Shown here one piece after another: positions 1-42,584 of a stretch of 42,584 bases of DNA. The notes under the pieces were generated by a model that saw only the letters and a program-made list of their open reading frames with translations, searched no databases and was not told where the DNA came from. The stretch is from an uncultured Bacteroidia bacterium. Lineage in GTDB: Bacteria > Bacteroidota > Bacteroidia > Bacteroidales > F082. The position numbers and the translations under genes are program-made. The stretch lies in the NCBI GenBank assembly GCA_902783365.1, contig CACZQL010000039.1:1-42584 (forward strand), in the 5' to 3' direction. How positions within the stretch are numbered: position 1 is the stretch's first letter; every line of letters begins with the position of its first letter.

Positions 1-450
1 ATGGGCGGCTTCACCACCGGTCGCAAGGAGATCATCGACATGCTGCGCCAGCGCTCCCGCCCGTACCTCTTCTCCAACTCGATGGCCCCGGGCCTCGTGG
101 CCGCCGGCATCCGCATGTTCGAGATGATGAGCGAGACCAACACGCTGCAAGACAAGCTGCACGCCAACACCGATTACTTCATCAAGAAGATGACCGAGGC
201 CGGCTTCGACTGCAAGCCTTCGCAATCCGCCATCTGCGCCGTGATGCTCTACGACGCCCCGCTGTCGCAGAAGTTCGCCGCCAAGTTGCAGGAAGAAGGC
301 ATCTTCGTCACTGGTTTCTACTATCCTGTGGTGCCGAAGGGACAAGCCCGTATCCGCGTTCAGGTGAGCGCCGCCCACGAGCGTGAGCACCTCGACAAGT
401 GCATCGCCGCCTTCGTCAAGATTGGCAAGGAACTGGGTGTTTTGAAGTAA
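1..450 (+). CDS. kbl: Glycine C-acetyltransferase (2-amino-3-ketobutyrate CoA ligase), C-terminal part
   Basis: This is the last 149 residues of a fold-type I PLP enzyme that cleaves 2-amino-3-ketobutyrate with CoA to glycine and acetyl-CoA, the second step of threonine degradation. The first residues (MGGFTTGRKEII) correspond to the segment just after the PLP-binding lysine in this family, so the catalytic Lys and the N-terminal two-thirds lie upstream of the window; the ATG at base 1 is internal. RQRSRPYLFSNS and the substrate-pocket segment RIRVQVSAAHE are typical of Kbl. The pathway partner, threonine dehydrogenase, lies 2.5 kb downstream on the same strand, beyond an inserted lipoprotein block. 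Related alpha-oxoamine synthases (BioF, serine palmitoyltransferase) are less likely given these motifs and the neighbouring dehydrogenase. Confidence 0.93.
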   Translation: MGGFTTGRKEIIDMLRQRSRPYLFSNSMAPGLVAAGIRMFEMMSETNTLQDKLHANTDYFIKKMTEAGFDCKPSQSAICAVMLYDAPLSQKFAAKLQEEGIFVTGFYYPVVPKGQARIRVQVSAAHEREHLDKCIAAFVKIGKELGVLK

Positions 451-525
451 TTTAGAATGAAGAATTTAGAATTTAGAGGGAGATGCGACAAATCCCTCTA
501 AATTCTAAATTCTAAATTTTTAATT
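451..525. repeat. Heptamer repeat forming a 21-bp hairpin between convergent genes
   Basis: Directly after the kbl stop come 7-bp units TTTAGAA, TGAAGAA, TTTAGAA, TTTAGAG. The reverse complement follows after an 11-nt loop. Arms 461-481 and 493-513 pair perfectly over 21 bp, and the right arm runs into AAATTTTTAA just before the stop codon of the convergent lipoprotein gene. The position and the T/A-rich flanks suggest a bidirectional terminator. The unit is a member of the window-wide heptamer repeat set and closely resembles the repeats at 20079-20106 and 29854-29915. Confidence 0.8.
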
Positions 526-1065
526 CTATTCAGGTTGCCAGTTGTACCAGCCTTTGGGAAGCACAATCCTGAACTCGAATGTGTCGCCATTGATCAACTT
601 GCCACTGGCAGTGTAAACGAAATCGCTGTTTTCATCACCCGTGATGGTCATGGTGCCTTCGGTGAAAATAGTGTGATCGTAAAAGGTCTCACCAATACGG
701 CCATCCCACCATTCCTTGTCGATACGGAAACTAAAATCGGCGACCTCACCACAGACAAACAATTGCAGCTCTTCAATGTCACTGCTTCCAGTGGTGTAAT
801 ACTGTGTGAGATCAAAGGTTTTGTTCAGCTGTGATTGAAGAATGTGATGACCACAGAACTCAACCGCAGGGTACCCTTGGGGACCTGATTCGGTGGATTC
901 TCCCACCAACTCTCCGCCAATGCCTCCGTAAAGTTCAAGATTTGTCATGTGATAGGTGACATCGTTGTAAATGAATGTGTTGTCGGCGATGGTGGGTTCA
1001 TCTTTCTTACAAGCTGTGAACAACATGGCTACCGCTGCCAATAAAATAAGGAGTTTTGTTTTCAT
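526..1065 (-). CDS. Small lipoprotein, paralogue 1 of 4
   Basis: 179 residues. The N-terminus is a type II signal peptide with hydrophobic core LLILLAAVAMLF and lipobox LFTAC, so the mature protein starts at Cys19. The next residues, KKDEP, fit the Lys-acidic lipoprotein export signal described for surface lipoproteins of Bacteroidota. The body resembles the three neighbouring genes: an LNKTFDLT segment in the middle, GTMTITGDENSDF near the C-terminus and a final NGDTFEFRIVLPKG strand, which suggests a small beta-rich domain. It starts 9 bp after paralogue 2 and is probably its operon partner. I do not recognise a named family and cannot give a function beyond a likely surface-exposed lipoprotein. 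Confidence 0.85.
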   Translation of the reverse strand: MKTKLLILLAAVAMLFTACKKDEPTIADNTFIYNDVTYHMTNLELYGGIGGELVGESTESGPQGYPAVEFCGHHILQSQLNKTFDLTQYYTTGSSDIEELQLFVCGEVADFSFRIDKEWWDGRIGETFYDHTIFTEGTMTITGDENSDFVYTASGKLINGDTFEFRIVLPKGWYNWQPE

Positions 1066-1074
1066 GATTTGTTG

Positions 1075-1614
1075 TTATTCTTCGTTTAGATTATTGAATT
1101 CTTCTTTAGGAACATAAAGTTTCATATCAATGGTGTCGTCGTTCACAAGGACACCTTTCAGCTGGTAGATAAAGGCAGTGTCATCCTTGGTGATGGTCAT
1201 GGTGCCGCTCTTGAAAACGGAGGCGTTCTCATGGTCTTCTCCGTTATAACCACAACTCATGTTTTCTGCTTGGTTCGCGTTCCAAAACGAGAGATGGCTG
1301 CCGTCACTCCATTCCATAACAATCCAATAACCGGAAAAATCCCCAATGGGGCCGTGAGTGAGGTCGAAAGTCTTGTTCAGTGATTCCTTATATCCTTCAC
1401 CAAGGAAATAGAATTGGGGAACTGCCTCCTCGTTTTCAGTCACTGGTTCGCAGCCATAGAAAATCATTTCTGAATTGTATTCGTAATAGCTGGTTAAATT
1501 GTAAAGCGTACCATTGTAGACCATTTGGTTGTTGCCTGCCACAGGCATGTCGTCTTTGCCGCAGGCTGTGAATAGCATGACTACTGCCGCGAGTGCGATG
1601 AATAGCTTTTTCAT
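1075..1614 (-). CDS. Small lipoprotein, paralogue 2 of 4
   Basis: 179 residues with signal peptide and lipobox LFTAC. Mature residues GKDDM follow the lipidated Cys and match the Bacteroidota surface export pattern (X-Lys-acidic-acidic). It shares LNKTFDLT, FKSGTMTITKDDTAF, GVLVNDDTIDMKLYVPKEEF with paralogue 4 (2292-2834), its closest relative by eye. It is the first gene of a two-gene operon with paralogue 1. Its upstream region is a copy of the region upstream of paralogue 4, so the operon pair seems to have been duplicated together with its leader. Function unknown; a secreted beta-sandwich-like protein is an inference from strand-like, hydrophilic sequence. Confidence 0.85.
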   Translation of the reverse strand: MKKLFIALAAVVMLFTACGKDDMPVAGNNQMVYNGTLYNLTSYYEYNSEMIFYGCEPVTENEEAVPQFYFLGEGYKESLNKTFDLTHGPIGDFSGYWIVMEWSDGSHLSFWNANQAENMSCGYNGEDHENASVFKSGTMTITKDDTAFIYQLKGVLVNDDTIDMKLYVPKEEFNNLNEE

Positions 1615-1708
1615 TTTTATTGTCTTTTAGGTAAATAATTGAAGATTCTGACTGCAAAATACGAAAAATCTTTAGTTTTGCACGTTTAAATAGAAGAATC
1701 ATTTATAT
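1615..1708. repeat. Duplicated lipoprotein upstream region, copy A
   Basis: This segment matches 2835-2928 with few differences, for example the shared run ACGAAAAATCTTTA and CACGTTTAAA followed by GAATCATTTATAT. It lies upstream of lipoprotein 2 exactly as copy B lies upstream of lipoprotein 4. It carries a plus-strand TAGTTTTG box (1673-1680) that corresponds to the dehydrogenase promoter box in copy B. Confidence 0.85.
1673..1680 (+). promoter_or_regulatory. Orphan TAnnTTTG box facing the lipoprotein 3 gene antisense
   Basis: TAGTTTTG fits the Bacteroidota -7 consensus TAnnTTTG. It is the duplicate of the box at 2893-2900 that probably serves threonine dehydrogenase, but here the plus-strand gene downstream is missing. 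If active, it would make antisense RNA to lipoprotein 3 (1752-2276). Activity is not shown by the sequence. Confidence 0.4.
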
Positions 1709-1751
1709 TTTTCAGATCAGCCGATTTTCTTGGTTTGGTGTCTTGGTTATG

Positions 1752-2276
1752 TTATCTTAAAATGTCTTCTTTCGCCACAAAGGTTTTCAGACTTATGGTC
1801 TTGCCGTTGGTGAAGACACCGCGAAGGGCGAAAGTCATACCCTCGTTATTCATCACTGCGGAAGCCTCGCCTGCGATGAAAACGGCTCCGTTTACACCAT
1901 GTCCGTCAATTTCGCCGTCTAACACGCTCCCGATATTGGTTTGGATAAAGATGGTTTCATCCTCATTATGGGTGAGTGAAAGCTCATAACCATCATTGGA
2001 CAAATGCCTTGTGAGGTCCAACGTTTTGTTGATGGATCGTTTTTCTATCGTTATATAATAGAAATAGCCATGCTCATCTTGGGGGCTACCCGGTGCTGGA
2101 ATGTTGTCGATCATGTAAAACTCACCATGGTCAATGGTGCGAGGGTAATGGATGTCGTATTTAGTACCGTCGAGAATAAGCTGGTTGATGCCGGCTTCAA
2201 GTGGCAGTTCTTCCTTGGTGCAAGCGGTGAACAGCATGGCTACAGTAGCCAATGCAATTATTAGTTTAAGTTTCAT
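1752..2276 (-). CDS. Small lipoprotein, paralogue 3 of 4
   Basis: 174 residues with signal peptide and lipobox LFTAC; TKEEL follows the Cys and again fits a Lys-acidic surface export signal. It has the family landmark INKTLDLT in the middle and a C-terminal strand GVFTNGKTISLKTFVAKED. The usual GTMTIT segment is changed to GEASAVMNN, so it is the most diverged of the four. It begins 15 bp after paralogue 4 and corresponds in position to paralogue 1 of the other pair. Function unknown. Confidence 0.83.
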   Translation of the reverse strand: MKLKLIIALATVAMLFTACTKEELPLEAGINQLILDGTKYDIHYPRTIDHGEFYMIDNIPAPGSPQDEHGYFYYITIEKRSINKTLDLTRHLSNDGYELSLTHNEDETIFIQTNIGSVLDGEIDGHGVNGAVFIAGEASAVMNNEGMTFALRGVFTNGKTISLKTFVAKEDILR

Positions 2277-2291
2277 GGTTTTTGTCGTTTG

Positions 2292-2834
2292 TTATCTTTG
2301 AATAAAAACAGTCTTGGGAATGTATAGATCAACGGTGAAAGTGTCGTTGTTTTTTAGGACACCGTCAAGTGATAAAACGAGGGCGTCATCCTCAAGGGTG
2401 ATGGTCATCGTGCCGCTCTTGAAGATGGAGGTGTTCTCAAAGTTGGTTCCATTGATTTGACCACTCCATGTGTTTCCAGTGTCACTGTGGAATTTGTTGT
2501 AAAACCAATGATTGTCAGGACTGTAAAACCTGTTGGCCCAAATGTGGTAGCCGTTTTGTTCAGCGATGTTACCTGCCACTAAGTCAAAAGTCTTATTGAG
2601 ATTGTCTTTGTTAATTACACAGTCGAAGTCGTACTCTGGATGATCATGTCCTTCTTCCAGATCGGTCGAGCCACTAATGTAATACTCTGTGCCATTATGA
2701 CGGATTTGCACGATACTGATCAATTGACGGGTTTCCCCGTTCCAAGTCAGTTCGTTCTTATAGGTTTTATCTTTGCCACAAGCGGTGAACAACATGGCTA
2801 CCGCTGCCAATACGATGAATAGTTTTGTTTTCAT
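2292..2834 (-). CDS. Small lipoprotein, paralogue 4 of 4
   Basis: 180 residues from ATG at 2834, chosen because the signal peptide (MKTKLFIVLAAVAMLFTAC) begins there; an upstream in-frame start would add 14 residues with no role. The lipobox is LFTAC. GKDK follows the Cys, so it only partly fits the surface export signal (KDK rather than K with two acids). Shared landmarks are LNKTFDLV, FKSGTMTITLEDDAL and GVLKNNDTFTVDLYIPK. It is the first gene of the pair with paralogue 3 and diverges from threonine dehydrogenase. It is closest to paralogue 2. Function unknown. Confidence 0.85.
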   Translation of the reverse strand: MKTKLFIVLAAVAMLFTACGKDKTYKNELTWNGETRQLISIVQIRHNGTEYYISGSTDLEEGHDHPEYDFDCVINKDNLNKTFDLVAGNIAEQNGYHIWANRFYSPDNHWFYNKFHSDTGNTWSGQINGTNFENTSIFKSGTMTITLEDDALVLSLDGVLKNNDTFTVDLYIPKTVFIQR

Positions 2835-2928
2835 TTTTTGTTGTTTTAAATGAATAATTAAAGAATCTGAGTGCAATAATACGAAAAATCTTTAATTTTG
2901 CACGTTTAAACTAAAAGAATCATTTATA
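2835..2928. repeat. Duplicated lipoprotein upstream region, copy B
   Basis: This is the counterpart of 1615-1708, located between lipoprotein 4 and threonine dehydrogenase. It probably holds divergent promoters: a good TAATTTTG box for the plus-strand dehydrogenase, and a weaker TATTATTG-like box on the minus strand for the lipoprotein pair. Confidence 0.82.
2893..2900 (+). promoter_or_regulatory. Promoter -7 box for threonine dehydrogenase
   Basis: TAATTTTG matches the Bacteroidota TAnnTTTG -7 element, 43 bp before the ATG at 2944. No convincing -33 element was seen. Confidence 0.6.
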
Positions 2929-2943
2929 TATAATTGCTATAAT

Positions 2944-3891
2944 ATGAAAAAGATATTAATCATTGGTTCCGGCGGACAGATCGGAACAGAATTGGTGAAG
3001 AAGCTCCGTGCCGCCTACGGAAATGACAATGTGGTGGCTTCGGATCTTCGCCCTTTGACTGGTGAAATTGCTGAGAGTGGTCCTTTTGAAAGAATTGATT
3101 CCACGCAAATTATGCAAATTGTCGATGTGGTGAAACGCTACGACATCGACACGATTTATAACCTTGCCGCCATCCTTTCGGCCACTGCCGAAAAGAACCC
3201 CATGCTGGGCTGGAACGTCGGCATCGGCTCGTTGGTGAACTGCCTTGAGACGGCACGCGTGTTTAACTGCGCCGTCTTCACGCCTTCCTCTATCGGTGCC
3301 TTCGGTGCCTCCACACCTCATGACAATACTCCTCAGGACACCATTCAACGTCCAAACACCATCTATGGTGTGACCAAGGTCACGGGTGAGTTGCTGAGCG
3401 ACTACTACTTCACCCGCTTCGGCGTGGATACCCGTAGTGTCCGCTTCCCGGGTCTCATCAGCAACTTGACGTTGCCTGGCGGCGGCACCACCGACTACGC
3501 CGTGGAGATTTATTATGCTGCCGTGAAGGGCGAGAAGTTCTATTGCCCCATCAGCAAAGGCACCTACATGGACATGATGTACATGCCCGACGCCCTGGAT
3601 GCCATGGTGGACATCATGGAAGCCGACCCGAGCAAGCTGGTGCACCGCAACTCGTTCAATGTCACTGCCATGAGCTTCGACCCGGAGATCATCTACAACG
3701 CCATCAAGAAATACTATCCGAACTTCGAGATGGAATACAAGTTCGACCCGATCCGTCAGGCCATCGCCGACAGCTGGCCGAACAAGATGGACGACAGCTG
3801 CGCCCGTGCCGAGTGGGGCTGGAGCCCGAAATATGACCTCGACAAGATGACGGTCGATATGATCGAGACCCTGAAGAAGAAGTTGCTGTGA
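2944..3891 (+). CDS. tdh: L-threonine 3-dehydrogenase, short-chain (SDR/epimerase-like) type
   Basis: 315 residues. It is an extended SDR protein: the Rossmann motif GSGGQIGTELV lies at residues 8-18, the catalytic pair YGVTK (Tyr and Lys) at about 141-145, and the NAD-side segment ASDLRP follows the second strand. The segment SVRFPGLIS and the sequence overall match the NAD-dependent threonine dehydrogenases of Bacteroidota rather than the zinc-dependent MDR type. It would oxidise threonine to 2-amino-3-ketobutyrate, the substrate of the Kbl encoded at the window start. It has its own promoter box and a strong terminator, so it appears monocistronic here. The alternative, a sugar-nucleotide epimerase, is less likely given the nearby kbl. 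Confidence 0.9.
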   Translation: MKKILIIGSGGQIGTELVKKLRAAYGNDNVVASDLRPLTGEIAESGPFERIDSTQIMQIVDVVKRYDIDTIYNLAAILSATAEKNPMLGWNVGIGSLVNCLETARVFNCAVFTPSSIGAFGASTPHDNTPQDTIQRPNTIYGVTKVTGELLSDYYFTRFGVDTRSVRFPGLISNLTLPGGGTTDYAVEIYYAAVKGEKFYCPISKGTYMDMMYMPDALDAMVDIMEADPSKLVHRNSFNVTAMSFDPEIIYNAIKKYYPNFEMEYKFDPIRQAIADSWPNKMDDSCARAEWGWSPKYDLDKMTVDMIETLKKKLL

Positions 3892-3912
3892 TTATGGGTT
3901 TTTTACGATATT

Positions 3913-3951
3913 CGGATGGCGGAGATGTTTGTTTCCGCCATCCGTTTTTTT
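3913..3951 (+). terminator. Rho-independent terminator after threonine dehydrogenase
   Basis: An 11-bp perfect stem (CGGATGGCGGA at 3913-3923 with TCCGCCATCCG at 3934-3944), a 10-nt loop and a run of seven T directly after the stem. Confidence 0.92.
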
Positions 3952-3963
3952 ATAAATCGTTTC

Positions 3964-4100
3964 GTAGGGACGCACCGCGTATTGTTGTAGGGACGCACTG
4001 CGTGCGTCCGAATTGTCGTAGCGTGCGTCCGTAATTCGTTCCGTAACCAGGTTGGATTCATCTGATAATGGTTTGGCGGACGCACGCGGTGCGTCCCTAC
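3964..4100. repeat. REP palindromes upstream of the RAYT gene, with left copy of an 83-bp direct repeat
   Basis: This stretch holds a truncated REP (3964-3986), a complete 31-bp unit (3987-4017) built on GGACGCAC-xx-GTGCGTCC, and the left copy of an 83-bp direct repeat (4018-4100). The direct repeat ends in another palindrome, GGACGCACGCGGTGCGTCC. The right copy at 4805-4887 differs at one base (cggtg versus cagtg). There is no gene between 3892 and 4168; the space holds the terminator, these repeats and the RAYT promoter. Confidence 0.92.
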
Positions 4101-4146
4101 AAATGTGGTATTGCTTGTTTTTTTATTTCTATTGTTCGAAATTGTT

Positions 4147-4154
4147 TATTTTTG
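4147..4154 (+). promoter_or_regulatory. Promoter -7 box for the RAYT gene
   Basis: TATTTTTG matches TAnnTTTG, 15 bp before the ATG at 4169. The leader would therefore be very short, and no clear -33 element was seen. Confidence 0.5.
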
Positions 4155-4168
4155 CAAAAAAATAAGCA

Positions 4169-4681
4169 ATGAATTGTAATTTTCCACAACGAAAATCTCC
4201 TCGTGCCCATTGGCATGATTATACGGGTGCAGATTATTTTGTTACATTTTGTACAAAAAATCGCGAATTGTATTTTGGCGATGTGGTTAATGGGATAATG
4301 GAATTGTCGGAAATTGGGAGATGGACCGTGATGCAAATCGAACAAACGGAGTCTATTCGCCATAATGAGGTAGAAATTCCACTGTTTGTGGTTATGCCGA
4401 ACCATGTTCATTTGATTGTCGTTTGTGCCAATGATAATTTGGCGGACGCATGCGGTGCGTCCCTACGTTTTGGACCGCAATCTGGGAATCTACCATCAGT
4501 GGTGCGAGGCATCAAATCCGCAGTGACGAAATATGCCATAGAACACGATATTCCATTTGCATGGCAATCGCGTTATTATGACCATATCATTCGCAATCAG
4601 CTGGAAATGAATCGTATTGCAGAATACATTGAAAATAATCCGATGCGTTGGGAATTAGATAAGTTCTATAAAAATAGATGA
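4169..4681 (+). CDS. REP-associated tyrosine transposase (RAYT, IS200/IS605-like Y1 family)
   Basis: 170 residues. The HUH-type single-strand transposase motif is PNHVHLIVV (His-Val-His), and the N-terminal strand ADYFVTFCTKNRELYF is typical of RAYTs. The probable nucleophile Tyr is in the helix WQSRYYDHIIRN, followed by the family signature RIAEYIENNPMRWELDKFY. RAYTs cut and join REP palindromes in single-stranded DNA and are thought to spread REPs. REP arrays flank the gene on both sides, which fits a complete RAYT/REP unit. Unusually, a REP lies inside the reading frame at 4432-4466, encoding roughly NLADACGASLR between the HUH motif and the Tyr helix. The frame is kept open, so the gene may still be active. 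Confidence 0.93.
   Translation: MNCNFPQRKSPRAHWHDYTGADYFVTFCTKNRELYFGDVVNGIMELSEIGRWTVMQIEQTESIRHNEVEIPLFVVMPNHVHLIVVCANDNLADACGASLRFGPQSGNLPSVVRGIKSAVTKYAIEHDIPFAWQSRYYDHIIRNQLEMNRIAEYIENNPMRWELDKFYKNR
4432..4466. repeat. REP element inside the RAYT coding sequence
   Basis: TGATAAT-TTGGCGGACGCA followed by TGCGGTGCGTCCCTAC aligns with the right part of the 83-bp flanking repeats apart from a 3-base gap and one substitution. The palindrome arms are GGACGCA (4444-4450) and TGCGTCC (4456-4462). The reading frame passes through without a stop. Confidence 0.88.
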
Positions 4682-4711
4682 TGTTGTAATAAACGTTTGA
4701 TAATCCACCTT

Positions 4712-4804
4712 GTAGGGACGCACCGCGTGCGTCCGAATTGTCGTAGGGACGCACCGCGTGCGTCCGAATTGTCGTAGGGACGCACCGCGTGCGTCCGAAT
4801 TGTT
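4712..4804. repeat. Three tandem 31-bp REP units
   Basis: Units at 4712-4742, 4743-4773 and 4774-4804 are identical except for the last base of the third. Each carries GGACGCACCGCGTGCGTCC, an imperfect palindrome, plus the linker GAATTGTC. There are no spacers between units, so this is not a CRISPR array. A truncated fourth unit leads into the 83-bp repeat. Confidence 0.95.
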
Positions 4805-4887
4805 GTAGCGTGCGTCCGTAATTCGTTCCGTAACCAGGTTGGATTCATCTGATAATGGTTTGGCGGACGCACGCAGTGCGTCCCTAC
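4805..4887. repeat. Right copy of the 83-bp direct repeat flanking the RAYT gene
   Basis: It matches 4018-4100 at 82 of 83 positions by eye. It ends 7 bp before the stop codon of the convergent TonB-receptor-like gene. Together the copies bracket the RAYT gene and the tandem REPs. Confidence 0.92.
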
Positions 4888-4894
4888 TGTGATA

Positions 4895-7009
4895 TCACAA
4901 TACCCTGTAAACCAACTCCAGACTGACATACCGACTGTTCGCCTTATAGGAACTGTAGGAAATGTAATAAGGATTATAGTTGTAGTTGTCCTCCTTGTTC
5001 CAATTGAAGATGTCGTAGGCGTTCAGCAACACCGAAAGCCGTTTGTCGAAGAAGTCGGCCCGAAGGCCGAAGTCGATACCGTAGGCAGTTTGCTGGGTGG
5101 CGAAGAGCGTCTGGGTGGGGGAGTTGTAATAGGCCGTGGCATGGACCTCAAGTTTGTCCCACAATTTCGCCCAAGTGCTTAGACGTAAATTGTAAGCCCA
5201 AAGGTTACTGACAATGACACTGTCCTGGGTCTTGTCGTACAGGGTCTCGATGTAGGAGTCGAACACGTTGGCATCCAAACGAATGTTGAAAATGGCGCTG
5301 GGCCGATAGGTGAGGTTGAACTCGCCGCCGGCCTCGTAGTACTTGTTCAAATTGACCGGCTTGCTATAGGGCACCACACGTCCGAAAAACGCGTCGTAGG
5401 CCACGTCATACACCTGGTTGATGGCATGGAGGGAGTTGTTGTAGTAACCTTTGATATGTACAGACCCCAATTGCTCCCAATATTTCGACCACGAAAGCTC
5501 AAAAACATCTATCAAGGTGGGCTTCAGCAAAGGATTGCCCAAAGTGAAGCTCTCCTCCTCGTACATGACACGGCGAGTGAAATAGCGCATCCAGGGATAG
5601 TCGTTCTTGCGGGTGTAGCTGGCGCTGAAGTTGTGTTGCGACTCGGTGCGGTAGGAGAGGTGGATCGAGGGCAGCCAATGGGCGAAGCGCATCACCGTGT
5701 CGTATTCGGGGGTGTCGAAATAACGCGCCCGCAGCCACGTGTTCTCGTAACTCAATCCAGGCTTCAAGGTCAGTCGCCCGAGATGGATCTGCGTCATGAC
5801 GACCCCCGATAGATGATCCCTGCTGAATTTGCGGTTCTCCGAGCGCATTGCGTCGTTGACATAACCGTCGATGCCCAGTGTGTCGTACAATCCGACGTTG
5901 TTGTCGGGTCTGAAGTTGTTGGTGAGGCTCAAATACAGCTCGCCGTTTTGGCTGTAGGGATAGGTGTATTCCACCTTGGCTTCGTTGCCGATGTCGAGGA
6001 AGTCGTTGGTTCTCCGTATGTTGCGGTTCAGGAAAGGCTGTTCTTTGAAGGTGCGGATCTCTTTGGCAGCGTTACCTCCGAAGTCAAAGTCGGAATTGAC
6101 TTGCACGCCTAGGGTGTGGCCGGGCTGTTCGAAGCGGTGATGCCAACTCGCCCCCGTCGAGCCGAACGACATGGATTCGAGATTTTCGTTATAGATGGCG
6201 TATTCGTATTCGCCGATGTCGTGGAGGTATTCTTTTCGGTAAGTGTTGGAGAGGGTGGCGGATTTGCTGATGTTCGGGGTGATGTTGAAAAACACCATGA
6301 AGTCGTTCCGGTCATCGGGATGGTATTCTCCTTTCAGGAAGAGCTCCATGCAGTAATAGCGTGAGGTGTCGTCGCTGTGGGAGCGTAGGTAGCTGGCGGT
6401 GTCCATCACATTGGCTTTTGTGTCGATGTGATCGACAAAGGAATAGCTGTATTTGTCGGTGTGTTTGATGTTGTTGGAGAAGGTGCCTTTCAGGTTGGCG
6501 TTGAAGGCGAATCTTCGGTTGCTCCAGATGTAGGAGACCCAGGGGCTGACTTCGGGGTGGGTGTTGGTTTGGATGCCCAGGCTGAGATGCCGTTCGGAGC
6601 GTTCCTCGCCGTTGGTGATGAGGTTGATGACACCCGTGTCGGTGGCAGTGGTGTAGCGTGCCGAGGGGTTGGTCATCACTTCGATGCGCTCGATGGAGGC
6701 TGCCGACACCTGCTGCAAGTAATTCTTCCGGCTTTCTTCATCGAAATGAGAGGGTTTCCCGTTGATGAAAATCATCACCTCGCTGACGCCGCGCAGGCTG
6801 ATGTTGCCTTCGGTGTCCACTTTCACCCCGGGGACGTTTTGTAGGGCGTCCGACAGGGTTCCTCTCCGGGCTTGGGGGTCACGGCTGATGTGGTAGGTCA
6901 CTGTCTCGCCTTCGCTGACGAAGAGCGGGCCATCTTGGGACTGCGCCGACAGCGGCAGGTTGAGCAGCCATAACCCGAAGAGGAAGAGGATGAGAATGCG
7001 CTTTGCCAT
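4895..7009 (-). CDS. TonB-dependent-receptor-like outer membrane beta-barrel protein
   Basis: 704 residues from the ATG at 7009, where the signal peptide begins (MAKRILILFLFGLWLLNLPLSAQ); a TTG 24 bp upstream is less likely. Residues from about 35 to 130 form a receptor plug domain: TLSDALQNVPGVKVDTEG, ISLRGVSEVMIFINGKP, IERIEVMTNPSARY and GVINLIT. The remaining ~560 residues are beta-barrel strands rich in aromatic residues, ending in Leu. The carboxypeptidase-regulatory-like N-terminal domain common in Bacteroidota receptors is absent, and no SusD partner is next to it, so this is not a classic SusC pair. It most resembles the outer membrane beta-barrel family with a plug. The substrate cannot be told from sequence. 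It diverges from yitT. Confidence 0.88.
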   Translation of the reverse strand: MAKRILILFLFGLWLLNLPLSAQSQDGPLFVSEGETVTYHISRDPQARRGTLSDALQNVPGVKVDTEGNISLRGVSEVMIFINGKPSHFDEESRKNYLQQVSAASIERIEVMTNPSARYTTATDTGVINLITNGEERSERHLSLGIQTNTHPEVSPWVSYIWSNRRFAFNANLKGTFSNNIKHTDKYSYSFVDHIDTKANVMDTASYLRSHSDDTSRYYCMELFLKGEYHPDDRNDFMVFFNITPNISKSATLSNTYRKEYLHDIGEYEYAIYNENLESMSFGSTGASWHHRFEQPGHTLGVQVNSDFDFGGNAAKEIRTFKEQPFLNRNIRRTNDFLDIGNEAKVEYTYPYSQNGELYLSLTNNFRPDNNVGLYDTLGIDGYVNDAMRSENRKFSRDHLSGVVMTQIHLGRLTLKPGLSYENTWLRARYFDTPEYDTVMRFAHWLPSIHLSYRTESQHNFSASYTRKNDYPWMRYFTRRVMYEEESFTLGNPLLKPTLIDVFELSWSKYWEQLGSVHIKGYYNNSLHAINQVYDVAYDAFFGRVVPYSKPVNLNKYYEAGGEFNLTYRPSAIFNIRLDANVFDSYIETLYDKTQDSVIVSNLWAYNLRLSTWAKLWDKLEVHATAYYNSPTQTLFATQQTAYGIDFGLRADFFDKRLSVLLNAYDIFNWNKEDNYNYNPYYISYSSYKANSRYVSLELVYRVL

Positions 7010-7030
7010 GATACCGAAGGTTTGTTTTGG

Positions 7031-7038
7031 CAAAGTTA
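7031..7038 (-). promoter_or_regulatory. Promoter -7 box for the outer membrane receptor gene
   Basis: On the minus strand TAACTTTG matches TAnnTTTG, 22 bp before the ATG at 7009. This also argues against a TTG start at 7033, which would lie inside the promoter box. Confidence 0.6.
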
Positions 7039-7046
7039 GTGAAAGT

Positions 7047-7078
7047 TTTGAGTGGTTACACTAAAATTCGTACTTTTG
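7047..7078 (+). promoter_or_regulatory. Promoter (-33 and -7) for yitT
   Basis: TTTG at 7047-7050, a 20-nt spacer and TACTTTTG at 7071-7078 give a good Bacteroidota promoter, 23 bp before the ATG at 7101. Confidence 0.7.
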
Positions 7079-7100
7079 CGCTTTCAAAAACTTTCATGCC

Positions 7101-8045
7101 ATGAAAAACGAAAAACTGAAGCAGCAAATCATTGCCTACGCCTTGCTGGTGTTGGGCTCCGCCCTTTTCGCTGTGGGCGATGTGATGTTTGTGAACCCCT
7201 ACCATCTGGCGCCTGGCGGTGTTTATGGTCTCGCCAACGTGTTCAATGCCTTGTGGGGATGGAAGATCTCCCTGGCCGGCATCTGCATGGATATCCCCTT
7301 GCTGATTATCGGCACTATCATTCTGGGTCCCAAGTTCGGCATCAAAACCATTATCTCGGTCATTTTGATTCCGGTGTTCACTTTCCTTTTAGAAAGCACC
7401 TGGGGTTACGCTCCGGTGATACACGACGGGCCTTTCTTCGACGCTGAGGTGCAGTCGTCGCTGTATTTCATGGAGGGCGAGACGCAGCGTTTCTTCATGC
7501 CTGACTTCTTCCTCAACACGGTGGTCTCCGGCCTCATCTACGGGTTGGCCATCGGTGTCATTTTCCGTTCGGGCGCCACTTCGGGCGGCTCCGATATCAT
7601 CGCCATGATTGTCCATAAATACACGAAGATCAGCCTCGGCACGCTGGTGCTCATCGTGGATAGCATCATCTCGCTGACCACCCTCATCGCCTTCGAGGAC
7701 ATTCGTCTTCCTATTTATTCGGTCATCCTCATCTTCATTGAGAGCAAGATCATCGACTTGGTGGTAGAGGGTGTGAAGAGCTATAAGACGGCCTTCATCG
7801 TCACCGACAAGATTGAAGAGGTGCGCAACTTCATCATCAAGGACTTGGACCGTAGCGGCACGGTGTTCTCAGGCAGCGGCCTTTACCAGGGCGCCGAGCG
7901 CAAGATGCTCTATGTGACGCTCAACCGTTCCGACCTTGTGAAGCTGAAGTCGAATCTCCGTTTCCTCGACCCCAACGCTTTTGTCAACGTCATTGAGAGC
8001 TCCGAGATCATGGGCAACGGCTTCAAGGCCTTGCCTACGGAATAA
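7101..8045 (+). CDS. YitT family membrane protein (DUF161 + DUF2179)
   Basis: 314 residues. The N-terminal two-thirds is a polytopic membrane region with about six hydrophobic segments. YitT landmarks include NPYHLAPGGVYGLANVFN near residues 32-49 and FRSGATSGGSDIIAMI around 157-172. The last ~90 residues form a soluble DUF2179 domain containing RSGTVFSGSGLYQGAERKML. The family is widespread in bacteria; its substrate is unknown, and a transport role is only inferred. The gene is monocistronic, with a promoter at 7047-7078 and a terminator at 8117-8145. The 111-bp gap after it holds no gene. Confidence 0.92.
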   Translation: MKNEKLKQQIIAYALLVLGSALFAVGDVMFVNPYHLAPGGVYGLANVFNALWGWKISLAGICMDIPLLIIGTIILGPKFGIKTIISVILIPVFTFLLESTWGYAPVIHDGPFFDAEVQSSLYFMEGETQRFFMPDFFLNTVVSGLIYGLAIGVIFRSGATSGGSDIIAMIVHKYTKISLGTLVLIVDSIISLTTLIAFEDIRLPIYSVILIFIESKIIDLVVEGVKSYKTAFIVTDKIEEVRNFIIKDLDRSGTVFSGSGLYQGAERKMLYVTLNRSDLVKLKSNLRFLDPNAFVNVIESSEIMGNGFKALPTE

Positions 8046-8116
8046 CCTTCGTTATTGATTATCAAGACGTAAGGGGCGGGCTTCGGCATGTTCCCTCCAG
8101 CGATAACACAGATTAG

Positions 8117-8145
8117 CCCCTCTTTTCAGAGGGGTTTTTGTTTTT
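8117..8145 (+). terminator. Rho-independent terminator after yitT
   Basis: A 7-bp perfect stem CCCCTCT/AGAGGGG with TTTC loop, followed by TTTTTGTTTTT. Confidence 0.9.
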
Positions 8146-8156
8146 CGAATGCTGTT

Positions 8157-8894
8157 CTATTGTGAGTTCCCCATCCTTTCCCGGGCGATTTCAAAGTACT
8201 TGGCATCCAATTCAATGCCGATGAAACTCCTGTTGAGATGTTGGCAGGCCACGCCGGTGCTGCCACTGCCCATGGTGAAGTCCAGTACGGTGGCACCTTC
8301 GTCGGTGTAGGTCTTCACCAAATATTCCATCAACGAGAGGGGCTTCTGGGTGGGATGGAGGTTGGAAGTCAGGATGTCACGCTTGAATTGCACAATCTGA
8401 AGGGGATACCGCGTCCCGTTGTCCTGATATTCATTGGGTTTCCCGTTCCTTACGTCCACTAAAAAGCCCAGCTTTCCGTCTTTTATCTTGTTGGTCCTTT
8501 TGGGTCCATTATGCCGCACCATCTGCGGATGATACACGGGCTGTGCCTTGTAAAACACATTGATGGTCTCGATGACCTTGCCAGGCCGTTTCTTCAACTG
8601 GAAAATATTGGTAGCCCGCTCTTTCTGCCAATAGATGTCGTAACGGTACTCTTCAATATTGGAGATGCGCAAATAAGAGTTGAAGGGCTCGTTGCCGAAC
8701 AGCAGGATGGGGGTGTCGTCTTTGCGTAATTGCTTGATACACTCCCACATGCTATTGAAGGGGATGACGGCGTCCCAGGCACACAAGGTGGTGCCGTAGG
8801 GCGGGTCGGTGATGACGGCATCGACTTTGACTCCTTCGTCGATGAGTCTCCGCATCATCTCGATGCAGTCTCCGTGATAGAGCTGGCAGTCCAT
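8157..8894 (-). CDS. Orphan site-specific DNA methyltransferase (N4-cytosine/N6-adenine, beta-class order)
   Basis: 245 residues from ATG at 8894. Catalytic motif IV is DPPYG at residues 30-34 and the AdoMet-binding motif I is DFTMGSGSTG at about 205-214; motif IV before motif I is the beta-class order. HPTQKPLSLMEYLV before motif I and the final GIELDAKYFEIA are also typical of this group. It methylates an exocyclic amino group; the target sequence and A or C specificity cannot be read from the protein. No restriction endonuclease gene is nearby, so it looks solitary. The start overlaps the purN stop by one base (TGATG), implying translational coupling. Its small size and lack of partner resemble phage-derived methyltransferases. 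Confidence 0.9.
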   Translation of the reverse strand: MDCQLYHGDCIEMMRRLIDEGVKVDAVITDPPYGTTLCAWDAVIPFNSMWECIKQLRKDDTPILLFGNEPFNSYLRISNIEEYRYDIYWQKERATNIFQLKKRPGKVIETINVFYKAQPVYHPQMVRHNGPKRTNKIKDGKLGFLVDVRNGKPNEYQDNGTRYPLQIVQFKRDILTSNLHPTQKPLSLMEYLVKTYTDEGATVLDFTMGSGSTGVACQHLNRSFIGIELDAKYFEIARERMGNSQ

Positions 8895-9466
8895 CAAGCG
8901 TTCTCGTTAAAGAGGATCCTTTCGATGACTTCGGGAAAATGCTTCTGCTCCAGTCCATGGATTTTCGCGGCCAGACTGTCGGGGGTCTCTCCCTCCTCCA
9001 GGGCGACCTTGGCCTGGAAGATGATCTCTCCGCTGTCATACACCTCGTTCACGTAGTGGATGGTGATGCCCGAGAAGGCTTCCTTTGCGGCCACCACGGC
9101 CTCGTGCACATGCGCTCCGTAAAAGCCTTTGCCTCCGTATTTTGGCAATAGGGCAGGGTGGATGTTGATGATCTGCTGGGGATAGGCTTGTATGAGCCCC
9201 GATGGAATCTTCCAAAGGAATCCTGCAAGCACTATCAAATCGCATCGCAAGGCGGCCATCTCTTCGGTGAATGCCTGGCTGTTGAACTCCTTGCGGGTAA
9301 TCATCCTGAGGGGGATACCTAGGTTCTTGGCCCTCTCGATGGCGTAGGCTTTCGGGTTGTTGCATACCACGTTGACAATCTCAACCTCGGGGTTGTCGTG
9401 GAAATAGTCGGCGATGCGTTGCAGGTTGGTGCCGTTGCCGGAGACGAATATGGAGATTCTTTTCAT
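8894..9466 (-). CDS. purN: Phosphoribosylglycinamide formyltransferase
   Basis: 190 residues, the usual size for PurN. It transfers a formyl group from 10-formyl-THF to GAR in purine synthesis. The substrate phosphate-binding region is SGNGTNLQRI near the N-terminus. The catalytic Asn and His are in NIHPALLPKYGGKGFYG and the catalytic Asp in VYDSGEII. It starts 3 bp after the upstream secreted-protein gene and overlaps the methyltransferase gene by one base, so all three probably share one mRNA. A housekeeping purine gene in this company is unexpected and probably reflects operon rearrangement. Confidence 0.96.
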   Translation of the reverse strand: MKRISIFVSGNGTNLQRIADYFHDNPEVEIVNVVCNNPKAYAIERAKNLGIPLRMITRKEFNSQAFTEEMAALRCDLIVLAGFLWKIPSGLIQAYPQQIINIHPALLPKYGGKGFYGAHVHEAVVAAKEAFSGITIHYVNEVYDSGEIIFQAKVALEEGETPDSLAAKIHGLEQKHFPEVIERILFNENA

Positions 9467-9469
9467 GGT

Positions 9470-11815
9470 TTATCGGATTTTGAGGGTGACGGTTTCTTTG
9501 TTTCTCAGGTCGAACCATATCATGCTTCCTTCGGGGGTTTCCTTGATATGGTAGAATTTGTTCTCAGGGAAGAAGGGTGCGGGGCATAGCAAGGTCAAGC
9601 CGTTGATTCTCTTGCCTTTGTTGACCAGCATGATGGTATGTGCGTCAATGATGTGGTATTCCACCTGAAGCAGGGCGGTGTAATGGTCCAGGTAGGTTTT
9701 CACGGTCATGGGCAGCATCTTTCCTTGGGCTTTGAGGTCGGCGATGCGTTTCAGGGCTCGGTTCATGCCGGGCAGCGCCACGATGTCGCCTTCGTCATTG
9801 TAGGTCCAGAAAGCCCTCGCGGGGTTGGTCCAGGCAGGATAGGTGTGGGTGATGTGGACACTGTGGCTCTCGACGATTCGTTGCAACCGGTTGGGATGGT
9901 AGTAGAAGTCCCAGTCGTCGTCGCTGTTGGCGTCGAGGGTGGAGGGGGTGGACCAGGCTAAGAAAGGTGAGAGGTGAGAGGTGAGAGGTGAGAGTTGGGA
10001 GGGCAGGGTGGTGATTTGGCGGTTGGGGAGGGCGTCACCGAAACCTAAGTAGGGTTGGGTGAGGTTGTTGTCGAAACACCATGCTTCCATGCGGTTTTCC
10101 TCGTAATAGGCATTCCAAAGGTATCGGATGCCGTATTGCTGCCATAAGGCTCCGGCGTAAAGGTCCGATTCGGGGTTTAAACCGTCGCAGACCAGGTCTT
10201 CTCGGTTGTTGCGGGAACCGTTGTTGTAGCCGTGGTCGATCCAGGAGGCGGAGCGGTAATGCCGTTTCATGTAGGCGAGGGCTTCTTTTAGGTTGGAAGC
10301 GGTACTGGTGTATTGTTCGGGCGTGTGCAGGCAGATTTCGAACCCTGCATCGTCCAGCTGGTCAAGCAATTGCTTGAATTCTTTGTCGGTTCTGAGGGTG
10401 GCTTGGAGCCCTGGGAAGGCTCCGTGGCTGGCTTCTTGGTTGGTGATGCCGTCGGGGTTGTTGTAAAAAACACTTTTGGTCACCGGAATGCCGTAATGGA
10501 CAAAGCCTCCGGTGGCGTCTTTGGCCCTGGTGATATGTTCGTTGCCAAAACATACCGCGCGGTGGGTGCGAAGATCGGTCCAGTCGGCATGTTCGGTGAA
10601 GATGATGCCCGACTCGTAGCCGTCGGGGATGGGAATGATCCTGGGCAAGTCCTTGGCGTCCGCGCCGATGCACAGGTTAAATGATGAAGTCAGGGTGTCA
10701 CCCGCGTGGATGTCGCGGTAGGAGATATCCTCGAAGTGGTCTTCCAGTGTGTCGTTGAGGGGATAGTGGATCATGGGGTGGTCTCTCCAATAATCCACGT
10801 TGAAGAACACTGTCCTGTTTTTGGTGTCGAGTTGCATGGAGGAGATGCCGGTGGGATGGTAGCAGCTGACGGACCTAGGGCCTTCGCCGATGGTGAATCC
10901 TTCGCGGTCGAGGTAATACTCGGTTTGGAGCATGACGCTGTCGGCTTTGAAGTTTCGGCGGTAAACGGTCTGGATGGGGTCGGTAAAGGGGATGACAAAG
11001 GCCTGTCGAAGCAGGTGGCAGTCTTTGGTGAAGGTGGAGTGGAGGGTGTGTCGCAGCTCCTTGACGTATTGGCTTTGAAGGATGGTGAGGCGGGTGGTGC
11101 CGATGGAAGAGGTGGCCAGCGCTTGCTCATGCAGGATGAAGGGAGTGAATTCGGTGATGGTGTCATGGTCAAGGACGTATTCGTTCAGCAGTAAGATGGG
11201 GCCGGAGAGGGGGAGGGTGTCGCCCAAGAGCCTCAGCTGCATGCCGTCAGGCCTTGGTTCGGGGGCTAGTGTCATGGAGGGGAGGTACGAGGGTGTCTCG
11301 AAGGTGCTGAGTTCCAGCTGGGCGTTGTCGATATGGATGAGTGACTTGTTGGGATTCCAAATAAAGGATTTCAGGGTGCTGTGGGTGAGGTAGTCGAAGG
11401 GGATTTGGGTCTCGATGGCGGTGTGGAACCATTGGGCGCTGTCGTTGGCGTATGGGCTCAAGGCATAGCTTTGCCAGTAGAGGGTGTTGCCGTCGCGCAG
11501 GATGGTGAGCACAAGATCGCCTTGTCCGATAGTGTCGGGGAAACGGAAGTCTGCCTCATAGCGCAGGTGTAGGTTTTTGCCGAGGAGGCTTTCGGGGATA
11601 GGCAGTTCGAAGCCAAACCCGTACTCGATGAGACTGTTGCAGAGGCTCACATGGTTTTCCGAGCCGAAGGTGGTGTCGATGGAGGGGTGAACATTGAACC
11701 ACGGGAAATCGTAGATATTGAATTCCAAGTTGTTGGAATATTGTTGCCCTTGGACGTTGAGGGCCCAGGCTAACAGGAAAACGATTGTCAATGGCTTAAA
11801 ACAGGTACCTTTCAT
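9470..11815 (-). CDS. Secreted protein of unknown function, possible polysaccharide-deacetylase-like fold
   Basis: 781 residues from ATG at 11815, where a Sec signal peptide starts (PLTIVFLLAWALNVQGQ); a longer frame upstream would place the signal peptide internally and read through the promoter. Residues ~25-190 look like a beta-rich module. From about residue 425 on, segments such as IIFTEHADWTD, GFEICLHTPEQ and SASWIDHGYNNG resemble the spaced Asp/His and Arg-type motifs of NodB-like deacetylases and related glycan hydrolases; this is weak. Near residues 607-618 a tandem 7-bp repeat is translated as SQLSPLTSHLSP, probably a loop. It is first in an operon with purN and the methyltransferase. 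An extracellular carbohydrate-active role is an inference only. Confidence 0.7.
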   Translation of the reverse strand: MKGTCFKPLTIVFLLAWALNVQGQQYSNNLEFNIYDFPWFNVHPSIDTTFGSENHVSLCNSLIEYGFGFELPIPESLLGKNLHLRYEADFRFPDTIGQGDLVLTILRDGNTLYWQSYALSPYANDSAQWFHTAIETQIPFDYLTHSTLKSFIWNPNKSLIHIDNAQLELSTFETPSYLPSMTLAPEPRPDGMQLRLLGDTLPLSGPILLLNEYVLDHDTITEFTPFILHEQALATSSIGTTRLTILQSQYVKELRHTLHSTFTKDCHLLRQAFVIPFTDPIQTVYRRNFKADSVMLQTEYYLDREGFTIGEGPRSVSCYHPTGISSMQLDTKNRTVFFNVDYWRDHPMIHYPLNDTLEDHFEDISYRDIHAGDTLTSSFNLCIGADAKDLPRIIPIPDGYESGIIFTEHADWTDLRTHRAVCFGNEHITRAKDATGGFVHYGIPVTKSVFYNNPDGITNQEASHGAFPGLQATLRTDKEFKQLLDQLDDAGFEICLHTPEQYTSTASNLKEALAYMKRHYRSASWIDHGYNNGSRNNREDLVCDGLNPESDLYAGALWQQYGIRYLWNAYYEENRMEAWCFDNNLTQPYLGFGDALPNRQITTLPSQLSPLTSHLSPFLAWSTPSTLDANSDDDWDFYYHPNRLQRIVESHSVHITHTYPAWTNPARAFWTYNDEGDIVALPGMNRALKRIADLKAQGKMLPMTVKTYLDHYTALLQVEYHIIDAHTIMLVNKGKRINGLTLLCPAPFFPENKFYHIKETPEGSMIWFDLRNKETVTLKIR
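9962..9996. repeat. Heptamer repeat GAGAGGT x5 inside a coding sequence
   Basis: Units GAAAGGT, GAGAGGT, GAGAGGT, GAGAGGT and GAGAGTT on the plus strand. They fall inside the secreted-protein gene, read on the other strand as Ser/Leu/Pro-rich sequence. The same unit recurs at 35702-35729. Confidence 0.9.
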
Positions 11816-11841
11816 AGTGGGTTGCTTTGGAATCCGACCTG

Positions 11842-11857
11842 CAAAAATACAAAAGTA
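11842..11857 (-). promoter_or_regulatory. Two adjoining -7 boxes for the secreted protein/purN/methyltransferase operon
   Basis: On the minus strand TACTTTTG (11850-11857) is followed at once by TATTTTTG (11842-11849). Both match TAnnTTTG, and the ATG lies 26 bp beyond. The boxes come right after the ftsZ terminator. Confidence 0.6.
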
Positions 11858-11863
11858 ATGAGA

Positions 11864-11907
11864 AAAGTCATCGGTTACTCGCAAGGTTTGTTTTCGCCGA
11901 TGACTTT
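11864..11907 (-). terminator. Terminator of the dcw cluster after ftsZ
   Basis: An 11-bp perfect stem, AAAGTCATCGG with CCGATGACTTT, with a 22-nt loop, followed on the minus strand by a T-rich stretch (TTTTCTCATTACTTTTG). It lies 21 bp after the ftsZ stop. Confidence 0.75.
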
Positions 11908-11928
11908 CGAAGAGGAATTGTTTTAGAT

Positions 11929-13617
11929 TTAATCAACGTTACCGTGGAGGAAGGTGTTTTCTGAACACGTTCCGGTACTCGTTGTCGAATAGCGGGAGAT
12001 TTCATCCTCTGTTTCAATCTCCTCGTAGTTGTTGTTTCTTCTCATATAGGCAGGTTGGCGTTCGAGTTCTTCGAGGCCTTTCTGCGTTTTGAAGTTGAGG
12101 CTCAACGCCCTGAGTCTGTTGCGTTTGAGTTCTTCTTTCGGGTCGTAGGGCTTCGTCTTGGAATCTTCTAAGGTGATGGTGGTCACTGGGGCTACTTCTG
12201 CGGTTTGGGCATACACGATGTTTCTTTCGTGGTTTGAGATCTCGAAGCTGTCATCTTCTTCGACGGTGTTGGCGAAGGGGTTGTCGAACACTTTCACTTG
12301 CGGTTCCGGTTCCAAGGTGTGGGTGGTGACTTTTGTCACGGGGGCGGTCTCTTCGTGTTTGACGACAGGGGCGCCGAAGTTGAACGCTTCGTCGTTGCTC
12401 TCATCCAGGGAGTGGACCACCACGCCTTGATGGGTTTCGGGTTTGCCGGTTTCTTTTGGGTCAGGGTTTTCCTTGGTCTCGGCTACGGGTTTCTTCTCTT
12501 CTTGGGGATAGAGTTCGTAGGTGGTGCGTCCGGGGGTCGGGTCGCAGGTGCCTCCGCATACGGTGTTTTCTTTGGTTTGCTCGAACAGGGGTCCCTGAGG
12601 CTCATTGGCGGGTTTTTCTTTGGCCGGTTCTTCTTTCTTGAAGCCTTTGCTCTCGAATCCTGTGGCGATGAGCGTCACGCTGATGTCTTGGCCGAGTGAT
12701 TCGTCCACGCCGTTGCCCCAGATCACGTCGGAGCAGTTGCCGCAGATGCTTTGGGTGTATTCGGTGATTTCCACCACTTCGTCGAGCGACACCTCGTCGG
12801 TGCCGGAGGTGATGTAGAGCAGGACGTTCTTGGCGCCTTCGATGTTGGAGTCGTTGAGCAGGGGAGAGTTGATGGCGAGTTTGATGGCTTCTTCGGCGCG
12901 GTTTTCGCCGCCGGCGCGTCCGGTGCCCATGATGGCGCGTCCGCTGTCTTTCATCACCGTCTTGACGTCTTCGAAGTCCACGTTGACATAGCCGGTCACG
13001 GTGATGATCTCGGCGATGCCTTTGGCGGCGGTGGTGAGCACGTCGTCGGCTTTTTTGAAGGCCTCGGTGAGTTTCATGTTGCCGTAGGAGTCGCGGAGCT
13101 TGTCGCTGCTGATGATGATGAGGGTATCGACATGCTGTTTCAGCTCTTCGATGCCGGCCAAGGCCTGTTGTTTGCGGCGGCGTCCCTCGCACTCGAAGGG
13201 CAGGGTGACGATGCCGACGGTCAGGATGTCTTTGTCTTTGGCGATGCGGGCCACCACAGGGGCCGCTCCGGTGCCGGTGCCGCCACCCATGCCGGCGGTG
13301 ACAAACAGCATCTTGGTGTTCTCGTCGAGGATCTTGGAGATCTCTTCCTCACTGCTCAAGGCGGCCTCGCGTCCCACATTGGGGTCGTTGCCTGCGCCGA
13401 GCTCGCGTTTGCCAAGGTGTACCTTGGTGGGCACAGTGCTTCTGGTTAATGCTTGGTAATCAGTGTTGCACAAGACGAAATCCACCCCTTGGATGCCTTC
13501 CTCGAGCATGTGGTTCACGGCGTTGCCTCCACCGCCACCCACACCGATGACCTTGATGTAGTTGCTAGGCTTCTCACACATCGGCCTGAACATCTCGTTA
13601 TTTGTAAAATCTTCCAT
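11929..13617 (-). CDS. ftsZ: Cell division protein FtsZ
   Basis: 562 residues. The GTPase core spans about residues 18-325, with VIGVGGGGGNAVNHM, the tubulin signature GGGTGTGAAP, the T5-region Asp in KKADDVL and the synergy-loop segment DFEDVKTVM. FtsZ polymerises into the division ring. A long, acidic, Pro/Thr-rich linker of about 190 residues follows, then LERQPAYMRRN at about 518-528, the conserved C-terminal peptide region that binds FtsA, and a further 34-residue tail ending FLHGNVD as in Bacteroidales FtsZ. It is last in the dcw operon, 19 bp after ftsA, and followed by a terminator. The linker is longer than in most bacteria (E. coli FtsZ is ~383 residues). Confidence 0.98.
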   Translation of the reverse strand: MEDFTNNEMFRPMCEKPSNYIKVIGVGGGGGNAVNHMLEEGIQGVDFVLCNTDYQALTRSTVPTKVHLGKRELGAGNDPNVGREAALSSEEEISKILDENTKMLFVTAGMGGGTGTGAAPVVARIAKDKDILTVGIVTLPFECEGRRRKQQALAGIEELKQHVDTLIIISSDKLRDSYGNMKLTEAFKKADDVLTTAAKGIAEIITVTGYVNVDFEDVKTVMKDSGRAIMGTGRAGGENRAEEAIKLAINSPLLNDSNIEGAKNVLLYITSGTDEVSLDEVVEITEYTQSICGNCSDVIWGNGVDESLGQDISVTLIATGFESKGFKKEEPAKEKPANEPQGPLFEQTKENTVCGGTCDPTPGRTTYELYPQEEKKPVAETKENPDPKETGKPETHQGVVVHSLDESNDEAFNFGAPVVKHEETAPVTKVTTHTLEPEPQVKVFDNPFANTVEEDDSFEISNHERNIVYAQTAEVAPVTTITLEDSKTKPYDPKEELKRNRLRALSLNFKTQKGLEELERQPAYMRRNNNYEEIETEDEISRYSTTSTGTCSENTFLHGNVD

Positions 13618-13636
13618 TGTTATATGTTTTTATTTA

Positions 13637-15004
13637 TTATTCTAATCCGTCAACTTTGAAGAATCCGGTAATGATTTTGGTCAGGTCGAAGCCTTTGTGG
13701 CCGGAGCCCTCTTTCTTGTCCTTTTTCTTCTTGCTTTTTGGGGTCTCGGTTTCTTCTTCTTCCTCGGGTTCTTGTTCCACTACAACAGGTTCGGGGACTT
13801 GTGGGGTGAACACGGGTTGTTTTTGTTTGGCTTTCTCGAGTTTCTCCTGGTAGTCGGCGCGTTTGATGCCTTCGATGACGAGGCCGATGCCGGTGGCGTA
13901 CATGGGGCTGGCGAGTTCTTTGGCGGTGTCGTCGGTGAGATGCTCGTTGGGGTAGCCGATGCGGACGTCGAGGCCGGTCTTGAAGGCGGCCAGCTGTTGG
14001 ATGTGGCGCATCATGGCTCCGCCGCCGGTGAGCACGACGCCGGCGATGAGTTTGTGCTGGGAGTTGACTTTCTGGATCTCACAGTTCACCAGGTCGAAGA
14101 TTTCTTCCATTCTGGCCTGGATGATGTTGGCGAGGTTGCGGAACGAGATTTCCTTGGGGGCTCGGCCTCTGATGCCGGGGATGGAAACCACCTCGTCGTC
14201 GCGGTTCTCGCTGGCCACGGCGGAGCCGAACTTCACCTTCACGTCCTCAGCGTAGCGGCGGATGATGGCGCAGCCCTTGCTGATGGCCTCGGTGATGATG
14301 TTGCCTCCGAAGGGGATGACGGCGGAGTGGTAGATCTTGTTCTCGTGGAAGATGGCGATGTCGGTGGTGCCGCCTCCGATGTCCACCAGGGCGACGCCGG
14401 CTTCTTTTTCCTCTTCGTCGAGGGTGGCTTCGGCGGAGGCGATGGGCTCAAGGATCATCTGGTCCATCTCCAGACCGGCACGCTGGATGCACTTGACGAT
14501 GTTCATGGCCGCGGCCTTCTGTCCGATGATGACGTGGAAGTTGGCTTCCAATTTGCTTCCCAACATGCCTTTGGGCGTGGTGCCGATCTCGCCATCGACG
14601 AAGTATTCCTGCGGGATGACGTCGATGATTTCCTCGCCGGGGATCATGTTGATTTTGAAGGTGTCCTGACGCAGCTTCTCCAACTCCTCGTTGGTGATTT
14701 CCACGTCGCGGTTGTCGCGCATCAGCACGCCGCGGTGCTGGATGCTCTTGATGTGCGAGCCGGCGATGCCGACGTTGACGGTCTTGATATCGACGTTCGA
14801 CTGTGCCGACGCCTCATCGACAGCCGTGCGGATGGCGGTGACGGTCTCGTCGATGTTGTTCACGATGCCTCTGCTGACACCGGTAGAGATTGATTTGCCG
14901 TAGCCTAAGATCTCAATCTTTCCATTGGCCCCTCTTCTGCCCACGATGCAGGCGATTTTGGTGGTGCCGATGTCCAAGCCTACGATGATTTTTCCTTCAC
15001 TCAT
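13637..15004 (-). CDS. ftsA: Cell division protein FtsA
   Basis: 455 residues. It is an actin-like ATPase that tethers FtsZ to the membrane and recruits later division proteins. Phosphate-1 motif GLDIGTTKIACIVG lies at residues 9-22, phosphate-2 motif VDIGGGTTDIAIF near residues 202-214 and the adenosine motif VVLTGGGAMM near 325-334. After the core comes a low-complexity linker (PVVVEQEPEEEEETETPKS) with a basic stretch, and then a C-terminal amphipathic helix KGFDLTKIITGFFKV, the membrane-targeting sequence. It starts 3 bp after ftsQ and lies directly before ftsZ, the usual order. Confidence 0.98.
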   Translation of the reverse strand: MSEGKIIVGLDIGTTKIACIVGRRGANGKIEILGYGKSISTGVSRGIVNNIDETVTAIRTAVDEASAQSNVDIKTVNVGIAGSHIKSIQHRGVLMRDNRDVEITNEELEKLRQDTFKINMIPGEEIIDVIPQEYFVDGEIGTTPKGMLGSKLEANFHVIIGQKAAAMNIVKCIQRAGLEMDQMILEPIASAEATLDEEEKEAGVALVDIGGGTTDIAIFHENKIYHSAVIPFGGNIITEAISKGCAIIRRYAEDVKVKFGSAVASENRDDEVVSIPGIRGRAPKEISFRNLANIIQARMEEIFDLVNCEIQKVNSQHKLIAGVVLTGGGAMMRHIQQLAAFKTGLDVRIGYPNEHLTDDTAKELASPMYATGIGLVIEGIKRADYQEKLEKAKQKQPVFTPQVPEPVVVEQEPEEEEETETPKSKKKKDKKEGSGHKGFDLTKIITGFFKVDGLE

Positions 15005-15007
15005 AAT

Positions 15008-15787
15008 TTATTGTTTTGTACACACGATTTGATTTTTATATTGCAGGTCCACGGTCTTGTACCCGGAGAGCTCGTCAGTCCCGCTGTATTTCTCCAACAG
15101 CACTTTGAGGTTGGAGAGTTTCGAGGCCATCTGCAGGGTGTCACCCAGGAGCACTCTCGCTTGTAGGTTGTTGACCGTCAGTTCGTATTCATTCTTTTCG
15201 TTTCTGTATATTTGTCCGACGTTGCCGTTGAGGAACGGGTCTTGTTGGAGGGCTTCGGCGATGGCCAGGGCCTCCTTGATGCCCGAGTCTTTGTAGAGGC
15301 TGTCGGTGGCCCGGTCGCCTTTGAGCGGCGCGGGGAAGTTGTAATGCCCGCTGGCGATGATGGTGCGCGGGGTGTATCGGGGACTCGACGGGAAGATGAT
15401 GCCCTCGTGCGTGACATACACCGACCGTTTGTCTTGGGTGAAGACGCGCAGCACAGGCTCGTATTCCTTGACGGTGACGGTCAAAGTGTCGTTGAGGCCG
15501 ATGTAGGCGCTCGATGTCTCTACCCATGGGTTGGCGTTGAGCAGCTTTTGAATCTTCATCAGGTCGATGCCCGAAATCTTGGTGTGGTGCTCCAGGTCGC
15601 ACACCGACTCGAACTGGCGCATCTCGGTGTCCCGGTCGATGAAGCCTTTTTCGAGATGGCGGTCGATGTGGAAGGCGATGCCTTGAAGCGGGGTCTCCAA
15701 GTAATGCCTCCTGCCAAAGGCGAAGAGGACTACCAGGGCGATGGCGGTGACCGCCCACAACACGATGCTTAATATCTTCTTTACCAT
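15008..15787 (-). CDS. ftsQ: Cell division protein FtsQ
   Basis: 259 residues. It has a single N-terminal transmembrane segment (ILSIVLWAVTAIALVVLFAF) and a periplasmic part. Residues ~35-110 correspond to the POTRA domain (GIDLMKIQKLLNANPWVETSSAYIGL) and the remainder to the beta domain. FtsQ links the early and late parts of the divisome and binds FtsB/FtsL. It overlaps the end of murC by 7 bp, giving coupled translation. Sequence conservation is low, as usual for FtsQ, so the call rests largely on topology, the POTRA-like pattern and position between murC and ftsA. Confidence 0.93.
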   Translation of the reverse strand: MVKKILSIVLWAVTAIALVVLFAFGRRHYLETPLQGIAFHIDRHLEKGFIDRDTEMRQFESVCDLEHHTKISGIDLMKIQKLLNANPWVETSSAYIGLNDTLTVTVKEYEPVLRVFTQDKRSVYVTHEGIIFPSSPRYTPRTIIASGHYNFPAPLKGDRATDSLYKDSGIKEALAIAEALQQDPFLNGNVGQIYRNEKNEYELTVNNLQARVLLGDTLQMASKLSNLKVLLEKYSGTDELSGYKTVDLQYKNQIVCTKQ

Positions 15788-17127
15788 TGGCGGATCATTT
15801 CTTGGAGGGGTTCAACAAAGCGGTCGATGTCGCCTGCTCCCATCGTCACCAGCAGGGCAGGCTTGCGTTGGGCGATGGCATCGAGCAGGTTCTCTTTCTT
15901 GCACAGGCATTTGCTTCTCAACGGGGTCTTGTCCAACAGCACTTGGGAGCTGATGCCTTCGATGGGTTTTTCCCTTGCGGGATAGATGTCCAATAAAATC
16001 AGGTCGTCGGCCATTGCCAGGGTTCTGGCAAAGTCTTCCATGAAATCGCGTGTACGAGTGAAGAGATGCGGCTGGAAGACCAGGGTCAGCTTCTTGTTGG
16101 GGAATGATGCCCTGATGGCCGACAGACAAGATTTTATTTCTTCGGGATGATGTGCGTAATCATCGATGTAACAGTGTCTCTCGTTCTTCACGCGGAGGTC
16201 GAAGCGTCGTTTGACTCCGGTGAAGGTGGAGAGGGCTTGTGCGATGCCCTCCTCGTCGAGGCCGAGCTCTCGGGTGGCGATGAAGGCGGCGGTGGCATTC
16301 AGCACGTTGTGCGTGCCGGCCATCTTCAGGTGGATGGGGAAACGCACTTCTTGATAGAGAATCTCGAAGTCGGTCTCACCCTCCTGCTGGCGGATGTTGA
16401 CTGCCTGGTAGTCGTTGCCCTCGCCAAACCCGAAACGGAAGTGGGTCAGGCTGGGGTTCTCTACGGGCAGCTGCTCGCGGCTGATGAGGCATTCTCGGGT
16501 GAGGCGGGCGAACTCGTTGAAACTGCTGACGAGATGCGCCTTGTCGCCGTAGATGTCCAGATGATCCTCGTCGATGGAGTTGATGATGCTGATGGCTGGC
16601 TTGAGTTGCAGGAAGGAACGGTCGTACTCGTCGGCTTCCACCACCAGCACCGGTTCGTCGGTGACACCGAGGTGGAGGTTGCTGCCGAAGTTGTTGGCGA
16701 TGCCGCCGATGAAGGCGGTCATATCGATGCCGTTCTCCTTCAGGATGTGGGCCACCATGGCTGTGGTAGTGGTTTTGCCATGGGTGCCGGCCACCGCAAT
16801 GGTGAAATACTTCCTGGAAATCTCTCCCAGGGCTTCCGAGCGTTTCTTCATGGGAATGCCCCGGCGTTTCAGCGCCACCAGCTCTTTCAGGTCTTGCGGC
16901 ACCGCGGGGGTGTAGATCACAGCGTCGATGAGGGCAGGCAATAGTTGCGGGTTGTCTTCATAATGGATCGCCATGCCCTCATGTTCCAACTGCTTTGTCA
17001 AGGGGGAAGGGGTGAGGTCGTAGCCCGACACTTCCATGCCGAGGCTTTTGTAATACCTCGCCAAGGCGCTCATGCCGATGCCGCCGATGCCTAAAAAATA
17101 AATATGTTTCACACCTTCTCTTCTCAT
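15781..17127 (-). CDS. murC: UDP-N-acetylmuramate--L-alanine ligase
   Basis: 448 residues. It adds L-Ala to UDP-MurNAc with ATP, the first step of the stem peptide. The N-terminal Rossmann-like region has YFLGIGGIGMSALA, the ATP-binding loop is GTHGKTTTTAM (about 115-125), the Mur-ligase middle motif includes EADEYDRSFL, and DDYAHHPEEI marks the C-terminal domain. Five tandem 7-bp repeats lie immediately before its ATG, between it and murG, and they provide an AAGTAAGAAG purine stretch in the ribosome-binding position. It overlaps ftsQ by 7 bp. Confidence 0.97.
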   Translation of the reverse strand: MRREGVKHIYFLGIGGIGMSALARYYKSLGMEVSGYDLTPSPLTKQLEHEGMAIHYEDNPQLLPALIDAVIYTPAVPQDLKELVALKRRGIPMKKRSEALGEISRKYFTIAVAGTHGKTTTTAMVAHILKENGIDMTAFIGGIANNFGSNLHLGVTDEPVLVVEADEYDRSFLQLKPAISIINSIDEDHLDIYGDKAHLVSSFNEFARLTRECLISREQLPVENPSLTHFRFGFGEGNDYQAVNIRQQEGETDFEILYQEVRFPIHLKMAGTHNVLNATAAFIATRELGLDEEGIAQALSTFTGVKRRFDLRVKNERHCYIDDYAHHPEEIKSCLSAIRASFPNKKLTLVFQPHLFTRTRDFMEDFARTLAMADDLILLDIYPAREKPIEGISSQVLLDKTPLRSKCLCKKENLLDAIAQRKPALLVTMGAGDIDRFVEPLQEMIRQW

Positions 17128-17162
17128 CTTCTTACTTCTTACCTCTTTCTTCTTACTTCTTT
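17128..17162. repeat. Heptamer repeat TAAGAAG x5 between murG and murC
   Basis: On the minus strand the units AAAGAAG, TAAGAAG, AAAGAGG, TAAGAAG and TAAGAAG end exactly at the murC ATG (17127). The upstream units encode the last residues and stop of MurG (KEVRRKR then TAA). The block is 35 bp, the same length and layout as the repeat before the beta-mannosidase at 33121-33155. Confidence 0.9.
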
Positions 17163-18233
17163 CATCACTATCTCCACGATGTCGTCCGCCGCGTTCGGTC
17201 TGGCGAACCGTGCGATGTTGGCCTTCATCGTGCGCTGTTTCTCTTGGTCGTTGAGCAGTGCCATGACGGTGGGCAGGAGCTTGGTGGTGGTCTCATCGTT
17301 GCGGACCATCATGGCGGCTTGGGCGTTGACCAGCTGTTGGGCGTTCTTGGTTTGATGGTCTTCGGCGGCGGTGGGCAGTGGCACGAAGACGACGGGTTTG
17401 CGCACCAAGGCGAGTTCGGAGATGGACATGGCGCCGGCGCGCGAGATGACCACATCGGCCATGGAGTAGGCGAGGTCCATCCGGTCGATGAAGACGATGG
17501 GCTTCACCCGGGCTTCGAGGCCCAGTTCCTTCACCTCGTTCACGGCTTGCTCATAATAGAACTTGCCGGTTTGCCACAGCAGCTGCGCGTCGTGGTCCTT
17601 GAAGGAGGCCAGTTGGGCGGAGATGCCTCTGTTGATGCCGAGGGCGCCTTGGCTGCCACCGACGAGAAGCACGATGGGTTTCTTCGCGTCGAGTTGGAAA
17701 TAGTTGGCGGCCTCGTTGCGATCGCACTGGCCGTTGATGTTGCCACGCAAGGGATTGCCGGTGAAATGAATCTTCTCCTTGTCGAACCACTTGTCGAGTC
17801 CCTCGTAGGCGACACAGATGGCCTTGGCTTTTTTGCCCACGTTGCGGTTGGTCTTGCCAGGGTAGGAGTTCTGTTCCTGGATAACGGTGGGGATGCCCAG
17901 CCAGTTGGCTGCTTTCAGGGTAGGACCGCTGGCGAATCCACCCACGCCGATCACGACATCAGGTTGGAATTTCTTCAAGATCTTCCTGGCCTTTATCAGG
18001 CTGCTCACGATTTTGAAGGGCAGTGCCAAGGCGCTCAGATCCTTGTTGAATCCGCTGATCCACAGGCCTTCTATGGGATAGCCGGCCTTGGGCACGCGTT
18101 CCATCTCCATCCGTCCTTTGGCGCCGATAAACAGGATCTCGGCATCGGGTTGCCTTCTCTTGAGGGCATCCGCGATCGCTATGGCCGGGAAGATGTGCCC
18201 GCCTGTTCCGCCTCCACTGATTACGAATCTCAT
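17139..18233 (-). CDS. murG: UDP-GlcNAc:lipid I N-acetylglucosaminyltransferase
   Basis: 364 residues. It makes lipid II from lipid I at the inner face of the membrane. The N-terminal Gly loop is SGGGTGGHIFPAIAIAD, the second Gly-rich loop IGVGGFASGP, and the UDP-GlcNAc site has VGGSQGALGIN and ISRAGAMSISEL. It overlaps ftsW by 4 bp (ATGA-type). The last seven residues, KEVRRKR, are encoded by heptamer-repeat DNA, so the tail may have been altered by repeat insertion. Otherwise it is full length. Confidence 0.97.
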   Translation of the reverse strand: MRFVISGGGTGGHIFPAIAIADALKRRQPDAEILFIGAKGRMEMERVPKAGYPIEGLWISGFNKDLSALALPFKIVSSLIKARKILKKFQPDVVIGVGGFASGPTLKAANWLGIPTVIQEQNSYPGKTNRNVGKKAKAICVAYEGLDKWFDKEKIHFTGNPLRGNINGQCDRNEAANYFQLDAKKPIVLLVGGSQGALGINRGISAQLASFKDHDAQLLWQTGKFYYEQAVNEVKELGLEARVKPIVFIDRMDLAYSMADVVISRAGAMSISELALVRKPVVFVPLPTAAEDHQTKNAQQLVNAQAAMMVRNDETTTKLLPTVMALLNDQEKQRTMKANIARFARPNAADDIVEIVMKEVRRKR

Positions 18234-19519
18234 AACTCCTCCGTTGCTAGTTCTAAGTGTTCAACTTCTTCTTCGTGTCTTGACACGCTTAATATCATGC
18301 CTATGGCGAAGCCCGTCATCAGCATGGAGGACCCTCCCTTGCTGATGAATGGCAGTTGTTGTCCGGTGATGGGCATCAGTCCAGTGGAGACACCCATGTT
18401 GATCATGGCCTGTACGATGATGATGAGGGCGAGGCCAAAGGCGAGCAGTGCCCCGAAGGTAAGGGGTCGTGTGCGCATGATCTTGAAGGCTCTTGTGAAA
18501 AGGATGACATAGAGCAGCATGACGAAGATGCCGCCCACAAGGCCGTATTCCTCGATGATGATGGCGTAGATGCAGTCGGAGAAGGGCTGGGGCAGGAAGT
18601 TGCGTTGGGTGCTCTTGCCGGAGCCTTTGCCGATGAGGCCACCTTTGGCGACGGCGATCTTGGCGTAGGTCTTCTGCGCGTTGCGGTCGGTGATCATCAG
18701 CGGGGTCTCCGCCAGGCTTTCGCCGTTTTCCTTGGCCAGGCGCTTGGCTTCTTTCTCGGCTTTCTTGTCCTCGATACGGCCTTTCCAGGTTTTCACACGG
18801 CTGACCCGGGGCTGTTTGGCGGCCCGTTCTTGGAGTTTGGTGTCTTCGGGGTGCGCCTGGGCCTCGGCCACCACCCTTTCGTACTTCCGCTGGTTGTGGC
18901 TGGCCACAGCGTCGTCGGTGAGGATGTACAGGAGTCCGCCCAACACCGCCACCCCAAGGATGGCCATGATGTGGCCGAACTTGATGCGACCGATGAAGAG
19001 CATGGTGAGGCATACCACAAACAGCATCGCTGCCGTAGAGAGGTTCTCCGGGAAGATCGGCGCCACAATCAAGAAGATGGGCAGTGCGATGGGCACGATG
19101 ATCTCCTTGAACGTGTAGTTTTTTCCGGTGTACAACACGATATATTTGGCCAGATAGGCGATGAGCACGATCTTGGCCATCTCGCTGGTCTGGAATCCCA
19201 TGATGCTTCTTGAGGCGCCGTTGATGCGGCTGCCGCAGAAGAAGGTGAATACCAGCAGGATGACGCTGAAAATCAGTACCAGCTCCACGCCTTTCGCGTA
19301 GTAACGGTAGTCGATCCTCGAGGCGATGTACATCATCACGTAGCCCGCAAGCAGCGTGGCGGCGTGTTTCAGCAGCACCATCTCGTTATAGGCGCCCACC
19401 TTCACCGCAGCCTCCGAGCTGGTGGCGCTATAGACCGCCAGCAGCGAGACAATGCCGAGCAGGAGGGCTACCACCCAGATGACCCTGTCGCCTTTCAATA
19501 TTTTGTTGATCCAGTTCAC
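18230..19519 (-). CDS. ftsW: SEDS peptidoglycan glycosyltransferase FtsW
   Basis: 429 residues with about ten transmembrane segments. SEDS landmarks include a SRSIMGFQTSEMAK-type loop, the GKGSGKSTQRNFLPQPFSD segment, IIIEEYGLVGG and the final MPITGQQLPFISKGGSSM. It polymerises lipid II at the septum with the class B PBP encoded in the same operon. The loop after about residue 205 carries a highly charged stretch of ~70 residues (KAEKEAKRLAKENGESLAE) before the conserved KTYAKIAVAKGG segment, longer than in E. coli FtsW. It lies between the murD-like gene (3-bp gap) and murG (4-bp overlap). Confidence 0.96.
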   Translation of the reverse strand: MNWINKILKGDRVIWVVALLLGIVSLLAVYSATSSEAAVKVGAYNEMVLLKHAATLLAGYVMMYIASRIDYRYYAKGVELVLIFSVILLVFTFFCGSRINGASRSIMGFQTSEMAKIVLIAYLAKYIVLYTGKNYTFKEIIVPIALPIFLIVAPIFPENLSTAAMLFVVCLTMLFIGRIKFGHIMAILGVAVLGGLLYILTDDAVASHNQRKYERVVAEAQAHPEDTKLQERAAKQPRVSRVKTWKGRIEDKKAEKEAKRLAKENGESLAETPLMITDRNAQKTYAKIAVAKGGLIGKGSGKSTQRNFLPQPFSDCIYAIIIEEYGLVGGIFVMLLYVILFTRAFKIMRTRPLTFGALLAFGLALIIIVQAMINMGVSTGLMPITGQQLPFISKGGSSMLMTGFAIGMILSVSRHEEEVEHLELATEEL

Positions 19520-19522
19520 TTT

Positions 19523-20074
19523 TTATTCTTTCATCAGTTTCGATACTTCTTGCTCAAACTGCGCGCCTCTTTCCGAGTAGTCCATGACGTTGTCCTTGCA
19601 TGCGGGTGAGAACAGCACGATGTCGTTTTCCTCGGCGATGATGGAGGCGATGCTGACGGCCTCTTCCATGTCTTTGGCTTCGTAGAACTCGTTCACCGCG
19701 CCCTTGAAGGTCATTTGGATGTTCTCCTTTTCCTCGCCCAGGCTGATGATGGCCCTGACGCTCTTCTTGGCGGTGGGAATCAACTCGCTGTAGTTGTTGT
19801 GTCCGTTGCCGCCGACAATCCACACCACGGGGTTGACGATGTTCTCAAAGGTGAACCAGGTGGCGTTGACGTTTTCGGCTTGCGAGTCGTCGTAATACAT
19901 CACCCCGTCGATGGTGCCGAGGTAATGCTGGCGGTGAGGCATGCTCTGCAGGTTGCCCATGCTGTTCTTGATGCTCTCCTTCCTGATTTCCAAAATCTTC
20001 GAGGAAATCCCCGAGGCCATGTTCTCAGGCCTCTTTCTAACTGTTTTCTCTTTCGATTCAAATAAATATCTCAT
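19523..20074 (-). CDS. Stand-alone MurD C-terminal-domain-like protein in the murD position
   Basis: 183 residues, against ~440 for MurD. Residues 17-183 align by eye with the end of the central domain (NMASGISSKILEIRKESI) and all of domain 3 of MurD (PHRQHYLGTIDGVMYYDDS, NVNATW, VVWIVGGN, LFSPAC, YSERGAQFEQEV). The N-terminal UDP-MurNAc-Ala domain and ATP-binding GTNGKT loop are absent. Expected DSKATN reads DSQAEN (62-68), the Lys after GGxG reads His (92), and SPACAS reads SPACKD (156-161); these positions in E. coli MurD include D-Glu-binding residues. It is therefore unlikely to be a D-glutamate ligase. The frame is intact and spaced normally between mraY and ftsW, and begins after a heptamer repeat. 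Possible roles are regulatory or structural; a decaying remnant is the alternative. Confidence 0.82.
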   Translation of the reverse strand: MRYLFESKEKTVRKRPENMASGISSKILEIRKESIKNSMGNLQSMPHRQHYLGTIDGVMYYDDSQAENVNATWFTFENIVNPVVWIVGGNGHNNYSELIPTAKKSVRAIISLGEEKENIQMTFKGAVNEFYEAKDMEEAVSIASIIAEENDIVLFSPACKDNVMDYSERGAQFEQEVSKLMKE

Positions 20075-20078
20075 CTCT

Positions 20079-20106
20079 CTCTAAATTCTAAATTCTTCAT
20101 TCTTAA
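20079..20106. repeat. Heptamer repeat TTTAGAA x4 between mraY and the murD-like gene
   Basis: On the minus strand TTAAGAA, TGAAGAA, TTTAGAA and TTTAGAG begin right after the mraY stop and end 4 bp before the ATG of the murD-like gene. The order and sequence nearly match the repeat at 451-480. It lies where the missing N-terminal part of murD would be. Confidence 0.88.
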
Positions 20107-21384
20107 TTACCTGATTTTCAATGTCAGCATGGTAAAGGCTGCCAGCAGGATGCTCACGATCCAAAAGCGCATGGTGATTTTCGCCTCATGGTGCAGGTCG
20201 GACTGACCTTTGTATTTCACGGTGCATCCGGGGTCTATTTTCTCGACGAATTCCAACGAGGTGCGGAAATGGTCGTGAACCGGGGTGCGTTTCCAGATTC
20301 TTCGGTGGACGCCTTTCTTCTTGCCGGATTTGTAGTACATCCTCTGGAAGATGACGGAGAGGCTCTCGTAGAGGAACACGCCGCAGATGATGGGCAGCAG
20401 CAGCTCTTTATGGATGATGACTGCCGACACAGCGAGGATGCCGCCGATGGTGAGGCTCCCCGTGTCGCCCATGAATACCTGGGCGGGGAAGCAGTTGTAC
20501 CAAAGGTAGCCCAGCAAGGAACCCACGAAGGCGCTCAGGAACACCACCAGTTCCTCGCTGCCGGGGATGTACATCAGGTCGAAGTGACCCGCGGTGCGCG
20601 CGTTGCTCGAGATATAGGCCAGGATGCCGATGGCAATGGCCATGATGACCGTGTTGCCCGCCGACATGCCGTCCATGCCGTCGTTCAGGTTGGAACCGTT
20701 CGATACCGCGGCCACCGCAAACACGGTGATCAGCACAAAAAACACCCATCCGAGGATGTACATCCACTTCTCACCGGCCCAGCGGAAGAAGTTGGCGTAG
20801 TTGAGGTTGTGGTTCTTCAGGAAGGGGATGGTGGTGCGGGTCGATTTCACGTCGGGACTTTTCACGACGATTTCTTTGTTGTCCTCGATTTTCAGCTTCA
20901 CGGTCTCATTCATCTGTACCACAGGACTGAAGCGCAAGGTCAGCCCGACGATGAGTCCCAGGAGCACCTGACCTCCGATCTTCACCCATCCGTTGATGCC
21001 GTCTTTGCGTTTCTTGAAGGTCTTGATGTAGTCGTCGGCGAATCCGATGGCGCCGAGGAGCAGGGTGGAGATGATCATCAGGATCATATAGATGCTGTGG
21101 AGCTTGCTGACGAGCAGGCAGGGGAGGAGGGTGGCCACGATGATGATGATGCCTCCCATGGTGGGCACACCGGTCTTCTTCACGTTGAAGGGGTCGGTCT
21201 TGGCGTCGCGTTGGGTTTCGGAGATGTTTTTCTCTTTCATCTTCTTGATGAACCAGTTGCCGAACCAAATCGAGATGATGAGGGCGAGGATGGCGGCGGT
21301 GACGGCTCTCACCGTGACGTAGGTGAAGATCCTCGCTCCCGGGAAATGCATTTGCTCGAAATATGAGAACAGGTAGTATAACAT
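20107..21384 (-). CDS. mraY: Phospho-N-acetylmuramoyl-pentapeptide transferase
   Basis: 425 residues, longer than the ~360 of E. coli, as in other Bacteroidota. It transfers phospho-MurNAc-pentapeptide to undecaprenyl phosphate to form lipid I. The first cytoplasmic motif is GVPTMGG, the catalytic Asp pair lies in GFADDYIKTFKKRKDGING, NLNDGMDGMSAGN supplies the third Asp, and MGDTGSL is conserved. An extra segment of about 60 residues after transmembrane 4 (EDNKEIVVKSPDVKSTRTT) accounts for the length. It lies 3 bp after murE. Confidence 0.97.
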   Translation of the reverse strand: MLYYLFSYFEQMHFPGARIFTYVTVRAVTAAILALIISIWFGNWFIKKMKEKNISETQRDAKTDPFNVKKTGVPTMGGIIIIVATLLPCLLVSKLHSIYMILMIISTLLLGAIGFADDYIKTFKKRKDGINGWVKIGGQVLLGLIVGLTLRFSPVVQMNETVKLKIEDNKEIVVKSPDVKSTRTTIPFLKNHNLNYANFFRWAGEKWMYILGWVFFVLITVFAVAAVSNGSNLNDGMDGMSAGNTVIMAIAIGILAYISSNARTAGHFDLMYIPGSEELVVFLSAFVGSLLGYLWYNCFPAQVFMGDTGSLTIGGILAVSAVIIHKELLLPIICGVFLYESLSVIFQRMYYKSGKKKGVHRRIWKRTPVHDHFRTSLEFVEKIDPGCTVKYKGQSDLHHEAKITMRFWIVSILLAAFTMLTLKIR

Positions 21385-21387
21385 GGC

Positions 21388-22883
<1,496 letters not shown>

Positions 22884-22887
<4 letters not shown>

Positions 22888-25028
22888 TGTTTTGCAAGTT
22901 TTAAGTTGATGATGCCTCCCGCTTGAAGGGTGTCGCCGGCCCTGACCGACTGTTGGACGATTTTTCCGTATCCGTCGAAGGTGGTGTTCCATCCCATGTT
23001 TTCGAGCAGATAGACGGCGTCGGTGATGTTCATGCCCACCACGTTGGGCACGCGGGTCGAGTCGAACTTGACGGGTTTCAGCAGGTATTGCTGGTCTTCC
23101 TTGGAGTAGCTGGCCACCACCCACTCGTTGCCGGTGGAGTGGTCGGAGTAGGCGACGCCGATGCCTTCAAGGTAGGGGCTGGTCTCTGATTTGTAGCGCA
23201 CCGTGCTGTCAACGGTCTTCTCGGTCTTGTCCTCGCTCTCGGTCATGCCTTTGATCTTGGTGGCATACACGCGGTCGGCGATTTCCTTGAAGGCGGGGGC
23301 AGCCACTTTTCCTGCGGAGTAGAAGCGGCCTTTGGCTTTGCTGATGACGACGATGCAGCTATAGATGGGGTTTTCGGTGGGGAAGTAGCCCACGAAGGTC
23401 ACGTTGTAGTCGCGTTCGAGCCGGCCTTCGGCGTTGACCCACTTGTAGGCTTTTTTCTCTACGTTGTAGAGCTGGGCGGTGCCGGTCTTTCCCGCGATGC
23501 CGTATTCGGTGCCTCTCAGCATCTTGGCGGTGCCTCTCAGCACAACGCCTTCCATCATGCTTTTGATGGAGTCGATGGTTTTCTTGGAAGCAATCTGTTC
23601 GCGGAGGACGACGGGTTGGATGTCCTGAATCACCTGTCCGTCCTTGCGGATCTCGCGCACGAACTGGGGTTTCATCATCTTGCCGTCGTTGGCCACGGCG
23701 TTGTAGAGGGTGAGGATTTGCAGCGGGGGCAGTCGCAGCTCGTAGCCGATCGACATCCAGGGGAGGGAGGTCTTGGCCCAGTATTTCTTGTCGAAAATGG
23801 GGTGTTTGATGTAGGGTTTGGCTTCTCCGGCGATGCCGGTGCCGAGCGGCACGTTGAGTCCCATGCCGTAGAGGGTGTTGATGTATTTTTCGGGTTGTGA
23901 GCCGAAGTAGTCGGTGATGAGTTTGGCGGTGCCTTTGTTGGACGACTGTTCAAACACTTCGCGGATGGTGACGCGTCCGTCGCTGTGGATGGTGTGGTCG
24001 TCGTACATCTTCTTGCCGGAGAAGGTGAGGGGGCCGCCGCCGATGTTGATGTGGGAGTTGATGTTGAGGTCGGGGTAGTTTTCGAGCAGCGCGAGCATAG
24101 AGGCGAGTTTGAAGGTGGAGCCGGGTTCGATGCCATTGCCGAGGGCGAAGTTGAAGCCTTCGTAGCAATAGTCGGTTTTCTTGTCGCGTTGCAGGTTGGT
24201 GATGGCTTTGACGTGGCCGGTGGCGACTTCCATGACGATGGCGCAGCCTTGTTCGGCCTTGTTTTCGACGAGGGCGTGTTTGAGGGCGCGTTCGGCGATG
24301 TCCTGGATCTTGATGTCGAGGGTGGCGACGATGTCGTTGCCGTTGATGGCCTCGATGTTGTTGTCGTCGTCGATGGGGATCCACACGTTGTGGTGGATGT
24401 GGCGTTGTTTGCGGTGTCCGTCTTTGCCGCGGAGGATGGTGTCGCAGGCGCTTTCGAGGCCCACCACGGTGGAGTCGGTGACGTAGCCGATGGTACGCGC
24501 GGCGAGGGAGCCGTAGGGGTGGATGCGTTTGAAGCGCGGGGGCGACTTGGTGAGGCCGCCTTTCTTGTTGCCTAACTTGAGGATGGGGAAGGTCTCCATC
24601 TCGCGGAACTGGCCGAGGGTGACGTTGAGATCGACGAGGAAGTAGCGGCGGCCTTTGTTTCTGGCTTCGATGAGTCCGTTTTTCCATTTGGCCGCGGATC
24701 TCTTGGGGAACATCTTTGTGAGTTCCTTGCTGAGTTCGTCGATATGGTTGTTGAACACGGTGTCGTCGATGACGGAGGGGTCGATGCCCACCTCGAAGAT
24801 GGGCACGTCGGTGGCGAGGAGGCTGCCGTCGTCGGCGAGGATGTCGCCCCTGGAGGCCCTGAGGGTGTCGAAGCGGGTCTCCACCTGCTCGGCGAGGGCG
24901 CGGAGCTGGTCGCCTTCCTTGGTCTGTACCAGCACGGCCTTGACGAGGATGGCGATGCCCACCGTCAGGATGACGAGGTAAACCAGGATGGTTCGCAAGA
25001 TGCTTGTGGTGTTAGGGTCCCGTTCCAT
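22884..25028 (-). CDS. ftsI: Class B penicillin-binding protein (FtsI/PBP3-type transpeptidase) with PASTA domain
   Basis: 714 residues. It has a short cytoplasmic tail, one transmembrane segment (TILVYLVILTVGIAILVKAV), a PBP dimer domain with RASRGDILADDG, and a transpeptidase domain. The catalytic Ser is in EPGSTFK (~304), the SxN motif in EQSSNKGTAK (~361) and the KTG motif in IAGKTGTAQLY (~513). A single PASTA domain forms the C-terminus (VPNVVGMNITDAVYLLENMG). It cross-links septal peptidoglycan with FtsW. It sits 3 bp after the ftsL-like gene and overlaps murE by 4 bp. Confidence 0.96.
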
Positions 25029-25031
25029 GGC

Positions 25032-25367
25032 TTATTCGTTGGTTTTGATGACACGTGTCTCCAAGGACTCCTTGACGCCGTCTGCGGCGAGTTTGTCGAT
25101 CAGCACGGTTTGGGTGGATTCCTTGGTGAAGGCGGATTTGACGTAAATATGTTCGACGCGGAGGTCGCGCAGGATGCCGGTGTTCCTCTTGATGGACCGG
25201 CTTGCGCTCTCGGCGATGTAGGCGTTGGTGATGAGGGCCATGAGCAGCAGGGTGACATAGACCAGGAAGGGGAACAGCTTGGTGAAGTCCTCCCTTGTGA
25301 GGAAGTTGCCTCCCAGGATGTTCATGATGGTCGTCCTGCCGCTTCTCTTGCTTCTGGTTCTTTTCAT
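25032..25367 (-). CDS. ftsL: FtsL-like division protein
   Basis: 111 residues. It has a basic N-terminus (KRTRSKRSGR), a hydrophobic segment FPFLVYVTLLLMALITNAY at about 32-50 and a ~60-residue periplasmic region, the bitopic layout of FtsL. FtsL is part of the FtsQ-L-B complex. It overlaps rsmH by 4 bp and precedes the PBP gene by 3 bp, the canonical ftsL position. Sequence similarity to FtsL is weak, as usual, and the coiled-coil heptads are not obvious by eye. Confidence 0.85.
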   Translation of the reverse strand: MKRTRSKRSGRTTIMNILGGNFLTREDFTKLFPFLVYVTLLLMALITNAYIAESASRSIKRNTGILRDLRVEHIYVKSAFTKESTQTVLIDKLAADGVKESLETRVIKTNE

Positions 25368-26263
25368 GAGGGCCTCCTTTCAGCAATGCGCAGTTTCGCG
25401 CTCCGTGCCCTGGGGTTGGCGGCGACCTCTTCCTCGGAGGGCACGATGGGTTTCCTGTTTATTAATATATAAGGTGTAAGGATGTTGCCGAAGAAGTCCT
25501 TCTCCACTTTCCCCTCGGCGTTGCCGGTCTTGGTGAAGTTCTTCACCAGCCGGTCTTCGAGGGAGTGGTACGACATCACGACGAGTCGTCCGCCGGGTCT
25601 GAGCACGTCGGCGCATTGGGCGAGGAAGGTGGAGAGGGCCTCCATCTCCTGGTTCACCTCGATGCGGAGGGCTTGGAACACTTGGGCGAGCACTTTGTTC
25701 TCCTTGCCGCGGGGCAGGCGGCTGGCGAGGGCCTCTTTGAGTTGGGTGGTGGTCTCGATGGGTTCGCTCTCTCTCGCCATGACGATGTCGGAGGCGAAGC
25801 TGTGGGCGTTTTGCACCTCGCCGTAGAGGCTGAGGATGCGGGTCAGCTCGGCTTGGTCGTAAGTGTTGACGATGGTGGCGGCGTCGGTGGGGTTGCTTTG
25901 GCTCATCCTCATGTCGAGTCTCCCTTCGAAGCGGGTGGAGAAGCCTTTCTCGGGGGTGTCGAACTGGTGTGACGACACTCCGAGGTCGGCGATGACGCCG
26001 TCGATTTTGTCGTGATGGTAGAGCTGGATGAAGTTTTTGAAGTAGCGGAAGTTCTGCGGGATGAAGGTGAACCTCTCGTCGTCGATGACGTTGTTGGCGG
26101 CGTCCTGGTCCTGGTCGAAGGCGTACAGATGGCCGGTGGTGAGCCCTTGCATGATGGCGCGGGAATGTCCGCCGCCGCCGAAGGTGACGTCGGCATAGAC
26201 TCCCTCGGGACGAAGGTTCAGTCCCTCAAGGCATTCTTTCATCATGACAGGGGTGTGATACAT
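25364..26263 (-). CDS. rsmH: 16S rRNA (cytosine(1402)-N(4))-methyltransferase
   Basis: 299 residues. It methylates C1402 in the ribosomal P site region with AdoMet. The AdoMet loop is YADVTFGGGGHSRAI (~18-32), DLGVSSHQFDTPEKGFS is a family signature, and LRPGGRLVVMSYHSLEDR precedes the C-terminal domain. YHTPVMMKECLEGL at the start confirms the ATG. Eight tandem heptamers separate it from mraZ. Confidence 0.97.
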   Translation of the reverse strand: MYHTPVMMKECLEGLNLRPEGVYADVTFGGGGHSRAIMQGLTTGHLYAFDQDQDAANNVIDDERFTFIPQNFRYFKNFIQLYHHDKIDGVIADLGVSSHQFDTPEKGFSTRFEGRLDMRMSQSNPTDAATIVNTYDQAELTRILSLYGEVQNAHSFASDIVMARESEPIETTTQLKEALASRLPRGKENKVLAQVFQALRIEVNQEMEALSTFLAQCADVLRPGGRLVVMSYHSLEDRLVKNFTKTGNAEGKVEKDFFGNILTPYILINRKPIVPSEEEVAANPRARSAKLRIAERRPS

Positions 26264-26266
26264 AAT

Positions 26267-26322
26267 CAGTTTACAGTTTACAGTTTACAGTTTGCAGTTT
26301 AGAGTTTAGAGTTTAGAGTTCT
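26267..26322. repeat. Heptamer repeat CAGTTTA/GAGTTTA x8 between mraZ and rsmH
   Basis: Plus-strand units are CAGTTTA (three times), CAGTTTG, CAGTTTA, GAGTTTA (twice) and GAGTTCT, with exact 7-bp phase over 56 bp. On the coding strand they read TAAACTC/TAAACTG and fill the whole gap from the mraZ stop to 3 bp before the rsmH ATG. Confidence 0.95.
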
Positions 26323-26780
26323 CAAAATTCCAGTCCGGAGAACAGCTCTTCCACACCTTGAGCCAGTGTTTCGGGGTCGATCTCGTTGACGCGTTCTTCG
26401 TATTTCGCCTTGTCCCAGATCTCCATGTTGGTGAACATGGAGTCGATGACGATGTCTTTGTCGAGCCCGCTGCGGTCGAGCAGCTCCTTGGGGATCTGGA
26501 GGCGTCCGCTGGCGTCCAACTTGGTGCGCTTCACGCCGTCGAGGTACTTGCGCATGATGTCGAGTTTCCTGCGGTCGAAGGTGTTGACCTTCATCAAGAT
26601 CTCCCGACGCCGGTTCCAGTCCTCGATGGTGTATAATTCCAAATAGGTGCCGTGGAGACCGGGACGCAACACGAAGTCCTCCTCGGCCTGGTTGCCCAGC
26701 TGCTCCCTGAAGTCGGCGGGCAGCATCAGACGACCTTTCGAGTCGAGCTTGCAGTTGAATGTTCCAGTCGGGTTGCTCAT
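26322..26780 (-). CDS. mraZ: Transcriptional regulator/division protein MraZ
   Basis: 152 residues from ATG at 26780; the longer frame upstream runs through the promoter. Two SpoVT-AbrB-like repeats are visible: one with NCKLDSKGRLMLPADFRE and one with KLDASGRLQIPKELLD. MraZ binds TGGG-type repeats upstream of its own gene and represses or tunes the dcw operon. Here such boxes can be seen at 26822-26845. It is the first gene of the cluster, which is the standard place. Confidence 0.96.
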   Translation of the reverse strand: MSNPTGTFNCKLDSKGRLMLPADFREQLGNQAEEDFVLRPGLHGTYLELYTIEDWNRRREILMKVNTFDRRKLDIMRKYLDGVKRTKLDASGRLQIPKELLDRSGLDKDIVIDSMFTNMEIWDKAKYEERVNEIDPETLAQGVEELFSGLEF

Positions 26781-26802
26781 GGCGGTTTTCGTTAAAACGG
26801 GA

Positions 26803-26810
26803 CAAAGATA
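26803..26810 (-). promoter_or_regulatory. dcw operon promoter (-7 box)
   Basis: Minus-strand TATCTTTG matches TAnnTTTG, with the mraZ ATG 22 bp beyond it. No clear TTTG at the -33 distance; the MraZ-like boxes occupy that region. Confidence 0.65.
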
Positions 26811-26821
26811 CTGCATTTTTC

Positions 26822-26845
26822 TCCAATTTTTGACACTTTTTCCCA
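26822..26845 (-). promoter_or_regulatory. Putative MraZ-binding repeats
   Basis: On the minus strand TGGGA, TGTCA and TGGAG occur at exact 10-bp steps (TGGG at 26845-26842, TGTC at 26835-26832, TGGA at 26825-26822), each followed by an A-rich spacer. MraZ boxes in other bacteria are TGGGN repeats with similar spacing. Only the first box is canonical. They lie just upstream of the -7 box, which would suit autorepression. Confidence 0.55.
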
Positions 26846-26885
26846 CTTTGCCTCAAATTTTTGTGGTGTATTTATTACTACATCA

Positions 26886-26976
26886 CAATCAACATGCTTG
26901 TTGATAAAACTGTTGATAACTCTAAACATACTGAAAATCAATATGTTAAATACGTATTTTAAAAAAGTTATCAACA
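26886..26976. other. Cluster of DnaA-box-like sites in an AT-rich divergent gap
   Basis: TTATCAACA (one mismatch from the TTATCCACA consensus) occurs at 26899-26907 and 26911-26919 on the minus strand and at 26968-26976 on the plus strand. A weaker CAATCAACA lies at 26886-26894 and forms an inverted repeat with the first box. The surrounding sequence is strongly AT-rich. The 290 bp from 26781 to 27071 hold no gene, and transcription diverges on both sides. It could be an origin, a DnaA-controlled promoter or chance. Confidence 0.4.
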
Positions 26977-27010
26977 GGTTCTGAAATTAAAATCAATATT
27001 TTTCAGTCTT

Positions 27011-27044
27011 TTTGAAAACCATTGGGAATTTGTTCTTACTTTTG
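27011..27044 (+). promoter_or_regulatory. Promoter for the acyltransferase operon
   Basis: TTTG at 27011-27014, a 22-nt spacer and TACTTTTG at 27037-27044, 27 bp before the ATG at 27072. Confidence 0.65.
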
Positions 27045-27071
27045 TACATCCAAATCTATAGATGGACGTAC

Positions 27072-27950
27072 ATGGAAGACCTTTACGGTAACTTAATCGA
27101 TTTCAGGAAGATATTCGAGGCCAAGGCCCCGAAGCTCATGAAGCGGATGCCCGACTGGCTGTTCCGACGCATCCAACGACTCCTTCATGAGGAGGATGTC
27201 AACACCATCCTGAGCCAATATGGCGCACTGCAAGGGGTGGATTTCGTCCATGCCGTGGTCAACGACTTCAATCTCAACGTGGTCACCCATGGCGAGGAAC
27301 ACCTCTCCGTGGTCTCCCGCCCCATCGTGGCCTCCAACCACCCCCTCGGTGGCCTCGACGGCATCGCCCTCATCGGCACCGTCGGCAACCACGACCCCCA
27401 GGTGGTCACCCCCGTCAACGACTTCCTGTTGTTCATCAAAAACCTGCAACCCATCTTCATTCCCGTGAACAAGGCGGGCAAAGGCGTGGCCAACCGTTCC
27501 GAGAACCTCCGCCTTTTCAACGAGACCTTCGCCAGCGACCGCACCATCTGCTACTTCCCCTTCGGCCTCTGCTCCCGCAAGGTCAAAGGCGGCAAGATCA
27601 TGGACCTCGACTGGAAAAAGACCTTCGTCGCCAAAGCCCGGGAATACCATCGCGACATCATCCCCACCCATATCGACGGACACAACACCAACTTCTTTTA
27701 TAACCTTGCTCGGCTCCGCAAAGCCCTCCATATCAAAGTGAACATCGAGATGGCTTTCCTCGCCGACGAGTTCTTCAAACAACGCAATAAGACGCTCACC
27801 ATCACCTTCGGGAACCCCATCCCCTGGCAGGTGTTCGACAAACGCTACACCGACGCCGAATGGGCTGAGCGCCTCCGCTGCTTCTCGTATTGCTTGCCCC
27901 TCGACAACAACGCCGTTTTCGACCCGCAAGAGAACTATGTAATTCCTTGA
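27072..27950 (+). CDS. glsA: PlsC-like O-acyltransferase, probable glycine lipid synthesis protein GlsA
   Basis: 292 residues from ATG at 27072; an earlier in-frame start lies in the promoter. The lysophospholipid-acyltransferase NHX4D motif is visible as SNHPLGGLDGIA (His and Asp), and later blocks are PIFIPVNKAG and ICYFPFGLCSRK. It is followed after 6 bp by a GNAT/OlsB-like N-acyltransferase. In Bacteroides such a pair makes glycine lipids: GlsB N-acylates glycine and GlsA adds the second acyl chain to the 3-hydroxyl. The pairing makes this more likely than a phosphatidic-acid PlsC. Gene order with the O-acyltransferase first is what is seen here. The exact lipid is an inference. Confidence 0.75.
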   Translation: MEDLYGNLIDFRKIFEAKAPKLMKRMPDWLFRRIQRLLHEEDVNTILSQYGALQGVDFVHAVVNDFNLNVVTHGEEHLSVVSRPIVASNHPLGGLDGIALIGTVGNHDPQVVTPVNDFLLFIKNLQPIFIPVNKAGKGVANRSENLRLFNETFASDRTICYFPFGLCSRKVKGGKIMDLDWKKTFVAKAREYHRDIIPTHIDGHNTNFFYNLARLRKALHIKVNIEMAFLADEFFKQRNKTLTITFGNPIPWQVFDKRYTDAEWAERLRCFSYCLPLDNNAVFDPQENYVIP

Positions 27951-27956
27951 TAAGCT

Positions 27957-28919
27957 ATGATTGAGACCATGAAAGATATCATTGAACCGATCCCAGCCGA
28001 AGTGATTCTGGAGGAGCTTACCTCCGATAAATACCTGCGCAAGACGCACAGCGGCAACAACGAGATCTATGTGTTTCACGCCAAGGACGCTCCGCAGACC
28101 ATGCGGGAGATCGGACGCCTCCGCGAGGTCAGCTTCCGCGACTCGGGCGGCGGCACGGGCCTCGACTGCGATGTGGACGAGTTCGACTACAACGACGACG
28201 GCTTCCGCCAACTCATCGTGTGGAACCCCATCGACCGGGCCATCGTCGGCGGCTACCGTTACCTCTGCTGCGACCAGCTGCAACCCGATGTCAACGGAGA
28301 ATTCTACACCCCCACCTCCGAGCTGTTCCTTTATTCCGACACTTTCAAGAAACAATACCTGCCTTATACCATGGAGCTGGGACGTTCGTTCGTGCAACCT
28401 GCCTACCAGCCCTCCAACAATTTCTCCAAAGGCATCTATTCGCTCGATAACCTCTGGGACGGCATCGGCACCCTCATCACGACCTTGAAACCCAAATACC
28501 TCTTCGGAAAGGTGACCATGTACTCGCAGCTTCACCGCGAGGCCCGCGACCTGATCCTCTATTTCCTCAAGACCCAGTTCCCCGACCCCGACTGCCTCGT
28601 GGTTCCACGCCCCGAAGTCGATCTGCCCATCCTCATGGATGAGGCTCAGCTGAAGGCCATCTTCACAGGCAGCACCTATAATGAGAACTACCGCATCTTG
28701 GTGAAGAACGTCCGGGAACGCGGCGCGGCCGTGCCTCCGCTGGTGAACGCCTATATGTCGCTCTCACCCACCATGCGCACCTTTGGCACAGCCCTCAACG
28801 CGCCTTTCGGCGACGTGGAGGAAACGGGCATCCTCGTCACCGTCGCCGACATCTTCGAGGAGAAAGTCAAACGCCATTTCGAATACGACCCTAACTCCAT
28901 CCCCTTACACCTCAGCTGA
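27957..28919 (+). CDS. glsB: GNAT-fold N-acyltransferase, probable glycine lipid synthesis protein GlsB
   Basis: 320 residues. It belongs to the OlsB-like 'hemolysin' acyltransferase group: [17 protein letters not shown], the acidic segment [18 protein letters not shown], and [15 protein letters not shown] are features of that group. The expected reaction is transfer of a 3-hydroxyacyl group to an amino acid, glycine in Bacteroides. It forms an operon with the upstream O-acyltransferase and downstream engB (2-bp gap). Alternatives are ornithine or serine-glycine lipid precursors; the amino acid cannot be read from sequence. It is unrelated to the small GlsB/YeaQ-type membrane protein at 29594. 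Confidence 0.75.
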
Positions 28920-28921
28920 TT

Positions 28922-29545
28922 ATGATTATCAAAGACGCTCGCTTCCTCACCGCCAACAACCGTATCGACAAACTCCCCAAGGACAACCTGCCGGAGTATG
29001 CCTTCATCGGACGCTCCAACGTGGGCAAGTCATCGCTCATCAACATGTTGGTGCAGCGCAAAGGCCTCGCCAAGACCTCCTCGGTGCCTGGCAAGACCAT
29101 CTCCATCAACCATTTTTTGGTGAACCACGAATGGTACCTAGTGGACCTCCCGGGCTATGGCTACGCGCAACGCTCCAAGAAAGCCCGTGAGGAATGGCGC
29201 GTCATGCTGGCCCAATACATCACCCGCCGGCGCAACCTCCTCTATACCTTCGTGCTGGTGGACTCACGCATCGAACCCCAAAACAGCGACATCGGCTTCA
29301 TGGAATGGCTTGGCGAGAGCCAGGTGCCGTTCTGCATTGTGTTCACCAAAGCCGACAAACTCAGCAAACTGCAACTCGACACAAATGTGGAGGCCTACAA
29401 AAAACGCCTCTTGGAAGACTGGGAGGAACTGCCCCCGATCTTCGTCACCTCCTCAGAGTCCAAACTGGGTCGCGATGAGGTCCTCGACTTCATCGAACAG
29501 CAAAACAAAGAACTGGAAAACTATCTCAAAACCAACGGTCTTTGA
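28922..29545 (+). CDS. engB: Ribosome biogenesis GTP-binding protein EngB (YsxC/YihA)
   Basis: 207 residues. It is a small GTPase needed for 50S subunit assembly. G1 is [15 protein letters not shown]3 [10 protein letters not shown]4 TKADKLSK, and the EngB-specific ending [22 protein letters not shown] is present. It lies 2 bp after glsB in the same operon. The gap to the next gene is filled by degenerate heptamer repeats. Confidence 0.96.
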
Positions 29546-29546
29546 A

Positions 29547-29588
29547 AACTATAAACTGACAACTGCAAACTACCAACTTCAAACTAAT
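29547..29588. repeat. Degenerate heptamer repeat AACTnnn x6 between engB and the YeaQ-like gene
   Basis: Units AACTATA, AACTGAC, AACTGCA, AACTACC, AACTTCA and AACTAAT keep a strict 7-bp phase over 42 bp, then AAAAA and the ATG follow. They are relatives of the TAAACTG units at 26267-26322 and have the same orientation relative to the next start codon. Confidence 0.85.
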
Positions 29589-29593
29589 AAAAA

Positions 29594-29836
29594 ATGGGAA
29601 TTTTAGTATCATTGCTCATCGGAGCGCTCGCCGGTTTTCTTGCCGGTAAAATCATGAACAAAGGCATGGGCCTTTTAGTGTGCATCCTCGTCGGCATCGT
29701 CGGCGGTGTCCTCGGTAGCTGGGTCTTCAGCCTCCTCGGGCTGACTGCCAGCGCCTCTTTCTGGGGCCAACTTCTCGTTGGTACTGCCGGCTCTGTGCTG
29801 CTGCTCTTCATCCTCTCTCTCTTCAAGAAAAAATAA
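29594..29836 (+). CDS. GlsB/YeaQ/YmgE-family small membrane protein
   Basis: 80 residues with three hydrophobic helices. The family pattern is clear: IGALAGFLAGKIMN, GLLVCILVGIVGGVLGSWVF and a glycine-spaced last helix ending in basic FKKK. These transglycosylase-associated-like proteins are common and linked to stress in some bacteria; no enzymatic activity is known. It is probably the last gene of the acyltransferase/engB transcript, unless the 48-bp repeat spacer holds an end. The family name is confusing: it is not the glycine-lipid GlsB. Confidence 0.9.
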   Translation: MGILVSLLIGALAGFLAGKIMNKGMGLLVCILVGIVGGVLGSWVFSLLGLTASASFWGQLLVGTAGSVLLLFILSLFKKK

Positions 29837-29853
29837 TCTTGTAGAGAATTGAT

Positions 29854-29915
29854 AATTAAGAATTTAGAATTTAGAGGATTTGCCTCAAATCCCTCTTAAT
29901 TCTAAATTCTTAATT
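29854..29915. repeat. Heptamer repeat hairpin between convergent genes
   Basis: Left arm 29854-29882 and right arm 29886-29915 pair over nearly 30 bp with one mismatch and one bulge, around a 3-nt loop. The arms consist of TTAAGAA, TTTAGAA and TTTAGAG units. It lies between the stop of the YeaQ-like gene and the stop of convergent mutS2, just as 451-525 lies between kbl and lipoprotein 1. A bidirectional terminator role is likely. Confidence 0.82.
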
Positions 29916-29920
29916 TTTAA

Positions 29921-32320
29921 TTAATTCAAGGTGATTCTCGTGATTCCGGTGCCGCCGGTCTCCAGGGAGGCGTCGCAGAAGCGGACCACTTCGCGGTCGT
30001 GGCTGAGGAACTCCCTGATGAGCTTCCTCAAGATGCCGTTGCCCTTGCCGTGAAGGATGCTCACCTCCTTGATGCTGAGGAGCTTGGCCTCGTCAAGGTA
30101 CTTGGCTACCATGTCCAAGGCCTCTTCGGCGCGCTTGCCTCTCACGTCCAAAGTGAGGTCGAAATGCTCGGCTTTCTCGCTGAGCTCGTCGGCCAGTCCC
30201 GACTGCCATTTCCGGATGACTTTCCTTTCTTCGGCCCGACTCACCTTGCGGAGCTTCTCAGGTGAGGTGCGCAGCTTCACCGTGTCGAAAAGGATGGTGG
30301 CGTCGGTGTCGCTGATGGCCAGGATTTCCCCCACGATCTCCATCTCGTCGATGGATACCCGGTCGCCCACCTTGAGCGTCGCATCAGTCTCTGGCTCGGG
30401 TTTGGGCTTCTTGGGCTCCGTTGCTTTCTTGGCAGTTTCCGCAATCTCTTCTTTGGTCTTTTTCAGCTCCTGACGGATCTCTTTGGTGTGTTCTTTCTCG
30501 GCCTGGGCCTCTTTGATCTCACGGATGGTACGCTCGATTTGGCTGTTGGCCCGGTCGATGAGCTCCTGGGCCTCGGTGGCGGCGTCGCGTAAGTATTGTT
30601 TCTTCTTTTTCTCCAGGTCGTCGAGGAGGTTCTTGTATTTGGCCACCACCTCGCTCAACAGGGTGTCGGCAATCTGCAGCTCCCGTTCTTTTTTCTTGAT
30701 GGCTTTCTTATCGACTTCGAGTTGTTGCAGCTGTCGCTCGAAGCGCAGATGCTGGTCGCCGGTGATCCGGGTGGCGTCGTCGAGAATCTGTTGGGGGAAG
30801 CCAATCTTGCGGGCGATCTCGAAGGCGAAGGAGCTGCCGGGTTTGCCGGTGACCATGATGTACATGGGTTGCATGAACTTGGTGTCGAAGAGCATGGCGC
30901 CGTTGACGATGCCTTCGTGCTTGTCGGCCAGCAATTTGAGGTTGGCATAGTGGGTGGTGACCATGCCGAAGGCTTTTTTCTTGTTGAGTTCCAGCAGGGT
31001 AGCCTCGGCGATGGCGCCGCCCAGCTGAGGCTCGGTGCCGGTGCCGAACTCGTCGATGAGGAAGAGGGTGCGGTGGTCGGCGTGCTCCAGGAAGTGCTTC
31101 ATGTTGAGCAGGTGCGAGCTGTAGGTGGAGAGGTCGTCCATGAGCGACTGCTCGTCGCCGATGTCGATGAAGAGGTGGTCGAAGAGGCCGCATTGCGAGT
31201 CGATGTGCATAGGGACGCACAGGCCGCATTGCAGCATGTATTGGAGCAGTCCCGTGGTCTTGAGGCAAACCGACTTGCCGCCGGCGTTGGGGCCTGAGAT
31301 GACGAGGATGCGTTCCTTTTCGTCGAGGTGGAGGTCGAGTGGCACGATGGTCTTTCCCTGGCTTTTGAGTTTCTGTTCCAGCAGGGGGTGTCTGGCCTGG
31401 ATCCAGTGGCAGCGGGTGTCGTCGAAGAGTTGGGGCTTCACACCGCCGATGCTTTGGCAGAGCAGGGCTTTGGCGCGGATGAAGTCGAGGGCGCCCAGGA
31501 GGGACCAGGCTTTCATCAGTTCGGGTAGGGAAGGACGAATCAAGTCGCTGAATTTCATTAGGATGCGGTTGACTTCGCGGCGTTCGGCGTATTCCAGTTC
31601 CCTGATTTCGTTGGAAGTCTCCACGATTTCAGCGGGTTCGATATAGACGGTTTGTCCGGTGGCGGACTCGTCGTGGATGAAGCCTTTGAGGGCGCGTTTG
31701 TCGCCGGCGTGCACGGGGATGACCATGCGTCCGTCGCGGATGGTGAGTTCCGCCTTGGGATCGACCCATCCCGAGGTCTTGGCTTCGCTCATGATCTGCC
31801 GGATGCGGTGTTCGATGCCGCCCTGTTTGCGATGGATGTCGCGTCGGATCTCCATGAGTTCGGGGGAGGCGTTGTCGGGCATCTCGCCTTTGTCATCGAC
31901 GAGGCGGTTGGCTTCGGTGAACACACGGGGGTCCAGCGTGATGCCGTCGGTGAGGGCGCAGAGCTCAGGGTAGTCCTTCCTGGCCTCGCTTTGGCCGAAG
32001 CGCAGGATGAGTCCCAAAGCGTTAAGAGAGGGCTTCATGGCGAAAAGTCCTTCGAGGCTGATGCTGGTGCCGGGGATGCGGATGTGCTGGAACTCCTCAC
32101 GCAAGTCGTGGAAGTCGCGCATGGGGAAGGGGACACCATTTTGCGTGAGCTGATGGTATTCCACGGTCTGGTCGAGGCTTCTTTCGATGGCCTCGCGGTC
32201 GGTACTGAAACTCATCCGTTCGACGAGCTCCTCGCCCATAGTGCTGATACAGTGACTTTTGATGGCTTCCCTGATGCGGTGAAAGCCGATTTTCTGCTCA
32301 AAGAGTTCGGGGTAGATCAT
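29921..32320 (-). CDS. mutS2: Endonuclease MutS2
   Basis: 799 residues. The central MutS-like ATPase has Walker A SGPNAGGKSVCLK (~355), FLIDEFGTGTEP (Walker B) and a TTHYANLK switch. A long coiled-coil follows (KKKERELQ, KKKKQYLRDAATEAQ), then a KOW-like segment (LKVGDRVSIDEMEIVGEI). The C-terminal Smr nuclease domain has LDVRGKRAEEALD and LHGKGNGILRKLIR. MutS2 binds branched DNA or collided ribosomes in different bacteria. It diverges from cutC. No recombination gene is next to it. Confidence 0.96.
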   Translation of the reverse strand: MIYPELFEQKIGFHRIREAIKSHCISTMGEELVERMSFSTDREAIERSLDQTVEYHQLTQNGVPFPMRDFHDLREEFQHIRIPGTSISLEGLFAMKPSLNALGLILRFGQSEARKDYPELCALTDGITLDPRVFTEANRLVDDKGEMPDNASPELMEIRRDIHRKQGGIEHRIRQIMSEAKTSGWVDPKAELTIRDGRMVIPVHAGDKRALKGFIHDESATGQTVYIEPAEIVETSNEIRELEYAERREVNRILMKFSDLIRPSLPELMKAWSLLGALDFIRAKALLCQSIGGVKPQLFDDTRCHWIQARHPLLEQKLKSQGKTIVPLDLHLDEKERILVISGPNAGGKSVCLKTTGLLQYMLQCGLCVPMHIDSQCGLFDHLFIDIGDEQSLMDDLSTYSSHLLNMKHFLEHADHRTLFLIDEFGTGTEPQLGGAIAEATLLELNKKKAFGMVTTHYANLKLLADKHEGIVNGAMLFDTKFMQPMYIMVTGKPGSSFAFEIARKIGFPQQILDDATRITGDQHLRFERQLQQLEVDKKAIKKKERELQIADTLLSEVVAKYKNLLDDLEKKKKQYLRDAATEAQELIDRANSQIERTIREIKEAQAEKEHTKEIRQELKKTKEEIAETAKKATEPKKPKPEPETDATLKVGDRVSIDEMEIVGEILAISDTDATILFDTVKLRTSPEKLRKVSRAEERKVIRKWQSGLADELSEKAEHFDLTLDVRGKRAEEALDMVAKYLDEAKLLSIKEVSILHGKGNGILRKLIREFLSHDREVVRFCDASLETGGTGITRITLN

Positions 32321-32339
32321 GATGATGTTTTTGCGGGTG

Positions 32340-32347
32340 CAAAGATA
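32340..32347 (-). promoter_or_regulatory. mutS2 promoter -7 box
   Basis: Minus-strand TATCTTTG, 19 bp before the ATG at 32320. It lies 13 bp from the divergent cutC box. Confidence 0.6.
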
Positions 32348-32360
32348 CCATCCTTTTTAC

Positions 32361-32368
32361 TATTTTTG
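32361..32368 (+). promoter_or_regulatory. cutC promoter -7 box
   Basis: TATTTTTG, 20 bp before the ATG at 32389. Divergent and almost touching the mutS2 box, so the two promoters may interfere. Confidence 0.6.
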
Positions 32369-32388
32369 CAAAAAAAATACTGACCGTC

Positions 32389-33120
32389 ATGATCCATCTT
32401 GAAATCTGTGCCAACGGCATACCATCCCTGCGCAACGCCATGGACGGCTGCGCCCAAAGTGTCGAACTCTGCGAAGCCCTCGAAGTGGGCGGCCTCACCC
32501 CCTCCTTCGGAACCCTCGCCAAAGCCATCGACATCTCCTTCATCCCCATGCGGGTCCTCATCAGGCCTCGCCCCGGCAACTATATCTATAATGAGGAAGA
32601 AACCGACTTGATGAAAACCGACATCATGCTCTGCAAGAAACTGGGTTTCCAAGGCGTGGTCATCGGCGCCCTCAACAACGAAGGCATGCCCGACACAGAA
32701 ACCCTCAAAGCCCTCATGGAGGCGGGTGAAGGCATGAAATTCACCTTCCACCGCGCCATCGATGCCTGCGTCCGCCCCTTGGAGGCCATGGAACAACTTA
32801 TCGACCTCGGCTTCGACAAAGTGCTGACTTCCGGAGGAAAACCCACCGCCGAAGAAGGCATCCCCATGATCGCGGAGATGCAACTGCGCTTCGGCGACCG
32901 CATCGCCATCATGCCCGGCGGCGGCGTCAACCTCGGCAACGTCATGGATATCGTCAACCAAACTGGCGTGGTCAACATCCACGCCTCCCTCGGCCACTGG
33001 GTGCCTCGCTTCAACGAAACCCTCTACCCCAACCAAAAAGACGCCACCGGCGCCTCCATGGTCTGGACCGAGTCCAACTACGAGATTATCTATGAGATGG
33101 AGAAGCTGATTAATCCTTAA
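32389..33120 (+). CDS. cutC: CutC family protein
   Basis: 243 residues forming a TIM-barrel CutC protein: LEICANGIPSLRNAM with AQSVELCEALEVGGLTPS at the start, IRPRPGNYIYN, FHRAIDACVRP and LTSGGKPTAEEGI, ending with IMPGGGVNLGN. CutC was named for copper tolerance in E. coli, but its biochemical role remains doubtful. It is followed directly, across 35 bp of heptamer repeat, by the beta-mannosidase gene, and may be co-transcribed with it. Confidence 0.93.
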   Translation: MIHLEICANGIPSLRNAMDGCAQSVELCEALEVGGLTPSFGTLAKAIDISFIPMRVLIRPRPGNYIYNEEETDLMKTDIMLCKKLGFQGVVIGALNNEGMPDTETLKALMEAGEGMKFTFHRAIDACVRPLEAMEQLIDLGFDKVLTSGGKPTAEEGIPMIAEMQLRFGDRIAIMPGGGVNLGNVMDIVNQTGVVNIHASLGHWVPRFNETLYPNQKDATGASMVWTESNYEIIYEMEKLINP

Positions 33121-33155
33121 AGAAGTAAGAAGTTAGAAGTAAGAAGTAAGAAGAG
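33121..33155. repeat. Heptamer repeat AGAAGTA x5 between cutC and the beta-mannosidase
   Basis: Units AGAAGTA, AGAAGTT, AGAAGTA, AGAAGTA and AGAAGAG start at the base after the cutC stop and end at the base before the beta-mannosidase ATG. The repeat is thus the entire intergenic spacer and supplies the purine-rich sequence in the ribosome-binding position. It is the same family and length as 17128-17162. Confidence 0.95.
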
Positions 33156-35702
33156 ATGAGAATCGTATATAGTTGGGTGTTAGGGTGCTTGCTGCTGTTG
33201 GCAGGCTGCTCGAAACAAAACCCGGTCTTGGAACAAACGCTGATAAAGGACTGGAAACTATCTGGTGATACCTTGAATATCAATAACCTGCCTGTGGAGG
33301 TGCCATCGGTGGTGCAACAATGCCTCTTCGAGGCGGGAATCATTTCCCATCCCTACGAGGGGGTGGTGGAAAACGAGCTCCTCTGGATCTCCGACCATCC
33401 CTGGACCTATGCCACACATTTTGATGTCCCTGAAAAAATGCTTGACAAAGAAACGGTGGAACTGGTGTTCGAAGGGATTGACACCTACGCACAGGTGTCG
33501 CTGAACGGCCAGGACTTGTTCTTTGCCGACAATATGTTCCGGGCCTGGGAAACCTCGGTGAAGGACCTGCTGAAAGAAAAAGACAACGTGTTGGAAGTCA
33601 AGTTTCAACGCTTCGATAGTACCCAAATCGCACGCTATCAACAGCATCTCCCCAAACTGCCCGAAAGATATGCGGTGACCCGCAAATGCGGCTATCAACA
33701 TGGTTGGGACTGGGCCCCGAAATACAAGAACATCGGCCTCTGGAAACCCGTCAAGCTGAGGGCTTGGTCGGACGCCAGGATGGAAAACGCCTATATCGTC
33801 ACTAACGAGGCCGACGAGACCCAAGCCAAACTGACCCTCCACCTCGATGTGGAGAACACCAACGGTGGCGAGATGGTCGCCGAACTACACTCCAACGACA
33901 AACTGGTGGAGCGTTTCCCCTTTGCTTTGGAAAAAGGCAACCAACACAAGATGTTCAGCTTTACAATCGACCAGCCTCGCCTGTGGTGGCCCAACGAGAT
34001 GGGCGAACAACCTCTTTATAATATCGAGGTGGTGCTGAAATGTGATGACAAAGTGTTGGATACCAAGAGGATACGTACTGGTATCAAGACTTTGCGGATG
34101 ATGCAGGAGCCCGATGAGAAAGGCTTCTCTTTCTACTTCAAGGTGAATGGCGTGCCTCTGTATGCCAAAGGCGCCAACTACATCCCGGAGCAGATGGTGG
34201 AGACCTGGATCAACCATGACCAGACCCTGAGCTTGCTGTTGGCTTCGAAGGAGGCGCATTTCAACATGCTCCGTGTCTGGGGCGGCGGGGTCTATCCCGC
34301 GGAGGATTTCTTCAGCATTTGCGACTCCTTGGGCCTTCTGGTCTGGGAGGATTTCATGTATGCGGGAACCATGTATCCTTACGACAAGGCCTTTTTGAAC
34401 AACGCCAAAGAGGAGGCGCTTCAAGAGGTGAAACGCCTGGCCTCGCACCCTTCCTTAGCCCTGTGGTGCGGCGGCAACGAAATCTCCGAAGGCTACTACA
34501 ACTGGGGCTGGCAGCAGTCGCTCGAATGGACGGAAGAGGATGACCTTGCCATCAAGGCGGGCTACGACCGGCTCTTCGAGGAGATCCTTCCCTCTGTGAT
34601 TGACACCTACGACGGCACCCGTCCCTATTGGCCCAGCTCACCATCGAAAGGGTGGGGGAGACCCGAAAGCCTCACCCAAGGCGACGTGCATTACTGGGGG
34701 GTCTGGTGGGGTGAGCTACCCTTTGAGGCTTATCGCGAGAAGGTGGGCCGCTTCAACAGCGAATATGGCTATCAAGCCTATCCCGACCTCGGTACTTTGA
34801 AACAAGCTGCCGGCAACGACCCGGCTTTCAAAGCCTTGTGCGACTACCAGGCCCCTGAGGAAGGTGAGAACCGATTGTATGAATTGGTGTGTGAAAACGC
34901 TTTCCTCGCCGCCCATCAGAAACACGTCCGCGGCGCCCGCCAAATCAACGATTTCATCGAACGGTACTATCCCACACCTCGCAACTTTGAGGAATATGTC
35001 TATATGAGCCAGCTCTCCCAGGCCTTCGGCGTGGGGATGGCCATCGAAGCGCACCGCAATGCCATGCCCTACAACATGGGAACCCTCTACTGGCAGCTCA
35101 ACGACGCTTGGCCGGTGACCTCTTGGTCCACCATTGACTTCTACGGCCATAAGAAAGCGTTGCAATACCAGCTCTCCACCTTGTATGCCCCCGTGTTGCT
35201 TTCCCTGGATGGGAAGGACCGCTCGGTATGGGTGGCTTCTGACCGTCAGGGCGCCCTCAACGGGAAACTGAAGGTGGCGGTAAAGGATTTTTGCGGAAAA
35301 GTGCTGTTTGAGCAGGATGTAAAGGTGCAGGAAGACCATTTGTATTGTGCCGCAAAAAATTACTATGTAGAGGGACTCAACGAGTGCCTTGCCGCGCAAG
35401 ATCCCAGTGCGGTGTATGTGAAACTGGAGCTGGTGGAAGAGAACACCTTGGTGGCCGAGCGTTGCTGCTATCTGGTCTATCCCAAAGAGCTGAAACTCCC
35501 TGAAGCCCAAGTGGAAATCACCAAAATAGAAGAAAACGGCACAAAAATGTTGGAGTTGAAGTCATCAGTCTTGGTAAAAGATGTGTGCCTCCAAGTCCCC
35601 TCAGGCGAAGCCTTCTTCCAAGAAAACTACTTCGATTTGGAACCGAACCGTCCCAAAAGAATTCCCTATTCCGGTCCCATCCCAACCCTCCGTCATCTCT
35701 AA
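33156..35702 (+). CDS. Lipoprotein beta-mannosidase, glycoside hydrolase family 2
   Basis: 848 residues. A lipoprotein signal peptide ends in LLAGC (Cys18). The GH2 layout follows: sugar-binding jelly-roll domain (VELVFEGIDTYAQVSLNG), immunoglobulin-like domain, and TIM barrel starting near KGANYIPEQMVETW. The acid/base Glu is in WCGGNEISEGYYNWGW and the nucleophile Glu in FNSEYGYQAYP. CGYQHGWDWAPKYKNIGLW is characteristic of beta-mannosidases. It removes terminal beta-mannose from glycans, probably in the periplasm or at the surface. No SusC/SusD pair or other glycosidase is adjacent, so it is not in a visible polysaccharide utilisation locus. Its stop lies 4 bp from the stop of the convergent anti-sigma gene. 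Confidence 0.94.
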   Translation: MRIVYSWVLGCLLLLAGCSKQNPVLEQTLIKDWKLSGDTLNINNLPVEVPSVVQQCLFEAGIISHPYEGVVENELLWISDHPWTYATHFDVPEKMLDKETVELVFEGIDTYAQVSLNGQDLFFADNMFRAWETSVKDLLKEKDNVLEVKFQRFDSTQIARYQQHLPKLPERYAVTRKCGYQHGWDWAPKYKNIGLWKPVKLRAWSDARMENAYIVTNEADETQAKLTLHLDVENTNGGEMVAELHSNDKLVERFPFALEKGNQHKMFSFTIDQPRLWWPNEMGEQPLYNIEVVLKCDDKVLDTKRIRTGIKTLRMMQEPDEKGFSFYFKVNGVPLYAKGANYIPEQMVETWINHDQTLSLLLASKEAHFNMLRVWGGGVYPAEDFFSICDSLGLLVWEDFMYAGTMYPYDKAFLNNAKEEALQEVKRLASHPSLALWCGGNEISEGYYNWGWQQSLEWTEEDDLAIKAGYDRLFEEILPSVIDTYDGTRPYWPSSPSKGWGRPESLTQGDVHYWGVWWGELPFEAYREKVGRFNSEYGYQAYPDLGTLKQAAGNDPAFKALCDYQAPEEGENRLYELVCENAFLAAHQKHVRGARQINDFIERYYPTPRNFEEYVYMSQLSQAFGVGMAIEAHRNAMPYNMGTLYWQLNDAWPVTSWSTIDFYGHKKALQYQLSTLYAPVLLSLDGKDRSVWVASDRQGALNGKLKVAVKDFCGKVLFEQDVKVQEDHLYCAAKNYYVEGLNECLAAQDPSAVYVKLELVEENTLVAERCCYLVYPKELKLPEAQVEITKIEENGTKMLELKSSVLVKDVCLQVPSGEAFFQENYFDLEPNRPKRIPYSGPIPTLRHL

Positions 35703-35729
35703 CCTCTCACCTTTCACCTCTCACCTCCT
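35702..35729. repeat. Heptamer repeat ACCTCTC x4 at a convergent gene junction
   Basis: Units ACCTCTC, ACCTTTC, ACCTCTC and ACCTCCT overlap the beta-mannosidase stop and the 3' end of the anti-sigma gene, where they encode EEVRGER and the stop. The unit is the reverse complement of the GAGAGGT repeat at 9962-9996. Confidence 0.88.
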
Positions 35730-36558
35730 CCAAGTATCCGTCCGCCGTGTAATAGGCCGTCATGACGGTCTTGGCGGTTTGCTTGTAGAGGTTGCGGGCG
35801 ACGCGGGAGGCGTTGCCGAAGAAGTATTGTCCCAATTCGTTGGCGATACTCCCTCCTTTGGCGAGGGGGGAGTTACCTGCTTCATCCAGGAGGTCGTAAG
35901 GCTCCAACAGGGCGAGCCTTGTCTCCACGTCCTTGATCATCTCGTTTTCCACACTGCCATAATCCACGCTCCCGTTCCAGGGCAATGGGTGCATCGGCAA
36001 TGGTTTTAGCTGGGCGAGGTCAATGGGGTTGACGGTTTCCCTCACGGGGATGGAGGGAGACTCGTTTGCTGGCTGGGATGGAGTGGTGTGTGCGGCTGGG
36101 GTTTTGGCGACCTGAGGCCGGGTCGTAGGATAGGACACGGGGCGTTTGTGGCTGCTTGGCACCAGTTCCTGCGGGGGCGAGGATAGGTCGAGGGCGGTGG
36201 CCTTGATGGGAGTCAGGTTGGCGATGAGGGGTTGTTGCGTCACGACGGGTTCCTGTCCCTGATGGAGGAAAAACCATCCCAGGCCGAAAAGCACTGCGAC
36301 TGCTGCCGCCGCCGAGGCGATCTTGACAAAGAGGTGCACCACCTTGGGCTTGTCGGCGGGATGCGTCAACGCTTCCTTGTGTTCATAGCGCACCTTGGGG
36401 TCGGGCTCCAGTTTGCTGATGGCGAAGAGTTTGAAGTCCTCTTCCAGCTCGGGGTGATGGGCGACGAAGGTCTCCACTTCCCGCATCTCGTCGGGGCTGA
36501 GTTGCCCTTCCATGTAATCGACAAAGCGTTCCTCGTAGTTTTGCAAGTTCGTTTTCAT
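35707..36558 (-). CDS. Membrane anti-sigma factor-like protein
   Basis: 283 residues. The N-terminal part has the pattern NYEERFVDYMEGQLSPDEMREVETFVAHHPEL, common in Bacteroidota anti-sigma factors but without the zinc-binding His/Cys set. A transmembrane segment follows at about residues 79-95 (SAAAAVAVLFGLGWFFL), then a Pro/Thr-rich extracytoplasmic region and a short C-terminal domain (KTVMTAYYTADGYLEE). It overlaps the ECF sigma gene by 4 bp and is thus probably its regulator. The last seven residues come from heptamer-repeat DNA, and a GC-rich palindrome lies at 35848-35873. Confidence 0.85.
   Translation of the reverse strand: MKTNLQNYEERFVDYMEGQLSPDEMREVETFVAHHPELEEDFKLFAISKLEPDPKVRYEHKEALTHPADKPKVVHLFVKIASAAAAVAVLFGLGWFFLHQGQEPVVTQQPLIANLTPIKATALDLSSPPQELVPSSHKRPVSYPTTRPQVAKTPAAHTTPSQPANESPSIPVRETVNPIDLAQLKPLPMHPLPWNGSVDYGSVENEMIKDVETRLALLEPYDLLDEAGNSPLAKGGSIANELGQYFFGNASRVARNLYKQTAKTVMTAYYTADGYLEEVRGER
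35848..35873. repeat. GC-rich palindrome inside the anti-sigma gene
   Basis: Arms ACTCCCTCCT and AGGGGGGAGT pair over 10 bp with one G-T pair, around TTGGCG. The coding strand reads NSPLAKGGS in the protein, and the C/G-rich composition differs from its surroundings. It resembles mobile palindromes rather than ordinary coding sequence. Confidence 0.55.
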
Positions 36559-37061
36559 GCCTCTGTGTCTATTAGGTTATCCATGCTTTTCAAGTAGTTT
36601 TTCAGGGCGGTGCGGCCTCTGAAGATATAGACCTTCACCTGCGATTCCGACAGTCCCAGGATGTCTCCGATCTCCTCGTAGGAGTAGCCCTCGTAGTCGC
36701 GGAGCAGGATGGCCGAGGCTTGGGTCTTGGGGAGGGTGGCGATGGCTTTGTGCAGGATCTCCTGCACGTCGGGGTAGGGGATGCTACTGCCCTGCTCATG
36801 AATGAGCAAGGCAGCCTCGTCGTTGACGGAGGCTGCGTAGTCTTTTCGCTTGATTTGGTCGAGCATCGTGTGGTAGGCGGTGGTGTAGAGGTACGACTTG
36901 GCTTTCTCTTTGGGCACCTGGTCGCGCCGTTCCCATACCTTCGTGAAGCTTTCCTGCACGATGTCTTCGGCCAACTCGCGATTGCGCAAATTGGAAAGGA
37001 CGAACCTGAACAGTCCGTCGGAGAAGTGTCGCACGCACTTGTTGTATTCGTCCTTTGTCAT
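36555..37061 (-). CDS. RNA polymerase ECF sigma factor
   Basis: 168 residues. Region 2 spans about 10-75, with NRELAEDIVQESFTKVWE and KAKSYLYTTAYHTMLDQIKR. Region 4 spans about 105-160, with LPKTQASAILLRDYEGYSYEEIGDIL and LSESQVKVYIFRGRTALKNY as the helix-turn-helix. It overlaps the anti-sigma gene by 4 bp and lies 16 bp after the GIN-domain gene, so all three probably form one operon. The likely targets include its own operon, but no dedicated promoter motif can be told apart. Confidence 0.95.
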   Translation of the reverse strand: MTKDEYNKCVRHFSDGLFRFVLSNLRNRELAEDIVQESFTKVWERRDQVPKEKAKSYLYTTAYHTMLDQIKRKDYAASVNDEAALLIHEQGSSIPYPDVQEILHKAIATLPKTQASAILLRDYEGYSYEEIGDILGLSESQVKVYIFRGRTALKNYLKSMDNLIDTEA

Positions 37062-37077
37062 ATAAAGAATTGTACGT

Positions 37078-38256
37078 TTAGAAATTCAGGCTCAATCCGA
37101 AGCTGATGCTGTGGGCGGTGGGGGCGTTGCTTTCGTCGAAGAAGGGCAGCAGGTTGTAGTTGGCGTAGAAGCCGAGGTTGTCGCCACCGGCACGGAGCGA
37201 GGCGTCCAGCTTGAAACGGTTGATGTAATAGTCGCTGTGAACCTTTTCCTTGCCGCCTTCCCTGTATTTGATTTTGGTCCAGGTGTCGATGCGGAATCCA
37301 CCGGTCACGCCTACCGCGATGTAGGATTTCTTGGTCGGCTTTACTTCCAGCATCAGGGGCGCTTGGAGATACAGCACGCCGAGCTTGCTCTTTTTCACAC
37401 GGCCTTCCACCGATTCGTCGATGGCGCGGCAGACGAGCTTGTTTTCGCCTTTCTCCAGCCTGACGGGGGTGTTGAAGCTGAAGTTGTTCCACCCCAGTCC
37501 GACGCCAGTATAGATGCCAGCGCGGCGGCTGTAGCTGAAGGCCAGTCCGATGTCGGCGATGTTGAAGTTGAAGTTCCAACTCCTCAGAGGACGTTGCTCC
37601 AGCAGGGCGTAATTGCCTTCCCAGTCGGCGTTCTTCCCAGGTCCGAGCAGGACGTTCAGTCCGGCGTCCACGCCTTGCCAGTGGGGATTGAAACGGAGGC
37701 TCTTATGGGCTTTGGGCGCTTCCGTTTTTGAAGGGCTGGAGTCCGGATGGTCTTGCTTTTTCCATTCCCAGTCCCAGTGGTACTCCCCGTTGCGGGTGCT
37801 TTTGACGGCCAAAGAGTCCACCTGCAAGTCTTTGGTAACCAGGTCTCCAATGCCTGTGATGGTGGCAGTGAGGTAGTGGCAGTTGCCTTTCAGGATTACA
37901 TCGCCGACGCCCGAGATGATGGCCGACACCGAGTCGTAGTCGATGGTCAGGACGACATCGCCGGTCCCGGTAGCAGTGATGGAGAGATTGTCACCTTTGA
38001 AGACGCCTTTTCCGGTCACGTCGCCGGCGCCTGCCACTGTCAGCGACCGAAGGTCTTGCAGGGTGATGTCGGCGTCTTTGTAAGAGGTGGTGTGGATGGT
38101 GTTATCGTTTCTTGTCACGGAGCCCTCGTTGATGAGGGTCTGTTCCCCGGGACGCAGGGTCACATCGCCTGCGCCGGCGACAACCACTTTGTTTTGGGCG
38201 ACCATGCCGGTCATGCCGAGCATCAGCGCCATCATTGTAATAATTCCTTTTTTCAT
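37078..38256 (-). CDS. GIN-domain (DUF2807) protein with outer membrane beta-barrel
   Basis: 392 residues from ATG at 38256, where a signal peptide begins (MKKGIITMMALMLGMTGMVAQ). Residues ~22-165 form a beta-helix-like GIN/DUF2807 domain with repeated AGAGDVT, GTGDVVL, GVGDVIL and GIGDLVT turns. A charged linker follows, then ~200 residues of beta-barrel strands ending in LSFGLSLNF with a terminal Phe. GIN domains are common in Bacteroidota next to ECF sigma systems; a surface role is inferred. It is the first gene of the sigma/anti-sigma operon and may be the envelope component that the pair watches or controls. DUF2807 alone is more common; the fused barrel is notable. Confidence 0.85.
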   Translation of the reverse strand: MKKGIITMMALMLGMTGMVAQNKVVVAGAGDVTLRPGEQTLINEGSVTRNDNTIHTTSYKDADITLQDLRSLTVAGAGDVTGKGVFKGDNLSITATGTGDVVLTIDYDSVSAIISGVGDVILKGNCHYLTATITGIGDLVTKDLQVDSLAVKSTRNGEYHWDWEWKKQDHPDSSPSKTEAPKAHKSLRFNPHWQGVDAGLNVLLGPGKNADWEGNYALLEQRPLRSWNFNFNIADIGLAFSYSRRAGIYTGVGLGWNNFSFNTPVRLEKGENKLVCRAIDESVEGRVKKSKLGVLYLQAPLMLEVKPTKKSYIAVGVTGGFRIDTWTKIKYREGGKEKVHSDYYINRFKLDASLRAGGDNLGFYANYNLLPFFDESNAPTAHSISFGLSLNF

Positions 38257-38308
38257 ACGTTTATAGTTTGCTTGTTTGTGATGCTTGAAAAACAACTATA
38301 AGACGATT

Positions 38309-38316
38309 CAAAATTA
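38309..38316 (-). promoter_or_regulatory. Promoter -7 box for the GIN/sigma/anti-sigma operon
   Basis: Minus-strand TAATTTTG, 52 bp before the ATG at 38256, in the divergent gap shared with lgt. Confidence 0.55.
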
Positions 38317-38346
38317 AAAATGTTACAGCTTTCTTGATTATTTATT

Positions 38347-38354
38347 TACTTTTG
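38347..38354 (+). promoter_or_regulatory. lgt promoter -7 box
   Basis: TACTTTTG, 17 bp before the ATG at 38372. Confidence 0.6.
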
Positions 38355-38371
38355 CCGAAAAATTTCTTGGT

Positions 38372-39268
38372 ATGATTCTGAATTACGTCACTTGGAACCT
38401 CAACCCGGTAGCTTTTGCGATAGGCTCCTTGGAGGTTCGTTGGTATGGCATTCTTTGGGCACTGGGTTTCCTGTTAGGCTACCTGCTCATGGACAAAGTT
38501 TACAAGAGGGAACGGATGCCCGAAGGGTCTCTCGACAGCTTGCTGGTCTATATGTTGGTTTCCACGGTGGTGGGCGCCCGCCTGGGCCACTGCTTGTTCT
38601 ATGAACCGGGCTATTATCTTTCGAGGCCTTTGGAGATGCTCAAGATTTGGGAGGGCGGTCTGGCAAGCCATGGTGGTGCCATCGGTATCCTGACGGGATT
38701 GCTCATCTATGTCCGTCGTTTCAATAAGAACACCAACAAGAAAAAAGGCGAGAAGACGCATATCACCTATCTCTGGATTCTGGATCGCGTGGTCATCGCC
38801 GTCTGTCTGGTCGGAGCGTTGATCCGTGTGGGTAACGTGTGCAACCACGAGATTTATGGCATCCCCACTTCCCTTCCCTGGGGCTTCGTGTTTCTGCGCG
38901 GACAGGAGCAGTTTTGCGGCACCTTCGACAACTACGTGGAGTGTACCTCCGCGGCGTGCTGCCCGCCTGAGGAATGGCTTCCCTGCCATCCCACAGGACT
39001 GTATGAGGCCCTTTTCTGCCTGATTGCGATGGGGTTGCTGCTCTATCTATACTACAAAAAGAACGCGGGCGACCGTTATCCCGGCCTGCTCTTCGGCCTA
39101 TTCCTGGTGATTATCTTTACCTCGCGCATCCTCATCGAGTTCCTGAAGAACGTTCAGGTGTCGTTCGAGAACAAGATGGTGCTCGACATGGGACAATGGC
39201 TCAGCATCCCCTTTGTGGTGGTGGGCATCGTGATGATTGTCAGGGCATTCAAAAAAAGAGACGCATAA
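38372..39268 (+). CDS. lgt: Prolipoprotein diacylglyceryl transferase
   Basis: 298 residues, polytopic. It transfers diacylglyceryl to the lipobox Cys, the first step for lipoproteins such as those at 526-2834 and the beta-mannosidase here. SLEVRWYGILWALGFLLGY, the HGG segment GGLASHGGAIGI, and the signature IRVGNVCNHEIYGIPTSLPWG identify it. A Cys-rich insert (ECTSAACCPPEEWLPCHPTGLYE) lies before the conserved HPTGLYE motif; Bacteroidota Lgt often differ here. The stop codon lies inside the stem of the terminator. Confidence 0.96.
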   Translation: MILNYVTWNLNPVAFAIGSLEVRWYGILWALGFLLGYLLMDKVYKRERMPEGSLDSLLVYMLVSTVVGARLGHCLFYEPGYYLSRPLEMLKIWEGGLASHGGAIGILTGLLIYVRRFNKNTNKKKGEKTHITYLWILDRVVIAVCLVGALIRVGNVCNHEIYGIPTSLPWGFVFLRGQEQFCGTFDNYVECTSAACCPPEEWLPCHPTGLYEALFCLIAMGLLLYLYYKKNAGDRYPGLLFGLFLVIIFTSRILIEFLKNVQVSFENKMVLDMGQWLSIPFVVVGIVMIVRAFKKRDA

Positions 39269-39284
39269 AACTATGCGTCTCTTT
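39255..39284. terminator. Bidirectional terminator between lgt and the DUF2723 gene
   Basis: A perfect 13-bp stem (39255-39267 with 39272-39284) around AAAC, preceded on the plus strand by a run of seven A (U-run for minus transcripts) and ending in TTT. The lgt stop codon (39266-39268) is part of the stem. Confidence 0.9.
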
Positions 39285-39304
39285 CCATGGAATTCCTGAG
39301 AGGG

Positions 39305-42300
39305 TTAATCCATGTAGTATTTCATGAGATAATCGTCAACCATGGGATCCAATAGGTCCTTGATTTCCTTACGTTCGTATTTCCTTGCGGTCAGCTGAAG
39401 TTGCCTCAATAGGCTCATCTGCTCGTCGATGTCTTCCTCGAAGTAAGGAGCGAACTTCCTGGGTGTGATGTTGCCGTAGTAGTCCACCTTTTCGGAGGCG
39501 TTTTTCACCAGCTTGAGCATGATGTCGTCGCCGGCTATGGTGTCGCCGCAGACGTAGTACATCTCAGGATATTGGTACATGCGGAGCTCGTAGGGGAACT
39601 TCTCGTTGGGGAAGAACTCCTGGAATTTGTTCATCACTACGAGGGCTGAGTCGTATTCCTTGTGGTTGACGAGGCTCTGGGCAAGACGGGTGTAGCTTTG
39701 GCGGGCGAACTCGCTGTTGCGGACGCTCTCACGGTCGGGAATCACACCTTTTTCGTTGAGGTGACCCCAGATGGCTTTGTTGACCAGCAGGTCGTAGCTG
39801 CCTTCGCGATACACGCCGCCCACGCCGTTGTAGTAATCCTCGGCCTTGACGGGGATGAAGCGGTAGGAGAGGCCTTCCATGTGGAGGTACTCCTGGATGC
39901 CCAGCACCGAGGCCATGTCGCTGAAGCTCGTGAAATACACGGGACGCTCCCAGTTGTTGGTGGCCATGAAGTCGAGGAGCAGCAGGGCGTTCTTATATAA
40001 ATAGGTGTCCTTGATTTCCCAACTGATTTCATCGACGATCTTGTCCTTCATGCTCTCCGGCACGATGCCGTTGCGCAGGCAGGCTTCCTTGTCCACGGTG
40101 AGTTTCACGGTCCTCACAGGGATATAATGGGTGGAGGAGCCGTTGGTATAGTACTTCACGGCCTTGGGGTTGTGGATGAAGTCGATGATTTGCTTCAGCT
40201 CCACGCGGCGGCCCTTGAAGCTGTCTTCCTCATACACACGGATGGGCTCGTTCACGCCATTGTCGTATTCTTTTGGGGTGAGGGTGAGGGGCAAACGCTC
40301 CGAGTCATACACCTTGCGACCCATCTGGTGGGCGTACCAGTAGCCCGACGAAAGCATGTAGTTGACCACGCGCACGTCGGTGCGGAAGCCCTCCACCTCC
40401 TGGATGTACCACAAGGGGAAGGTGTCGTTGTCGCCGCGGGTGAAGATCACCGCGTTGGGCGGCAGCTGCGCGAGGTAGTTCTTGGCCCAGTCGTGCGCCG
40501 AGGTCTTGCCCGAACGGTTGTGCTCGTCCCATCCCTGCGCGGCCATCAGGCAAGGCACGGCGAGGAGGCACACCAACCCTACCAGGAGGGTGGTGACTAC
40601 GGTCTTCTTTTTCGTCAACTTGGTGATCCAGTCGATGAGGGCCAGCACACCGAAGCCGATCCAAATCGCGAAGGCGTAGAAGGAACCTGCGTAAGAATAG
40701 TCGCGCTCACGGGGCTGATAAGGCGTCTGGTTCAAATAGATGATGATGGCAAGACCCGTGAGGAAGAAGAGCAGGAAGATAATCCAACTCGATTTCAAGT
40801 CTTTGGAAACCAGCCAGATGAGACCTAACAATCCGAGAATCAGCGGCAGGAAGTAGAACTGAGTTCGGCCTGGGTTTTGCAAAGATGTGGGCAGGTTGCT
40901 CTGGTCGCCAAGTCGGGCACTGTCGATGAAGTTGATGCCGCTGATCCAGTTGCCGTTGACTTTGCCGCCTTGGCTCTCTATGTCGTTTTGCCTTCCCACG
41001 AAATTCCACAGGAAGTATCTCCAATACATCCAGTTGCACTGGTAGTCGATGAAGAACCGGAGGTTCTGCCCGAAGGTGGGCTTGTTAACCACCTGCCTCT
41101 CTCCGTCGATGGTCTGGACAGAGGTCTTGTTTCCGGTGATAATCCCGCGGGCGTTTTTCCGGTAGCTGTCGTACATGGAAGCGTGTCTGGGCTGTGAGCT
41201 CCACATACGGGGGAAGATTGTCTTCATCTCAGAGGGATACTCGGGAATGGAGCGTTTCTTGTCGTCGGTGATGACGTAGCGACCCGCCTCCTGGTCTTTC
41301 ACATAGATGGGCTTGCCGTCGGAACCATTGGTGATGGGGGCGTTATAATAAGCGCCGTAGAGCAAAGGCCATGAGCCATACTGCTCGCGGTTGAGGTATG
41401 ACAGCATCGAAAGAGCGTCCTTGGGCTCGTTTTCATTAATAGGTGTGTTGGTGTTGGCACGGATGGCCAGCATGAAGAACGAGGAGTAGCCGATCAGGAT
41501 GAACATGAACGAAAGCACCGCCGTGTTCCAAATCACCGCTTTGCGCTTGTGGGTGAACCACAATCCCCATACAATGAGTCCGACAAGAAGCGCGAAATAC
41601 ACGATGGTGCCCAGGTTGAACGGCGCGCCGAGGGAGTTGACAAAGAACAGCTCGAACTTGCCCGCCAGGTTGACCACCTGCGGTACGAGGAACATGTTGA
41701 TCAGCCACAATAAAGCCACGGAAATCAGTCCCGCCAGCAGGAAACCCTTGAAGTTGGTCTTGTGCCTGTATTTCTTGAAATACACCACATAGACGATGGC
41801 GGGGATGCATAGCAAGTTGAGCAGGTGGACGCCGATGGAAAGGCCTATGAGGAAGGCAATGAAGATGATCCACCGGTAGCTGTTGGGTTCGTCGGCCACT
41901 TGCTCCCATTTCAGGATGGCCCAGAAGGTGACCGCCGTGAAGAACGACGACATGGCATAAACCTCGCCTTCCACAGCGTTGAACCAGAACGATTCGGAGA
42001 AAGTGTATGCCATCGCACCGACAAAGCCGGCCAAAAGCACACCGATTTTATTAGGCCACGAAGACTCCTCTCCGTCTTTCATCCAGACTTTGCGGGCCAA
42101 CATCGTGATGGTCCAGAACAGGAAAGTGATGGTAAGGCCGCTACAGATGGCCGACATCACGTTGACCATCATGGCCACCTTGGTGACGTCGCCCCCGGCG
42201 AAGAGGGTGAAGAAACGCCCAATGAGCTGGAACAGCGGTGCCCCGGGCGGGTGACCCACTTGTAGTTTGTAAGCCGTGGAAATGTACTCACCGCAGTCCC

Positions 42301-42397
42301 ACCAGCTTACTGTTGGCTCCAGCGTGAGGAAATAAACGATGGTGGCGATGATGCCCGCCAACCACCCAATGCAGTTGTTCAATCTCTTAAAAGTCAT
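39305..42397 (-). CDS. DUF2723 polytopic membrane protein, probable GT-C glycosyltransferase
   Basis: 1030 residues. About eleven transmembrane segments fill the first ~600 residues and a soluble domain follows. The first loop has EPTVSWWDCGEYIS, with an Asp in the place expected for the GT-C catalytic acid, followed by KLQVGHPPGAPLFQ; this is the DUF2723 signature. Human TMEM260, an O-mannosyltransferase, carries the same domain, so an O-glycosylation role with a lipid-linked sugar donor is plausible. Bacteroidota glycosylate many secreted proteins. The domain after the membrane part includes FTRGDNDTFPLWYIQEVEGF. It is monocistronic as far as seen, diverging from the tRNA gene. Confidence 0.88.
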   Translation of the reverse strand: MTFKRLNNCIGWLAGIIATIVYFLTLEPTVSWWDCGEYISTAYKLQVGHPPGAPLFQLIGRFFTLFAGGDVTKVAMMVNVMSAICSGLTITFLFWTITMLARKVWMKDGEESSWPNKIGVLLAGFVGAMAYTFSESFWFNAVEGEVYAMSSFFTAVTFWAILKWEQVADEPNSYRWIIFIAFLIGLSIGVHLLNLLCIPAIVYVVYFKKYRHKTNFKGFLLAGLISVALLWLINMFLVPQVVNLAGKFELFFVNSLGAPFNLGTIVYFALLVGLIVWGLWFTHKRKAVIWNTAVLSFMFILIGYSSFFMLAIRANTNTPINENEPKDALSMLSYLNREQYGSWPLLYGAYYNAPITNGSDGKPIYVKDQEAGRYVITDDKKRSIPEYPSEMKTIFPRMWSSQPRHASMYDSYRKNARGIITGNKTSVQTIDGERQVVNKPTFGQNLRFFIDYQCNWMYWRYFLWNFVGRQNDIESQGGKVNGNWISGINFIDSARLGDQSNLPTSLQNPGRTQFYFLPLILGLLGLIWLVSKDLKSSWIIFLLFFLTGLAIIIYLNQTPYQPRERDYSYAGSFYAFAIWIGFGVLALIDWITKLTKKKTVVTTLLVGLVCLLAVPCLMAAQGWDEHNRSGKTSAHDWAKNYLAQLPPNAVIFTRGDNDTFPLWYIQEVEGFRTDVRVVNYMLSSGYWYAHQMGRKVYDSERLPLTLTPKEYDNGVNEPIRVYEEDSFKGRRVELKQIIDFIHNPKAVKYYTNGSSTHYIPVRTVKLTVDKEACLRNGIVPESMKDKIVDEISWEIKDTYLYKNALLLLDFMATNNWERPVYFTSFSDMASVLGIQEYLHMEGLSYRFIPVKAEDYYNGVGGVYREGSYDLLVNKAIWGHLNEKGVIPDRESVRNSEFARQSYTRLAQSLVNHKEYDSALVVMNKFQEFFPNEKFPYELRMYQYPEMYYVCGDTIAGDDIMLKLVKNASEKVDYYGNITPRKFAPYFEEDIDEQMSLLRQLQLTARKYERKEIKDLLDPMVDDYLMKYYMD

Positions 42398-42417
42398 AAC
42401 TTCGGGGTTTGAGACCG

Positions 42418-42425
42418 CAAAAATA
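42418..42425 (-). promoter_or_regulatory. Promoter -7 box for the DUF2723 gene
   Basis: Minus-strand TATTTTTG, 20 bp before the ATG at 42397. Confidence 0.6.
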
Positions 42426-42444
42426 CAAAAAAACTCAAAAAAAA

Positions 42445-42475
42445 CTTGCGTGTATCAAAAAAAGTAGTAATTTTG
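42445..42475 (+). promoter_or_regulatory. tRNA-Gln promoter
   Basis: CTTG at 42445-42448, a 19-nt spacer and TAATTTTG at 42468-42475, 24 bp before the tRNA 5' end. Confidence 0.65.
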
Positions 42476-42499
42476 CAGCCGCATTCAGACGAATGAAGG

Positions 42500-42570
42500 T
42501 GTCGAGTGGTGTAATGGCAGCACTGCAGATTTTGGTTCTGCCTGTCAAGGTTCGAATCCTTGCTCGACAA
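42500..42570 (+). tRNA. tRNA-Gln (anticodon TTG)
   Basis: 71 nt. Acceptor arms TGTCGAG (42500-42506) and CTCGACA (42563-42569) pair fully, with A as discriminator. The anticodon arm is GCAGA-TTTTGGT-TCTGC with anticodon TTG, and the T arm CAAGG-TTCGAAT-CCTTG. CCA is not encoded. Further tRNAs may follow beyond the window end. Confidence 0.95.
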
Positions 42571-42584
42571 CTTGAAGTGGAGAA

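Follow-up and report, generated by a model that had tools for sequence, protein, structure and literature searches.

In part of the Bacteroidales, both gut-dwelling and environmental, the ligase gene murD of the dcw cluster seems to have been reduced, again and again, to its C-terminal end. Our preferred reading, to which we give a probability of about 0.6, is that once MurD2-MurL had replaced MurI-MurD, murD was repeatedly cut down to a C-terminal product that was kept for a non-catalytic role. Comparisons of sequence document the pathway replacement, the recurrent truncation, the constraint on the remaining module and the loss of its catalytic parts. With those parts gone and the module both retained and constrained, a non-catalytic function, already proposed in the sequence-only reading of this DNA, is the interpretation that fits best.

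The window (the whole stretch of 42,584 nucleotides analysed here) carries at the murD place a gene for a stand-alone MurD C-terminal module of 183 amino acids (19523..20074, minus strand), identified through its open reading frame, Pfam, TIGR01087, AlphaFold and Foldseek. Upstream lies mraY (20107..21384, minus strand) and downstream ftsW (18230..19519, minus strand, GTG start), both assigned from their reading frames and the locus. The module follows the end of mraY after 32 bp and ftsW starts 3 bp past the module stop, in line with the open frame and operon-like spacing described earlier. Since the ATG start codon (20072..20074, minus strand) stands 62 residues before the ‘D317’ Asp, the protein consists of the closing part of the central domain (the last helices) and domain 3. 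Its match to the MurD profile TIGR01087 covers positions 285-439 of 441 and scores 111.1 bits, below the curated cut-off of 211.95, and Mur_ligase_C (PF02875) is its sole Pfam domain. The UDP-MurNAc-L-Ala-binding and P-loop ATPase domains are missing, and a search of the mraY-ftsW interval returned no N-terminal or central-domain remnant of MurD; the murD place thus holds a lone C-terminal domain that has lost the ATP and substrate domains, as had been claimed.

An AlphaFold model built from 45 sequences reached a mean pLDDT of 78.8, with residues 1-19 and 40-45 unsure and the blocks from residue 51 on at 77-94. Foldseek against the PDB placed MurD structures on top (E 7.7e-12; TM 0.66 by query). 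Compared with MurD (PDB 7ti7, 2uag), the module is homologous over the central-domain end and domain 3, occupies the same operon place and has its closest predicted fold there; unlike MurD, it is without most of two of the three domains and its catalytic and D-Glu contacts are altered. All three altered ligand motifs claimed before (DSQAEN, GGNGH and SPACKD) are present. By residue alignment, His47-Arg48 (19931..19936, minus strand) corresponds to the hinge pair His301-Arg302 of E. coli MurD. DSQAEN (19871..19888, minus strand) takes the place of the DSKATN of catalytic MurD, with Lys319 and Thr321 changed; His92 (19799..19801, minus strand) stands where the D-Glu site has Lys348, and SPACKD (19592..19609, minus strand) where catalytic MurD has SPACAS. 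Three D-Glu-related positions therefore differ in this protein (Lys348 to His, Thr321 to Glu, Ser415 to Asp), of which we take Thr321 and Ser415 to be D-Glu ligand positions in MurD.

The expectation that a complete MurD-type enzyme would be encoded elsewhere was borne out. In the window’s genome, a metagenome-assembled genome (MAG) of 2.75 Mb in 154 contigs and 84% complete, one MurD match exceeded the cut-off (C43:13542-14747, 310 bits). This gene shares 8 bp with a frame of 498 aa that is similar to most of the MurL profile NF041275 (profile 4-396 of 447, E 6.6e-77, 258.9 bits); as the score falls below the curated cut-off of 700 of a model named for Xanthomonadales, a cut-off reached in 0 of the 295 genomes of the order, we call the product a MurL homologue only. 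In Xanthomonas, MurD2 adds L-Glu and MurL then epimerises the product, and MurD2 specificity is set by Glu197 and Arg358, where E. coli MurD has Asp182 and Lys348 (PMC8788868, available to us in part). Among 27 loci fetched around MurL matches, 24 contained a MurD2 match and three none; the 24, from five families overall (20 loci in the window’s genus and four in other families), all combined Glu (before His; D182E) with Arg at the Lys348 place, G000 included. Full-length MurD of the dcw cluster had Asp and Lys at those places in all 51 MurL-positive and 78 MurI-positive genomes read. Judged by these residues, the ligase on C43 is MurD2-like and predicted to be of the L-Glu type, and would achieve the D-Glu step in a different way. 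Because this full-length copy is of a different type and sits beside MurL, the module does not look like its duplicate: the earlier suggestion of a duplicated domain of a murD still working elsewhere gives way to that of a remnant of the original dcw murD.

This arrangement resembles the MurD2-MurL route of Xanthomonas, Micromonospora and Salinispora, in which an E/R ligase likewise adjoins the MurL homologue in genomes lacking a MurI match (PMC8788868). The taxa listed for MurL in the accessible part of that paper are Gamma- and Alphaproteobacteria and actinobacteria, not Bacteroidota, whereas here 97 of 295 genomes of the order are positive; a murD remnant goes unmentioned in that same part (no ‘truncat’, no ‘bacteroid’). 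A literature search, with coverage mostly outside subscription journals, found neither MurL nor murD remnants described in Bacteroidales.

Across the order, MurL takes the place of MurI. In a sample of 295 genomes from 120 families, 97 had MurL, 179 MurI, none both and 19 neither, an exclusion with a Fisher p of 4e-59 when kinship is ignored; the MurL-positive and MurI-positive genomes form few clades, amounting to 1-3 independent switches. Among 40 closer relatives, NF041275 matched in 26 at E<=0.001, one of them so weakly (G022, 5.5e-4) that MurL was counted in 25, and MurI occurred in ten, never together with MurL. MurI was found in 0 of the 24 genomes of the window’s genus, and in a phylum sample of 296 genomes the window’s own genome was the only one with MurL among the matches listed (21 of 296). 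Most of the named relatives are MAGs labelled ‘Bacteroidales’ or ‘Bacteroidia’, many of them sampled from the rumen or from herbivore gut; they include ‘Lentimicrobiaceae bacterium’ SIG104-107 and ‘Candidatus Limimorpha equi’.

The dcw murD has met different fates in the two groups. Among the 97 MurL-positive genomes, 37 from 19 families encode the stand-alone module, so that the module is indeed kept in relatives; 51 have a full-length gene, four a gene that is cut or interrupted close to a contig end (G035, G118, G130, G183) and five no dcw match (G043, G100, G152, G204, G259), which means that the module may be dispensable. For two of these five, the stretch near a Mur-ligase frame was read and contained no MraY. 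All seven catalytic or ligand positions examined are intact in the 51 full-length proteins, whose genomes have no MurI match; MurD may thus still work there, in which case the replacement would be incomplete. Not one true stand-alone module was found among the 149 of 179 MurI-positive genomes examined, which comprised 142 long frames, five short or split ones and two without a match (G040, G194). The five were rejected as stand-alones: contig ends truncate the frames of G286 and G178, the frame of G211 begins at base 4 of its contig, that of G029 is divided by a contig end, and in G234 a frameshift has put the N-domain in an adjacent frame. G038, which represents a twentieth family (f16), encodes a diverged module, and neither MurL nor MurI was found in this genome.

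Where neighbours were readable, stand-alone genes start 4-134 bp (once 249) past the last aligned MraY residue and ftsW comes next. Their frames are open and near-uniform in length (170-199 aa) throughout the 20 families. Stand-alone and full-length states are mixed among sister genomes in seven families (f4, f6, f27, f35, f50, f74, f95). Removal of six contig-edge or cut loci from 117 left 111 for residue counts and the tree; with nine further loci of the genus left out, a MraY plus FtsW tree of 102 loci (45 stand-alone, 57 full; quick method) gave 11 state changes, eight of them forced by starred branches. These changes are separate truncations provided that the missing two thirds are never regained and that no transfer of the cluster took place.

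A Dat-like aminotransferase, as a putative supplier of D-Glu that keeps murD full-length in MurL-positive genomes, is commoner in the full-length group, though not convincingly so. A Dat match (TIGR01121, E<=1e-18, a limit chosen after inspection of the table) occurred in 23 of 42 full-length versus 2 of 38 stand-alone genomes, the latter including G038 with no MurL (Fisher p 1.6e-6). The TIGR01121 cut-off was reached by 0 of these 80 genomes, and ten of the 25 Dat-like proteins, when scanned, had as best model TIGR01121 (four), a related D-amino-acid transaminase (one), branched-chain aminotransferase (four) or PabC (one). Over seven independent pairs, the association fell to a median sign-test p of 0.125. 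Median genome size was 2.7 Mb for stand-alone versus 3.6 Mb for full-length genomes.

The module is neither decaying nor the product of an assembly deletion. After removal of 10 of 66 sequences (L106 with an odd frame, eight full-length loci and L156), Nei-Gojobori estimates for 56 sequences of the genus and near kin gave a median dN/dS of 0.25 and a maximum of 0.55 over 588 pairs with dS 0.05-1.5, the pairs not being independent. In the 178 pairs with all three genes, the medians were 0.24 for the module, 0.17 for FtsW and 0.08 for MraY. The frames thus show neither the frameshifts and stops nor the dN/dS near 1 of a pseudogene. Of the two things that would have spoken against a retained module, relatives with a full-length murD in this place do exist, while neutral decay of the short copy does not hold.

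Residue conservation is selective. The Asp of DSKATN is retained in 54 of 54 stand-alone proteins read and in all 53 from MurL lineages, many of which come from one genus and two of which (G015, G022) are included by genus, with no real MurL match. In these 53, the Arg302 equivalent is present in 45 (Lys in the other eight) and His301 in 49; Lys348 remains in 11, Thr321 in 23 (Glu in 18) and Ser415 in 35. With families weighted, the hinge His-Arg-x-Glu, the Asp, Asn-x-x-Trp, Trp-Ile and the core strands are retained, and the ATP-side His/Asn/Asn and the D-Glu Lys are lost. A hinge role has been described for Arg302 of E. coli MurD (PMC4816537, seen in part). Given the loss of the P-loop domain, of the central-domain His/Asn contacts and mostly of the D-Glu Lys, the module should not be a ligase. 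The module of G028 (f6) still has DSKATN, GGIDKGNDY and SPACASFDLF, as expected from a young truncation.

The truncations share a start. Stand-alone proteins begin exactly 61 residues before D317 in 30 of 54 cases and at 59-63 in 47 of 54 (18 of 20 families); a Met occupies place 61 in 53 of 57 full-length proteins, and the window’s module starts within one residue of it (62 versus 61). As the Met is also found in 69 of 78 MurI-positive genes, the truncated genes may share this start simply because it is the most convenient in-frame ATG. Translation starts in this A-rich, SD-poor group look A-rich and weakly structured. We compared 136 of 137 genes (L269 was dropped, no frame being found) with a control in which codons were permuted among the same amino acids of each gene, leaving protein and codon usage unchanged. 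In the 51 full-length genes of MurL-positive genomes (30 families), A-rich codons and weak mRNA structure peaked no more than 12 codons from the Met; among 107 positions, this region ranked third for structure and seventh for A content, and the next rise elsewhere in the profile was lower, zE 0.63 at codon -220. The regional mean zE was 0.79, versus 0.18 in 78 MurI-positive genes (52 families; p 8e-6 by family means), a contrast that, with only 1-3 switches among few clades, could be a clade trait. At the Met itself, MurL-positive genes (n=49) had a zA(down) of 1.96 and a zE of 0.81, against -0.16 and -0.27 at other internal Mets (n=317; p 3.6e-20 for A content downstream, 1.5e-12 for structure); MurI-positive genes (n=69) had a weaker excess at the same Met (0.71 and 0.15; p 7e-8 and 1.6e-4). 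SD-like sites at the internal Met were not in excess (4 found, 5.7 expected), nor was the promoter motif TAnnTTTG upstream of it (1/49, 0/69).

These profiles support, short of proof, that full-length murD of MurL-positive genomes already yields the module from an internal Met start. A comparable case is ClpB of M. tuberculosis, where an internal start gives a shorter protein (PMC6168691), much like the in-frame second product proposed here; unlike for ClpB, the second product here is predicted and the long form would then have been lost in evolution. The broader statement, that murD of Bacteroidales is a two-product gene encoding the ligase and an internally started C-terminal module with a non-catalytic role in the wall or in division, cut back at least eight times, we hold more tentatively, at slightly under even odds.

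Under our preferred reading, the gene is what remains of the original dcw murD after the switch to MurD2-MurL. The comparisons show that its first two thirds were lost repeatedly in part of the MurL families, mostly to the same start Met, and that purifying selection preserved the module, still in frame, at its place between mraY and ftsW. Since an internal-start product may already have been made, truncation would have removed only the dispensable enzyme part. The module might then be a non-catalytic partner that binds other Mur proteins at the membrane (MurG/MraY/FtsW, or MurD2), so that the second ligation step and the synthesis of lipid I/II stay coupled. MurG has been reported to bind MurD in Thermotoga maritima (PMC6420597, consulted in part); with its gene between mraY and ftsW, the MurD module could be a docking point for the pathway there, or for MurD2. 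The recurrent shrinkage to the same tail suggests a second, non-enzymatic role of that tail. Readings of this scaffold type together have about an even chance, and the main rival is that the module serves MurD2.

According to that rival, to which we assign a distinctly smaller share, the module would be a regulatory or stabilising subunit that binds to MurD2 or to the MurD2 product, and not a member of a MurG/MraY complex. The stand-alone genes read co-occur with MurL/MurD2 or belong to the genus having them, G038 excepted, and the retained hinge residues are those that meet the central domain. Yet MurD2 has a complete C-terminal domain of its own, and MurL coexists with full-length dcw MurD in 51 genomes; moreover, G022 (97% complete) and G038 (98%) have the module in genomes where MurD2 or a real MurL was not found, perhaps through assembly gaps.

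Slow decay seems improbable. In this account, murD is redundant and the C-terminal fragments are leftovers not yet deleted, which the operon structure or a coupling to ftsW keeps where they are. Many stand-alone proteins have indeed lost D-Glu and ATP contacts, ftsW starts near or overlaps the module stop in several loci, and five of the 97 MurL-positive genomes have no dcw match. However, no pair among the 588 exceeds the dN/dS maximum given above, open frames of similar length recur across 20 families from the same start Met, and coupling to ftsW requires the last codons only, not 180. Most searches used the C-terminal domain, which N-terminal-only remnants would escape; a search of 18 genomes with the complete MurD profile placed the clear N-terminal pieces (MurD/MurD2) at contig ends.

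Slightly less probable still is a sensor or regulator, as the sequence-only reading had suggested: a domain that controls flux or division by binding D-Glu, a nucleotide or a precursor. The DSKATN Asp and the Arg302 equivalent are retained, and several E. coli MurD residues near D-Glu sit in this domain (PMC8788868); against one common small ligand stand the low retention of Lys348 (11/53) and Thr321 (23/53) and a loop that varies between lineages. An assembly artefact or local deletion in one MAG, which the 84% completeness and 154 contigs might invite, can be dismissed, as 56 of 65 loci from named records show the same short frame, which also occurs in 19 other families, on contigs as long as 5.3 Mb.

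Mur ligases are suspected members of a Mur complex (PMC6420597), where a complex role is hard to separate from essential catalysis; here nature seems to have made that separation many times. The Foldseek list for the module also holds chains 6h5e and 8ras/8r6s, presumably MurT of MurT-GatD and the MurE-like part of the plastid RNA polymerase. In both, the Mur-ligase fold takes part in complexes with other roles; MurT and the MurE-like part keep more than one domain, in contrast to the single C-terminal module here. The MurD2-MurL route is a proposed narrow-spectrum target (PMC8788868), and the present data extend it to one third of the genomes sampled from a major gut order. If correct, our reading would predict an unannotated second product of a cell-wall gene, whose own role would have been exposed by the replacement of the ligase by MurD2-MurL.

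Several further observations arose from these genomes. G038 is 98% complete in 10 contigs and carries a dcw cluster with a diverged module of 170 aa (C4:294000-306000, the locus L252); full MurD, MurD2, MurL and MurI were all not found in it, which points to a small gap in the assembly or else to an unusual stem peptide. In family f2 (G024, G143, G241), the MurL and MurD2 matches are on separate contigs, elsewhere an adjacent pair, and seven genomes or loci have possible MurL-MurD2 fusions in one open frame of ~885-996 aa (L044 in G023, L052 in G018, L062 in G020, G102, G206, G296 and G130). The heptamer array in the mraY-module gap of the window (TCTAAAT x4.1, 20080..20108, plus strand, found by repeat search) had been noted as lying exactly at the place of the lost part. 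It is not specific to that part, being one of 12 period-7 rows found along the 42.6-kb window, and, read by eye, the corresponding gap of G028 has no such array; a heptamer-driven deletion was accordingly rejected. Such tandem arrays recur along the window, several of them between genes, and one at 21738-21781 lies inside the murE frame and encodes STLNSQL repeats. Finally, FtsW (18230-19519) contains a long charged stretch of ~70 residues (RKYERVV...ITDRNAQ) that looks insert-like by eye.
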